Assembly: GCA_023853785.1 (NCBI GenBank)
Contig: JAJIRX010000668.1
Coordinates: forward strand, 248,001-312,000
Direction of reading: 5' to 3'
Source: Psilocybe azurescens
Lineage: Eukaryota; Basidiomycota; Agaricomycetes; Agaricales; Agrocybaceae
Length of the DNA: 64,000 nt
Shown here piece by piece: positions 1 through 64,000 of this stretch. The position numbers and the translations under genes were made by a program. The notes under the pieces are model-generated. The model was not told the origin of the DNA and made no database searches. It saw nothing but the letters and a program-made list of their open reading frames with translations. Position 1 is the first letter of the stretch, and each line of letters starts with the position of its first letter.

Positions 1-1780
1 TATTTGGCGTGTTTCCAGCAGGGGTGTCGCCAAAAACTTTAATAACGTACTAGATGTTCGATATTTGGATGCCGAAAGGCATTGCAGCATGTTGAGTGTA
101 ATTTTATAGTTGTCACTGAATAGATAGTGGTTTGCAGTGGTATTGGAAGCAGAACAGAGGACGATGTGGAGGTAGTTACGAGTCCTATTACGGAGTAATA
201 CAGGGCACCTAGCTGGACCTAGGTCACGAAATCTATCTTCGCCCGAAAGTTTTTCCTTATTAGCTCTATTTTGCACGTGCCATCAGCTTTGTTCTGGTTT
301 CGTTTCCTCAGACCGTTCGGTTCTTTCCGAACCAATGGACCGAATTCCATCAATTATAATAACATTTTCTTACGGTGACACGCCTTTCTGATTTGATTTT
401 GCCCTTGAGATTCTGATTTACCCTTTTAATCCCAGAGGATACACTTGAAGTAGCAACATTTAACATGAGATCGGTTAGCATGAAATAGTCGATTCTAATC
501 TAATACCGGCGCACCTGCTTCAAAGTCACAGAGGCAATATCATGGACCTTGGACTGTCTGAGTATTAGCACGCTGTCGAGCTACCCACAGAATATCGTGA
601 ATCTTCGATAGTGACTTTAAAAAGGTACACATACCTACATTATAGTGTGTCTCTACTAATTCTGATTCATTAAGTACGACAGATGGCCAAATGGCAGGAC
701 ATTTTGAAATGGATAACTCCGCCACCCTGACTGCTCCCTGTGGACGTGGTCTTCTTCTGTACATTGTACAAACAGTCTCGCCTTCGAGATTCGGTAGACC
801 AACAGTGGACTTCACAACTAAACAAGACCTCGTCGGATCTATTGATGAATGAGTTAACCGGAATCGTACGTCTAAGGAACAGCACTGGCATGCTCAAGAA
901 TAGGCACTCCCAAGGGTTCCTCACACCTGTCATCGACCAATCCAAATCGACAGACTTTATAGATTGACATTGCTATTTTTTTCTTTTTTTCTTTTTTCTC
1001 TTTGTTCGCTTCGCGTACTACGGTACATATTAGTGAGGTTATGCATTGCAAATATACCCCCTTAATTCAGCTACCCTGTGCTAGCACTGTGCAGTAGCCC
1101 AGGACTACACACCAAGCACATATCATGCTGACAGGTGCATGCTGGTGGCACAAGATAAGATTAGCTCGACTAGATAAAAAATGGACTCGTAATGGGCCAG
1201 GCGCAGCATCGGCTCACATACTTACTCAAGTGGGCAGGATGACAACAAAGTCGTCACTATCACGTGGGTGCGTCACAGCAATAAAAATAGCGCCTGGTGG
1301 CTTGTCCAGTTTCAATAATGCTCGATCTGGGTCCGTCATATCCGTCACCATGAGTTCGTCAAACCGCCTGGAACGTGTTTGTGCTCCCCTCAGGGAAAGG
1401 AACGATCCCGGGTTGATTTTGTCACACCATCACGAGGTATCGGAATGGTAGGAGCATGAAATCAGAAAAAGCCTCGTGTTCGGGAACAGTACAAGAGCAG
1501 GGCTTCATTTCAGGTTGATGTGGCCCAGATACGCGCCGAATCTCCAATTTGCTTCAATGGCGGCTTGGAATCCCAGTGCCACCCATTCACATTTATCCAA
1601 ACCCGGAATGCACGAGTCAGAATCGTGCAGAAGCCACTGGACTGCGCCATGAACACCAGTCCAGGTGAATTTCTTGGCCTATAATATACCGTACTGCATC
1701 CCACTATTGTTGTAGGCCACTCCCCTCTTCTGCCCTCAACTTTACTCTCTACATTTTCGTCTTGATTATTTTGCTTTAGA
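1..1780. other. no confident gene
   Basis: Short open frames occur on both strands but none shows a recognisable domain, a convincing splice chain or a codon pattern better than its antisense. A minus-strand stretch around 1256-1390 reads as a soluble 40-odd residue segment and could be an exon of an unrecognised gene, but I cannot place a start or splice partners. Treated as intergenic or decayed sequence. Confidence 0.4.
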
Positions 1781-2702
1781 ATGGACTCTTTCGCTCGTCT
1801 TGCTATTATTGAAGGTCTTATTCCTGCTGCGCGGACGACCTTGCCTCGGGTTAGAGAGGACACCAGACGATACGCCGTATACTTTCCTTCCAAGGCTAGT
1901 CTCAGGGCGAAAAGTATCGAAACAGATGCTTGCAGTACTTGGACTTTCTCTGCCTCAGAATTGCCTTGTTCTGGAAGCTCTAGCAATACTAGTCTCGAAA
2001 CTACCCCAGCAAAACAGATTGCGGACAGTTATCGCGCTCTTCATTCGCTTGATGATGTCAGCGATAATACTACGCGATCCAGCTCCCCATCCGAATATTC
2101 GGAAAACGACTGCTGGGACATAGCCTATCTTTATGAATCATCCCCGTTCTCTCCTGGAACCCTCAAAGCTGTCTACCGTCAGTCGCGTCACGAAGCCCTA
2201 CTCACTACTGTATGTCTGTCAATGGTGTTGATCATCGTTACACTTCCTCATTAATATGCGGATTTTTTTTCTAGTTTCAGGAGGCTGCGAATATCGCCAA
2301 GGCGTGTGGTCTTGAACCTCATGACAAGGTCGCCTGTCAACGTTCGGGGTGTCGCGACTGGCTTCCTGGTGCAAAGGCTTTGGCATACCACCTCCATATC
2401 CACGATATTCATGATCGGTACGCTAAATTCAACTATTGCCGCCTACCTGTGACATCGAGCCCAATCGCGTTTTATAGCTCCATCGATTGCCATCGTTGCA
2501 AAGGTCGCTTTGAAGACCAGGCCGCTTTCCACCTACACCAATGTAACAAATCATACAGCTTCTATTTTCCTTCCATCTCTGCAAGTCCTCTGCGATGTAA
2601 GATGCTTCTTTTATGTGACTGCCGTTATGCATTAACTGACGATTCGTTGTCGCCCCAGATGGTTTCCAGAGGGTTATATCCCTGTTACACAGATCGTTCT
2701 AG
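1781..2702 (+). CDS. C2H2-like zinc finger protein, hypothetical
   Basis: Unknown function; probably a nucleic-acid or protein binding protein. Three exons are supported: 1781-2209, about 2281-2596 and 2659-2702, with GT-AG introns (donors GTATGT and GTAAGA) and the last codon split as T|AT before the stop. The first half is Ser/Thr-rich and acidic. The second exon has two zinc-finger-like units: C-x4-C followed by H-x3-H (the AYHLHIHDIH region), and CHRC followed by HLHQC. The linker lengths are not those of classical TFIIIA fingers. The start is the first ATG of the long first exon. The acceptor of intron 1 could also be 6 nt upstream, adding two residues in frame. It stands alone, 0.5 kb from the ADP-ribosylation island; no functional link is evident. 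Confidence 0.6.
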
Positions 2703-3213
2703 TATCAAAAGGTATCATTATTATAGCTATCAAACCTATAGATTCACCTTAATTGTTGTCACCTTATACAAATAATTTATTCGTGCATTAATTCTTTCAT
2801 TTCACGTATACTTCATTTCTCCTTCTCCTATAGCATGTCCTCACACCTCTTACGTTGACTGTTCGCCCACATTAATTAATTGTTCATTCATATATCTTCG
2901 ACCCTTCAAGGGCACCCCTGGCCCTCTGGTACATCGGATGCGAACTCAATGCTCGGAGTCAGGGACGAATCTCGGAATTAACGAGTTGGGACCAATGTAT
3001 TGAAAGATTGGCACGTCTCTTTTAAAGATTAGATTACGAGTTCTCATTGGTTGACTTCGTGAACAAATGATCGATCCGGATAGTAGGTTATGAAAGTGGC
3101 AAGGCAATCGACCTCATTCTGTGTGCAATTACATAGATACGGTATACGATCGTGATTTACATTGGAGACGTTGGCAGATTTACGACAGGGTCAGCCCTTC
3201 ATTAGATTCGAGA
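2703..3213. other. intergenic, AT-rich
   Basis: No gene seen. The stretch is the shared 3' flank of the convergent C2H2-like gene and the minus-strand zinc-finger gene. I checked the minus strand here for a missing PARP catalytic exon of the latter gene and found no match to the motifs present in its paralogs. Confidence 0.5.
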
Positions 3214-4370
3214 TCACTCGCCGGTTTCCTCATCATATTCCATATGCTTGTTCATAGACTCTTCCCTGCACCCTCTCGAACAGAAGTAATCGATATCGCT
3301 CTGCGGCAAAGTCAAGCACATAATGCAAGGCGATGCCAGACCACTCGCAACAGCTTCCCTATTATAGTAACAATGACAACAAATCAGATCATCGTTAGAT
3401 ACATATTCATTGTTATGACAAGCGGGCAAACATGACGTACTCGCGGTGTCGCATCGAACAATAGTCACTGGCTTTCACCCCTTTCGCGTCAATGTGGACA
3501 GGCTGCCCGCAGCCAGGGATAAGGCACTCAGTATCATCGGCAGATTGTTGCGTGCTAATATGAAGCTGTTGAGCGGCAGGGAGTGGATTCGAAGAAGCTG
3601 CCAAGTTAACTGCACCATTCGTTACCACGTTCTGCGCAGGACCCGCCTGAGAAGTTCCGGGCTGCGGGACGGCGATGTTGAGGAAAGGGTTGTTTACGGG
3701 CACATTGTGGGTGGTAGGAGGAACGACTTGAGCTACAGGATTCGCAAAGGGATTCGTTACGATAGGTTGGGAAGTCGGTGCGGATGTGTGCCCTGCAGGG
3801 TTTCCGCTGGGATTGATCAAGGCCTGTACCTGCGGAATATGCTGTGCGACGAGTTCTGTGAAATAATTCAATAGATGAGATAAAGAACGATCGGGCACAT
3901 AAAAGGCACTGCGATGTCGAAATGTACTTACTTGCCAATTGTATCGGATCGAAGGCAGGTGCGCCTTGCTGTTGGGCCTTCGCGGCGTTCGGTTTAGTGT
4001 ACGTTTGCTGAGCTCCGACTCCAACAGGGTTCCGAGCCTTTCCGCTAGCGCTTGCCAATGCAGCACAATTCTTGCCGCAAAAGTCGAAGTTCTGGAATTT
4101 CGGCTTTTGTGGCATTGCTTCAAAGCCATTACGATATTAGTCCGCATGATACTCTAAGTCTGTCTGCGAGAGGGACTGACGTTGCACAGAGTCGCTGCCT
4201 GCCCGGCGCAGGTCTTCGAACAGTACGAGTGGTTAGAAAACTTCGGTTTCTGATGGCAATACTAAAGTAGTGGTCAAGGGTGTCCGGTATCACACAATCA
4301 AGAAAGTAGTACACACATCGCAAAGTTGAGATGCTTGTGTCGAAGGAACAACTTGAGCAACAGCAGCCAT
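3214..4370 (-). CDS. four-zinc-finger protein, PARP-family paralog lacking catalytic domain
   Basis: Five exons: 4317-4370, 4181-4261, 3932-4117, 3441-3855 and 3214-3358, giving 293 aa once a single missing A is allowed in an AAAA run near 4105. Finger 1 (LCDYCHQKPKF...YCSKTC), finger 2 (QCHKKPKF...FCGKNC), finger 3 (CLIPGCGQPVH...YCSMRH) and finger 4 (CIMCLTLP...FCSRGC) match, in order, the four fingers of the full PARP-like gene at 9.1-11.0 kb. Between fingers 2 and 3 lies a long Pro/Asn/Thr-rich linker. After finger 4 the protein stops within about 15 residues, so the ADP-ribosyltransferase domain is absent. Exon phases add up, so this looks like a real short protein and not a random break. 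It lies 254 bp downstream of the NADAR gene on the same strand. Possible roles (inference): competitor, adaptor or DNA/ADP-ribose reader. Confidence 0.7.
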
Positions 4371-4623
4371 TGTCTTTCAGGGGTAGGTCTGAGATAGAGG
4401 AAGATGGCGGATAAATAGCAAGGTTCACCTTCCTCGTTTTAATATTTGCTGCGCACCCCCACCTCGAGGACATGAGACGGTAACATCACTGATTTAAAAT
4501 CCAAAGATGCGTCAAAGATCAAACACCATCAGCTATAAGCATATGTACACGCGTTGTGCAAGCAGTAGAGAAAACAGGCAGACGAAACAGAACGATAAAA
4601 ACGAGGCTGCTATCGATGAGGAT

Positions 4624-5703
4624 CTAAAATCCGTTACCACGGAGTTTCGCCCTCAGCCTCTCGAGGCATTTCCCGAGCTCATTTCGGCCTTTTCTGTCAG
4701 CTCCTACGCCCCAAAACGCATCCTTATCGGAGTCCTGTCGAGATTTTAAGCATGAGTGTGGTTGCGGGCTATGAAATTGTCTGTTTACCTCAACAAGTTC
4801 CGCATCCCCGGTCGCCAGAAGTTCCGCCTGTAGATCAGCATGCTGGGTAAACTTGTGAAACAGAGTCTCATCCATCTATCATCATCGAGAGTCAATATAG
4901 TTGTTATGGACAGAAAAAGAAAGCGATCTAACTTTCTCGATGTTTACTTGTTTCCAATCTGGTCGTATTTCTGGCTGAAATCGACGAGCCTCAGAAAAGG
5001 CAGCACTGGGCCGCTCAGAACATGTTCGGATGTGCTCTGCAAGATTTGGCCGATGCTGTTGAAACTTATATGATAAAAAATATTTAGATAGATTTAGTTA
5101 CAGGAAATTCCGAAAACACTTTACCTTGAAGGATTGAAAGAGATGTTCACTTGTGGGATACTTTTTCCCGTTGTAAATAACGGGGTGAGGAGAAAAATTT
5201 GTGAAGCCATAATGTGGATCATGTTTGTGATAAAAGAGAATGCGGGATCGACTGGGAGATGCCTTAACAGGGGAAGAACGCCTCGGATTATCAGGAGGGG
5301 GAGGACAAAGACTCGCATTCGCGCTCTTGACGCCTGGTCGACGAGAACGGTAGACGCTGACTCTGGGCGAAGTGACCCGCAGCTCTTCACTTCGGTCAGG
5401 AACATCCTCAGTAATAGTATATTGGTTGTCGACGTGTGATTTTGTCCGACGGATCGGTTGTTCGGCGAAGACGTCCAGACCGCTTTCAGAAGTCTCTGTG
5501 AGGGTGAACATGGTGTTCAAGCTATGTGTATCCCATTGAGAAGGATCTACGTCGGATGACACATAAATTGTTCGACTCCGTTCTTCGACGCGGTAGACAG
5601 GCGCCTTTGTTGCAGTCGGAGACGCGAGGCCACCAAGCGGAGGTAGAGACCTCGTATTGACCGGGGGCGACGTGACAATGGTAATGGTTTGACGGGTTTG
5701 CAT
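4624..5703 (-). CDS. NADAR-domain protein (ADP-ribose processing)
   Basis: Four exons, all in phase and with no frame error: 5125-5703, 4933-5064, 4789-4875 and 4624-4734, 302 aa. Residues 1 to about 150 are Ser/Pro/Arg-rich and disordered. The NADAR domain follows: a start segment with YGFTNFSPHPVIYNGKKYPT, then SEHLFQSFKFQ, a middle helix region with RPDW, KFTQHADLQAELLATGD, and the diagnostic C-terminal WGVGADRKGRNELGKCL. NADAR (YbiA-like) proteins bind or cleave N-glycosidic bonds of ADP-ribose-type substrates; some reverse guanine ADP-ribosylation. The length and motif order fit a complete domain at the C terminus. The start at 5703 is chosen as the first ATG after a poorly supported upstream extension (possible start as far as 5841). 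Its neighbours are PARP-like genes, which supports a role in reversing ADP-ribosylation (inference). Confidence 0.85.
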
Positions 5704-6454
5704 GTTTGAACGGTGGCGAAGGGAAATTGAACAAATTGAGTGTCTGTGTTGTGAGGTTCCTTCCAGAGTTATACCGTGTTGAATCGCTTGTAGAATATTC
5801 GTCCAAGATCCAAAGCACAGCTGTTGCCAACCGTTGAGCAATCTGAACCTTGCTACAACAACGTTGCTCCTTTGATTATCTCGAAACGGCCCCGTGGAAT
5901 CAATGAGTCAAAAAAGCCGATATAGATCATCCTTCCATTTGCAAGCAATGTGTTTGTAGTCTTGCCGCCTCGAGGCCCCTTGGATTATCATGGTTTGGTC
6001 GGTGTAAGGTGTGAAAATAAGAGTCGACATGGCCATCAACTGTCAGTGTTACATACATAGCTTGTGTGACATGACCTCCTTGGACTTAAACCACCACCAC
6101 GACAGTCATTTTCTATCGCAGACTGTCTGCAGAACAAAAGAATTTTGAATCATGCTGTCTAATTGCTATGGGATATCATAAGCTTTGGATGCTATGTCTG
6201 CGGCTTGTTCTATGTATGCCCTTCAATGTTTCGTAACCTTCGTCGACGGTCATGCAACATGGACGCGAACGAGATGCGGTGCATTGTCGTCAGTAACACG
6301 CCAAATCCTCGTGTCTACTTCTGAAATGAATATCCACACATCGCCTGTCCAAGTCTCAGCGATACTCCTTGATGCAACCAGGGTCTTAAATTGATACAAA
6401 ATTCCTTTATTATCTTGCTTTTTGATCATCTCATTTTTCCAGATTCACAAAGAA
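5704..6454. other. divergent intergenic region between NADAR and PARP-like genes
   Basis: No gene recognised. A pyrimidine-rich AG just before 6444 resembles a 3' splice site in front of the PARP-like gene, so a 5' UTR intron or an unrecognised upstream exon is possible. The stretch would contain the promoters of both divergent genes. Confidence 0.35.
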
Positions 6455-7495
6455 ATGTCTACAATCATCGACGAATTCAGTTTCAATCACCCGGAAAACA
6501 AGGGCTACGGGAAATGGAAGAGGTTAAGAATTCTCTCTTGCGATGACTTGGAATACTCAAAAAGTGAGTTGTCCTTCACCGTTTATGTATTTACTCCTAA
6601 TAAAGTTCATTAGTCGAGGCAAATTTCAACAAAGGCTGGAAGCACCCTCAGAAAGCACGGCCGAAAATTCATGCTATTTTCAAAGTCCTGTCATCCGATT
6701 CGAATTTGCAGCCTTTCCACCGCTATCGGTGCGTCATCCCTCCAACCACGAAAATGCGGCGCAGCTTACCATTTTTGAAAACATTCCAGAGCTCTTGTCA
6801 TATCATCGCCTGCTCTTCGTAACCGTACAAAGAATCCCGCCAATGAACAACTGCTTTTCCACGGCACAAATCGTTTCTGCGGTCTAGTTGAAGATGGAAG
6901 CAGGGTGCGACTTTGTAGCCTCTCAAAGTGTCACCTATGCAGCGTCATTCGCAACTCTTTTGATGTCCAGAAATGTGGTACGTTGGTTTAGATTTCCTCA
7001 ATTTTACAGTGGCTTATGTTGGGCCTCAAGGTACAAAACATAAGTTCCGCCGTTTCGGGACAGGCATCTACACAACAGCGTGCTCTTCTAGTAAGTGAAT
7101 CCTGAAATTTGTTATATATCCTTTCGCTCATGTCAATCTTAGAGGCGGACGATTATACGCTTAACGGTGACGAATCATCTAAGCTTCGTGTTCTCCTAGT
7201 GAGCCGTGTAATTGTTGGCAATCCACACAAGCGTCGCCACAATGCCACAGATTTGATCGAGCCACCATGCGGCCACCACTCGGTATGGTTATGTCTGTCG
7301 TGTATTCCGATATCTAACCTATCTGTTTAGGTCATAGGGGAGCCTGGCTCAGATTTAAACTACGAAGAGACCGTAGTATACAACAACGACGCGATACGTC
7401 CTGCTTATCTCATTGTTTACGGTGAGATGCCAATATCGAAATCGAAATTTCACTCCTTCATCACTGCTTTATTTAAGACGCCTTTGGCGTCATAA
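6455..7495 (+). CDS. PARP-like ADP-ribosyltransferase, catalytic domain only
   Basis: Six exons: 6455-6563, 6614-6728, about 6833-6977, 7010-7090, 7143-7282 and 7331-7495, about 251 aa. The protein is essentially one PARP-type catalytic domain: histidine motif FHGTNRFC, tyrosine motif RFGTGIYTTACSSKADDY, and the glutamate segment NYEETVVYNNDAIRP, so the H-Y-E triad is complete. Exon 2 is 115 nt, exactly the length of the matching exon of the paralog at 9.1-11.0 kb. Exon 3 needs one extra base for the frame to continue, or an unusual acceptor a few bases earlier. No zinc finger precedes it, although an upstream exon cannot be excluded. Transcribed away from the NADAR gene. The predicted activity is mono- or poly-ADP-ribosylation; the substrate is unknown. 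Confidence 0.75.
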
Positions 7496-7617
7496 TCTTT
7501 GCTTAACTTGGGGCAACTTTTTTGTTGTAATATAATTCGATAATTTATTAAATTACAGCCTTAATCGACCATTGGTGTTAGCATAATTTGTTTCGAGCTA
7601 TTCCTTCAATTTCTTTC

Positions 7618-8675
7618 TCATTTGCTTGTCGCGTATATGATGATATGCATAGGCAGTATCCCGTCAACTGTTGGCACGAAGAGCGACTCTTCATCTGTGG
7701 TCTGCAACGATATCGGCAAAGATCCCAATATTCAAACTAGGAAAGTGACGTACCTCATCGACATCGACATCTGTAGGTTCGACGGCTATATCACAAGCAA
7801 TCACGACTCGGTACGGCGAAGATGTGCACGATGTTGCAAATCGGTCAGCCAGGGCAGGATTTCGATACGAGTATATGCCTTCTCCAAACCTGATGGCGAC
7901 TGGTTAGTAATACTATTCTGATCGTGATGATACACTGACTTACCTTCCACTATTATAGTTGGCCCCAAAAGCGAACGATTTAAAGCACGATTTGACAATG
8001 CAGCAAATACCACAGGACTTAAAGTTACATAGGGTTGGCTCTTTCGCCCCCAGGTCGCAAATGCACTGGGAACTATGGAAGCTTCGAATCTCGTCAAACG
8101 TGGGATTTGCTTTCCTGGATGATGCATCAAGACACTTGTTATGTGATAACCCAGGCCCCGGACTCGCCTGTATTGTTCATGACGGAGACGAATGTCCCTA
8201 GGAAGGATAATTTCGTACGCCTTTTCAAAAGACGGAGATACACCGGGTGATTCCCATTCGCTTAAGAATTGAGCTCGCACTGAAAAAGACATCAGGTATT
8301 TGGATTCAATTAGCAATAAGAGATCAACATACAATTTCTAAACGTCTTGCTGTCGGAGCTCAGTTCTCGAAGTTGAGGCTCTATACGGACAACGCGGTCG
8401 CAAGGAATACACATCGTCCCGACTGTGCGAGGCTGAGTCTCGCACAGCTCACACTTGTCGACCTGCCCCAAGCGCACACCTTCCCTGAAAAGGCATCAAA
8501 GGCTACTTCATACTCGATGCCCTTCCGTAAACTTACCGTGCATGAGCCTCTGAGCAGAAGTTGGCGAAGGCAGGTTTGCCTGTCGCACGGCAACCTTGAA
8601 GGGCACAGACTGTTGGACTAGGACCCGTTCCATTTCGTGCGCAGCTCCTGCTGCAGTATGGGTGTTTGTGGCCAT
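7618..8675 (-). CDS. divergent PARP-like protein with zinc ribbon
   Basis: Minus-strand gene between the two plus-strand PARP genes. The N terminus (from ATG at 8675) is followed by a zinc ribbon KCELCETQPRTVG...CIPCD, then QFLSEWESPGVSP...HEQYR, matching the start of the catalytic domain in the neighbours. The histidine motif is degenerate (SFHSSQCIC instead of FHGT), and the tyrosine motif is FGEGIYSYRNPALADRF. The glutamate segment is DEESLFVPTVDG followed by a hydrophobic strand ending YATSK and stop. The intron after HEQYR has a GC donor (AG|GCGAGT, intron 8115-8167) and restores the frame exactly. The junction of exon 1 (8537-8675) to the ribbon exon is off by one base, and the stretch around 8280-8330 may hide another intron. 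So the gene model is partly uncertain, but the domain assignment is supported by three motifs in order. Confidence 0.6.
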
Positions 8676-9087
8676 TTTCGACGAATTTCGGCTTCTTCCC
8701 GCAGATCTTCCGGATAAGCCCTCATGAGCGAAAATCAATCTCGACGACGGAAAAGATATACTTCGCATAAGTCTACTGGTACGGGTGTCTTGGTCCTCTG
8801 ACTGGATCCCCAGTGCACGACATTTTTTACGAGGGATACCATGTTGGAAGTTCGGAAGTGAAGATGAAGATGAGAGAATCGACACGTTCATCGATATCAT
8901 GTATAAGGGGTGCATGATGGCCTCGTGAAGGACACGAAGCAACCTCGTTTTTGCAAGTCGAAATCGGTGCTGTCCGGGCATGGTATCATTCGGTTTCGAC
9001 ATCTGTTTAAAAATCGATTCCTTGATCCTTGTTCTTCTTCAAGATTGTTCATTTTTTGTCCTTGGAGCACCGTTGTTCGAGTCTGCG

Positions 9088-11001
9088 ATGGCCTCCCATA
9101 TTCCTCTTGCACTGTCTCTCCTGGGCACGTTGGCCAGTCATTACCCGCTGGGATCGATGACCCAGAAGGCAGCACCGCCTCCGCCTCCGCCTCCGAGTGT
9201 TGCGCCATCTGCCCCAACTCAGAGCGCCCCTGTTCTTCCAACAGCTCCTCCAATCACTACTCCTGGGCCAAATCCTTCCGGAAACGCGAACGGGACTACT
9301 GGGGCAACCGCCAACAGCAATGCAGGAAGCAGCCCTCCAGTTATCAACCCTGTGGCCCTGTGCGAGGCATGTAGACTTCATCTGGAGTAAAACTCTGAAA
9401 TTTCTGAATTTCTGCTATTGCAGGTTTGTCATCTCCGACCAAAATACTTTGACGGCACCAAGACGCATCCCTACTGTAGCAAGTCCTGCGCAAATAAAAA
9501 AACTAGTAACGGTAGTACCAATCCACCAGGATCTTTTTCGGGCACCGGAAACAGTGGCAAGTGCGACGTAAGTTGACATCGATCCGGATGTCTATATCTG
9601 TCCTGACTTCACCGATATCGACTAGTTTTGCCACAATAGACCTAAGTATACAGATGGAACAAAAGTGCACGATTTCTGCAGCAAAGCATGCGCCAGAAGT
9701 GCAAGTGGACCTCAAACAAAAGCCTCAGGTGGCGGAGGCGGAGGCGGAAACTCGACTGCTGGTAACTCACAAGCTCGCCTGTCGCGAATTGTACACTCGT
9801 TCTAACTCTGAGATAGCGACCTGCCAGGCTCCTGGATGTCAAAACCCTCCTCATCCGGGTGGGCACGATTACTGCTCTCTGGCGCACAAAACGTCCGTTG
9901 TTGATTTTCAAACACTGTTCCCAGTTCGGGTGCTGATGCTTCCCACAGGCTAGGAGAGAATCTGTGCCTCATGTGCATGCAGGCTCCCAAGATGGCAAAC
10001 TCTCATTTTTGCAGCCAGCCATGCATCGACGACGCAGAAAGCAAAGGTCCCATGATCCTAGAAGTGCCTGCAGGCCATGTTACTTTCAAAAGCGGTAAGT
10101 TTTCGAAACGCTTCGATTGCCCTGTTCGAGGTCCACAACGTCTCTCCTTTGCAGTAGCCGATCAATTCAAGGCGTCTTGGCGGCATGTTGGAACCGTTAG
10201 CCCGCCTGTACGACGCGTGTATAAGATTTTAGCACCTCCAGCTTCTCTGGCTTCCTACAACGCTTATCGGTAATGAGACCTGCCTAATTTCCGCTTGTGT
10301 CTTAGTTGACGATCTCCGTAACAGGGCAGCGGTCGAGTCTCGAGGGCAGTTTGCAAGCTCGGGTCGATCCGAAGGGAACGAGAATCGAAGATGGCACGGC
10401 ACACGACGTGTATGTAATCTCGGGGATAAGGGACACACCCAGTTCTGTTCAGCCTCCAATTGCTCTCTGTGTTGCATCATTCGCACCTCCTACGACATCT
10501 CTCTGTGGGGAAAGAAGACAGGCTGGGGAAGGTTCGTAACTTGGGCCATTTCTTTTCTTCCAGGTTCTTGGTTGATTCTGAAGATCCAACCATCTAGATT
10601 TGGAAAAGGAATCTACACGTCATCGACATCTTCAAAGTCGGTCACCATTGATTATATTCCATTAGTCTCCTGCTGATGTATGTCATCTAGGTCCAATGAT
10701 TATTCCCATAACGATTGCAAATCGTCGTTGAAGGCGATTCTTCTCAACAAAGTCGTTGTAGGGAAAGGATGCAAGTTGCTCCAAGACAATACATCGCTAA
10801 CGGCGCCTCCTGCGGGATACGATTCTGTAAGTAACAACAGATTCCAAGTCGGCTAACAGTCACTCACCTTAATGCAACCTCATCTCGTGATGTTATCAGG
10901 TTCTCGCGGAAAAGGGAGGAAGCTTGAATTACGACGAGCTTGTCGTGTACAGCAACGATGCCATCCGACCATCATTCCTGGTCATGTACGACGAGCCCTA
11001 G
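9088..11001 (+). CDS. four-zinc-finger PARP-like ADP-ribosyltransferase
   Basis: Ten exons (9088-9366, 9424-9567, 9626-9761, 9817-9892, 9949-10094, 10155-10269, 10325-10531, 10598-10636, 10691-10826, 10900-11001) sum to 1380 nt, 459 aa, with every phase matching and no frame error. A Pro-rich N terminus precedes finger 1 (LCEVCHLRPKY...YCSKSC), finger 2 (KCDFCHNRPKY...FCSKAC), finger 3 (CQAPGCQNPPHPGGHDYCS) and finger 4 (CLMCMQAPK...FCSQPC). The catalytic domain follows: histidine in RRWHGTRRVCNLGDKGH, tyrosine in RFGKGIYTSSTSSKSNDY and glutamate in LNYDELVVYSNDAIRP. The intron 9367-9423 uses a GC donor (GAG|GCATGT), required for the C-x2-C spacing of finger 1. The start could also be a later ATG (before TQKAAPPP). 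A likely nuclear ADP-ribosyltransferase; the fingers may bind nucleic acid or protein. Confidence 0.85.
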
Positions 11002-11317
11002 TCTTTAATTCCTCATCAATACCTCTGTACATTGTACACCGGCTTGGATATAATTTCCAAGCAGGCCCTATTATTTTAATTTATGTATACGGCCGAACAT
11101 GGCACAACACATTGAAATGAAAAACAAAGTTCTATTATCGCAATGAAATCCACGTGAAGCAGCATTACTGTCAGGCTCGAGATTAACGAAGGATGATGCA
11201 ACGAAGACAACGTGCAGAAACTCAATAGTGATTACAGTTCGTTATTACATTCCAACACCAGCAGCCTCAGCTCAAGTGGGGCCAGCACGCTCGCTGCGGA
11301 CTGCAATCCATCTGTCT

Positions 11318-12496
11318 TCAACGCAAAGGGAACATGGCAGGCTTCAAAGCGTATCGTGTCGATTGCCAGGCCAGCCACAGCATCACCGACATCCCAGCCG
11401 AGAGCGTCAGGCTATATACAATTTGAGCTCATTGAGCACCACGACATCCGAATAAAGAAAAATGAAACCACCCGCACCTTTCAAAAACTGCTATACCTAA
11501 AAAAGAGAAACCAAGAAACGAAAGGTACAGTCAGCGTCAAGTGGCGTCAAGTTTCAACCCCACAACACAAGCTTTTCATGTAATATATCAAGACAGAACA
11601 TGGCATGGACACGTACCAAAGAGACCCCGGATCTGCGCACAGTACACGACGCCTCCACACGTGCCCTTGTCCAGCAACGTCGGGATGGAGGTGTTCACGA
11701 CGCCCGCGCCGATGACCCAAAACAACCACGTTACAAAGATCCAGATGGCCTGTGCGCCGACGGACGACACCGGGTGTCTCGACCAGGCCGGATGCAAGAA
11801 GAGGAGACTATATGCGCCTGCTGTCAACGAGGTCCATGAAGCAGCGAATCTGCGTGAATGGCTGTAAGTACTAGGAAGTAGTGGGACCCCGAGAATGGTG
11901 AAATGAGAGTGGAGAGGGTACAGTACAATAATAATCGGACCCCATCTCGCGCGCGTGTGTTTGGGTAGTTCGCATGGAAGCGATATTGCAAAATAAGCCA
12001 GCTAGCAAATGCAACCTATACGTAGAATCAAGCGAATAAGTCACACAATCAAAACACAAGCACAACAGCAAGAATAACCCAGTAAAAATCAAAAATCAAA
12101 GGGGTCAAAACACACGTACCTCCATCAACCCACTCAGCACCAAAAGACATACGCCCCAGGCGCATACCTCTGCAGCCTCACGCCCGAGGTTTTATTCATC
12201 GGCCGCGGGTTCATCTGTGCGTGCTGGTACGTCCACGAGAAGAGGGCCAGGTACATGAGCCCGAGCGTCGGCACCAGGCACGCGATGATGCTCGTGGTTG
12301 TGCTTGAGAGATATGATGTGCTGCTGTTGTCCAAGCTGGCGCCTAGGATGGCAGGTATGGACGGAGTGCCAGTAGGCGAGGTGGTGGTTATCGAATGTGT
12401 TGTGGTTATGTTAGATAGAACAGACGTCAATGTAGCTGAGGCCGAAGCCGAAGAAAATGAGGAGAAAGCGGATGAGAATGAGGACATTGTATGCAA
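11318..12496 (-). CDS. four-pass membrane protein (MARVEL-like)
   Basis: The first exon (from 12496; alternative Met at 12487) encodes a Ser/Thr-rich N terminus and a hydrophobic stretch IIACLVPTLGLMYLALFSW. Exon 11617-11861 encodes FAASWTSLTAGAYSLLF and two further membrane segments (AQAIWIFVTWLFWVIGAG), then a Cys-containing loop CGGVVYCAQIRGLF. Exon 11318-11427 gives the last segment and stops with the basic tail RYALKPAMFPLR. The cysteine pair between the last two segments and the LFA...LWLAW ending are typical of fungal MARVEL-type proteins (plasma-membrane organisation). A one-base frame correction near 12184 exposes a hydrophobic CAWGVCLLVLSGLM segment, but the phase to the next exon then does not fit, so the exon 1-2 junction is unresolved. 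The family call rests on topology and weak motif memory. Confidence 0.5.
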
Positions 12497-13124
12497 ATTC
12501 GACCAGCTATAACATCGATAGCATTGTTATTGGATGGGGAGGACGAGTAGAAGCTTCAAATCTCACCGAATAAAAATCAGAGACAGTGAACGAACACTGT
12601 GATACGTCCTATGAAGCAACTGAATGGAAGATTAAGTAAACCGGAGTTACAGTGAAAGGTTTGCGGTTTATATGGCGAGGACGTCGTGATGCAAATTCAT
12701 GCATGCTGCACGTTGTGGCGAGGTTGCAACGTGCTCAACTGATATTACGTGCCAAAACAAGAATTTGGGATCCGATTCATGGGAGAAAAGCATAAGCCTT
12801 GCAAAGTGAAGGCGTTGAGAAGCATTCGGCTCATTTATGGCTCCGTTCAAAGATCCTGAGGCCAAGAAATGAGAAAGCCCATTAGATAAAATCAATTGAC
12901 ATGAGAGCGGTCGCATAGCTCGAAGAATCAAACTGGTTTCAAAACAACAATAGGATAGAAATCGGACGAGCAAACATTTGTTGTACAAGAAGTGAATGTT
13001 GTTAGATTTTGGCAGTTGAAAGCAAAAAAAGAGGCATAGAAACACAACGTGGTAAAAACATATTTTGTCATCCTCTGCACCTGATCGGATCTCCGCCATT
13101 TCCAGATAATCATAATAGCGAACT
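12497..13124. other. intergenic between membrane protein and RPL4
   Basis: Holds the 5' flank of the membrane-protein gene and the 3' flank of RPL4. Open frames here on the minus strand have no family signal and end in the RPL4 3' region; I see no further gene. Confidence 0.5.
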
Positions 13125-14652
<1,528 letters not shown>

Positions 14653-14681
14653 TCAATGATACATTCACCCCATACTCGCAA

Positions 14682-15833
14682 CTACACGGTCAGATCTATA
14701 ACCTGAATGGTATTCTGAACTTTCATAGACTTGTCTCTCACGACTTCCATCTTGGTTGTCTGAAGAAAATATTTGAATTTTAGAAATTGTAGAGCGAAAG
14801 ATATAGTAGACCACCATGGAGAAACCGCACCTTCGACTTTCCTTTATCTTTTCCGTTACCACCATTCTCCTCATCATCCAGAGTTAAATCTATGAATTCT
14901 ACGGCAGAACCCAGAGCAGCTTGTCTATTACGAGCGGCTGGAGGTGCAACACCATCTGCTATCAAAATGTCTTTTGGTGTTAGGTGTAAGAATGAAATTA
15001 TGAGCATCATAATAAACAAGTAGAGAGTCAATCCAATTTACCAATTGGTCGATACTTGAACACGAATGACACTAGTGGCCTCAGTGACGTAGTCTTTCTA
15101 GGAGGTTTATTTATCCGAGTCACAATTTCGTTCCCTAGCCTTGAGCTTACGATTAGCTGGCAGAAATATGAGAGTAGAAATATAATTTACTGAGTTCCAT
15201 GCGTAATTCCCTTATGTGTTCTCTCGTGAACACTTAGCTTGGGAAGTTTAGATTGGATTCGACGATGTGTTGGGGGCCAACATCAACTTCACTAACTTCA
15301 ATTTTGATTTCCCCAAGGGCAGATAAATTAACTCGTAGTAGGTCAGCCTCGTCCTCTAAGAAAGAAAGAACGTTATTAGCTACAGTACGGTTTTTGCTTG
15401 CAAAAAATAATAAACTAAAGACTCACCGACGAGGTGGCACACAGAGAAAATGAAAGGCCGGACGGAATTTTCAGAAATTGTCATACCACGGTGTACTATG
15501 GTACCATTGCTCTTATCGGTGAGGTGCTTGGCACGCGATATCTTCGCCGTGCACCGAACACCATCCACGCTCACTTTAGTACCTGTCGATATAGTTCGCG
15601 CCGCATCTTTGTAGCATATCTGGAACTCCTAGTTCAATGCAACCCATGGCAAATTTCTATGAGCAGAATAGTGTAAAATATGTTTGCTATAGATCACTCA
15701 CCTTGCCAGACTCAGAAGGAATCCAACACGTTGCTTGAGTGCCCACTTCAGAAACAGAGAATGCAATCTGGTACTCTGGCAGCGGTTGACCGTCCACTTG
15801 TACCCAGGCAGAGAAGTTGTTTATAGTTGGCAT
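14682..15833 (-). CDS. DUF7918-like protein with two SUMO-interaction-like motifs (copy 1)
   Basis: Six exons: 15702-15833, 15427-15628, 15191-15355, 15042-15145, 14831-14958 and 14682-14759. Their sum is 809 nt, one short of a multiple of three; the sister gene has 166 nt in exon 3 where this one has 165, so one T is probably missing near 15243. The N terminus has FSAWVQVDGQPLPEY and CWIPSESGK, the start signature of the DUF7918 family (basidiomycete proteins of unknown function). Later landmarks are the middle strand KVSVDGVRC, the VHERTHKGITHGT segment, and FVFKYRPI. The C terminus carries an acidic SUMO-interaction-like motif (EFIDLTLDDEE) and ends with a second one (VIDLTV, stop). I infer a nuclear or SUMO-linked function. 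The DUF number is from memory and should be checked. Confidence 0.75.
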
Positions 15834-18367
15834 CTCGATGAATGTATCCGATAAATGGGGAGAACTCAGATATCGATTTTTTCGACGATCGTTGACGGGC
15901 GCTTGGTCTGACGACTCGAATATGATATAGTGGCAGATAGGAAAAGTAGTTGAAAAGTAGGTGTAGATCAAGCGTATGTATGTTTACAGAAACTTATATA
16001 GTTTTCACGATGTTGATATTGTTTCGAACATCTGTAAAAGACAAGGAGTTTGCAGTGTCTGTTGAAAAGACGAGCCTTGGCAGCAAGCTGGAGTAAGTCA
16101 CACTGTCGCTCAAAACACGCAGCAGCACGGCCCGAAAGGTCCGTTCCTGTCACATCATATGATTTGCGTCTAAATCTGAACTCGTTGTCTGCTTGGGGCC
16201 TGTGTCTTTGTTTTCACCGCGATGTTACCACCAGGACACTGACCTTCGTCAAAAGATGATTAAGAGGCCCATGATGTCTATTCCGATCCCCCATTTGTGT
16301 CATGGGAAATTCTGTCACACAAGGGATATTAATGTTTCTGGTCAATGCGGCAATACTTAATCGATTTGGGCTCAAAATATCTGTCCAATCAAAATTGCAA
16401 TCAAAGACACAATTGAATCTTGGCGGTACCCGCGCCCACAAGCGCCCATACTTGGCAACTCGCTCTCTTACGTCCTAGCTGTACGCCTCTACGTCTGGGT
16501 TTCATTATGATAGATATCGGGTCGAGACGCAGGTCGGTTATCCATGCCGTTCCGTCTCAGTGCACCATCGCTCTCCTATCCTCTACCGGTCTGACCCGGG
16601 TCCTCAGCATTCGTGTCATAGACCGTAAATCATCCGATATCCTCCACACTGCAGCGCAAGAATCAGAAAAAGGGAATTTATCCGCAATAATGCCTGGAGC
16701 GATAACGGCAAATCAAACAATCCCGGACGATCAACATATTTTCCCATGTATTCTCCTTGCTCCCCTCGGGCCTCACGAATGCACACAGATGCTCTTGTTC
16801 TTTCGCTGGCAATAGTCATGAATCAGCACGTATCATCATGGAACATCATAGAATGCCCCCTCTAAAATCGCAATTGGGACTGTGAACAAACACAACCATA
16901 TTTTACCGCTAGGTGTATATAAACCCCTCCTCCCTTTCGATCTCTCTTTCTTCCTTACCGCCATCTTCTCTATGGCTCTCTGCCTAAACCTCAAAAGCGA
17001 TCGCCCCAAGCGACTCAGCAGCTCCAAGCTACCTGACTAGTGTCCTTGACTAGCGCTACGAATACTCAACCTCATCATGCACCGCACTTGCTCATAGTCG
17101 GCGACATATTATCTCCATCGCGATCAGTTTCGATCCTTCGGAGAGATCAACGTTCAATGCCGCCATAACACCCTCGCCCACGGATGTGCATGGATGTAAG
17201 TATTTCTTATGACGAGCAACGTTCCAACTCTGATTGCTATCTTTTTTAGATTTTGTAACGGATGTCCTATCTTTGCCGCGATCAAGGTCGATCCGTTCTG
17301 GAGGTCGGCGATTGACCTCGCCACCATCAACATGACCCCTGGATGCTCACCGTTGACGTAAGGCTGCATCTTTCTATGCTCTAAACCCGGTCTCATTCTT
17401 CAATGTAGTGCTCGTAATCGCTGGGGCGTACCTTGATGCCACCCCTAATCTGGCGCATCGATTCTCGTGGAGGCTGACCACCGCTCGGTACTTATTTCTT
17501 ATTTATCCATAAGACGTGCGAAGGCACTTACACCTTTCTTCTCATAGATAACGATGAGCATCTGCCTTTACTCCTACATGGCGGGGCGCCATCTATATGA
17601 TCTACACACCAGCCTAGTAAAAGCCATCTTCATCCCCTTATACTTTCACTTCCACAACGCACACCAAAATCCGCACAAAGTCGGACGGTGTACGTCTTCC
17701 CTCCGCTTGAAGGCGCTTTCATAGTATGGCCAAGGTTACCCGAGTACCCCACGATCGGACTACTCGGATCTGTCTCTGTTCTTAGTTGAGCCTCGAGCTC
17801 GAACGACAGCCAGATCCCAGTTCCGTCCTCGTAGTGGGAGAGGGGTCAAATATGTCCACTATGAAATTTACCAGTCGCCTCACCCCAAATCCCAAAAGCC
17901 ACCTTAAAGGTGTAAATTTTACTTTACTACACACAAAACCCTAAACAAAAAAGGGGGGAACAGCCCCCAAACATACATACTCTCCCAAAACATATCATAT
18001 TATAATTATAAACAACACCCATCAGTAGGTAGTGACAAAAGTAAAATATACATTTAACTCTGTTTGTTGGCAATCGTCATGACCTTTGCGAGAGATTGGA
18101 ACTTCAATGGAAGCGATATTTAACGAATGTAATAAAAATGCCTTTGAGATCGATAGTATGTATTGCAGTTATGTGTGAATATAGAGTTTCAAAGCGAAAA
18201 TTCGCTGATGAGAGTACAAAGAAGTCCCAGGGCAGCAGGCTATAACCCAGCATGCCAGATCGATTTGGTACAACTCCTCATTGGAGTAATATGTGTTCGG
18301 CGCCCTCGTAGACAACTACTTGTCTACCACGCCAGCCGTATGCCCAGGAATAATCGTAAATACAAGG
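15834..18367. other. gene-poor interval with an unassigned exon-like chain
   Basis: No recognised gene. Between about 17050 and 17530 on the plus strand there are four well-formed GT-AG introns in a row. The open segment around the first two includes CRHNTLAHGCAW joined across an intron to FCNGCPIFAAI; the frame then closes at about 17436. This may be a small Cys-containing gene or a relic of a larger one. The remainder (15834-17000 and 17540-18367) shows only short frames and AT-rich sequence. Confidence 0.3.
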
Positions 18368-19483
18368 CTAAACCGTCAAGTCGATAACACTGTCGTCGTT
18401 TGTGACGGACCTCTCCTGCTTTACTTCCTTTCTGACTCTCTATCAAGATCCTATCAGCCAAAGAAGGGCGGTAAATGGGAGATGATGCGCACCTTTGGAT
18501 TTCTTTGTTTGGTAGGGCTGCTATCCAGATCGTCATCCAGAGTTAGATCTATGACGTCAATGGACTTTGAACTAGAAGCTGCATGCTTGCGTTTTACAGG
18601 CGTTACTTGAGGGGTGACGCCATCCGCCATCAAAACCGCTATCGAAAAGAGGCAAAAAGTTGGCGAAATGTTAGCCAGCACGCCGTGATGAAAGTGGGTG
18701 ATACTCACCCATTGGCCGATACCTAAACACAAAGGTAACTAAGGTCCGTATGTATTCTGTCTGCATGACAGCGCGTTCCACTGGCAGCGAAATTGCGTTG
18801 CCCAGTCTTGAGCCCGATTGTAAGCAAACAGCTTGGAATCAATATCAACTAACGTGTCAGCTCACTGAGTTCCATGCACAGCGCCCTTCTTTCCCTTCTC
18901 GTGGATTTGAAGCACAGGAAAGGTCGCAGCTTTTACACTCATCCCTTCAGAACCGACTCGAACTTCATCGATTTCGATCTTGATCTCCCCGAGGGCAGAC
19001 AAATCACCCAGCAGCTGGTCAGCCTCATCCTCTGCGGCAGAACTGTCAGGATCATGACACCTTTCTCAAGTGTAGCAGACCGAACATGCCTACGAGACGA
19101 CAGTCGGAGAAAACGTATGGTCGTAAGGCGTCTTCAGACGCTATAATACCTCTGTTCACTGCAGTACTCCGTCCCTGGGGCATTGATAGCCTCGAGTATA
19201 TAATTTCTGCCGAGCACCAGTTACCGTCAACCTGTACCTCGGAGCATGTTGTTTTCGAGCGGATATTGTCTCGATGGCAAATCTGATACTCCTAAACTCC
19301 GGGAATGAGCAAGAGATTCAATATGCAGTAATATACTGTGGACTACGCTTGACCAACCTTTCCAGCTTCTGAGGGAATCCAGCACGTTACTTGAGTGCCG
19401 CCTCCAGAGTATTCAACTTGGTATTCTGGCAAAGGCTGGTTGTCAACTTGAATCCATGCTGAGAAGTTGTCTATCGTCGGCAT
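18368..19483 (-). CDS. DUF7918-like protein with two SUMO-interaction-like motifs (copy 2)
   Basis: Sister of the gene at 14.7-15.8 kb, with six exons: 19358-19483, 19090-19291, 18866-19031, 18709-18806, 18493-18638 and 18368-18439. They total 810 nt, 269 aa, with no frame error. Exon 2 has exactly the same length (202 nt) as in the sister. Its 3' boundary requires a GC donor (TAG|GCATGT), a GC-AG intron. Motifs: FSAWIQVDNQPLPEYQ, CWIPSEAGK, IHEKGKKGAVHGTQLG, FVFRYRPM, a Lys-rich linker PVKRKHAASSSKS followed by DVIDLTLDDDLD, and the C-terminal end SVIDLTV. The two Val/Ile-Asp-Leu-Thr motifs are textbook SUMO-interaction patterns, the first followed by acidic residues. Function unknown; a nuclear SUMO reader is an inference. 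Confidence 0.8.
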
Positions 19484-20830
19484 TACAGCACTGAGGAATG
19501 CAGGAAGCAGAGTCCGCAGACAAAGGCCTGTTGCTGTTGCTTGAAGTACCAATGAAGGTACTCGGAGAAGTTCAACTTTGTAAGTTGAATGTTTCGCCAA
19601 GGCAAACCTGGTGGAATTGACGGTTAAAAGAGACACTAATCCGTCGATTCCTGTCCGAGTAATAGGCTGGAAAGCTTCAATTGTAAGAATAAAGGAGCAG
19701 AATACTTAGTATACAGTATGGTCAGCTACAAAAACCATAACGACGACGATGTCAGTATACTAATCAATCACTGACGGAGTTGACACGCCTGTCACATCAC
19801 ATGTCCTGGTAACTAGAAAATTTTGAACTGAAATCCAAACGAAGTTGCTCTGACCTTGCTTCCTCCGGCCACAAAGCGCCCGTTAAAACCTTGCTTCTGG
19901 CATTATACGATGCTCAATAGCTGATTGTATCTTTTCTTCTGACTATTGCAATTTGGAGTCTCTTTTATGATCTCGATGGCAACTACTGATCACTGGTCAC
20001 TGGTCACTGGTCAGTAGCATCATGCCGCAAGCAAGCCGTTTGGAATCCTTTTTCCGTTTGATATTCTTCGGTAGGGGCACTGAATCTTCAACCCTCATCA
20101 GTCCCACATTTCCATTGGCCGTTCGGTGTACAGTGATGTTCCCTTACTGTGGTTATATGGCGTATTCTTGGATACATATCTATCAAATAACTGTCGGTGA
20201 AACATGACAGGCTTCCACGGCTCACATTATTAAATCATTGTTGGGGCATAGCTTTTGATATCACAGGGAATGCTCAGCGTTTGCAAACCACTCTCCTGGA
20301 CCTCTATTCTTCCACCAATACTTCCCAGGATCTCACTGGTCTCCGAGACGTGATTGGTCCATGCCCAATTTAGCGGTTCCTGGATTCGGCACGATTCGTT
20401 CTGCTAACAACGAAGCTGATTCGACGTGAGTCCGCTTTCTTGGGTGGTTAGATAGCAAATGCCCAAAACACATCTATGACATTGCCCTTCGGAATTCTGG
20501 CACGGCCCCCAGATTGTGTCAAAGGTGTTACAGTCGTGCGGCGTACCGCGGCGTTCGTGTTCAGGGGGACCAATACGAACCCTTTGAGTCTCTGCTTATT
20601 AGACCTGGACTTTCGGAATCGAGATGTGAATGTACCATCAAGGGCAAATGCTTCTCCCCAGTATCCATCAACGGTATTTCGATATGATGGGGACACTTCT
20701 GCAATAACAACGATTCACTTGACACGGATTATGGCCCTTTTATTGAAGCCATCAAACCACTGAGTAAGAGCTTCCCTCTATCCCGACCTCCCTGTGCTGC
20801 GCAGAGGGTCCGCTCGGACGCTGTCTCGCA
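19484..20830. other. intergenic with short tandem heptamer
   Basis: Contains three tandem copies of a 7-bp unit (CACTGGT) at 19991-20011. Open frames on both strands at 20450-20760 look equally plausible as coding and match nothing I recognise. Probably 5' flank of the 7TM gene and decayed sequence. Confidence 0.35.
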
Positions 20831-22298
20831 ATGAATGCATCAGGTTCTGGCCTGCCTGAGAGTGTGGGTAAGTCGATTTATAGTTCTTACCACCGTGACA
20901 GTGGATCCATAATGATGTCCTTTCTCTCGAAAAGCGGAATCCGTGTCAAGACTCCACGCCGATCTTCGTAATGGCTTTCTGTATCATATCATCATCTGCG
21001 ATGTTCTCCACATCTTTGCCTTTGGCATTCTTGCCGCGGCATTGTTCACGGCCTCCATCTCTTCTCGGGTTCCAAGAACGATGGCATGGTTCTTGTTAAT
21101 TTCCTCAGCTACTCTAGGGACCGGATCCCGTATTCTCGTCGTGGGGCAGCAAATTGGTTCGGATCCCAACAGAGTTGTCTGCATAGTCCAGGCCATGTTA
21201 TTGAGTGGAACGGCCATTCTGTAAGCGTTTCCCTAAAAGCAAAGGTATCGTTTCTATTCACACACGTCCCAAGAAACATATATACAGGCGCTGCTTTTGT
21301 GTTACAAGTAAGTGTTCACTTATGAGGAATGAATTGTTCATTTCTGAATGCAATTTTATCAGCTTTATTTTACCCTGCTTGCTGTAAAAAGGTCACGAGA
21401 GTTACCTTCCATCTGGCGTCTTTTGGTGAGCGGCTACAACGGTGTTTTTTTCAAAGGTTTGAAATGCCTATTGTACTGACCACTTGCTTTTCATTGTGAA
21501 GATGCAAATAGTTCCAGTATTCATATTTCTTGGCACTCTTCTGGCGGTTCTTGTGGTGCGCAACAGTTATCCCAGAAATGAGCTTTACCTTAAGCGTTCT
21601 ACGAAGATTGGTAGTCTGCAACCATCCCTAATTCGTCGAAGTTCTTCGGGGATGTATTGTGAATTGGCGGCGTCATCACTGTGAGCCATATGCATTGTAG
21701 ATCATCTATGGATGAGTTTACTAAAAACGATGACAGCAACTACTCGCTCACGGCCGTGGGGCTGGTAGGCGTTCTGATTACAGTTACTACGAAAGGTATG
21801 CAGTATATTCGCACCACAAGTACATCACTCATTATTCGCGTCGTCAGTGCTCATCTTAATTGAACTGTGGGCGACAAAGAGAACACTTACTACGGAACAC
21901 CTACCCAAAATTACAAGGACGCCTCCCGGGACTGTTGGTAGGGCGTTTGGGTATACCTTCATTCTTTTCGTCATCTTCATGTAAGTCGCATATGTATAGC
22001 CAATAGCTTCCATGACCAACTGTGCAATCTAATCGTCATGAATAATATATAGCTTGGGGGTCGCATCGTTTTTTCCAAGGGACGAAAATTTGCTGGCCAA
22101 GATCACCGATATTGTGATAGCGGTTGGAGCAGCAGTAACGGCGGTTGTATTTGCGACCGAATCAGTAGGTTGAAGATATCTGCTGGAACGGACATACTCA
22201 AATTGTATCTCTGCCATTAGGATATAATGAAGGTCTGGCTCTTCTGGAGAAAATCGAGGGACTTGAATACCGCAGAAGATGTCCAAGGACAAGTGTAG
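20831..22298 (+). CDS. seven-transmembrane orphan protein of agaricomycete type
   Basis: Multi-exon membrane protein. The short first exon (20831-20867) is followed by exon 20935-21220 with YHIIICDVLHIFAFGILAAA, a luminal Ser/Arg loop, MAWFLLISSATLGTGSRI and QQIGSD...CIVQAML. Later exons give AAFVLQ|LYFTLLAVKRSREL, IVPVFIFLGTLLAVLVV, TAVGLVGVLITVTTK, VLILIELWATKR, FGYTFILFVIFM and ITDIVIAVGAAVTAVVFAT. The last exon starts DIMKVWLFWRK and ends with the stop at 22296-22298. The order and the final D-I-x-K-V-W segment resemble a large agaricomycete 7TM family of unknown ligand that looks GPCR-like. The junction after the third membrane segment is off by one base (missing base or different donor). 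Probably a plasma-membrane protein; signalling role unproven. Confidence 0.6.
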
Positions 22299-22478
22299 TA
22301 TTTATTTTGGGCCGATTTAATGGCTCAGTGTTCGAGCTGTGTTACGATGATTTGTAAAAAGAGTGCGTGCGCTCGATGACCTGTGTACTTTTAAACGTAG
22401 TAGTATTCTAAGTTATTCCAAGTTATTGTAGGACTGGATACCCAAACCATCTGTTATATTTAGATAAATAGGACGCGG

Positions 22479-23878
22479 TCATGGTGAATGTGGAAGCTCG
22501 TTTGAAGGAGAGATCACGGTATCGGGCCCTGTTTCCTCCATCTTGATTCTCTTCCTCGCCTCTTCTTTCTGTTCCTTCACTACAACATATCTTGTATGAT
22601 ACATGTACTGCGTAGGCGATGCAAAACGTCTGAGTATTTTTATCTCCCTGGGATTGCGGTGTATGAGTCTTTCTCTATAAAACTTCTCCTTATGAAGAGC
22701 TCTCAAATGTCTCTGAAATTTCAAGTTGTCAGTCATTAAAAATATCATCGTATATTATAGAGAACTATTCTCGGCTTACCTCCAGGTCGAGGATCTCTGC
22801 AGTGAGCTCCTCGTCTGTAGGCTTCGTCATTTCATCCAAATTCCGCTTCGTGCTCTTGGACCATGAGCTCGGTTCCATACTCCGCATAGCATCCATATCC
22901 AAGCGCTCGTAATCATTTGCATGCTCTTCATCTGAGGACTCCAGATCTTGATTCCCAATTAATTTATATTTCACTGCGGCTGCCCATCCGGTCCGAATAG
23001 TCGTGAATGACGGCTGGTTATCAAAGGAACCTGCAGATTTCAGAAACTCTTCGATTGGGTTGGTATCTTTCTTCACTGGGCTATGATGTGGGAAGCTGCA
23101 GTGTGGTGCTCACCAAATTCTCTGTACTTGAAGACAAATGTCGCGATTATCTCCGCTCGCCTAATAGGCGCCTCCTCGGATCTGTAGCATATTCTTTAGT
23201 TAAGCCAAAACATAACATCGCAACGAGAAGCCATGCTATTACGATGTTGCCTCCTCCACAGGTCCGACATGCTTATGAGTTGGAACGCTCCTGGAGGGAC
23301 CGCTGGTGCGACTTATAACCAGGCGTATTTCTCTAGACCCATCTATATACACACCAGCGCCCAATCAAATGTCATTTATCATTAGATTAACTCCCATCAT
23401 CATAAGAAATCTGAAATGGAACAGCACTCGCCTTTGTTAGGATTTAATTTGGCAGCCTTGGAATCGACGTCTACGAAATGGAAACCCACTGGTAAATGTG
23501 GAGAATGTGGCATCTCTGCATGGAAGAACTCCTCGTGCTTTCTAAACCGCTTCTTGGCTGCGCTTCGGATCTCTCTGTTGATAGTGACGCCTCCGACCTC
23601 TATACCGCCCACGGAGACGTCGCCACAGCTGTGCATCAGCGATTTCCTACACGTCCAGTTTACAGTAAATTTCTAGAAAGATTTTTGGAGAAAGGGCGGT
23701 TTAGCTATACACAACTGATATAATATATATAATGCTCGCAGTGGGTGCTGACCTTTCCAGCTACAGACGGAATCCAACATTCTAAAGTCCTGTCTTTGGT
23801 GAATAGGCATATACCATAGTGGGTCAACTTTTCGTTGTCGACGGAGATGTACGCCTCAAAATCGTTCACAAAAGGCAT
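22479..23878 (-). CDS. divergent DUF7918-like protein (copy 3)
   Basis: Exon 1 (23753-23878, 42 codons, the same length as in copy 2) gives FEAYISVDNEKLTHY and ECWIPSVAGK. Exon 2 starts at 23672 with KFTVNWTCRKS and GDVSVGGIEVGGVTI. Later exons carry an EIIATFVFKYREF segment equivalent to FVFKYRP in the other copies. An acidic Ser/Glu-rich stretch (LESSDEEHANDYE) follows, and then a long basic, charged C-terminal exon (22479 to about 22708) likely to be helical. Exon boundaries between 23400 and 23150 are only partly resolved. Unlike copies 1 and 2, no SUMO-interaction-like motif is present. Oriented like its paralogs and separated from them by the 7TM gene. Confidence 0.6.
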
Positions 23879-24618
23879 TAGACAAAGGCGATACGGACTC
23901 AAAGGCTCTGCAAGAGGAAATATTTATGGGCGGAGGAAGAGAGATCGTATGTACACAGCAGGAAAGAGTGCAAGGGATTATATACGCCTAAGTACTTTAT
24001 GCCCACACCTGCACACACAAGTTGCGCGGTGCCGGGGCATTGCCACCGCTTTTTGAGTGTCCGCCGAAAACCTTAATTCCTAAAGGGCTCGTAGAATTCA
24101 TCGAATATCCTTTGCCCGCCATCTCCCGTTCATCAAAGAGCTCAAGGTCACGACTCAAAGAGGTTCCTCGCCTGGAAAATTAAAAGGGACGAACAACTTT
24201 CACTTCCACCGGAGTCCTGGCTCCACCGTCGTCGTCTACTGTACACCTAATATCTCAATCCTTTACGTCTCTTCTCCACATACATCTTTCTCTACTCCCT
24301 CTGTCTTCTATGTATTATTGAGTATATCAGAAGATTTAGTCCGTAGCGGGTACCGCCAATTTAACAACAGTGTCTGGTGGAAAGTCTTCTTTTATGACAT
24401 TATTGCTATTTTCATGAATATACTAGGTTTGGTAGAGCATCGCCTTGACGCCATGTATTCCAAAAGATATGCTCCAAGTCTCAGACTTACTTTTCCATAC
24501 CGTTACTATGCATCGAGTAGATACAGTAGACAGAGAATAGATACATCCAATCTGTACATAGCAGCAGAAGCTTCTTGGGTCTATATAATTTGATTTGTAT
24601 TTCTTAAAACACTGTAAA

Positions 24619-24824
24619 TGTAAGCCTGGCGCCCCTTTCCATATTATCTTATCTTCTACATTTACGTACACGTGACTACGATCCCCAACCCATTCCTTCG
24701 ACACCGACTTCTCTTACATTATGCACCGTACACACCTGTAACCCAGTCAGTCGTTCTATCGATATATCGTGGTTTTGTCATTCTCCGCGTGACTCTCAGT
24801 GAGCCCTGTGACGCCGGGCTTTCA
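24619..24824 (+). mobile_element. MITE copy 1 with 5-bp target duplication GTAAA
   Basis: A 206-bp non-coding element. Ends are TGTAAGCCTGGC and, inverted, TGAAAGCCGGGC-like, giving imperfect terminal inverted repeats. It is flanked on both sides by the direct repeat GTAAA (24614-24618 and 24825-24829). It is highly similar along its whole length to the element at 51054-51278, which has its own different 5-bp duplication. It lacks a roughly 13-bp segment present near the left end of copy 2. Mobilised in trans, if at all. Confidence 0.8.
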
Positions 24825-24880
24825 GTAAAGAGCTCATTGAGTCTCTGTGTACGCGTAGCGGGATGAAAATTGACCGAATG

Positions 24881-24945
24881 CACGAGCCACTCAGCTCGAA
24901 TTTGACTTCAGGAGTCGGACGCGTCACTACCAATGCACCACGAGC
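24881..24945 (-). other. tRNA-like relic
   Basis: On the minus strand the sequence begins GCTCGTGGTGCATTGGTAG, an A-box-like D-arm, followed by an anticodon-arm-like stem and loop (GAC TCCTGAA GTC) and a TTCGAGC T-loop-like segment. The 5' and 3' acceptor halves are direct and not complementary, so it cannot fold as a tRNA. I read it as a degenerate tRNA-derived sequence. Confidence 0.35.
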
Positions 24946-24980
24946 AGCTAAATCATTTAAGAATTAAGGTTTTCGGCGGA

Positions 24981-25443
24981 AGTTGAACAACTCTTTGCCA
25001 CCGGTTCTTTTTGACTCCGATTGTTGTTGTGGCATGTTGGGTAACTGCGATCACGAGCGTCTATTCACAGTGACAGCCATAGAAGCTAGCGCTTGGCAGA
25101 GCCCAGTGCTTTCATGCACTGCAGGAAAGCTACTGTGCCATATATAAGTATGCTATGAGATGTCGAAATATTAACCCGGCATGTATGAGCCAAATTTCTA
25201 GTAAGCACTCAGAGGTAGTAGAGTATGAAGATAGTTCGTCTCAGATGTATTGCTCGTATCATTGATCTGTAGGATGACCCGACAACCTACAAGCTGCTTC
25301 ATATCCCTGACACAAAGTATATGATATAGAGAGGCTCTGGAGCTATAAATCAGAGACTTTCTCTTATCAGTTTGCGCATCCAAACTCACAAATTGTGCGA
25401 TCGGACGACTCTCAACTGCACCCATAAAAAGCCTCACTAAGCA
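24981..25443. other. intergenic
   Basis: No gene seen. Contains the outer direct repeat (TTGCCACCGG) next to the right end of the inverted-repeat element, and the 3' flank of the small mitochondrial-type gene. Confidence 0.5.
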
Positions 25444-25848
25444 TCAAAGGACGAACCCGTCACCCTGTTTTCCGCCCGCATTAAAGAACGCGGCTGTCGC
25501 AGACGCGCTCCCGACCTGCTCGAGCATCCCAATCCCCTCCGGATTGCCCAACGTCCTATCCGCGGGATCCGGCCTGATATTCGGCGACGCCGCGTCGATG
25601 CTGAAATTATCCCCGCTGCTCCTCGCCGCCATCGCGCTGCGCACCGACTGCGACTGCGTGTCGTTCGGATGTTTATTCGCTGAGTCGGTGACATGCCCTT
25701 GAGACATGCAGTCTTTTTGCTCGTAGAGCGCATCTTGGGCGAGGGAGGGTACGACTTGCATTGTACTGCGCTTGCTTAGAGTCGCTGTGGAGAATGGACG
25801 CGCTATGCGCTGCGGGATGAGCTTAGGAAATTTGGAGATTGTGTTCAT
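25444..25848 (-). CDS. small mitochondrial-type hydrophilic protein (paralog A)
   Basis: Single exon, 134 aa. The first 40 residues are basic, Ser/Thr-rich and free of acids (FPKLIPQRIARPFSTATLSK), as expected of a mitochondrial presequence. The rest is hydrophilic: KDCMSQGHVTDSANKH, a Ser/Arg-rich stretch, and NPEGIGMLEQVGSAS, ending GDGFVL. The same blocks recur in the neighbour at 26.2-26.5 kb, so this is a tandem paralog pair on the same strand. No enzyme motif. Such small hydrophilic presequence-bearing proteins in fungi are often stress induced, but nothing here proves that. Confidence 0.65.
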   Translation of the reverse strand: MNTISKFPKLIPQRIARPFSTATLSKRSTMQVVPSLAQDALYEQKDCMSQGHVTDSANKHPNDTQSQSVRSAMAARSSGDNFSIDAASPNIRPDPADRTLGNPEGIGMLEQVGSASATAAFFNAGGKQGDGFVL

Positions 25849-26173
25849 TGTGTTGTAGTTTGAAGGTGGTGGTTTGGGGACTTATTAAAGTCTTGAAATG
25901 TGTACGTGCAAAGAAAGTATGAAATGTCTGAGTTTCTATTCCGGAATCTAAGCCCCTAACTATCGCTGTGGCTATGACATCACTCAAAATAGCCGCTTCG
26001 CGATTGCTTCACGAACGTCGATGTATGGCGATGAATTAAATTGATTCGCTTGCTAAAGTGCTTACAAGTTTATTACAAAAGCAAGCTTCAGTTCCACATT
26101 CAAAATCGTACTCGGAATGTCAAAATATACACTAACCTTTCCCGAAACCCACAAGCCCATCACCGATTCCAGT

Positions 26174-26541
26174 TCACTTCTTTTCAAAATGCTCAGCACT
26201 CCCTCCCGCACTCCCGACCTGATCTACCATCCCAACACCCTCCGGGTTTCCCTTGCCCCTATCCTCGGGCTTCGTCTTCTTCCCCGGGCTCGCCGCATCC
26301 AACGCGCCCCCGGAATCATCCTTCCGCGTCCCCTTGCCCCCTTCGCAGACTCACTATGCACGCTCTTCTGGTGCAAGTTCGATGAGTCGTTGACGTTGCC
26401 TTGTGACATGTTGTCTTTCTTCGCTGATAGACTCTCTTTGGATGGTGAAGTGGCGTAACCCATTCTCATTCCGCCTGCCATGCGCAAGGGCATCAGCGCC
26501 ATTACTCGCGACACGGGAGCTGCGCGAATGATGCTAGCCAT
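26174..26541 (-). CDS. small mitochondrial-type hydrophilic protein (paralog B)
   Basis: Starts at 26541 with a basic presequence (RAAPVSRVMALMPLRMAGG), then SAKKDNMSQGNVNDSSNLH, matching paralog A. A G5 run near 26330 breaks the frame. With one more G the protein continues as DDSGGALDAASPGKK, then NPEGVGMVDQVGSAG and stops at 26174 after HFEKK, giving the same C-terminal block as paralog A. This makes a missing base far more likely than a true truncation. Soluble matrix protein of unknown function (inference). Confidence 0.6.
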
Positions 26542-27117
26542 TATTATCGTTCGGTTTTTGAGTTGGTGATGTTGGGTAATGGGTGTTCAAGCTCAAGAAT
26601 GAATGTGGAACGAGCGCGCATCACAGATTTTTGGAGAAACATATACGCATAATGACGTCACCGAAGCGTATACCGTACTGCAACTCCAACGCGTGCACCG
26701 AGGACTACTTATGTGTCAAAAGAAACTTACAGTAAGTTTGACAATCTGTAATTGTATCTTTATGTCACTTTCCACGAGGGTCGAGAATCCATGTCCGACG
26801 ACAAGACCCTGAAGCCCGCAAAGCATTTAATAAAGGACTGAACAACAATGGCGTGTTTCGACTATGCATGTAGTAAGTATAGAAAATAAATATAATCGTA
26901 CAAGGCAAGGCAAAACTAGAAATAGCAAATCAGAATCATGATACATGTGAAGCAAGATGCGAGAAAGTTGGGAAAAAAGATGGTGCTAAAATATCGTGGA
27001 TCAGCATCACAAAAAGTCAAAAAGGTTTAGATACATACGGTTTAAATATAGCTTCAAAATGAAAAATCCCCAAGAGATCGAAAAAGGCAGACTAGAAGAA
27101 ATACTAGAATTCACAAA
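26542..27117. other. intergenic, AT-rich
   Basis: Shared flank of the small mitochondrial-type gene and the hypothetical gene at 27.1-27.6 kb. No gene seen. Confidence 0.5.
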
Positions 27118-27578
27118 TTAAATCAATTTTGCCTCGTCAGTATCCCAGCCAGAAGAAGGCGCAAGAAGAGAGAAACATACGCCAGGAAGGGTAGGAACCC
27201 TGATATACTCAAACGCATTCTGCTGGTGCTGGCGCGTAGGCAACATCTGGCTTCGCGACCTATACGGCACCTTCGCCTGAGGGCGGGGGGCTTCGGCGAG
27301 CTTTCGACTCGAATGCTTCGCGACTCCACGCGCGGGCTCGAGTTTGCGCTCGAGGTCGGGGTCGCACCGACATCCGGAGGGAAATGCACCATCGTGCTGC
27401 TCATGCTCTCGACGGGGCTAAACGAGGTACCGCGATCGGCTTCTTGTGGGGAGGGCAGTGGTAATACTGGGGTGGACACCGAGAGGATGGATGTAGGCGG
27501 TGAGGAGGAGTCTTTCTGAGATCGCCGACTGAACGAGAAGACGGATTTGAGACGGAGGGGAATGGTGATTTGAGGCAT
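27118..27578 (-). CDS. hypothetical Ser/Pro-rich protein
   Basis: Begins MPQITIPLRLKSVFSFSRR; a Ser/Pro/Thr-rich body follows. At a C6 run near 27285 the annotated frame turns Arg/Cys-rich. Adding one C instead gives RPQAKVPYRSRSQML...FEYIRVPTLPG, then a GTATGT donor near 27182 and a short last exon ending AKLI at 27118. The second reading looks more natural. No domain recognised. It could be a cytoplasmic regulatory protein; the low complexity prevents a family call. Confidence 0.4.
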
Positions 27579-30190
27579 AACAATATGTGTGAAAGGAGAG
27601 ACTGGATGGGTTGATTGACGAGAAAGGAGAAGAAAACGTCTGTTATCGACGACGAGCTTGAGCTTGAGCTGGGTTGTGAAAAGAAGGAAGGTATGTTATA
27701 TATAATTTACTTATATATAAGTGGGTATTGGGCCCGGTGACAGGGCTCTGGGAAAGAGAAGGAGCAAGAGATATGAGATACGATATGAATAGGACGAAGG
27801 AGGGAGGCTGAGGGGGATTGTGAATGTGACTGGGAGTTTAAATCAGTCCTAGCCTGGACCCTGCCCCCTACGTATGGTACGGTACGGGATGTTCCCATAT
27901 CTGATGAATATCGAACCTTGAAGCCCAAGCCGCAAATGAAAAAGCCTATTGGCAACCGATGTTCGATGTCCGATTTCCGATTCTTGATCGCGTGTACATG
28001 CGAGGTGGGCGAAGAGCCGAATATGTATTGAATATATAGCGCGATCGTTTGAGTGGGAGCTGGATAGTGGGGGCATCATTCGTAAATAGCCCTAAGCGCG
28101 GGCGCGACACGGTGTACAAGGACAATGGTGTTACATACATACTTTGATCCTTTAGATGATTAAATGGCTAAGCGGATCCTGGAAGTTGCAGCCACAGACC
28201 CCGCCCAATTATCCGGTTCGAATTTTGAAACCCGTCCTACACAGTTCCTACACTCGTCCCACAGCAACGCGCTAGCCGCTATGTATGTAGCGAGGCCCAG
28301 TGTCGGGTAAAAAGTCGCCGCCACTTTGGACACCGACGATGGAGCCTTAGAATAATACAATTACGGCGTCTTCCTTGACAGGGTGGCTGTTAAGGATTAA
28401 GATATCCCCGATTCGTCGACCTGGGGCGATTAGACCGCTGAAGCCTGGCAAGAAGGACTCTAGTATTGGATGTATGCCGCGCTATAGAGACTTCTTCGCC
28501 CACTAGAACTTGACTGGGAGTTAGAATACCGTATTCTGTTTCAAGAGGGGTCTCGTTACCTGCGGAATTGAAGAGGAAGGATCGATATCTATCACGCGAG
28601 CGAGCCTGCATACCTTTTGGCCGCTTAGGATCCGAAACTCGAGCTCGAATCCATTGACCTGACCAGCTCTTCCCGGAATCCCAAATGGAGCGTCCAATGC
28701 CAATGACCATGCATGCATGAAGCCAAAGGATTACGAGAAAATGGCTATGCTGAAAAGAGCGAAAGCCAAGATAGGAGAAGAGTATGCACAACGGTGTTTG
28801 CAGCGAAGGGAATACATGGAAGAGAAAGAGTAAGAGGCACGCTACCTTGAGAATGCCGGGCAGCGGCGCACAGTCTCGCACGGCGGTACCGAACTCCCGT
28901 ATTTAGTGCAATTCAGGCACAGAGACCGCGGAGCCCATGGTATCGAGCTCACCCTTCCCACTGTCTAAAGTACTCTAGACTCGAGTTACTTCAAGTCAGT
29001 TTACCTCGATCTGACTTCGTTGTTCTTGGTGGATTAAATATGTTTAACATCAGCTTGTCAGTGCGGGACATATCGACACTTCGGGCCGCTAATACTTTTC
29101 GAGTGTCCTAGTATTAAGACCTCTATGCTTTCTGGTCTTTGGTGACAAGCAAGTCAATGGTCATGATAGCCATACATCCTAAAAGCAAAGCGTTGGTGTG
29201 AAATGCAACAGAGATTCTTCGTGATTTCACAAGAAAAACAATTACAGGCCAGCCAGTAAAAGAAACAGTACGAAAAGTTAGGAATGGTGAACCTCAGACT
29301 AGCGCAAAAGGATCTACCTTGCAAAACTCCATGGAATAGGAAAAATAACCGTGATCATTCCTGTTTCATTAGCCATCATCATCATCTTATCTGAAAAGGT
29401 ATCGCAAATTCCTGTTAAAGCCATGTCCCAAGCACTTCTCGTTATTTCGCAGCTTTCCAGCAATTGCAAGCGGTCGAAACATTTGTTGTATTGAAGACTC
29501 GTATTAAGTCAACAAATATTAGCCATTATAGAAAGTTCTTTACACACGCAGAGAGCGTCTCTTGTGATACAGGGCTTAGCATCTATGACCAGAATTTGAA
29601 GGCAGTCAGAAAAAAGCGTTGAATAATCAACGCGACATATCATTTGGAGGAGTCGGAGCTCGTAACCTTCCACAACCGGAAGTTACCGAATATTGATCTT
29701 TTGGTTCCGGTTACCCCGCATTCTGAAGAAAACCACTACAAACGAGGCTGGTCCTGGCTCACCTCACAGCACCACTCCATGAAATGATTCTTTGGAGCGT
29801 TGTGGAGACTCCCCGGCGCCATATGCTTCTACATTGTTCAACGATCCCCCATGAAGGAAATTGGTGGCTAGTATCGTCATTACGAAGGCATGTACCCGGG
29901 TCGGAACTGGGCGCTAACTGAGAGGTGGGAGCGAGTAACGAAGGCGTAATAATACACGGATATGGCAGCAAAGCCGCAGGTGGTCATGGGATATGTGAAT
30001 TGAAGGCTTGAAGCTCCGGCACTGACATCCACCCATCATGCTTTTTACCTTATAGCCATTGAAAACGTGATCAACTGTCTTTTGCCTACTACGTATACCT
30101 ATCCACAGGTACCTTTCTTCGACACAACCACCAGCTTCATACAAACACCCCGAAGACAAAAGACAAAAACGCATAAAACATCCACCATCG
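27579..30190. other. gene-poor interval
   Basis: A minus-strand open frame at 28390-28881 (163 codons, two hydrophobic stretches, then Arg-rich) could be a small membrane protein but has no recognisable family and an undistinguished codon pattern. At 29740-29930 the plus strand reads like a decayed F-box start (PLHEMILWSVVETP), a possible relic of the F-box family represented at 30.2 kb. The rest shows nothing I can support. Confidence 0.3.
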
Positions 30191-31485
30191 ATGCCTACTT
30201 CAATAACGACCGCAATCCCAATCCCACGACCGGTGCAGTACCCGATCCTGCCTTGGGAAATAACCGACGCCATCATCGACCACCTCCATTCCGATGTGCG
30301 AGCGCTGGGGGTCTGCAGCACCGTCTGTGCAGAGTGGCTCATTCGCAGTCGGTACCACATCTTCTCGACTGTCCAGCTCTGGCCTTGGCGGGCGCAACGT
30401 TTCTTCGATCTTGCGGGCTCCGAGAAGTGCACGTTCGTGAACCAGATCAGGTGCATCAAAGTCGACGATTCGAAAACGAAAGCCGCAGCGGCAGACGGAA
30501 GCCCAGGTGGGAGAGGAACCGACGAACGTGACGGCAGAACGCCATTTTTCGAGGCCATGGCCAATTCGAGCTTCCCATGCTTCGCCCGAGTCCGAACGCT
30601 CGCCGTGCACAACGTAGACTGGACGAAGCTCTCCCTGCGGCAGCAATGCACTCTGCGCACCCGCCTCTCGCAGTTCCACCAGCTCGATCGGCTCGAGCTG
30701 CACGGCGTCATCTTCCACGACATGCGCGAAGTTGCCCGCGTAGTCGACGCCTTCCCCGCGCTCTATCACCTCACCGCGAACGTCACGTTTATGAAGTTCC
30801 TCGAGCACACCATCGCTTCTGCGATGGCGAATCCGCTGTCGAATAAGCTTCGCTCGCTCGAAGTGGGCACAGAGGAGGGTGTGCCGGTGCTGCTGAGTAG
30901 TATTGCCTTTGCCACGGGCCGCGAGCCTATTCGGGAGTTGAAGCTGCGCAATGTCAGATCAGGACATCTGCAGTATGTTCAAAACGCGTTGAGGAAGGCT
31001 GAGAGTAAACTAAGGCATTTATCCCTGGGGTTTGAGCTGGAGTCGGCCGTGAAGGTTTCCAATGGTACGAGGCCGCCTGATATCGGGTGTCCAATCCTAA
31101 TTTTGTTCTGATAGAGGACCTTGTGCGAGCGTTGGATTTCTCCCATTTGAGTCATCTGCAGACACTTCGCTTGGAGGGCCTGAATTTCTTCAAAATACCG
31201 TGCATGCAAGAAAGACTTTCGGGGATCCTCGAAAGCATCGAGTCGTCCTTCCTCGAGTCCATTCACCTCCGGGTCCGTATGGACGTCGAAGACAGTGTTG
31301 CAAAAATGCAAAAGTTCAATTGGTGCAGAATAGAGCGTGCGTTACTGGCGCTTCATTTCTTTGGAATGAAGTTCGTCATAGTCACGGTCGATATTCCCTC
31401 GCAAGGTACGGTTACAGAGGAGGAAGTTGGGGGCTGGATAACGGGGGGGATGAGCGATTTGTATTCTCGGGGGCGCTGCGCGTGA
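30191..31485 (+). CDS. F-box domain protein
   Basis: Exon 1 (30191-31064) and exon 2 (from 31115), joined by a 50-nt GT-AG intron with the split codon G|AG. Near the N terminus is the F-box: YPILPWEITDAIIDHLHSD, VCSTVCAEWLIRSRYHIFST. Leu-rich segments follow (LDRLELHGVIFHDM, LRSLEVGTEEGVPVLLSSI, LRHLSLGFELES, LQTLRLEGLNF), typical of agaricomycete F-box proteins that recruit substrates to SCF ubiquitin ligases. The listed end at 31485 follows a G5 run. With one extra G the frame continues as GALRVSVVREG for some 60 codons, so the true C terminus may be near 31658. F-box genes of this type are greatly expanded in mushrooms. Confidence 0.75.
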
Positions 31486-32008
31486 GTGTCGTACGTGAGG
31501 GACGTGCGGGTGAAGTCGAAAGTTCCAGTGGTCAGTCGAATGTGCTCCTTGCTCCCAGGTCCCGGCACTGTGCTAACGATAAGAATTACAGTTACTTCAA
31601 AGGCTTAGCTGGCTCACCTACCGATGAATATACCTTCCAGACTGACAAAAGGGATTGAGGACAGCGCATGGTTAGACAAGTAGAGGCAGCAGAACGGATT
31701 GTTAGGTTACTATCGCAGAGGAGAGTCATTTGTTGGTCTCGCGACGAGCAAGTACTGGGCAATTGTCGTGAGAACGATAAAGCGACATGGTTTGAGCCTT
31801 CAAGCGACGGACGGTGGGTTATAGACAGTGAGCTGTTGTAGTTGTGGTATGAACGCAAGAGCAAGTTCTGTTCTTATCTTTCAACCAGCACCGAGCCGCG
31901 TCGCGCGAGAGATAAGGGTCGAGACTCGACGGGACGACGGAACTCCATACGCTAGTGGAAACACTGCCTCTCAATCATAAAATATGTGAATAAAACAACT
32001 TCAGCCAT
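31486..32008. other. 3' flank of F-box gene and 5' flank of tRNA
   Basis: Up to about 31658 it may be the real C-terminal part of the F-box gene if the G-run indel is corrected. Beyond that no gene is seen. Confidence 0.35.
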
Positions 32009-32131
32009 GGTGAGATGGCCGAGCGGTCTAAGGCGCCAGACTAAGGAAAAACCAGGATGTCTGACATCCATTACGTGAATCCACACGTAATCTGGTCCTC
32101 CGGGGCGTGGGTTCGAATCCCACTCTCATCA
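32009..32131 (+). tRNA. tRNA-Leu(AAG) with 43-nt intron
   Basis: The acceptor strand GGTGAGA pairs with TCTCATC (one G-U), A as discriminator. A-box region TGGCCGAGCGGTC, anticodon stem CCAGA/TCTGG with loop CTAAGG...A, so the anticodon is AAG at 32043-32045. An intron of 43 nt (32047-32089) sits at the usual place, one base after the anticodon. A long class II variable arm (TCCTCCGGGGC) and a canonical T arm (GTGGG TTCGAAT CCCAC) follow. A run of T (CTTTTT, then ATTTTT) just downstream serves as the Pol III terminator. Confidence 0.95.
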
Positions 32132-32149
32132 AATCTTTTTATTTTTGGA

Positions 32150-32325
32150 CATTTTGGAATGGGCGCCAAGGCGTTGGTCCGAATCCCAATGTCAAATCCA
32201 GTTTTGTTTGAAGCCTAACCTCAAAGTCTGTTCTATCGTCAAATCCATTATTTTTATGCATTTTCTGCTGTTCCTTGGGGATGGGCTTTAAGATGTTGGT
32301 TCGAATCCCGACCCTCTCAGTATAG
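32150..32325 (+). repeat. two degenerate tRNA 3'-half relics behind tRNA-Leu
   Basis: Two stretches downstream resemble the 3' half of the tRNA-Leu: GGCGTTGGTCCGAATCCCA near 32171 and GATGTTGGTTCGAATCCCG near 32292. Each is preceded by a T-rich stretch like the tRNA terminator, and each keeps a B-box-like core (GGTYCGAATCC) while the 5' half is lost. They look like decayed tandem copies of the tRNA end. Confidence 0.55.
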
Positions 32326-32656
32326 ATTTATTCCAATGTTTTGTGCTGGAACGACCAAGAAACGACTCAAAGCAACCGCACATCTTTAGATCTGTGAATT
32401 AGAAATAATGTATGTGTACACCTCTCTAGACATAAAGAACACACATTCTTTCTTGTAAGAGAAGAGTAAAGTCATACTGACTCTCAGTGCGACTTGTGTG
32501 CGACCGTGAGAGGTTATTAATAACTTCCCAACACTCGGTCGCTCGCCGCGATAACCTTTTGGTCTGTACTCTCGTGCTCTGTTCTTCAAAATTGCATACA
32601 TATAGTGAGGTCGGTTTCATGCTATCCCAATCTCTGCGGCTTATCTTAGTTTTTAG

Positions 32657-33139
32657 ATGACCTCGACTCTGCCTTCCGCATTTACAGTCGGGTCGCTTTA
32701 TCTCGCTGCTTTTGCACAAGCGCGCTCGCCACACATTGGCCTGATCATCCCCACCAGCGAGAAATCTGGGCATCTGGTGCACATCCGCATCGATCGAGAT
32801 GTATCAGATAACTGGGTGTTCCAGACGAGAACCGAACACATTACTGGCAATATGTTCCTGACGTCCCTGCTCAAGATACACGATGTGTCTGCGGGGGAGG
32901 TTACGCTCGATCAGCTGAAGATGGCTGCGGGAGAGGTCGCTGTGCCGGATAATGATAGGTTTGGGGAGTGTGGTCCGTGGGTGTTCAGAGTTGTTGAGGA
33001 GCTGGGTAAGGTGGGTGTGCTGGATTTGGTGGACGTTCAGGAGTTGAGGAAGGAGTTTGATGAGTTTGCTGCTGAGAACCGCAACTTTGCGCGACGGGAC
33101 AAGTTCCCCAATGTCAACACCTCTCGATGGTGCATGTAG
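32657..33139 (+). CDS. DUF6914-like small protein
   Basis: Single exon, 160 aa. LYLAAFAQARSPHIGLIIPT at the N terminus, then VHIRIDRDVSDNWVFQTR, a Leu-rich LLKIHDV segment and CGPWVFRVVEEL, followed by an acidic, charged tail. The order of a His-containing first strand, a W-V-F/Y strand, and a late Cys-x-x-W-V helix resembles the DUF6914 family of basidiomycetes (function unknown). The family name is from memory. It reads without frame error. Confidence 0.6.
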   Translation: MTSTLPSAFTVGSLYLAAFAQARSPHIGLIIPTSEKSGHLVHIRIDRDVSDNWVFQTRTEHITGNMFLTSLLKIHDVSAGEVTLDQLKMAAGEVAVPDNDRFGECGPWVFRVVEELGKVGVLDLVDVQELRKEFDEFAAENRNFARRDKFPNVNTSRWCM

Positions 33140-33235
33140 TGATTAGTAGATCTACTTGAGCAATTAGTAAATACATGTGTGGTTTGCATGAGCGGACAGG
33201 AAACACAAAATGAACACATTCCTCGTGGGCAATAC

Positions 33236-34145
33236 CTAAAGAATAGTGATTCTCAACTGAGTTCTCCATTCCCATTCTGCATCCAAAACCTCACATTGGT
33301 CCGGGAAAACCTCCTTCATCATCCTATACCATTCTTCTTCGTCTCTATCACATATAAGCCGTGTAGCCTTTAAAGCCTCCCATGGTTCAGGCATCCAGCC
33401 CGCATACTCCCAATCAATGATGCACAGACGCGAGTGCCCTCGTCTATATAGTTCGAGACCTCCAGGCATTATGATATTCTTTGGTAGAGCATCTCCGTGA
33501 GTAAATACAATAGGTGTATCGCGTTGAATGAGGGGAATAAGCATCTGGTAAAGAGAGCGGGGGTCCGGTCATTATTGAGACCAACCCAAACCTTCTCCAT
33601 AAATTGGCAGGAGGACGAGAATGTGGCATCGGGCACATCTTCGAGCCATGGCAAACGGGGGTCTTCAATTGAACCTCCAGAGGCGCTGCATATGACATGG
33701 TCACGCGTGGAAGTCTGCTGATGCATAGAACTGTACTGGGACTTCATATCTTGCACAATCATCTCCTTGTCAAGAGGGGTAAGCCTTTCCCAAATATCGC
33801 AGAGGCAATCCTCTTCAATCCAAGTCGAGAGAATATATGTTGTCCCCCAGGAGCAGAAGCGCAGCAGTCTATCAGTGTCGGCGCGTCGATCCCGCGCAGA
33901 GACGCGACGAAACGCAGTGCGTCGGCCTCCACTGCTCTATCCGTGGTTTTCACCACCAGCTTAAAAGGAAGACAGAAGATGTTGTGATAAGGGCTCCAGC
34001 CGAGGAATGAGCTCGCCTTTACGAGCATTTCGAAAAGATGCGGCTTCAGAGTCTTAGGAAAGATGGAGAGTAGAAATTTAATGAGCTTTTGCGACCAGGA
34101 GATGCTGGGCAGTGGCTGGGATTGAGAAGGAACCTGTTTGGGCAT
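33236..34145 (-). CDS. APH-type phosphotransferase (kinase-like fold)
   Basis: Aminoglycoside-phosphotransferase/choline-kinase-like protein of the large fungal family. It starts at 34145 (MPKQVPSQ...). The N-lobe has LPFKLVVKTTDRAVEADALRF (ATP-binding lysine and helix C region), and the C-lobe has the Brenner-type motif FTHGDALPKNIIM and the metal-binding motif IDWEYAGWMPEPWE. Both motifs are complete, so the enzyme could be active; the substrate is unknown. Two single-base losses are inferred, near 33838 (H|YILSTWIEEDC) and at a C5 run near 33563 (DRTP|RSLYQMLIP). No clear intron is needed. Confidence 0.75.
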
Positions 34146-34550
34146 CTGGGGTGGCCACAATGAATACCGGCTTTGGGGGTGGTTGGATCGGTTTGACGGA
34201 GTTGGTTGCACAAACGCGAAGCTGAGGTAATTACAGTATACTTTCTCATAATGCACAGCTTTTGGCGAAACCGACTTTGTTCGCGGGGAAATCAGCACAT
34301 ACTGCATAATGCATGATGCACAGGCCAAATCGGTCAATATGCATTATCAGATAGGAGATTTATCTTACTACCGGGCTGCGGTGGCGTGATTATTGCATTA
34401 AGGGACATAATATGAGATGCGTTTTAGAGCGCGCTGAATTCAAAATCCCTGCTAAATGTAGAAATGTTCATGCCAAGGGGTTCAGGAGGTGGCGAGCACA
34501 GTATTGAAAATTTCAAGAAAAATGTTGCATTGAGAACGATTCTCTAGAGT

Positions 34551-34890
34551 ACACACACACACACACATCACTACTCGCGATTTCTCAGAAATATGCCTAA
34601 TTATAAAGAGCCTCATCTGACTCGAAAACCTCGAGATAAACCAAAGCCATATCATCGACAACCGAAGGTGCCTAAAATCAAAAGTGCTCCGAAAACGTCA
34701 GCAAATTCGAAAGAAAAGGCCGTGAAGATCTTACAACTGCAGACCGGCTAGAAGTCTATGCATACATTGATAAACACCCAGCTGTGTCCCAGAGGGACAT
34801 AGTCAAGCACTTCAAGACCAGAAAAGAGTCGGGACTTACCTCTATCTGCATCGCGAGGCTTCGGCATGGCCTCCCTACCCATTCTGTGGG
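34551..34890 (+). pseudogene. CA microsatellite followed by transposase N-terminal relic
   Basis: A short (CA)n tract at about 34551-34568 precedes an ATG at 34593. The basic start is followed, after a one-base frame change near 34720, by an HTH-like segment (LTTADRLEVYAYIDKHPAVS, then QRDIVKHFKTR) as found at the N terminus of pogo/CENP-B-type fungal transposases. No DDE catalytic region follows. I read it as a 5' remnant of a DNA transposon gene. Confidence 0.45.
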
Positions 34891-34899
34891 TTGATTTTC

Positions 34900-35637
34900 T
34901 GCTTCCTCAGCCAATGATCCAACAGTGGAGAGGTGTCCATCGAACAAAAAAAAGAAAGGTAGGTTTTTCTACTTCACTGAAGGCGACAATCTGGCAATCC
35001 TGAACAAAAACACCGCGACGTCGCCTTTACGGGTCCACACGTGTAGTGTTTTACAGTATCGATCCTTCAACGATCAATAAATGGATGAACTACTGCAAGA
35101 CACACCACACGGAGAAGTATATGCCGAGGCAGGCAGGGCGTAAGCAAAGCGTCTGAGGGTGATGTTGGCGTTGGCATGAACATTTGGTGCTTCATTGATA
35201 TCCAGGACGAGTGGGTTGTGGTCGTCTGGAATGCAAGCGACGATGTTAGATGATGAGTACGAGGATGGAGAAAATAGAGAAGGAAAAAATCCACCATGTG
35301 GACATCCGGCGAGCCTCCTTTGGTCGTATCCCTGATGAGGTTGAAATTCGATGCATGGTGCGTTTTGAATTGCGATTGCGATGGACGAGTACTGGTGCAT
35401 CCTTCTATTCATCATCCTTTTATTTTGTTCCTCTAATGTTGCTGACCACCTCTGAGCCTACAGAATTCTAGTCAGAACTGCTCAAATATCATTAAGGGAA
35501 ATTACACCTCGCAGACAGACGGTATATCTATCACACATAATGCAATGTACTCCGGCGTATTCTCCACTCTACCGTGACGATTCTCAATTGCGTTATTGTC
35601 TGCTAGCTACTTACTTAGTATCCGCTACTACAGACTG
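34900..35637. other. intergenic
   Basis: Short frames only. Flank between the transposase relic and the 3' end of the terpene synthase gene. Confidence 0.4.
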
Positions 35638-36946
35638 CTACATGGATAGCCGAGTACCTTCTCCTCCATAACGACACATAACCACGGAACTAAAAATATT
35701 ACCAGTCAAAACATACACCAAAGCTTCAACGAACTCCAGCTCCTCAGAAGTAACATCAGTCGATGTGCGCAATCTAGACAACTCAGCCACTATCTGTGCC
35801 TCAATCTGCAGCTGAAGAGCCAGCGTGGCTGATTTCGCAGACTTGTCGTCGGGAAGACTGAACACCTTCTGAACCATGTCCACGGTGTTGATGAGGTACA
35901 ATATATCTCCATTCACATAGGCTTCCTTTTCTCTGTCGAACGAGCCAACATCGTTTGCATAGCAGACATGGTCCGATACGAGGCTCATAAAACGCGCAAT
36001 TCTTGGACTGGCGATGTCCACATTCGATCGAAGAGAAAATTTGACACCTGCAAACGTATATCTGAAAAAGTCTCTCCGTCAGATCTGTGAACCAGAATTA
36101 TGGGGGCGGCAATAGCTAGCGCTTACGGTGCGGCGGCATCGTGTATTCGATAGTCCAGGAACTTTCTAAGGGTCGTAAAACCTTTTGTTGGTGGAGGACG
36201 ATTGCAAAAATCGACTAGCCGTTCGATAACTTCCTTTCCGCCGTTACCCCCATTAAGTTCTTCGTCCTGGAAGCCATGAACAACGTCATTAATCAAAGCC
36301 TGAAGCGGAGTCGCATTTTGCATTGCACTGGCATCGGCTCCTGTCAAACGGGATATAAAGTCTACTCGGATCTTTCGTATCTGGCATTTTTCACGGCGTC
36401 AGAATATGTTTTGCTTTGGGATGCCAGAGTTCTAAAGCGCTTACAGTTTCGTCGTCATTCATTTCCCAAATATCTACGAGTGCAAATTGTCACTACGAAG
36501 AATTGGTCCAGGCTAAGCGTAAGCGTACCATCAAAAATGTACACGAAGACCATCGTCGCCGCGAGTAACTCGACCATTCGCTGATCAGCAGCTGGCCACA
36601 TGTAGGCGGTGAACCGGCTCCAGTTGTCATGAATGCGTCCCATCTCAGCCTCAGCAATATCCGCGTATGACTTCCTTCTCCGTCCTAAGGCAGTCATGGC
36701 CGCTTCGTCTGCAGAAAACAATTTCAGCAGTCGATTTGTCATTGCAACTATCGACTCCCAATGCTTGTTCTGTCTCAGGTCATTGATTGAGGTGTGCCAT
36801 GATAAACCAGCCTCCCTTGGGTGCAACGGAATGCTATTGGCTTCTACCTTCGGGTTGGATTCTAGTAGTAAGTCGGTAGATGCCAGTTCATCTTTGACGC
36901 TGTCGGGGGCTGAATTTGAGCAATCAAGGAGAAATTCAATGGATCT
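35638..36946 (-). CDS. class I terpene synthase (sesquiterpene synthase type)
   Basis: Enzyme fold that ionises a prenyl diphosphate, probably farnesyl diphosphate, and cyclises it. From about 36946: helices including SWHTSINDL, then WSRFTAYMWPAADQRMVEL. The Asp-rich motif is assembled across an intron as VFVYIFDDIWEMNDDE (DDxxE type). The distal metal motif is complete as CYANDVGSFDREKEAYVNG (NDxxSxxxE). The final exon continues to a GTRLSM end at 35638. Introns are GT-AG and phases agree for the last three junctions (exons around 36131-36380 and 35638-36044). The start codon is not resolved; a small upstream exon near 37070 does not join in frame. Both metal-binding motifs are intact, so activity is plausible. 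No P450 or other tailoring gene is visible nearby. Confidence 0.85.
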
Positions 36947-37388
36947 GGGCAGCCAGACATATAATCATAGTGATAGAAGATTGGCCAGAGAAAGGAGCTG
37001 TTCTCTGGACTGTTTAGACGTTCTAGAGAACAGTCAGCGCGGTTTTCATGATGAGACTCGAGAACGTACTAATATCCATAACCCGTCAGTTATTGGGAAT
37101 GAAGGACGAGTAGTGGGTAGACAATACGTCCAGAAAAAGAAGGGGTGACTTTATACTCTTGAGAATCGATAACTAAAGTGAATGAAGGTTATAATTAATT
37201 ATATCCCCAGAATTCGATGTGGCATAATCTCCTCGAGCTAAAAACAGTGGCGGCATACCATCCCCTGGTACAGCTGATAGCCAGATAGAACCACAAGAGA
37301 TGTATTAGCTAGACCCGTCAGCGGTGTTGAATACTCTCGTTGATTCCCTGGTTCGGATCATGTATTTCGTCCTGCTAGCTTGAATTCA
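36947..37388. other. 5' flank of terpene synthase
   Basis: May hold the first coding exon and promoter of the terpene synthase. No other gene seen. Confidence 0.4.
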
Positions 37389-37700
37389 CTACATATGGTC
37401 TTGGAAGTATCCGACAGAGACGTGTCGTATCTGCAGCCCCGCCAAACAAAGGGTTAGCAGTTGGCGCATTCCAGAACAGAGTGCTATCGCTAGTGTTTCC
37501 TTCAAATACTGGTGATCCTGTACTCCCTGTGTTTGATTTGCGCTCGTGTTTGTGCTGGCGGTATTTTTACCAAAAGGCGAGGCGCCCCACTTGTTGTTTT
37601 GTGGTATTGGCACTGTTTCCGAACAAAGAAGTTCCAGCTGCAGGCTTGTTTGATGTGCTGGGGGCTGCACACATGATTATCCGCATGGACGGTGTAGTCT
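37389..37700 (-). pseudogene. FG-repeat nucleoporin fragment
   Basis: Reading the minus strand across three frames gives a single FG-nucleoporin-like stretch: NKPAAGTSLFGNSANTTKQQ, GASPFGKNTASTNTSANQT, and PVFEGNTSDSTLFWNAPTAN followed by NPLFGG. Two frame changes are needed in 250 bp, no start or complete domain is visible, and the neighbour is another pseudogene. So I call it a decayed fragment of a Nup98/Nup49-type gene. Confidence 0.5.
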
Positions 37701-38296
37701 GTCACAGTGAACGAAAGGAAGGCGGAGATGCTAGTGCGTCGGCCTACGTTAATGACAGTGGCGCAGAAGAGTTCATTATTACATTACAAGCCGTACCCGT
37801 ACTCGTATTGGTCCTTGTCCCCCTTTTTAGAGTGACGCTCGGATGCCAATTTATGAGACGTTAGGCTACCTCTACCTCATTTTGCGGGTTCTATAGTGTA
37901 GCATCAAAAAAGCAGAGTGTCAACAACCAAACATTGACATCTGTGCGTAAACAATGACTGGCAGGCTTGGAACGAACCTGGCCCCCGTCAAGAAATCGCT
38001 TTGAACTCGTTAGCAGGCCTTGTAATGGCTCAACGTTCAGGTTTAAATGTAACATTTCATCCTTGTATTTAATGAACCCTCTTCAAATAAAAAGGCTATT
38101 TTGCTTTCCCAATTAATTCTTAACCCAGCTAGACGTCCGACATGCGACCAAATTCGACTTTAACACAATCCGCCAAAATCCTCTGCCATAAGAAACATCC
38201 ACAACCTTGACGGTAATGGCAAGATATGGAACCGATTTCTATTGCGTGAGTAATCTCCGTACTATGAGCTCATTGTAGACTGAAAAAATTCAAGGA

Positions 38297-39072
38297 TGAT
38301 ATCACATTTCTTTCACCCAGCTGTCGGAGGAGTAGAAAACCACATCTAGTACATGCTCAGCGCGAATCTTATTCGTAGAGGGCACAAAGTGAGAAGTACG
38401 ACCTCTTCACGAGCAAACTGGCTCTGAATACAAACCAGGTTATTGTCATAACACATAGTCATGCACCAGACCGAGTTGGAATACGACGGCTTCTTCCATC
38501 TCTCAAAGTTTATTATATTCCACATCTTTCTATTGCGTCGTCCGCCACGTTGACGCTAGCCTCTCTGCCATCGGACATGAAGGAATTCTTCATTCTCATC
38601 TCATGGGCATCCGGACTGTCTTCACAGACCACAGTCTATTCGGGTTGCTGATGCAGCCAGTATCTTGACTAACAAACTCATGGTTGGAACCTTGAAGAAT
38701 GGTTGATGCTGATATATGTGTGTCTCATGCAGGGTACGCCCCCAATATCTACGATGTTAAATTGACGCGCTTATCTTGACTACTTACAGACGCGAGAACA
38801 CCGTTCTACGCGGACAGTTGTTCGAGAGAAATAAAGATGACCCTCCGATCCTCCAATTACGGAAAGGTGTTTATGTTATTCTTAATTCGCTTGTGGTACA
38901 GCAGTTCAAGCCCTGTATTCAAGAGCCCAAGGAGACGAGTACGCCTTGCCGACTCTATTTGGTCCTTCAGCACAACTCATCACTCTATCTGCTTGCAGTC
39001 ACCATCGTTGTTTTATCACGGCTTGCCTATAGCAAAGGAATCGACCTTCTTGTAGCCACCGAAGGAGAATAG
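38297..39072 (+). pseudogene. GPI3: GPI3/PIG-A pseudogene (GPI-anchor GlcNAc transferase)
   Basis: Similar to the catalytic subunit of the enzyme that starts GPI-anchor synthesis. Segments in order: [127 protein letters not shown]. Lesions: a TAG directly after VENHI, apparently from a 3-bp insertion; a deletion joining SSATLT to ASLSAIG, losing the usual PNFLLFL...HAHA region; a one-base frame change after HSLFG; and loss of the whole C-terminal half after LLVATEGE. Introns are still present, so it is a duplicated, not a retroposed, copy. A functional gene must lie elsewhere. Confidence 0.8.
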
Positions 39073-39865
39073 GGTGTTGTCCGATTTAAATCTGCATCGC
39101 CTCTGGGGATACAGAGTGTTTTCTTGACCCAGAGAGATAGCTGGGCTGCGGGGCTTTAGAGGGGTTCAGAGGGTACGAATCTGAATATAAAGTTCTGTAC
39201 CTCCTGCATAGTAAGACGAGTGGTGCGACGTGAAGTTTGATTACAAAAGGTTGCTGTTGCTTACTGAGTTGCCGTAAGATATACTGCGCTGAAGTAATTC
39301 AAATTTTTGACATTAAGTAGATTATAGTCAGAATACACTTGAGGAGATTCGGAGAGGGGATAGGGGAGTGAATAACGGCCTTGTCGGGCTCCATCACGAA
39401 GCCAACAAATAAATTTCGAAATTTCTGACCGCAGCACTGTCTGTATCTGTCTGCATTAGACGCTGAAGAGAAATTCAAGTTCCACCTCACAACGCAGCTG
39501 TCTTCAATAATAGTCTTCAACCGAGAAACGAAAGGTTGCCAAGACCATCACTGTTTACCTGTCAACCAATCTGATGATTTCTTCACACGCACTGGCAGCA
39601 CGGGTAGAGAAAACCGAAAGCTCATTGACAGAAGAGGTTGAATAAGCCCTCAGGAAACACACAGCCCGGTCAGTTTAAGGTTTTAATTCTCTCAAGGGAA
39701 CAAGTAACCGTTTGCTCGGTATAATGAACGCGGTTTTCAAAAGAAAGCCAAGGAAAGTTGGTATAGGAAAGTCCGAAGTACACGTGGATGATGTCCTATT
39801 TTAGATCGGCTGAAACATACTAGTGGGGACCAATCAAAAAAAAATTGGCTTTCATCCTGCCACCC
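39073..39865. other. intergenic; promoter side of O-fucosyltransferase-like gene
   Basis: No gene seen. AT-rich up to about 39700. Confidence 0.45.
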
Positions 39866-41447
39866 ATGTCGAATTCGTACAGGTCAATCAAAAGCAAGCC
39901 TCCCAGCGGTGGAGGAGCACTAACCGTGTCACTCGTCGTCGCTGGATTGTCATTGCCGTCGCCTTCGTCGTCGCAATCGTCTTCTACTCCTTTTCGGGCC
40001 AAGGAAAGCGACGTATCAATAACATCAAGAAACTCGTCAATGGCCCCTCGACAGATCCCGATGCACCCCCTACCTGGGAGAAGCTGTGGCAGTGGGAGAA
40101 GGACCTGCCCCAGCACGACCTCGACCTGCCCTACCCAGAGGGCAAGACCGGTAGATACCTCCACTTTGCCAACCAGATCCAGATGCTCGGGTGGAACAAC
40201 CAGCTAAACGAAGTGTAAGCATTCGCGTTTTTTCCTGCTTTTGCTTTTGCAAGTGTGCGCGTGCTGAGCGTGAGCTGCAGCCTGATGAATGCCCTGCTCG
40301 CGTACAAGTCCAAGCGTGCCTACGTGTTCCAGCCGTACGTGTGGAAGGGCGACTACTACCCGTGGCCTGAGAGCAAGACGCTGCAGTGGCCTCCCCGCAC
40401 GCCTGCCAACGCGCTCATGAGCGGGCCCGCCGTCGGGGGCCCTGGGACCCCAAGGACGACGCCCCGCGCTCGGTCTCCGAGGACTGGTGGCACATCGTCT
40501 GCCCGCAGCACGAGCGGCGCATCATCAACACGGGCGACGTCAAGCCCCCTATCATGTGGGAGGACGGCATGACCATCTTCACGCACTGGGAGAAGCTCCT
40601 GCGCGACGCCCCGAGCGCTGCATCGAGATCCGCCCCGCCCTCCGCTCCGTCGACAACTTCCCCCAGGTGTTCGACCTGTTCCTGTGGGGCTCGGACCGCA
40701 TCCTCAACCTCTGGGACATGTTCAGCAATTCGCCGGTCAGCCGCCTCTTTGACACGTCCCCGGTCGTGCGCTCGGCTGTGGACAGGAATGAGTATCTGTT
40801 CTTGCCTAAAGGACCAAAGCCGTCGGTGCCAGCTTCAAGAGACCCTTATGACCGTATGCTGGCCATCCATCTCCGACGTGGCGACTACAAGCAAGCCTGT
40901 TTGGGGCTGGCTCAGTGGAATTCGACCTTTTACAGCTGGAATCTGACACCAGAGTTGCCTGACAAGTTCTACAACCCGGAAGGCTATACATACGGCAAGA
41001 ACACACCGGAGAACGTGGAGTACTACCTCAAGCACTGCTACCCCACAGACGACTTCATCATGAACAAGATCAGGACGGCCAGGAGCGAGTACATCCGCGC
41101 CGCGAAACCCGGGGAGACGAGGCATCTCGACGTGCTGTTCTTGTTGACGAACGATAAAACGGGCTGGGTCGATGGGCTCAAGGAAAAGTTCAGCAAGGAC
41201 GGGTGGAACACGATCGTTTCGACCTGGGACTTGCAGCTGGACGCGGAGCAGAAGGATGTTGGCATGGCTGTTGATATGGACATTGCTCGCAAGGCCGCAG
41301 TCTTCATCGGCAATGGGGTATGTCGTATTATATATATTCGCCATTTTACTCACTGACATTTATTTTTAGTGGTCCTCGTTCACCAGTAACATCGTACACA
41401 GACGCTTGATGGACAAGAAAGACTATATAAGTACCCGCTTCTACTAA
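39866..41447 (+). CDS. type II membrane O-fucosyltransferase-like protein
   Basis: Golgi/ER-type glycosyltransferase candidate. It begins MSNSYRSIKSKPPSGGG, followed by NRVTRRRWIVIAVAFVVAIV, a single membrane anchor near the N terminus, then a luminal domain: YLHFANQIQMLGWNNQLNEV|LMNALLAYKSKRAYVF and the substrate-site motif LAIHLRRGDYKQAC typical of the O-fucosyltransferase superfamily. After LFLLTNDKTGWVDGLKEKF and AVFIGNG, the last exon (41370-41447) gives WSSFTSNIVHRRL. Introns: 40215-40280 and 41318-41369, both phase-consistent. Three one-base losses in homopolymer runs are required (near 39914, 40438 and 40611). As the protein is otherwise complete, these are probably sequence errors. 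The acceptor substrate is unknown. Confidence 0.75.
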
Positions 41448-41905
41448 CTAACCACCCCCACTACTTCCCGATTGAAAATGTTGAATGTCTATAACACACG
41501 TCCCATTAGTACGACATAATTAGGATTGTTTGTTCGCAGCTTTGCTTTCCCACTCCCACTCCCACCCCCTCACCACCACCACCGCCCCCCACTAATGGAT
41601 GAGTAGTAATGATTAGAATAATATACCCTGTGATCAGTATTTACTCGCCAGTGTTGTATTTAATGAATAATGGATGGTTCGTCGTATGCAACTTGGTGCT
41701 TGCCATTTTATTTTGGGTGCAATGGGTCACGTGGACCAACCCTCTGATTTCATCAGTGTGACACAGGTTGGTCAATTTCCCGAGAAACCTTGACCGGAAC
41801 CGATAGATCTATCACCACACCACACGACCCCCTCGATAGATACTCTTCCCTATCTACACACCTACCATCTACCACTTGAACCTCTGGTCCTTCATTCAAA
41901 ACAAA
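41448..41905. other. intergenic
   Basis: 3' flank of the O-fucosyltransferase-like gene (short C-rich stretches near 41560) and the promoter of TMA46. The 80 bases before its ATG are CT-rich (CCCTCGATAGATACTC and similar), as usual for fungal housekeeping genes. Confidence 0.5.
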
Positions 41906-43525
41906 ATGCCGCCAAAAGGAAAGCAACCCCAGGGCTCCGCCAACAAAGTCAAGGACGACAAGGTAATCTGATATCTCAGTCTTTTTTGTTGTGCGCAGTG
42001 GAATTGGATCGTTGACCGAGATGGCTCACAGACTTTTGGGATGAAAAATGTGGGTGTTTGGTTTGTCTTTCTCTCTCTTGATCTCCCCCTTCCCCCCCTC
42101 TATCAAAAGACGTGATCCATCCTATCCTATGCAAAAGAAAGAGAAGAAAAGAAAAGGATGGATGGATGGATAGGATAATCTTCTGAAGGTTTCGATGGCC
42201 CAAAAACATAAACTCACTCACCCTTTTCTTTCTTTCGCCTTTTTTCTCTCTTCGGTTTTATGTGGTATTACAGAAAAACAAATCGGCCAAAGTCAAAGCC
42301 GAAGTCGCGCGCATACAGCAACAAGCCTCGATGGCCGGGAAGTCGCGCGACGTGCTCGAGAAGGAGAAGGAGAAGGCGCTGCGCGCGAAGGCCCAGCTCG
42401 AGGAGGAGAAGCGCATGAAGGAGGAGGCGGCGCTGCTCAAGCCCGTGCAGACGCAGAAGGTGCCGTTCGGCGTCGACCCGAAGACGGTCCTCTGCGCCTT
42501 CTTCAAGGCGGGGACGTGCGAGAAGGGGAACAAGTGCAAGTTCAGCCACGATGTGAATGTGGGACGCAAGGTGGAGAAGAAGAATTTGTATTCGGATGAT
42601 AGGGAGGAGGGGAATAAGCTTACAGGTGTGTGCCTTTTTTTTTGGGTGGTGGTGGATTAGGTTTTTTGGGGGGCTGATACTTTTTTGTCTGCTAGATACT
42701 ATGGATACTTGGGACGAAGAGAAATTGCGAAGCGTCGTGCTATCCAAAGCCGGCAATCCTCGAACATCAACGGACGTACGTCATTCCTCACCTCGGTCAC
42801 CTTCCTATATTTATAATTAATCCCTTCCCTCCTCTAGATCGTATGCAAGCACTTCATCCAAGCCATCGAGACCCAAAAATTCGGATGGTTCTGGGAATGC
42901 CCCAACGGCGAGGCCTGCCAATACCGGCACGCCCTCCCGCCAGGCTTCGTGCTCAAGTCCCAGAGAAAGGCCGCCGAGGACGCAGCGAAGGCGAACGTCA
43001 TCAGCCTCGAAGAGTTCCTCGAGGTCGAGCGGCACAAGCTGGGCAGCAACCTCACGCCGGTGACGCCGGAGACGTTCGCGGTGTGGAAGAAGACGCGGAT
43101 GGACAAGAAGCAGGCGGAGACGGACGCGCTGAAGAAGGCGAAAGACCTGCAGAGCAGCATGGGCAAGAGCAGCGGCATGAGCGGGAGGGATCTGGTATGT
43201 CGATTGTTGATTCTCTTTTTCTTTCTTCATTGAATTGCGTGCAATGCACTTGGATGATGATGGCTCATGATGATTTTTTGTGCAGTTCCAATACAACCCC
43301 GAGTGGTTCCAGGACGAGGACGACGAGGACGGGTCAGACGACTGGGACTTGGAGCAGTACAGGCGCGAGAAGGAGCAGGAGGAGGCGGAGGAGGAAGCGC
43401 GCGCTGCGGGACGGAGCGTGGACGACGAGCCGGGGCCAGAGGACTCGGAAACCGAGGACACGCCGTCGGAGGGCAAGGAAAAGGAAAAGGATATGCACGA
43501 GGGTGGGAGCGGCGGGACGGATTGA
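41906..43525 (+). CDS. TMA46: translation machinery-associated CCCH zinc finger protein (TMA46/DFRP1 family)
   Basis: Partner of the developmentally regulated GTP-binding protein Rbg1/DRG1, associated with ribosomes. Five exons: 41906-41962, 42274-42625, 42696-42775, 42838-43194, 43286-43525; 361 aa with no frame error. The N terminus ([19 protein letters not shown]) and basic coiled region precede the first CCCH finger ([20 protein letters not shown]). [15 protein letters not shown] and the second finger (CKHFIQAIE...[14 protein letters not shown]) follow, then the DFRP domain with FEN-like acidic helices ([13 protein letters not shown]...[10 protein letters not shown]) and [17 protein letters not shown] with an acidic tail. 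The first intron is 311 nt, long for this genome, and contains a GATG tetranucleotide tract near 42155. Convergent with CWC2. Confidence 0.95.
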
Positions 43526-43861
43526 ACGGTTGTTTTTGTTTCCGTCTCTCGGATTCTCTCCCCTATTGCATACATACAGACATATCCCTCTTTTATTCGT
43601 ACTCTCACAGTTTTATGCCGCCTTTTTTGCAAATTGCCTGCCCCCTCCATGCAAGTAGCCATGGAATGGAATGTATTTGTACAGTAGGATGGACGACAAC
43701 GACCGACGCATCTAACCTCTCTTTTTCGAACATCTGTTCTTACGACGCGTGCATTGTGCAGTTAAAACTCAGTGCGGGTGCGTGTGAGATTTTGATTTTG
43801 GAGAAAGAAGAAAACAACGGAAATACAAAAGTACAGTAGTGTATGTAAATGGCATGGACCT

Positions 43862-45258
43862 CTAATCCTCATCGTCACTTCCATAATCCGCCAATCCCAG
43901 CCCTGTCGAGGCAGGTGGAGGAGGTGCACGCCGTTGCTGCTGCTGCTGGGCAGGGGGCACCTCCGTGCCGCTTGCGAATCTCGGCGAAATATTTGAGGCC
44001 TTCTAGTGTATCTGCGCTGAGCAGCCCAGAGGGCTGGATGGGCTGAGGTAAGGCTGAATCTGCGGACCCATTCTCGAGCCTTCTTCTCTTTATGTCTGGC
44101 TGCTGATCGTCCTCGTCTTCTCCCTCATGCTGCTGCATTTGCTGCTGCTCATCGTCGCCATCATCATCATATTCTTCACCCTGCTGCACCGTCTCCCCAT
44201 CCTCCAGCGCCCTCACAGCCCTCATAGCATCCACGATCCTGGGGTCCATCTTCGCCTTGATCGCCTCCCTGGCCCATATCCTCGAGGCGGCGCTTCTCCG
44301 CGACTTTTTGGACGGGGTTCGGGTCTTCGGTGGCCCAGCGCACGTTGAGGATCTCGTCGTTGTCGAGCGACTGGCACGCCATGGCCTCCTTCGCGAACTG
44401 TGCGTGGAATTCGGAGACGTAGGTCACGAAGGCGACGCTGCGGTATTGCAGGACGCGTACTGGGTTGGGGAATGGGGGTGTTAGTTTGGAGGTTTGGTGT
44501 ATAGAAAGAGAACGAAAAGAATGAAGGAGGAAAGAGACTCACTCCGCTCGATCGTACCCCACTCCCTGAAATGCCGAGCGACGACCTCCTCCGTCTCCCT
44601 GGCCGTTGCCCGTCTCCTTGATCCGCCCCACATACAGCGTGCGGTTCTGGCGGTTGAAGCTGCCGACGCCGCCCATGTCGTCGCGGTAGTCCGCGAACTT
44701 GTCGCGCGCGAAGCAGTCCTTGGACGAGTCCGGCATGGTGTCCGTCGAGTCGGGCAGCGTGTGGCGGTACTCGCACTCCCAGCCGTAGGGGCAGCACCCG
44801 CGCGAGAAGAAGAGGCAGATGTATTTCATCCCAGTCGTGTTGGCGCGGGTGAGGCCTGAGTCGCGTTTGATGCTGCATCGGGTTTGGGATTTGGTTTTGC
44901 TGTGAGGAGAGAAAAGGGGAGTGTCAGAGAGAATTGGGCGGGTTTGCTATTGCAAGGTTATGGCGGGTTGTGTTGGTTGGTTGGAAACTCACTTGGAATA
45001 GCTGTCTTCGCGATCACCTCCTGCCCATTTGTTGTACCAGATATCTAATCACCCATATACCATAAGATTCCGTTCGGCTTTAAAATTGCAACTGCAGAAC
45101 TCACTGTACTCTTTTCCCGTCTGCACAGTCTCCTCTTTCACTACATCTCCGGGCTTGACCTGCTTTCTCGCAGGCTTCAGCTTTTTGGGTGGTTTTGGCG
45201 CCTGGGGTATAGGTATTGGCTGTGTGATTTCTACTTCGGTTACTGCTGTAGAGCTCAT
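43862..45258 (-). CDS. CWC2: pre-mRNA splicing factor CWC2 (Prp19-complex, RBM22-like)
   Basis: Spliceosome component that contacts U6 snRNA in the active site. Exons: 45105-45258, 44993-45044, 44543-44899 and 43862-44459. Order: a basic Pro-rich N terminus, the torus region GKEYNIWYNKWAGGDRED...RCSIKRDSGLTRA, the CCCH finger CLFFSRGCCPYGWECEYRH, then the RRM with NRTLYVGRIKET, HFREWGTIER and FVTYVSEFHAQFAKEAM, NVRWATEDPNP, and the helical EAIKAKMDPRIVDAMRA. The C terminus is acidic and Q-rich, ending GLADYGSDDED. Three frame corrections are needed: one extra G at each of two CCAGGGAG sites (about 44598 and 44268) and one missing base near 43969. Without the last, the protein would end at 43875 with a wrong tail. 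An essential gene, so sequence error is the likely cause. Confidence 0.9.
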
Positions 45259-45983
45259 TATGTGGCAGCTGGAAGTAAGTAGTGGGATTGGTTAGAGTAT
45301 GTGATGAGCAAGACAGAGAGCCAATGTAAGTGACCGAGATCAATCCATGCACCGTTGGCGTGACTCGTTGAAAGTGTCACATGGCTTTCTCCGGAGGCGC
45401 CGTCAGCGAGTTTTCACGAGGCGCCCTCCTTCCCAACTGCTTGCAAAGGCGGTATCGTTATTTGACTGCGCAAAGCGTGGAGGAACAAAATCCTGTGAAA
45501 TGGCGCTCGAAAACTTGTAGCCTCTCCGTCGGTCAAATTCAAGACGTTTAACAATGCGGCCGATGTGGTTTGAGTCTGTTTGACAGTCGTCGTTGTTCCC
45601 CGGTGATTAATCCGCACTGGCGACGATGGGATACTCGAATTTACAAGACGAAAGGAGAATACCAATGGCGCATGGTGTATGTAGCGTGCCTCTTTCGTGT
45701 GTGTGCTATTATACCTTTAGGATTTGACTTACAAAGGTTGCCAGACGTGGCAAGCGCTCGGTGCAAGTATACTGTCAGCATCAACACCAGTTACAAAACT
45801 GGAAAGTTCGCTCTAAAAGCTAGGGTCTTTGTTCTCCGGCAAGACCCATACTCTTTATGACGCGGCCAGTCTAAAACCTGTTAGCGCAGTTGCCTCTCTG
45901 CGTTGTCCCTCAAACGGTGAGCATATTCAATTTTCGAGGATAAGTGCTAGTCTAACAGCTCTTGAACTAGGGGTAGACCAAAG
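45259..45983. other. promoter side of CWC2, plus coding-like stretch with in-frame stop
   Basis: From about 45720 the plus strand reads DLTYKGCQTWQALGASILS, a TAA, and then in the same frame SLFSGKTHTLYDAASLKP and SAVASLRCPSN, ending at a GTGAGC donor near 45915. The amino-acid composition looks coding. It could be the broken 5' part of the small membrane-protein gene that follows, but the next junction is out of phase. Confidence 0.35.
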
Positions 45984-46616
45984 ATGACTCTCGCGAGCAA
46001 GCTCAACTATTTTGTGAAATATTTTTTGCTCTTTGCCGCGACTAGCGACTCCTATGCCGGATTCTCATATATTATGAGCAAGCAGTGGACTCTCGACGCA
46101 TCCACGAGCTCGACATCCATAATGGCCGAGTTTATACCTCTCGACGTCGTCCTATCTATTTCAGAAACTAGGCTGCCCCATGACGACATATTTATTAATG
46201 GGATTATCTATATGGTGTACTTCCAACAAGCAGTGGGGTGTCTGTGCATATTCTTGTTTGGTGTGGTCTTAACACTGGATATGATCTTCATTTCCTCGAA
46301 GAGATATCTCAGGAACGATAGCTCCTGGCTTGGAGATCCACTAGAAATTCTGGATCCCAGGAAACGAAACTCAGTGGAGAAGATAGGTGAGTGAAAACAT
46401 AACCTGCGCATATACTCGAGTACTTGGTTTTCACTTACCGCGTATGTCTGTTTAGTTGTTCGGTTCGGAAACGACTTCGCTCGAGTCTGGAGCGTGACTA
46501 CTATTCTACTCATCATGATTGTTGTTGAGTGGGATATCCTCCATTATTGCCAACACTCCCCTCAGGATCGTATTGTCCGTGATGCGTCCGCGGATTCGAC
46601 GCCGACAGGGCCATGA
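45984..46616 (+). CDS. hypothetical membrane protein
   Basis: Two exons, 45984-46386 and 46456-46616, joined with the split codon G|TT; 187 aa, no frame error. Hydrophobic stretches: KYFLLFAATSDSYAGFSYIM (weak), VGCLCIFLFGVVLTLDMIFI and VTTILLIMIVVEW, so two or three membrane passes. Between them lies a Lys/Arg/Asp-rich loop. No family recognised. The ATG at 45984 may not be the true start, because coding-like sequence precedes it (with a stop), so this may be the 3' part of a larger, damaged gene. Confidence 0.5.
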
Positions 46617-46927
46617 CTTGTTATCTCGGTATTTGCGCGACGTCCGACATACATCTAACTAGAAAACGGCTGTGTCAAGTCCTGTAAAATATAAATCTTC
46701 AATCTAGTAGGGCTTTGCACTCTCGTGGACATGGATGTCGAAAGGCTGGACTTACGTCAGTTTACTCGCTTGTGTCCTTCAAGGGATTCATTCAATCAGG
46801 TTCGAACAATCTTTACTCTATTCCGTCTATATCATTTACAAACAATTTCGCAATACAGTCTAGCAATTCATCACATCTAAATACAAGTGCATAAGCTATA
46901 ATCTAGGAAGCCTTAGAAGATCATCGA
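46617..46927. other. intergenic
   Basis: No gene seen; convergent 3' flanks. Confidence 0.5.
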
Positions 46928-47715
46928 TCATCCTTGTTGTTGAGCAAACCAAGACGGGAGAGGTGTTCGCATGCCGGGTCTCGGGGTGCTCGCCACTGCG
47001 TCGCTCGCACTCGGCATTCTAGGGGTGGACAGTGGATCGAGACCAATAGATGACGACGTGTATGCGCGTTGGCTCTGTGCAAATGTGGAGCTCTGTCCTT
47101 GAGCTCCTGCTGGTGCGGCTTTGCGAGTGAGTGGCACCCAGTTCATCGAAAGTTTCTCCTCCCGTTTCGCTTCGGATGTCATGGCGCGGTATGCTATAAA
47201 GATGACGGTGTAGAACTGTCAACATTTGGATATAAGGATACTGCGGGGCCTGGACTTACGTCTGTCGGTTCGGAAAGTAAAGCGGGCGGCGTATCTGGTC
47301 AAAGTGTTATGACTGCCCAACGCCAACTCCGGCTGCGTGTCCCCACAGCGCACAACAACGACGTCAAGCATGTACTGATACTCCCTCGGCACGACGACGC
47401 GGGAGTAATCCGCCACGACCCTGGTACTCCCATCCTGCCCCCGTTACTGCACCGCGCGAAGTCGTTCTGGCCCGTCAGCGCGCCGTTCTCGAAGATGTAG
47501 ACGCGGTCGAACGCGTGCGGGAGGATGAGGTCGCGCGTGCTCGGTGCGCTGTCGAGCTTGATCGTGCAGAGCCCGCCGAAGAGCGGCTCGCAGGGCACCA
47601 AGCACGCGACCCATTTCCCGTCGGCGCTTGTGGTGAGGTCGCGCTCTGGGACGGTGGTGGCGGGGTTGGCTACGTGAGCGAGTCGGCATGAGTATCCGCC
47701 TGCTTGGAGTGGCAT
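46928..47715 (-). CDS. unrecognised paralogous family, member 1
   Basis: Exon 1 (47260-47715) starts MPLQAGGYSCRLAHVANPAT, then ACLVPCEPLFGGLCTIKLD, a strand DRVYIFENGALTG and, after a missing G in a G5 run near 47440, DGSTRVVADYSRVVVPREYQ. Exon 2 (46928-47215) resumes with FYTVIFIAYRAMTSEAKREE and KLSMNWVPLTRKAAPAG, ending in a Ser/Thr/Pro-rich tail. The phase across the 44-nt intron is off by one, another probable indel. The blocks Y-x-C/F-R-L, a central hydrophobic V-Y-x-F, a late T-V/I-I-x-V/I strand and W-x-P-L/I-x-R are shared with members 2-4. It looks like a beta-rich soluble domain of about 130 residues with a disordered tail. Function unknown. Confidence 0.55.
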
Positions 47716-48806
47716 TTTGGTTTGGTTTTTGTGGGTTGGTGAAAAGTGCGAGTACTAGAAGGGTTGGAGAGCGATGGCGAAGATGTGAATGTTGAAAGAA
47801 TTTTGATCTCTGCGATAAGTTTGGACTGCAAGAGGGGTTGGGGAATCTCGAGGCGAGACGACGTGGAAGTGTAAACTGATGTCGATGTCTTATTGAAGGA
47901 CGTCGTCTTTATATGTTCTCCCCCTACCCTACGAGCAGCAGGAGCGTGTCCGTTTCCTACTGTACTTCCGGAAACGGACTGTCTCCTGAAAAGGTCCAAC
48001 AATGGCCTACGAGGCAGCGTGTAGAAGAACGTGACCGTTAGCCATTGTGTGGTGGAATCTTTTCATTCATTGGTTTCCGACAACACTGACACAGCGTTCT
48101 AGATTTCATTTCCCAGAAACGGCCTCAGTCAGGCTTCAGGCTTCTTTGAAGCTTCTTCCAGAATCCATGTGCGTCCGGTTTCGGACATAGCCCATGTGTC
48201 AAGTACCTATTGCCTTCTACTCATTATTCATCGTGTCTAAGTGGGTTTCTTTTCATAAACCTACAACAGAAGGGTCAATAGTCGCCTTGCAACAATGAGT
48301 TGGCCCGTTTCAAGGAGAGGCCTGCGTAGAGACCTTTGACCGGATGAAGTAGGCTCCTAGATATCGAGGGCCTGTGCATGATAATGAATTAAGCTGAAAC
48401 AAATGGGAAGAAAAGTGCGTATAGTAGGACGCAAAGGACCCTTTGACAGAGTCATATTCCAGTCGAGAATCTCACCGCCATTACGAGTTCAAAGGTGCGC
48501 ACCAATCTTAACGACACAACGGAGTTTCATTGATGTAGGGGACATGAAAGAACAAGTAATGGCACAGCAAAATAGTAAGTAAAATGATAGGCCCTATTGT
48601 AGTAAAGTTGCATCACGATGAACTGGGGGCGTAGATGATGGACGATGTAGCCGCCAGGGCTTGGACGCTTGAATTAAATCAAGACTTTGATTGCATTTAT
48701 GAAAGTCAACCACGTCTTCTCATCTATATTCTGGATATTCCAGGAGACTGGTTTGAAAAGATTAGCTATGTCTTGTTCGGAAAGTACAGCTTTTCAAAAC
48801 AATGGA
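47716..48806. other. intergenic
   Basis: About 1.1 kb with no supported gene. The stretch just below 48806 may contain a C-terminal exon of family member 2, which I could not resolve. Confidence 0.4.
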
Positions 48807-49313
48807 TTAGTGGAGGTTTACGTTTACTAGGCAGAAAACGTCATGATATGACAATGCAGACTTACAGATGGTGCTGTAAACGAATGTATACCTGCCCTTA
48901 CAAGATATATGCGGCAGATCTTTACCGCCATTTAGTCGATGAAGAAGCGGGTTCTCGCCTTGCTTGTGCTGCAGAAATATGACCTCAATTTTTCCAAACC
49001 CTTCCTTGTTTGGCTTCGACGCTGTATCAATCTCGAAATACCACCTAGCTTGCAAGAATTTGAGACGTCCGAGTTTCACAATCTGTCCATCGCGAAGCAC
49101 GTAGATCCAGTCGTTATGGTTGTTGATAGTATTTCCTAGTAGTACTGGACGTTGAGTCACTTCTAAGAAACAGACATTTGCGACAACCAAGTTCCCAGGG
49201 ACGGAACATTCGATACATGTGCCATCGGGGAGGACTTTTAGCACGGTTTCGGGAAGGCCTCTGTCTCGATGTTTCTTGTATACGAGTCTACAGGTGTACT
49301 CGTTGACTCCCAT
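48807..49313 (-). CDS. unrecognised paralogous family, member 2
   Basis: Starts at 49313: MGVNEYTCRLVYKKHRDRG, VLPDGTCIECSVPGNLVVAN, NDWIYVLRDGQIVKLGRLKF, then FGKIEVIFLQHKQGENPLLH. These correspond to the family blocks Y-T-C-R-L-x-Y, the Cys/Val-Pro strand, W-x-Y-x-x-R-D/N, and I-x-V-I-x-L. The last 40 codons before the stop at 48807 do not resemble the other members, so the real protein is probably spliced to a further exon. Same strand as the other members. No catalytic motif visible. Confidence 0.5.
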   Translation of the reverse strand: MGVNEYTCRLVYKKHRDRGLPETVLKVLPDGTCIECSVPGNLVVANVCFLEVTQRPVLLGNTINNHNDWIYVLRDGQIVKLGRLKFLQARWYFEIDTASKPNKEGFGKIEVIFLQHKQGENPLLHRLNGGKDLPHISCKGRYTFVYSTICKSALSYHDVFCLVNVNLH

Positions 49314-49774
49314 CAGTACGTGTCCGTGTTATTATCTGGTTTGAAGGAAAAAGGGGTACTTTGATGTATAGAAGAGAGGCGCAGAAGTGGTGGCACGCTG
49401 TTCAATGACCAAATGAGGCGCCACTCAGTTGTATGTAGAATTTTCGAATTTAGAACATTACCTGATGAGCCTATATATATTCATTTACTACTCGCTGCCA
49501 TGCCACCCAAAGCGACAATAGCCACTTGTTCTGTTGTCAGTGAGGGTTTTGAACGAACGGGTCCGGGCGCCTAACGTGACTGATGGCCCGAAAACACACA
49601 ACAACGATGACAACGACAACAATAACGTGTATTTTCCAATCAGGCTTTGTGTGCACCGTGCATCGGTCATCATACATGAGGTTAAGCAATCATAAAATAC
49701 ATTCATTTCTAACGATCTATACAAGTTGAAGAGATCCAAGGATTGAGCGAGTAAATATGTATTGCAGTCATCGT
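49314..49774. other. intergenic
   Basis: No gene seen between family members 2 and 3. Confidence 0.45.
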
Positions 49775-50598
49775 CTAAAACGTCTTGCTCCCATTAATAG
49801 TATAGCGATCGGTCCAGGTGTCCCATATTTGTGGCGGTGAATGTTGCTCTGTACTGTGAAATTCAATGTTTATGTCGGAATACTGTGTTCTATATTGAAG
49901 TTCGAGGTCCATGGTCTCTTTTGAAAGAAAGCTTTCGACGAAGAGACATGAATCTTTCATCTGCTTAGGACTCATAAGTCTGAGGGACTCGACTGGCTCT
50001 TGTGCCCTTCGAGAAATGGGCTGCCATTCAGAGCCAATCTCAGTATTTGTAGAGCGGTTGAGTCTTTTTTCTTTAGTTCGGCTGCTCAGAGAATATATCA
50101 GCTTCAACAAAAAGGGAAGATAATGGTGTGTAATGACATACAAAGTGGCATTAACTTGACTGTGAAGCAAACTAGAGAAGTCCTTTGATCTATGTCTTGA
50201 AGTTTCTCAATCGTTTTACCTCCCATCGGGTGGGCATGTGGAAGGATGACAATGGTAATCGCGGTCCACCAGTCAGAGGACAGATTCCGGTCTTTGAAAG
50301 GAGGGGGTGGGTTTCCTGTGTCTGACCGGTCAACCTGGAAATTTGCCACGCGCCCTTCCGATTTTAGATGTGGGTGCACCAGGCGGTTGCAATCCCTGTT
50401 GAATGTGTACACCCAGCTATTTGAGTCTGGACCCCTGATATCGAAGACCAAGTCCGGTCCGATTAGCTCTGCAGGGAAAAAGCAAGTGCCTCGTCCGTTA
50501 ATATTCGACACACCGAAGTGCGGTATATCGATAGAGGGGTTAGCGGCATACGCAAAACGAAAGGTGTAATTGTTGATGGCGAGCACGGGCGAAGTCAT
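49775..50598 (-). CDS. unrecognised paralogous family, member 3
   Basis: Exon 1 (from 50598) gives NNYTFRFAYAANPSIDIPHF, CFFPAELIGPDLVFDIRGP, SWVYTFNRDCNRLVHPHLK, GRVANFQVDRSDTGNPPP and TAITIVILPHAHPMGGKTIE. A second exon (about 50081 down to 49775) gives EIGSEWQPISRRAQEPVESL and ends WDTWTDRYTINGSKTF. The exact exon junction near 50180 is not resolved: an in-frame extension of exon 1 exists but is unlike the other members. The HPMxGKTIE block is shared with member 4, and the W-x-P-I/L-x-R-R/K block with member 1, which ties the whole family together. Confidence 0.55.
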
Positions 50599-51053
50599 AT
50601 TGTCTGTAAATATCTTGAGTACGATAGTGATATGAAGGACACAAGGTTGTTGAATATGCTGAATAAGAAGACGATGAAATACCGTAAATCCTCAGATGCT
50701 TTAAGTTTGGAAATTGAAGCTGGTGGGGAGTTGTTCGACTTTGGAAGTACCGAAAATCTAACTATTTATATGTAAGAACTCTATCGTGTGGCCGGGACAG
50801 GGCACACACACTACTTCACGAGGCGAAAAGGGCAAAGCACCCCTCGCCTAAAGTGGGAGTGGGTGGCCATTGCCCCCAAAAGACGCCCCTCAACGGGAGT
50901 GGCATTTGCAATAGAACGGTGGCTCGCCTTGACGACAATACCCGGTATTCAATTACTTAAATAGTATATCAAGCTAATTGAACTTTTAGCTTAATGAACG
51001 AATCTAACAGGAACCATTGTCTTTAAAGACAAAGCGGTTTGTTTGTCTGGTAG
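50599..51053. other. promoter side of family member 3
   Basis: No gene seen. Ends at the target duplication of MITE copy 2. Confidence 0.45.
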
Positions 51054-51278
51054 TGTAAGCCTGGCGCCCCAGTCTTACCACAGCCCCTTTCCATATTATC
51101 TTATTTTATACATTTACGTACACGTGACTACGAACCCAAACCCCATTCCTTTGACACAGACTTACCTTAGACCTTATGCATCGTACACACCTGTAGCCAG
51201 TCAGTCGTTCTATCGATATATCGTGGTCCTGTCATTCTCCGCGTGACTCTCAGTGAGCCTGGTGATGCCCGGCTTTCA
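51054..51278 (+). mobile_element. MITE copy 2 with 5-bp target duplication GGTAG
   Basis: A 225-bp non-coding element flanked by GGTAG on both sides (51049-51053 and 51279-51283). Its terminal repeats are TGTAAGCCTGGC and, inverted, TGAAAGCCGGGC. It aligns end to end with the copy at 24619-24824, including the shared core CTATCGATATATCGTGG. The two copies have different target sites, which shows that the family transposed. Confidence 0.85.
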
Positions 51279-51283
51279 GGTAG

Positions 51284-52089
51284 TCGGACATACTATGTCA
51301 TAATATGGTGTTGAATGTCGAGATGTATTTTGCTATCGGGATACGTAGAAATAATTGGCTTTTGGGTAATGTCACGTTTTCTTCATGGCCAAAGGTACAG
51401 GTATTGTTGTCAAATTGATTACGCATTGTATTCACGAAGATGTTCTCCGACTCCATAATTCTCTCTTTCAGCTAGTACGGAGGTTGAGTATCGTGAAGAA
51501 CGTTCCAGTTTTTTTTTTTTTTTTACTACAGATGTCTATACACGACTTAGCTTATTCGCTAAGTTCTTCATCCTACTTGAACTTGATGACTCGGAGGAGC
51601 ACCGGCTTCCACGTGAGAATTATTTCTAGAAGCGCCAGGACTCATCTTATATACGGAAGAGTCGGTGGAGGGCCGGTGGCTGTGCTGCATTTCTTTCCTG
51701 AACACTTCAACGCCAACATAGATCTAGAGCGTCGCGCTATTCCTACATTGTTCAATACACACTTGGTCCTTGGATCACCATTTTGTATCCAATTCAAGAC
51801 ACTGAATCATAAAGCCTTTATCCTTCTAGCTGTCTTGTGATAGAGCTTAAACCCAAAGAAGCATAGCACAACAGATGGGAAGGTAAGTGCTATTGCCTTT
51901 TGGCCTCTTATAGACTCAGAGGCATTACTTCTATAAGCCGGCGAGCTAGAGTGTCCGAGAGGAGAAGGCCGATATATCGATAGCTTTGAATTGCTCATAA
52001 TTTTGATACCACATTTATCTCCAATTTATCCCCATTGACATTCCCTCCTCCACCTGTTCAAGGATTACTTCCCAGATCCACTTTTCGAG
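51284..52089. other. intergenic with T17-type homopolymer
   Basis: A plus-strand open frame (51385-51840) crosses a long T run near 51511 and has no family signal; I do not support it as a gene. The last 100 bases form the promoter of the oxidoreductase. Confidence 0.4.
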
Positions 52090-53366
52090 ATGTCTTCCAC
52101 TCAAAAAGCACTGGTTGTCGATAAAAAGTTCGGTAATCTCATCATCCAAGATACGGAGGTCTACAAACCAGGCCCCGGCGAGATCCTCATCAAAATCAAA
52201 GCGACATCGCTCAACCCAGTCGATTGGAAGATCCATAAGTATGGTTTCCTGGAGAACTACCCTCTTATCCTTGGGACAGATATCGCTGGTGGCGTAGAGG
52301 AGCTTGGGGAGGGTGTGACTGAATTTAAGAAAGGAGATCGAGTGTGCGTGTTCAGATCTCAGACCTTTGCTGTCGACGTTATCGACGTCTTTGACATGAC
52401 TCTTTTGCTAGGTTTATTCAAGGCAGGTATGAAAATAGGGAAGTAGCTTCCAGCAGTACGCTACTGCCGTCGCATCGAGTGTCGCAAGAGTGCGTTAAGT
52501 TCGTTATCTTTCGGAATAGTTTTTGATTCTGTAAATTTGTGTAGATACCCCCTAACTGGACGTACGAGCAAGTGGCTGCCCTCCCCGTCGTTCTCACATG
52601 CGCATATGTGGGGCTATACAACAAACATCCCTATGGTCTCGGAATCGCACCACCCATCTCTGAGGCGACTCAAGGAAAGTATGCTGATACACCTATCGTT
52701 GTCCTTGGTGGTCCGACCTCTGTTGGGCAAATAGGTATATATCGTTCGTCTTCTATTTCGTAAATCGATGTTTGACCTTCGTGCTACAGTTATCCAACTA
52801 GCCAAACTGTCCGGATTCTCCCCGATCTTCACCACGGCGTCTCTCAAGCATACCGTATTCCTGACATCGCTCGGAGCAACCAATGTGCTCGATCGTAATC
52901 TGTCTTCGAGTGATACGATTGCTGAGATCAAGAAAATAACTGGTGATAAACCGATCCACTTTGTCTACGACACTGTCTCGTCTGCGACTACTCAGCAAGC
53001 AGGAGTGGACATTCTGGCTTCTGGGGGCAGATGGTGGTTGTGAATCCGATAGCGGTCAAGGTGCCGGAGGACAAGAAAGTCTTCGCCTTCCTTGGAATAC
53101 TGAGATCTCCGGAAAATGTTGAGCTCACCGAGACCCTCTACCACGATAAAATATCAGGATGGTTGGAGCAAGGTGTCATCAAGGTAAGTCTTGGTATTGT
53201 ATCAAGTATTATCCGGTCTCCTCAAGGACTCATTTCTATGCGCACTTAGCCCAACAATATCGAAGTTCTTCCTGGCGGTCTTGCAGGCATTCCGGAAGGT
53301 TTGGCTAGGATGCAGGCCGATCAAGTATCTGGCTCAAAGTTGATAGCGCGTCCACAGGAAACGTAA
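52090..53366 (+). CDS. zinc-type/MDR oxidoreductase (quinone or enoyl reductase-like)
   Basis: Medium-chain dehydrogenase/reductase of the fungal enoyl-reductase (ToxD-like) group, using NADPH. Five exons (52090-52343, 52412-52489, 52545-52734, 52790-53183, 53250-53366). MSSTQKALVVDKKFGNLIIQ, the GroES-like domain with KATSLNPVDWKIHKYG and LGTDIAGGVEELGEGVTEF and GDRVFIQGRYENR. The Rossmann part has PIVVLGGPTSVGQIVIQLAK (the strand usually reads GGSSSVGQ), DKPIHFVYDTVSS and a C-terminal LPGGLAGIPEGLARM. No structural or catalytic zinc cysteines are apparent. Two missing bases are inferred (near 52452 in a T run, and 53022 in a G5 run). A partial copy lies 0.8 kb downstream. Often found in secondary metabolism, but no such cluster is visible here. 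Confidence 0.8.
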
Positions 53367-54155
53367 ACACTACTATAACAGTCCTTTCCGTGTCCTGTCT
53401 ATTTAGTGAAAAGTTTTGGTTTTGATTTGGGTTTCAACATCGGTTTATTTTACACTCATCAAGGACTTCTATAAACGGAGCGACGGGCGCTCAGGTGGGT
53501 TAGCGGTGCCTGTGCTGAGTTTCTTTCGGAAGCCCAGCATATTAGACTCCTTTGAGAGTCCTACAGCGTGAAGTCAATTCAACATTACACCTCTTGCAGC
53601 TTTCAGGGCTTGCGAAACCAGATATATTTTGTGGGTTGTCTATATCATATTATCAACAACACGGTTATCGCGAATAGTGGCATGTGGGATTGACTGTTCC
53701 ACTTTCCATGGCCTGAGCACGAATACTTAGAACTTCAATGCAGGGTGAGTTTGGGGTGAGTAATAAATCAAGTCTTACTAACCAATGTCTATGCATTAGA
53801 ATACTGTGTATATATTAGAAACACTCCGACGCGAACTCAATAAGCTTGCAAGACCCTATCAAGACCTTACAGATTCAAAGTGGTCATGAGGCGTCACGGT
53901 CCAACCATCCGCCTCCTTCCGCTCAACATTCAGTCAACATTTCTTACGCTCCATTTGCAGAGCCTTGGCAGCTGGGCAGAGCCATTTACTAATCATTATT
54001 GCATTACATTTAATACTATCGCTATTACTATTACTATCACTATCACTCGGTTTAATCTGCCCACAGGCAATGCCAATAGGCGATAATTCCATCCATCCTC
54101 AGGGATTGGTTATAAACTTTCCTGGAAACACTATGGCATAACATGCCAGACCGCC
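53367..54155. other. spacer between oxidoreductase and its pseudogene
   Basis: No gene seen. Contains a run of ATT/ATC-type repeats around 53990-54050 (CTATCACTATCACT). Confidence 0.45.
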
Positions 54156-54426
54156 ATGCCTACTACTCAAAAAGCTCTAATTCTCGAAAAAGGTTCGGAG
54201 ATCTGACCATTACAGAGATCTACAAGCCTGGTCCTAGGAGATCCTCATCAAAATCAAAGTGACTTCACTCAGCCCAGTCTGTTGGATGATTCCCAAATAT
54301 GGGATATATGTAGATGCCTTTGAAGTTCTTCCCAACGGTTTTGCAGGAATTCTGGATAGTTTGGCTAGGATGAAGGCAGGTCAAGTATCCGGTTTGAAGC
54401 TGGTAACACGTCCACAGAAAATATAA
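54156..54426 (+). pseudogene. oxidoreductase pseudogene with internal deletion
   Basis: The first about 145 bp are a diverged copy of the start of the gene at 52090 (ATGCCTACTACTCAAAAAGC, then AAGCCTGG...GATCCTCATCAAAATC). The sequence then jumps, near 54305, straight to a copy of the last exon (GAAGTTCTTCC, GTTTGGCTAGGATG, CACGTCCACAGAAA) and the stop at 54424-54426. Over 1 kb of the middle of the gene is gone, and the 5' part carries frame lesions. It is a tandem duplicate on the same strand. Confidence 0.85.
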
Positions 54427-54998
54427 AATGCAAGTAGATGTACCATTCTGTACTGTCACTATTAATCTTTAGAAATGTGCGAACGCCTCTTCAAAAGTGC
54501 TACAGTTGGAGGGATTACACTCCGCCGGCTATTCCCGACGACATACTGACATTATCTTTCCAGCCAAACTCGGAGAAACTCCACTGACCAATGTTGTACT
54601 ATGGATACATTGGGTTGCAAACTCCATGACTCAATATCCATGCAGTCGTCTCGTTGAATTGACGTTGCGGTGTGTATGTTACCTCTGAAACTGTAAGAGG
54701 AATGCATGAAGCCAAGCGTTCCTATGTAGTGGGCGTCAACCTATAAATAGGTTTCAAAAAATTCGTATGAGACTATTTCAAAACTAGACATATACAAATC
54801 TTATAGGCATTTGAGTAAAGGCATTATAAGAATCAATTGATATTTGCGTTCTAAAGTATCTAATAAGGGATAGTTGTCAAAAAGTACGACTCAGCAAGGA
54901 CTGAATCAAAAGAAGATATGAAAATTCAGAATTCAGAAGTTTGTGCTGCTACCTATGCTGGTAGGCACCATCTCGGTGCACCTTGCATTCAGATAGTA
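54427..54998. other. intergenic
   Basis: No gene seen. Confidence 0.45.
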
Positions 54999-55664
54999 TC
55001 AAAACGAATAGCCTAGTTGGGAATCCCAAGCTGGCTCTGTTGCAAAAGCGTGTTCCGGGGAGAGATAGTCGAATTGCGCCTGAGGCACGGGCTCAATCTG
55101 TCTTGGTATTATTGCTATTCAATAAGGAAACAGTCAGCTCTAGTCGTAAAAAAAGCATGAAATGGACGTAAAGGAGGGGAAGCAGTAATAATAGAAACAT
55201 GCGATCCAACTTCTTTTGGGGATACTTTCAAAAATTTCGATCGTCCTACCTGCCATTGGGTGGCCATTGGGGAGGATTACGAGTATTGCGTAGGTTTTGT
55301 TTTCATCAGATATGTCCGGGAGATCCATGCCGCTGTATCGAGGGGCGCGAATTCCTGTATCCCTACGGTCGCGCACCGTGAAATCTTGGACTCGGCCGTG
55401 CGAATTCTGCATTGGCCAGAAAAGTCGTTCCCCCCTTCCGTTGAAGAGATGGACGTAGTTGGGCGCAGCCGTTGGGTGCGGGTTGGTCACATCTCTGACA
55501 TCAAAAAGGATATCTTTGGAGTGAGTGAGTGATTCCAAATGGGCCCAGGATGTGGCGATTCTCTCGATGGGGTCGTACTGCCGCACGAAAGACTCAACCG
55601 TGATTGCTGGGTTGTCTCTATATGTGAGCCTGGCGGTGTGGAGCCCGACTATCCATGAATCCAT
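54999..55664 (-). CDS. unrecognised paralogous family, member 4 (intact)
   Basis: Two exons, 55226-55664 and 54999-55114, joined with the split codon A|CA; 184 aa, no frame error. MDSWIVGLHTARLTYRDNPA, DILFDVRDVTNPHPTAAPNY, VHLFNGRGERLFWPMQNSHG, RVQDFTVRDRRDTGIRAP, TYAILVILPNGHPMAGRTIE, and a second exon IIPRQIEPVPQAQFDYL ending WDSQLGYSF. This is the cleanest member and gives the family outline: beta-rich N-terminal domain, a GRV-x-x-F-x-V-R/D-R block, then I-L/V-V-I-L-P-x-x-H-P-M-x-G-R/K-T-I-E, then a short Pro/acidic tail. No signal peptide or membrane segment, so probably cytosolic or nuclear. Function unknown. Confidence 0.65.
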
Positions 55665-57397
55665 ACTATCTGATTTGCAAGGAGAATGAAGACTGTAGAT
55701 CCAATGAGACGACACGAGAGTATCTGAAAATTTGTCGGGAGTTGGATACACCAACAGAGACACTGAATATCGGGGTATTTATACGCCCACAGTACAGCGC
55801 CGGACATCCCAAACTTGCACAGATCAATGCGCGAAAATGACAATGCGCCCCCGGCGCCTAAGAGGGAAACGAATTGGTGTTGGCCTAAAAAAGCTGATGA
55901 CCAAGCCTTATTGCCATCCCGGAATACCGCTACTGATAGGACACGGTAGAGGTGGAGGGCATGGACATGGGCCCTTGGCAGAACAAGGGTTCCCCGGCCC
56001 ATTATCACATAACTGGAAACTATCAAAGAATTTTCGAACTGAAACAGCAATAGAGATTACGAGAGGACTCATCATTTGTTAGGGTAAAGCGACTTGTTTG
56101 TCTAACAGTTGCTAGATGCAAATGGCCCTTTCTGTTGGCTATTTTGACTGTTTGGATGTACAGTTTCTTCAGTGAGTCTCACGATGGATTGACGTGATGG
56201 AAAAATGCAGTTTGTTTAATGCTGCATTTTCATTGATCAAGAAGTTTTTAATTCTGCGACGAAGATGATCGTCGACCATCAAAGAGTGTCACCGTTTAGA
56301 GACTGCGGTGGAGATTGAGAATCTGTCCCGTAAATTTGAACGAACTCGCTTCCCAATCCTTTGGTCTTACCGCATTGAAGACGTCTTTACAAGCTGCCAT
56401 ACCGGTGATCTGTGGAGTTCAGAACTTATATTCCCGTACGATGCGGCGGCAGGTTGTAGTAAATTTTTGATTTGATAGGCCTTGGAATCATGGCCTACAG
56501 TTCTCCCTGATTGCGCATGCACCTATCGGGTCCAATACGCCGGCCTGCGAGAATTCTCATGCATAAATAATGAACATGACATTCAAATTGAAGGAAAGAA
56601 CCCAGCGAAAAGGAAGGCTGAGTAAGATAAACCAACTTCGGCGGAACACTACCGCTTGCTTTTCATTAAACGAATCTATAAATAGTGCACAGACGCCAAT
56701 CGGTGGGTCCCACTCCGAAGTGTGGCACTGCCAGTACCAGTGTCAATCTCATTTGGTCAACGGATCAGGATTAGTCTACTTCATTCATTCGACGCGGAAA
56801 ATATTCCTCCGTTAATATGAGATCGAGTCGGACCGGCACAGACGTAGTACATATGTATGCATGAGATATTTCGACTTTCGACAATCTTGGATTACACGAG
56901 CGTCAATCTCATTTATTCCGTCAACGGACCAGGATTAGTGTGATCTCTACTCTACATCCGATCCAGCTCCAATGTCCTGTGTCCCTCCGTCTGAGGCCGG
57001 GTCAACTCAGTCGGACTCCCGCGCACGAATCGTGTACATGTGTTTAAATTACGAGAAGACATTGCGAATTTCGACAACCTCGGATCGTCTGTGTGCATAT
57101 GTACATCCACACCACCTCTCCGTGATCCTCAGGTGTCGGTTCTTGTCGGTTCCTGTCGGTGCCTGATAGATGGACGGGTGATATCATGCTAAATCCAAGT
57201 ATGTCACTTTGGGGTAATGGCGAGGGACATATCAGGGTGTCCGGATTTAAGTGAATGTCACTGTGTCGTTGATTCTCTACAGTGTTGTGCCATTGACACT
57301 GACTGAACGTGGGACGACGGGCGGGCATCGCCATGCTTACTCGCTTCAAGCGCGGTGTCAGCCTTCAGGTTCTACTTATTAAGAGCTCAATCTCACG
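55665..57397. other. gene-poor interval with short internal repeats
   Basis: No gene supported. Two related stretches (CAATCTCATTTGGTCAACGG near 56742 and CAATCTCATTTATTCCGTCA near 56902, each followed by a CAGGATTAGT) indicate an old local duplication. Confidence 0.4.
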
Positions 57398-58140
57398 AAA
57401 TTTGACAATTGAGAGAAATTGAGAGAAAGAAGGCCTATCTGATCGTGGCTCGAGGCTACTAGTACATTTTCGACAATTTCTGGATTGGTGGATAAACGAA
57501 TTGAATGGATGAAGGAATGGTGGTCATTACAGTGATTAGTGGCCACGAGGAGCATTGACCGGAACTAGCCCTTTATAGTAAGTGCGTTTCTTTTTGAGAG
57601 CGCGTTTTCGTTTTGCTAATACTTATGGGCCGAAATCTTCCAGGGTCTGGTCGAGGCTCGGTCGTGTCGGACTCAGCATAAACGACCCCTCGTTACTGTC
57701 TTACTGTTTCTCACATGTACGTAGTGTACTTCATACTTTAATTCCTCGGGTAGTTGCTCAGTGATGCTGCAAGTAGAGTAAGCTCGTTTGATCAAACGAA
57801 GAGACTCTCGATTCAATTCAAAAAAATTCCAGCGCTTGCAGTCCGACGTAGCGACATTTGCATACTAGCTTACCGATAAATTTAAATAGTTGTAAATTTA
57901 AATATGGATGGCCAATAGCGAGCTATCAGTGGTAGATGTGTTACCTTATGCATACATGTATGATGTGTAGGGGGTTTTCCTTTAGTTAGTTTGGTACAAT
58001 GGAAGGCTTCAGCCCTCAGCTGCGGCCTCCCCGGGTTGTACGGGCGCCGGTGTGAGCGCTAACGAGGCGATGTATTAATGGACTTCAATTTCAATACACA
58101 TACAATATTGGAACACTGCGCAGTCTCTTCTTGAATTAAA
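57398..58140 (+). repeat. tandem duplication, unit A
   Basis: First unit of a diverged tandem direct repeat of about 0.7 kb. Shared landmarks in order: TTTGACAATTGA, CCTATCTGATCGTGGCTCGA, GGATAAACGAATTGAATG, CCACGAGGAGCATTGAC, ACTTATGGGCC, AGGGTCTGGTCGAGGCTC, AAGCTCGTTTGATCAAACGA, GCAGTCCGACGTAG and GTGCTAACGAGGCGATGTAT... CGCAGTCT. No supported gene. On the minus strand a short segment reads PVNAPRGH before a stop, and it is kept (PVNAPRGR) in unit B, which may mark the end of a lost gene. Confidence 0.75.
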
Positions 58141-58815
58141 CCTATCAAATTTGACAATTGAAGAGACTTGAGAGAGAAAGAAAGCCTATCTGATCGTGGC
58201 TCGAGGCTACTAGTACATTTCCGACAATTTCTAGATTGGTGGATAAACGAATTGAATGAATGGATGAATGAATGAATGGTGGTTAATACAATGATTAGCG
58301 ACCACGAGGAGCATTGACAGGAAGCGGCACTCTAAGGTATGTTTTGCTAATACTTATGGGCCATTGCGAAATTTTCCAGGGTCTGGTCGAGGCTCCGTCC
58401 CATCGGACTCAGCGTAAACAACGCCTCGAAATTACAGTTTTACAGTTTTTACATATGTACGTACTGCATACTTCAATTCCGCGGGTCGCTCGGCGATGCT
58501 GCAAGTGAAGTAAGCTCGTTTGATCAAACGAAGGAACTCTCGATTCAATTCAAACAAATTCCAGCACCCGCAGTCCGACGTAGTGACATTTACATACTAA
58601 GTAACCAGGTTTCTATTCCTGGTGACATAACCTAGCGGGTACAAAACAACGGCATGTGCCGCTCGTCAAAGTACCAGTTAATCGCTCCAAAAAAAAAAAA
58701 AGACATTTACATAGTACTAGCTTGGCCTATAGTGCTAACGAGGCGATGTATGGACTTCAATACACACACACATACAATGTTGGAAGACTGTGCAGTCTAT
58801 TCTTGAAACAAACTT
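58141..58815 (+). repeat. tandem duplication, unit B
   Basis: Second unit, same order of landmarks as unit A with many substitutions and small indels. A third partial copy of the distal part (GACTTCAATACACTGACAAAG, ...CCATTCTTGAATTAA) follows to about 58890. Confidence 0.75.
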
Positions 58816-58890
58816 TGATTCTGACTTATGACTTCAATACACTGACAAAGTTGGATGACTTGTGTTAAGTCCATTCTTGAATTAACCGCG

Positions 58891-60697
58891 AGTCTAGTCT
58901 CTTTTGCGCTGCGTGATTATGTCCGGGGAGGGCCAGGAACCGGGGTTTGGGGGCGGGTGGGATTTTAGATGTTGCTAGATGTGAGCTCGTTCTCGGGCTG
59001 AGGATGAGGATGAGGATGATGGATGGCCGTAGGTTGGTCGATCATGATGAGAGTCAAGATTTGAATTGATATGGACTTTCGTGAATGGACTTCGGGGATC
59101 TAGGTTTGTGTGTGGTATGTCTTGGAACGCCTTGCAGCTGGGAGGATTAGTCAAGGTATTAGAGTAATTAGGATTGGTCAGTAAATCATCATTCAGAGCG
59201 TCCGATTCAATGCCTTTTTTAATATTATGGTGTAAGCCTGACAGCCCACCGCTTCATATACAGTCCGGGCAACTAGGTGCCAGAGTGTGTTTATAGCGCC
59301 ATCTTGGTGTAACGGTTACGGCTTGTCGGAGTGGCACGACTAGCTTGCACATGGGTGATGTTCTGAAAACTTTGCATCAGATTTCAGAATACTCTAAATA
59401 ATCGGGTTCCCAAGGAAGGACAAAGACTACGCCACCGAGATTCGCGAAAATGTCGTGCAGTAAGTATACATCGATAGATAGATAAGATCAAAACATATGT
59501 AGACGTCATGTACGCGAGTAGATGCGTGTTAGGCGTTTCGTGTAGTGCTATTTTTAGAACAACGGTACGTTTGCACCGCCTTTTGATCATGATCGTGTGT
59601 TGTGCTTAAGTGCGCGGTTTGAGCGAGTTTGTGCTTTGCCCTGCCTCAAGTTGGGATAAGATTAGAGGTGTGCTTTTTGGGGTGTCGTAGATACATAGGG
59701 CGTTTGGAATTGAGTTGGGCGGTATCAAGATTGGGGTTTGTGTGATCCTGCCAGCCTGAGAGGTTCTGCTTTTCTGAGTCGCATTGTGGGTGAAGGAAAT
59801 CGGGATAATCTATCATTTCAATCTTTGAGGTGCCATGGATGATTGCCAGCTTGGATGTTCGTATGTAGGTTAATGCGCAAGAGGCGCGCGACGATGTTCC
59901 AATGGAATGAATATATATGACGCTCCGTGATCCGTCGTTAATTGAATATGATTGTGGGGTCGGGATGTGCATGTACGCCGATGCAACCATGTACGATGAT
60001 CCAATGCTTGGTGAAGAATGGAATGTGAGTCACTAGAGGAAAGGAAGCATGGGAAAAAGGTGCACTAGAATATGCGCATCGCATGCAACTCGAAATAACA
60101 CACAGAGGATGCATTCATGCAGTTAATTTGGAGTGAGATGCGCTAGAAGTGTTTAATGTGTTGACGATGCTTGTGTTTGTCGGATGACTATGTTAAGAAC
60201 AACTAAGGAGAGATGAGTATGTTTTATGTTTTACATTGGCGGCACAGTGGGGCTGTGTTTTGTGTGCCCACACAGTTCGCGGATGGAGGGCACGATCCAT
60301 GCCCAATAAAGTATATATATATCCGTTCGGTCTCCGTGCACACAGCTTGATGGACTATGTATAGCGAAGGACGATTATTTCTGGCATCGATATGACTGGG
60401 ATGATTTCCGAGCCTTTGTTTTGGATGAAGAGATGGGCCGGAGATGGTGTGGATAAAGTGTATGGCTGAAGACGTGGTGAGTACAAGGAGTGACATGGAT
60501 GGATGGGGATGAGTGTATGTGAAGGTAGAGCAAGTACAAGCGCCTCATTGGGAACGGAGTGATTAGATAACAGAGGCAGTGAGCGCTCGTGATCGGAGTC
60601 TGAAAAGAAGAAACCAAATAAGCCACTGCCTCGTTCCCTTGCCCAACACTTCATCCACAATTGCAACACAGCAACGACGCCTGCTAGAGCCAGAGCC
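58891..60697. other. long 5' region of the Q-rich gene, with MITE fragment
   Basis: No gene supported. At 59231-59255 a sequence TGTAAGCCTGACAGCCC matches the left end of the MITE family, without a recognisable right end, so probably a truncated copy. Short minus-strand frames at 60220-60700 have no family signal; the region is likely promoter and 5' UTR of the downstream regulator gene. Confidence 0.4.
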
Positions 60698-62134
60698 ATG
60701 GACGCTACTACAGATGGCTCTCCCTATATAGGAGACTTTGAACTCGTCCCTCCATCTCCGCCCCGTGAACCCACAGATCTCCAGTTCGACACCAACCCAT
60801 CCCCCTTCTCCCTCACGGGCCCCAACAACCACAATACACACGAACCCAGCTACAACGGATCATACTACAATTCCCCTTACTCCCAGCACTCCGAGCTGTC
60901 TTTCTCCGGAGAGGATATAACCTACGATATCTTATCTGAGCTCCACGGCATGAACGACTACGAGCCCTCGGACTACGACGGTCCCTCCGCCTCCGCCAAC
61001 AGCAACAGCAACAACAGCAACAACAACAACAACAACACTTCCTCGCTGCTCATGTTCACGCAGGACTCGGACTACATGTCGCCCCATTTCTCACCGGATC
61101 TCGCGCAGGCCGCAGAGCACAGGACCAGAGGATCGCCCTTCGATCACAGCTCGCCCGCGAGCAGCGCTGCAGATCCGCACGATCCATACAGCAGCACCGC
61201 CGCGACGAACAACACCAGCAGCGCCACGAACGACGGCAGGCACTCGCGCGCCTCCTCCGTCGCATCGCTGCACGGCCCCAACAGCAACACCCAGCAGTCC
61301 CCCCGCCCCTCGCCGTCGCCCCAGCCCAACTCCTCTGGTCGGTGTCCGCGTCCGCGGGCTACCACCCGCACTCGTCCCCGCGCCTCGACGTCGCACACTC
61401 GTTCGGGAATATGTCCGTGCACACCCCGAACTGGGGCACGCAGCCGCTGCCCCCGTGGGCCTGGGCAGCTTCAACACCGCGCCCTCCCCGAACAACCTGC
61501 GCATGCACTCGCCCCTCCCGTTGCAGAAGCCCCAGAGCCCACCGAGGCTGCTCATGCCGGATGGGATCGAGGTGCCTGGCATCCAGCAGCAGCAGCAACA
61601 GCAGGCACAACAGCAGCTGGATAACGGCAGTATGTTGCTCACGGCGGTGCCAAAGATCAATGCGCCGACCGGGGAGGATGATAACATGGACGGTGGAGGC
61701 GATGGAAATGGAGGAGGGGGTGGGGGTGGAGGTGGTGGAGGGGCCCGAGGTTCCATATTGTGCCTGCGACGCCCGTGAGTGGGGGGAGGCGCCGATGGAC
61801 ATGCGAACGTCCCGTTCCAGCAGACGCTCGCTACGCTTACGCAAGGTTCGTTCTCCTTATTACCTCGTCGTCTCGAATATTATGCTGACTGACTTTTTAC
61901 TTTTTGCCCTTATCTTTTCTTGTTCCTTCCGTTGTTTCAATTTTTGCGATCTTTTCCTCTCTACCTCCGCTGCTGAAAATCCTATACCCCTGGTACCCCT
62001 CAATTATCGACTTATTGAACCCACCACCGATGACTTCGGCCTTGTACCCTTATACTTGCTTTTGATCTATCTGATCATCTCAATCGTCGACATCGTCACC
62101 ATCAACGGTGTTCATTATCATCATTATCATCATT

Positions 62135-62170
<36 letters not shown>

Positions 62171-64000
62171 GTTGTCGACAACGTCGATATCATCATCATC
62201 GCAACCAACCCCTTCATCGTCTCTCTCGTCGCCCTGCAACTGCGACTACGATGATGTGCTATTCACCTTATCTACGACGATGTTCTCCTCGACTACGACG
62301 ACCACCGCGATAATCATAATTTTCGATAATCCCATCACACGTGCACAGGCACCGAGTCGGAGTACGCCAATAATAGCAACAGCAGCAACGATCCGTACCG
62401 CCAACATCAGCAATCGCTCTCGCCACAAATCCAACAATCCTTCTCCTCTTCCCAACAGCAACAGCAACAACATCAGCAGACTCTCTCGCCACAACCCCAG
62501 CACCTACAACAAGCGCAGGCACAAGCGCGTTCCCAACCAACCTCGCGCCATGCGTCGCCGTACAACGCGCCCGCAAGGCTGAGCCACAGCCCGACGCCGT
62601 CGCCGCTGCCGCTGCCCGCCGTCGCGTTGCCCGCTGTCTCGGGCGGCGGCGGTCCGCCGTCGTCTAATACTATGGGCTCGCCGGGGCTGGGATCGGGAGG
62701 GTCGTCGGCTGGCGGTGCGGGGCTGGGGAGCGCGGGGCTGTCGACGACGGGTGCGAGCGCGGGGAGCACGGGGGCAGTGGGAGCACGAGCGGGGCTTTGT
62801 GTTCCCTGAGAATATGTTTGGGATGGGGGCGGGGGTGGGGCCTGGGCTTGGGCTTGGGCTCGGAATGGGGCAGCAGACGCAAGGACAGGGGCAGGGACAG
62901 ACGCTGGGCATGGGCCTGGGCGGCGGAGGGGGAGGCAGAGGAGCAACTCGGATACGTGGGGCACTTATGAGTACCAGCAGCAGCAGGCGATCGTGCAGAG
63001 GCAGCAGCAGATGGCACAAGCAGCGCAGCAGTTACAACAACAGCAGCAACAACAACAACAGCAACAACAGCAACAGCAACAGGCACAGGCACAGGCACAG
63101 TTGCAGCATCAACAGATGCAGGCGTTCAGCTTTGGCGGCAACGGGAATGCGGCCGCGTCGAGACACGGGAGCCCGCACCCGGGCGCTACTAGCCCACCGA
63201 TGAACAATAACGCGGCGTCCTCCTCGTCGTCGCCGTCCAAGTCGTCGCCGTCGCCTCCTCACAACAACAGCAACAACAACAACAACTTCCTGCTGCCGTC
63301 CGACCCCATCCGGCGCGCGGCGTCGGACTCGCTGAGCGTCGGCGTCGGCCGGGGCGCGCATAGGGTGTCGCGGTCGGAGGATATTAGGGATATTAGGCTG
63401 CATGTGCCGACTATTGGCGTTGGGGGTGTGTATCAGGGGCAGGGCCAAGGTCAGGGGCAGGGGCAGGGGCAGGGGCAGGGTGCGGGCGGGATGCAAGGGC
63501 ATGGGCATGCGAACTCGCTGAGCGGGCTGTACCCCGATTTCTCGCAGAATCAGCAGCAGTTGCATTTGCAGCAGCAGCAGATGCAGGCGATCCAACAGCA
63601 ACAGCAACAACAGCAGTTGAGTCAGCAGCAACAGCATTCGCTCCAACAGCAGTCCCTCCAGCAGCAGCAGCAGCCGCAGAACCAGCAACAACCGTCGCAG
63701 CAGACCCAGGCCCAGCCGCAGAACCAGCAGTTCCTGCACCCGCACCTCCCGCCGATCCGGCGCTCGCTGAGCCCCTCGGGGCACAGCCACACGAGCTCGC
63801 TCGGCGGGAACAGCAACAGTCTCAGGCTGCCGCCGCCGAACGTGAGCGTGGGCCACTTCCGGCGCGCGAGCAGCGGGAGCCGGTCGGACCGCGGCGCGGA
63901 GGTGTGGGGAGCCAGTCGTTCGGCGGCGGCGGGCACGCGCACGCGCACTCGCGGCATGCGAGCGGGGGTGCGGGGTCGAGCGTCGGCGGCGGGAGCGGGA
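60698..64000 (+). CDS. partial Q/N/S-rich regulator protein, 5' part only (possible Crz1-type transcription factor)
   Basis: Starts MDATTDGSPYIGDFELVPPS. Then acidic SGEDITYDILSELHGMNDYE, an Asn/Ser tract, LLMFTQDSDYMSPHFSPDLA, DTP-free Ser/Pro stretches, SAGYHPHSSPRLDVAHSF, GSFNTAPSPNNLRMHSPLPL, a poly-Gly tract, FHIVPATPVSGG, PFQQTLATLTQ, an intron of about 500 nt (about 61852-62351), TESEYANNSNSSNDPYRQHQ, many poly-Gln blocks, RRAASDSLSVGVGRG, RRSLSPSGHSHTSSLGG and GHFRRASSGSRSDRG. Ser-rich arginine-led blocks and poly-Q are typical of calcineurin-regulated Crz1-like factors, but the C2H2 DNA-binding domain would lie beyond the window, so the family is a guess. At least four one-base frame changes are needed (near 61343, 61450, 61750, 61785), mostly at G/C runs. 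The 3' end is cut by the window. Confidence 0.5.
62112..62170 (+). repeat. CAT/ATC trinucleotide microsatellite in intron
   Basis: About 59 bp of CAT/TAT units inside the long intron of the Q-rich gene. If mis-annotated as coding it would give a poly-His tract; the flanking frame supports an intron. Confidence 0.7.

What the first reader, a model, noticed from the sequence alone, without database searches (positions are those of the whole stretch)
3214..11001. ADP-ribosylation island: NADAR eraser with three PARP-like writers and a finger-only paralog
Seen: five genes in 7.8 kb. One has the complete NADAR motif set (WGVGADRKGRNELGKCL). Three have H, Y and E segments of the PARP catalytic domain. 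One shares all four zinc fingers with the full-length PARP but ends before the catalytic domain. Known: NADAR proteins act on ADP-ribose and some reverse nucleic-acid ADP-ribosylation; in bacteria they pair with DarT-type toxins. Inference: a eukaryotic writer/eraser locus, possibly for DNA/RNA or defence-related ADP-ribosylation, or a heterokaryon conflict system.
Basis: partly seen in the sequence, partly recalled or inferred. Interest (0 to 1): 0.88.

Follow-up and report, generated by a model that had tools for sequence, protein, structure and literature searches.

The report
Mushroom ADP-ribose writer and eraser cluster
In a mushroom close to Psilocybe, an enzyme predicted to remove ADP-ribose sits beside two intact and one worn-out enzyme predicted to attach it; the neighbourhood recurs across many mushroom species, but so does the gene order around it, so teamwork is plausible and not shown.

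Summary
The five genes are real, with corrections. B (4624-5703) is a complete YbiA-class NADAR. C and E are intact H-Y-E PARP-fold genes. D keeps H and Y but lost the HG glycine, most of a loop and, as aligned, the catalytic Glu; it is below the Pfam cut-off. A is finger-only, with finger 2 damaged in the best in-frame model. E belongs to a conserved Agaricomycete family: four Cys fingers plus an ART domain with a four-Cys insert; I found no description of it in the papers searched. NADAR and E relatives share a contig in 42 of 50 species seen in both top-120 lists (about 2.6 expected by chance). However, a flanking control, COQ4, shares the contig with E in 27 of 35, so the linkage is not shown to exceed regional synteny (Fisher p 0.57). 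Searches showed no such pairing at three other PARP loci and two other NADAR loci of this genome. B also passes the riboflavin-intermediate N-glycosidase cut-off, a mundane rival. Most likely: a conserved ADP-ribosylation locus in which E and C write and B may erase. Coupling, acceptor and any nucleic-acid target are inferred. Heterokaryon conflict is not supported. New variant of a known kind.

The parts
3214..4370 (-). Gene A, finger-only paralog (conceptual 294 aa; exons 4317-4370, 4177-4261, 3932-4117, 3441-3855, 3214-3358); fingers 1, 3, 4 intact, finger 2 damaged
   Evidence: model; no Pfam family above cut-off; outside the window only a weak match on C260
4624..5703 (-). Gene B, YbiA-class NADAR, 302 aa (exons 5125-5703, 4933-5064, 4789-4875, 4624-4734); E186, K193, E266, D271, W274 match the ADP-ribose-binding residues of the P. 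nicotianae NADAR
   Evidence: columns at least 90% conserved with 27 relatives
6455..7495 (+). Gene C, finger-less PARP, 258 aa, H99/Y151/E217 (exons 6455-6563, 6614-6728, 6790-6977, 7031-7090, 7143-7282, 7331-7495)
   Evidence: 98% identical over 238 aa to the start of Psilocybe cyanescens P0001
7618..8842 (-). Gene D, eroded finger-PARP paralog, 301 aa (exons 8762-8842, 8537-8706, 8333-8484, 8168-8279, 7944-8114, 7754-7889, 7618-7701)
   Evidence: Pfam PARP 11.8 bits, below cut-off; Ser280 in the catalytic Glu column and loop loss
9088..11001 (+). Gene E, four-finger PARP, 459 aa, H323/Y374/E439, ten exons
   Evidence: ART fold of residues 243-459
5704..6454 (.). 751-base head-to-head spacer between B (NADAR) and C (PARP)
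   Evidence: coordinates
8843..9087 (.). 245-base head-to-head spacer between D and E
   Evidence: coordinates

Best explanation
A conserved Agaricomycete ADP-ribosylation locus. E, and probably C, are active PARP-fold transferases that move ADP-ribose from NAD+ to an acceptor held by E's zinc fingers. B is a YbiA-class NADAR that splits N-glycosidic ADP-ribose bonds and may erase what the neighbours write, perhaps on guanine in RNA or DNA. D and A come from the same finger-PARP stock and have lost the catalytic part: D is a probable pseudo-enzyme, A a finger-only protein that could at most compete or scaffold. Shown: genes, domains, intact active-site residues, fold of E, recurrence of the neighbourhood. 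Inferred: metal binding by the fingers, activity, acceptor, writer-eraser coupling.
Against: COQ4 control: linked to E in 27 of 35 species, so gene order of the whole block is conserved. In 28 species with all three genes, NADAR keeps to E where COQ4 does not in 4, the reverse in 1 (p 0.375). In Amanita inopinata the COQ4 tag is nearer to E than the NADAR tag (6596, 6604, 6614). The searches showed no NADAR on the contigs of PARP loci C260, C438 and C500, and no PARP on those of the NADARs at C780 and C201 (exon-wise searches of limited sensitivity). B passes the riboflavin N-glycosidase cut-off. A macrodomain gene also exists, so B is not the only candidate eraser. In the E model the stretches 361-372 and 426-440, the latter holding E439, have pLDDT under 50. 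The C. cinerea NADAR model (P0185) lacks the last part of the domain and falls below the TIGR02464 cut-off. No expression data.
Confidence: 0.42

Rival explanations
1. The neighbours are functionally separate. B is a housekeeping N-glycosidase (riboflavin-intermediate or other metabolite damage control), E is an unrelated conserved PARP, and they travel together because this whole block (COQ4 to at least E) keeps its order in Agaricomycetes.
For: COQ4 control 27 of 35. B scores 107.5 bits on TIGR02464 riboflavin N-glycosidase, cut-off 73.7. Best solved relative is E. coli YbiA, 1.1e-26. Locus tags of Amanita phalloides space E, NADAR and COQ4 evenly (7645, 7648, 7651).
Against: The genome holds another NADAR (C780) whose 151-aa piece scores higher on TIGR02464, 123.3 bits, so B is not needed for that role. 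YbiA-class proteins also remove guanine ADP-ribose in vitro (PMC11125620, abstract and discussion). The meeting of two ADP-ribose enzyme classes by chance is unlikely (rough estimate).
Confidence: 0.37
2. B protects the fungus from foreign guanine-ADP-ribosylating toxins, and the PARP cluster is a separate stress or RNA-binding system.
For: NADARs reverse guanosine ADP-ribosylation of RNA in vitro, and a protective role is proposed (PMC11833690, passages). B residues intact.
Against: B relatives are well conserved, 48-98% identical in the 120 listed, with no sign of an arms race; selection was not measured.
Confidence: 0.13
3. Conflict or heterokaryon-incompatibility (toxin-antitoxin-like) system.
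For: NADAR pairs with ART toxins in bacteria (DarT1, YarT; PMC11543638, PMC11125620). A and D look partly decayed.
Against: E and B relatives are found across the listed genera and are well conserved. Not tested: polymorphism within a species.
Confidence: 0.08

Closest known systems
DarT1-NADAR toxin-antitoxin (bacteria)
   Same: A NADAR beside ADP-ribosyltransferase genes; B has the ADP-ribose-binding residues
   Different: The transferases here are H-Y-E PARP-fold genes, E with Cys fingers, not DarT; B is YbiA-class (Glu266), not the Asp class; separate spliced fungal genes, no operon
YarT-YbiA (myxobacteria, PMC11125620)
   Same: YbiA-class NADAR next to a small transferase
   Different: No YarT comparison was made here; the fungal transferases are PARP catalytic domains with relatives across a class of fungi
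E. coli YbiA / riboflavin-intermediate N-glycosidase
   Same: B passes TIGR02464; best solved relative is YbiA 2b3w
   Different: B has an N-terminal extension of about 150 aa, partly conserved, and a second, higher-scoring NADAR is in the genome
Tankyrase, PARP10, PARP14, PARP3, PARP4 catalytic domains
   Same: ART fold in E and H-Y-E triad in E and C
   Different: E has four N-terminal Cys fingers, a four-Cys insert between H and Y, and no WGR, SAM or ankyrin hit in Pfam

Membership tests
PARP (ARTD) catalytic family, genes C and E | Pfam PARP above cut-off | tested here: met
   58.8 and 52.9 bits, cut-off 26.7
PARP (ARTD) catalytic family, genes C and E | H-Y-E triad | tested here: met
   C H99/Y151/E217, E H323/Y374/E439
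PARP (ARTD) catalytic family, gene E | ART fold | tested here: met
PARP (ARTD) catalytic family, gene D | Pfam cut-off and triad | tested here: not met
   11.8 bits; HG to HS, Ser280 in the Glu column, loop mostly lost
PARP (ARTD) catalytic family | Transfer of ADP-ribose from NAD+ | not testable with these tools
   needs assay
PARP1-type (Clade 1) PARP | WGR domain | tested here: not met
   No WGR in E at E up to 1; a WGR and a PARP hit lie 1.6 kb apart at C500
Clade 6 fungal PARP (UBCc/E2-like domain) | E2-like domain | tested here: not met
   None in C or E by Pfam; no tree against Clade 6 was made
NADAR superfamily, YbiA class | NADAR domain | tested here: met
   1.4e-37
NADAR superfamily, YbiA class | Glu in the late catalytic position and E/K of the ADP-ribose site | tested here: met
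   E266, E186, K193 by alignment to 8bau
NADAR superfamily, YbiA class | Hydrolysis of guanine-ADP-ribose | not testable with these tools
   needs assay
Riboflavin-intermediate N-glycosidase (TIGR02464) | Curated score cut-off | tested here: met
   107.5 bits, cut-off 73.7
DarT1-NADAR system | DarT-type transferase | tested here: not met
   Transferases C and E match PARP and have H-Y-E, with no other ART family in Pfam; no separate DarT comparison was made
DarT1-NADAR system | Asp-class NADAR | tested here: not met
   Glu266
FCS/MYM-type zinc finger | Pfam zf-FCS above cut-off | tested here: inconclusive
   13.2 bits in E, 16.7 in P0015, cut-off 22.4

The most novel reading that the evidence does not exclude
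Mushroom-forming fungi carry a class-wide system of reversible ADP-ribosylation, probably of RNA or DNA: a four-finger PARP outside the fungal clades described so far writes, an N-terminally extended YbiA-class NADAR coded beside it erases, and decayed finger paralogs tune it. It would be a eukaryotic counterpart of the bacterial transferase-NADAR pairs.
Probability: 0.25. Interest if true: 0.78.

Novelty: new variant of a known kind. Interest (0 to 1): 0.5.

Why it matters
The role of eukaryotic NADARs is stated to be unclear (PMC11125620, discussion). A fungal NADAR with PARP-fold transferases as long-standing neighbours gives a testable pair in a tractable organism (Coprinopsis cinerea, CC1G_11638 and CC1G_11641, though the database model of the latter lacks the end of the domain). 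It also points to a conserved PARP family that the passages I saw of an evolutionary survey of PARPs (fungi: Clades 1 and 6 only) do not describe.

Tried and rejected
Functional coupling from synteny alone: rejected as proof after the COQ4 control. NADAR as the only eraser: rejected, a macrodomain gene is on C529; ARH gave no hit with working controls; PARG gave no hit but its control rang nowhere, so inconclusive. Relatives of E in viral contigs and in bacterial or archaeal genomes: two scans, none confirmed, each limited to two short peptide patterns. Pfam on ten large ORFs elsewhere in the window: nothing. The structure rows shown cover residues 229-459 at most, so nothing is said of the fold of the fingers. 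An alignment for D (A4) was made and no structure job for it was run. The PF00644 genome search did not find the window's own PARP genes, so it is insensitive to this family; the E protein search found C260 and C438.

Rows dropped or entered oddly: in the contig counts, rows without an organism name or contig length were left out, and repeated contigs were entered once. P0120 (Amanita rubescens) was entered with a placeholder and left out, and P0096 was left out; neither changes a count. About a dozen named COQ4 rows (Tulasnella, Serendipita, Sistotremastrum, Lactarius and others) were not entered, as those organisms are in neither other list. Of the 8 species not sharing E and NADAR contigs, three have tags of different assemblies for the two genes (Ephemerocybe, Lentinula raphanica, Agaricus bisporus), and C. 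cinerea has near tags (11638, 11641) but different contig lengths. With those four out it is 42 of 46 against 27 of 35, p 0.11. I did not clean the COQ4 side in the same way, so this favours NADAR. Only the best 120 of 356, 692 and 2363 hits were visible.
Full report
WHAT IS THERE. The window lies in G000:C569:248001-312000 of a 70.4 Mb assembly. It comes from a fungus close to Psilocybe cyanescens: B is 98% and C 98% identical to that species' proteins, and the flanking COQ4 piece 100%. By hand I modelled five spliced genes: A (-, 3214-4370), B (-, 4624-5703), C (+, 6455-7495), D (-, 7618-8842) and E (+, 9088-11001). The modelled introns run GT-AG except two with GC donors (E intron 1, D intron 4). 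B and C are head to head (751 bases apart), D and E also (245 bases).

THE NADAR. B scores 129.9 bits on Pfam NADAR. Its solved relatives are E. coli YbiA 2b3w (1.1e-26) and the NADAR chain 8bau (2e-9), which I take for the Phytophthora nicotianae protein (the molecule name in the call is only 'NADAR domain-containing protein'; the identification is recalled). Section 12 of PMC11543638 (read) names E43, K50, E125, D130 and W133 around bound ADP-ribose; by the alignment these are E186, K193, E266, D271 and W274 of B (a two-residue offset between chain and paper numbering is my reading). They lie in columns at least 90% conserved in an alignment with 27 relatives, which also share parts of an N-terminal extension. 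B passes the riboflavin N-glycosidase model (107.5 bits, cut-off 73.7). So does a 151-aa piece of a second NADAR on C780 (123.3 bits), while a joined piece of a third on C201 falls below (56.8 bits). Of three B relatives scanned, two pass and the C. cinerea model P0185 does not (67.3 bits, its end missing). C780 is closer to 8bau (1.7e-17) than to YbiA (1.4e-5).

THE TRANSFERASES. C and E pass Pfam PARP and keep H, Y and E. In 38 aligned sequences (E plus 37 of the 120 listed relatives) Y374 is invariant and H323 and E439 are at least 90% conserved (P0074 lacks the H stretch, P0117 ends before the Glu); the 16 finger Cys/His positions are invariant or at least 90% conserved. A four-Cys insert (C329, C340, C345, C348) sits between H and Y and recurs in C and in D. 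The AlphaFold2 model of E (mean pLDDT 65; under 50 at 361-372 and 426-440) aligns over about 243-459 with PARP14, PARP10 and tankyrase catalytic domains. A profile search puts PARP3 (5e-10) and PARP4 (4.8e-9) first by sequence. D keeps fingers and the Cys insert but has HS for HG, Ser280 in the catalytic Glu column and a mostly lost loop; it is most likely inactive. A has no catalytic part, and finger 2 is damaged in the in-frame model. Genome searches with A and D found no close second copy.

CONSERVED NEIGHBOURHOOD. Protein searches returned 356 E relatives, 692 NADAR relatives and 2363 COQ4 relatives, with 120 listed of each. I used contig lengths as fingerprints of contigs. E and NADAR share a contig in 42 of 50 species present in both lists, against about 2.6 expected if placement were random in 40 Mb genomes. 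The species span Agaricales, with Rickenella, Abortiporus and Panus outside it (orders recalled). Locus tags (E/NADAR) are near in C. cinerea 11638/11641, Leucocoprinus birnbaumii g10027/g10028, Amanita phalloides 7645/7648, Stygiomarasmius 10021/10019 and A. polypyramis 3058/3063, and further apart in A. inopinata 6596/6614 and P. cyanescens 7291/7271; tags are only a rough guide to order. Two database proteins join the C and E orthologs (P0001, P0002), as run-on models or real fusions, so those genes are neighbours in P. cyanescens and Gymnopilus dilepis.

THE CONTROL. The matched part of COQ4 lies 67 to 940 bases left of the window (L031 9061-9934), about 9 kb from E and 5 kb from B; B and E are 3.4 kb apart. 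COQ4 shares the contig with E in 27 of 35 species and with NADAR in 26 of 35. Fisher p against NADAR-E is 0.57, or 0.11 after leaving out four possibly mismatched species on the NADAR side only. In the 28 species with all three genes the discordant cases are 4 against 1 (p 0.375). COQ4 is further away, which by itself lowers its share on short contigs. Only one control gene was affordable. So linkage is real and old, but not shown to exceed regional gene-order conservation. Outside Agaricales the counts are tiny and post hoc: E and NADAR share in 3 of 3 species, E and COQ4 in 0 of 2 others (Plicaturopsis, Taiwanofungus), NADAR and COQ4 in 1 of 1 (Athelia psychrophila) (orders recalled).

ELSEWHERE IN THE GENOME. 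Two more finger-PARP genes lie on C260 and a C-like one on C438. WGR and PARP hits lie together on C500. The searches showed no NADAR on these contigs and no PARP on those of the NADARs at C780 and C201. They score only the best candidates exon by exon, so counts are lower bounds. One macrodomain locus is on C529.

LITERATURE. Passages of PMC2964712 state that fungi encode only Clade 1 and Clade 6 PARPs; passages of PMC4245714 do not describe this family. PMC11543638 (passages, sections 11 and 12), PMC11125620 (passages, discussion), PMC11833690, PMC13036486 and PMC9503650 (passages) show or discuss NADAR activity on guanine ADP-ribose and bacterial transferase pairs; in what I saw there is no fungal NADAR-PARP neighbourhood. 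The listings of seven searches showed none; the library is open-access only.

VERDICT. The writer-eraser reading remains the leading one by a small margin over inherited neighbours.

Noticed in passing
window 12.7-14.1 kb, - strand: 60S ribosomal protein L4 gene (Pfam Ribosomal_L4 and Ribos_L4_asso_C); what looks like a multi-pass membrane protein gene lies between it and E at about 11.4-12.5 kb (read by eye).
   Followed up: partly
L031 9061-9934 (C569 about 247.1-247.9 kb): COQ4 gene just left of the window, its start perhaps inside the window; used as synteny control.
   Followed up: yes
L023, L024 (C260): Two further finger-PARP genes in divergent orientation; the one on L024 reads WLG where E has WHG, so it may be inactive.
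   Followed up: partly
L003/L005 (C201): A third NADAR gene whose SE..K motif reads AL..K, below the riboflavin-model cut-off; possibly degenerate.
   Followed up: partly
window 9367-9423 and 8115-8167: GC-AG introns in E and D; in P. cyanescens the first finger region of E seems to be modelled differently at the same place (P0001).
   Followed up: no
P0063, P0104 (Thelephora terrestris): Database proteins with two finger-PARP units in one chain, real or run-on models.
   Followed up: no
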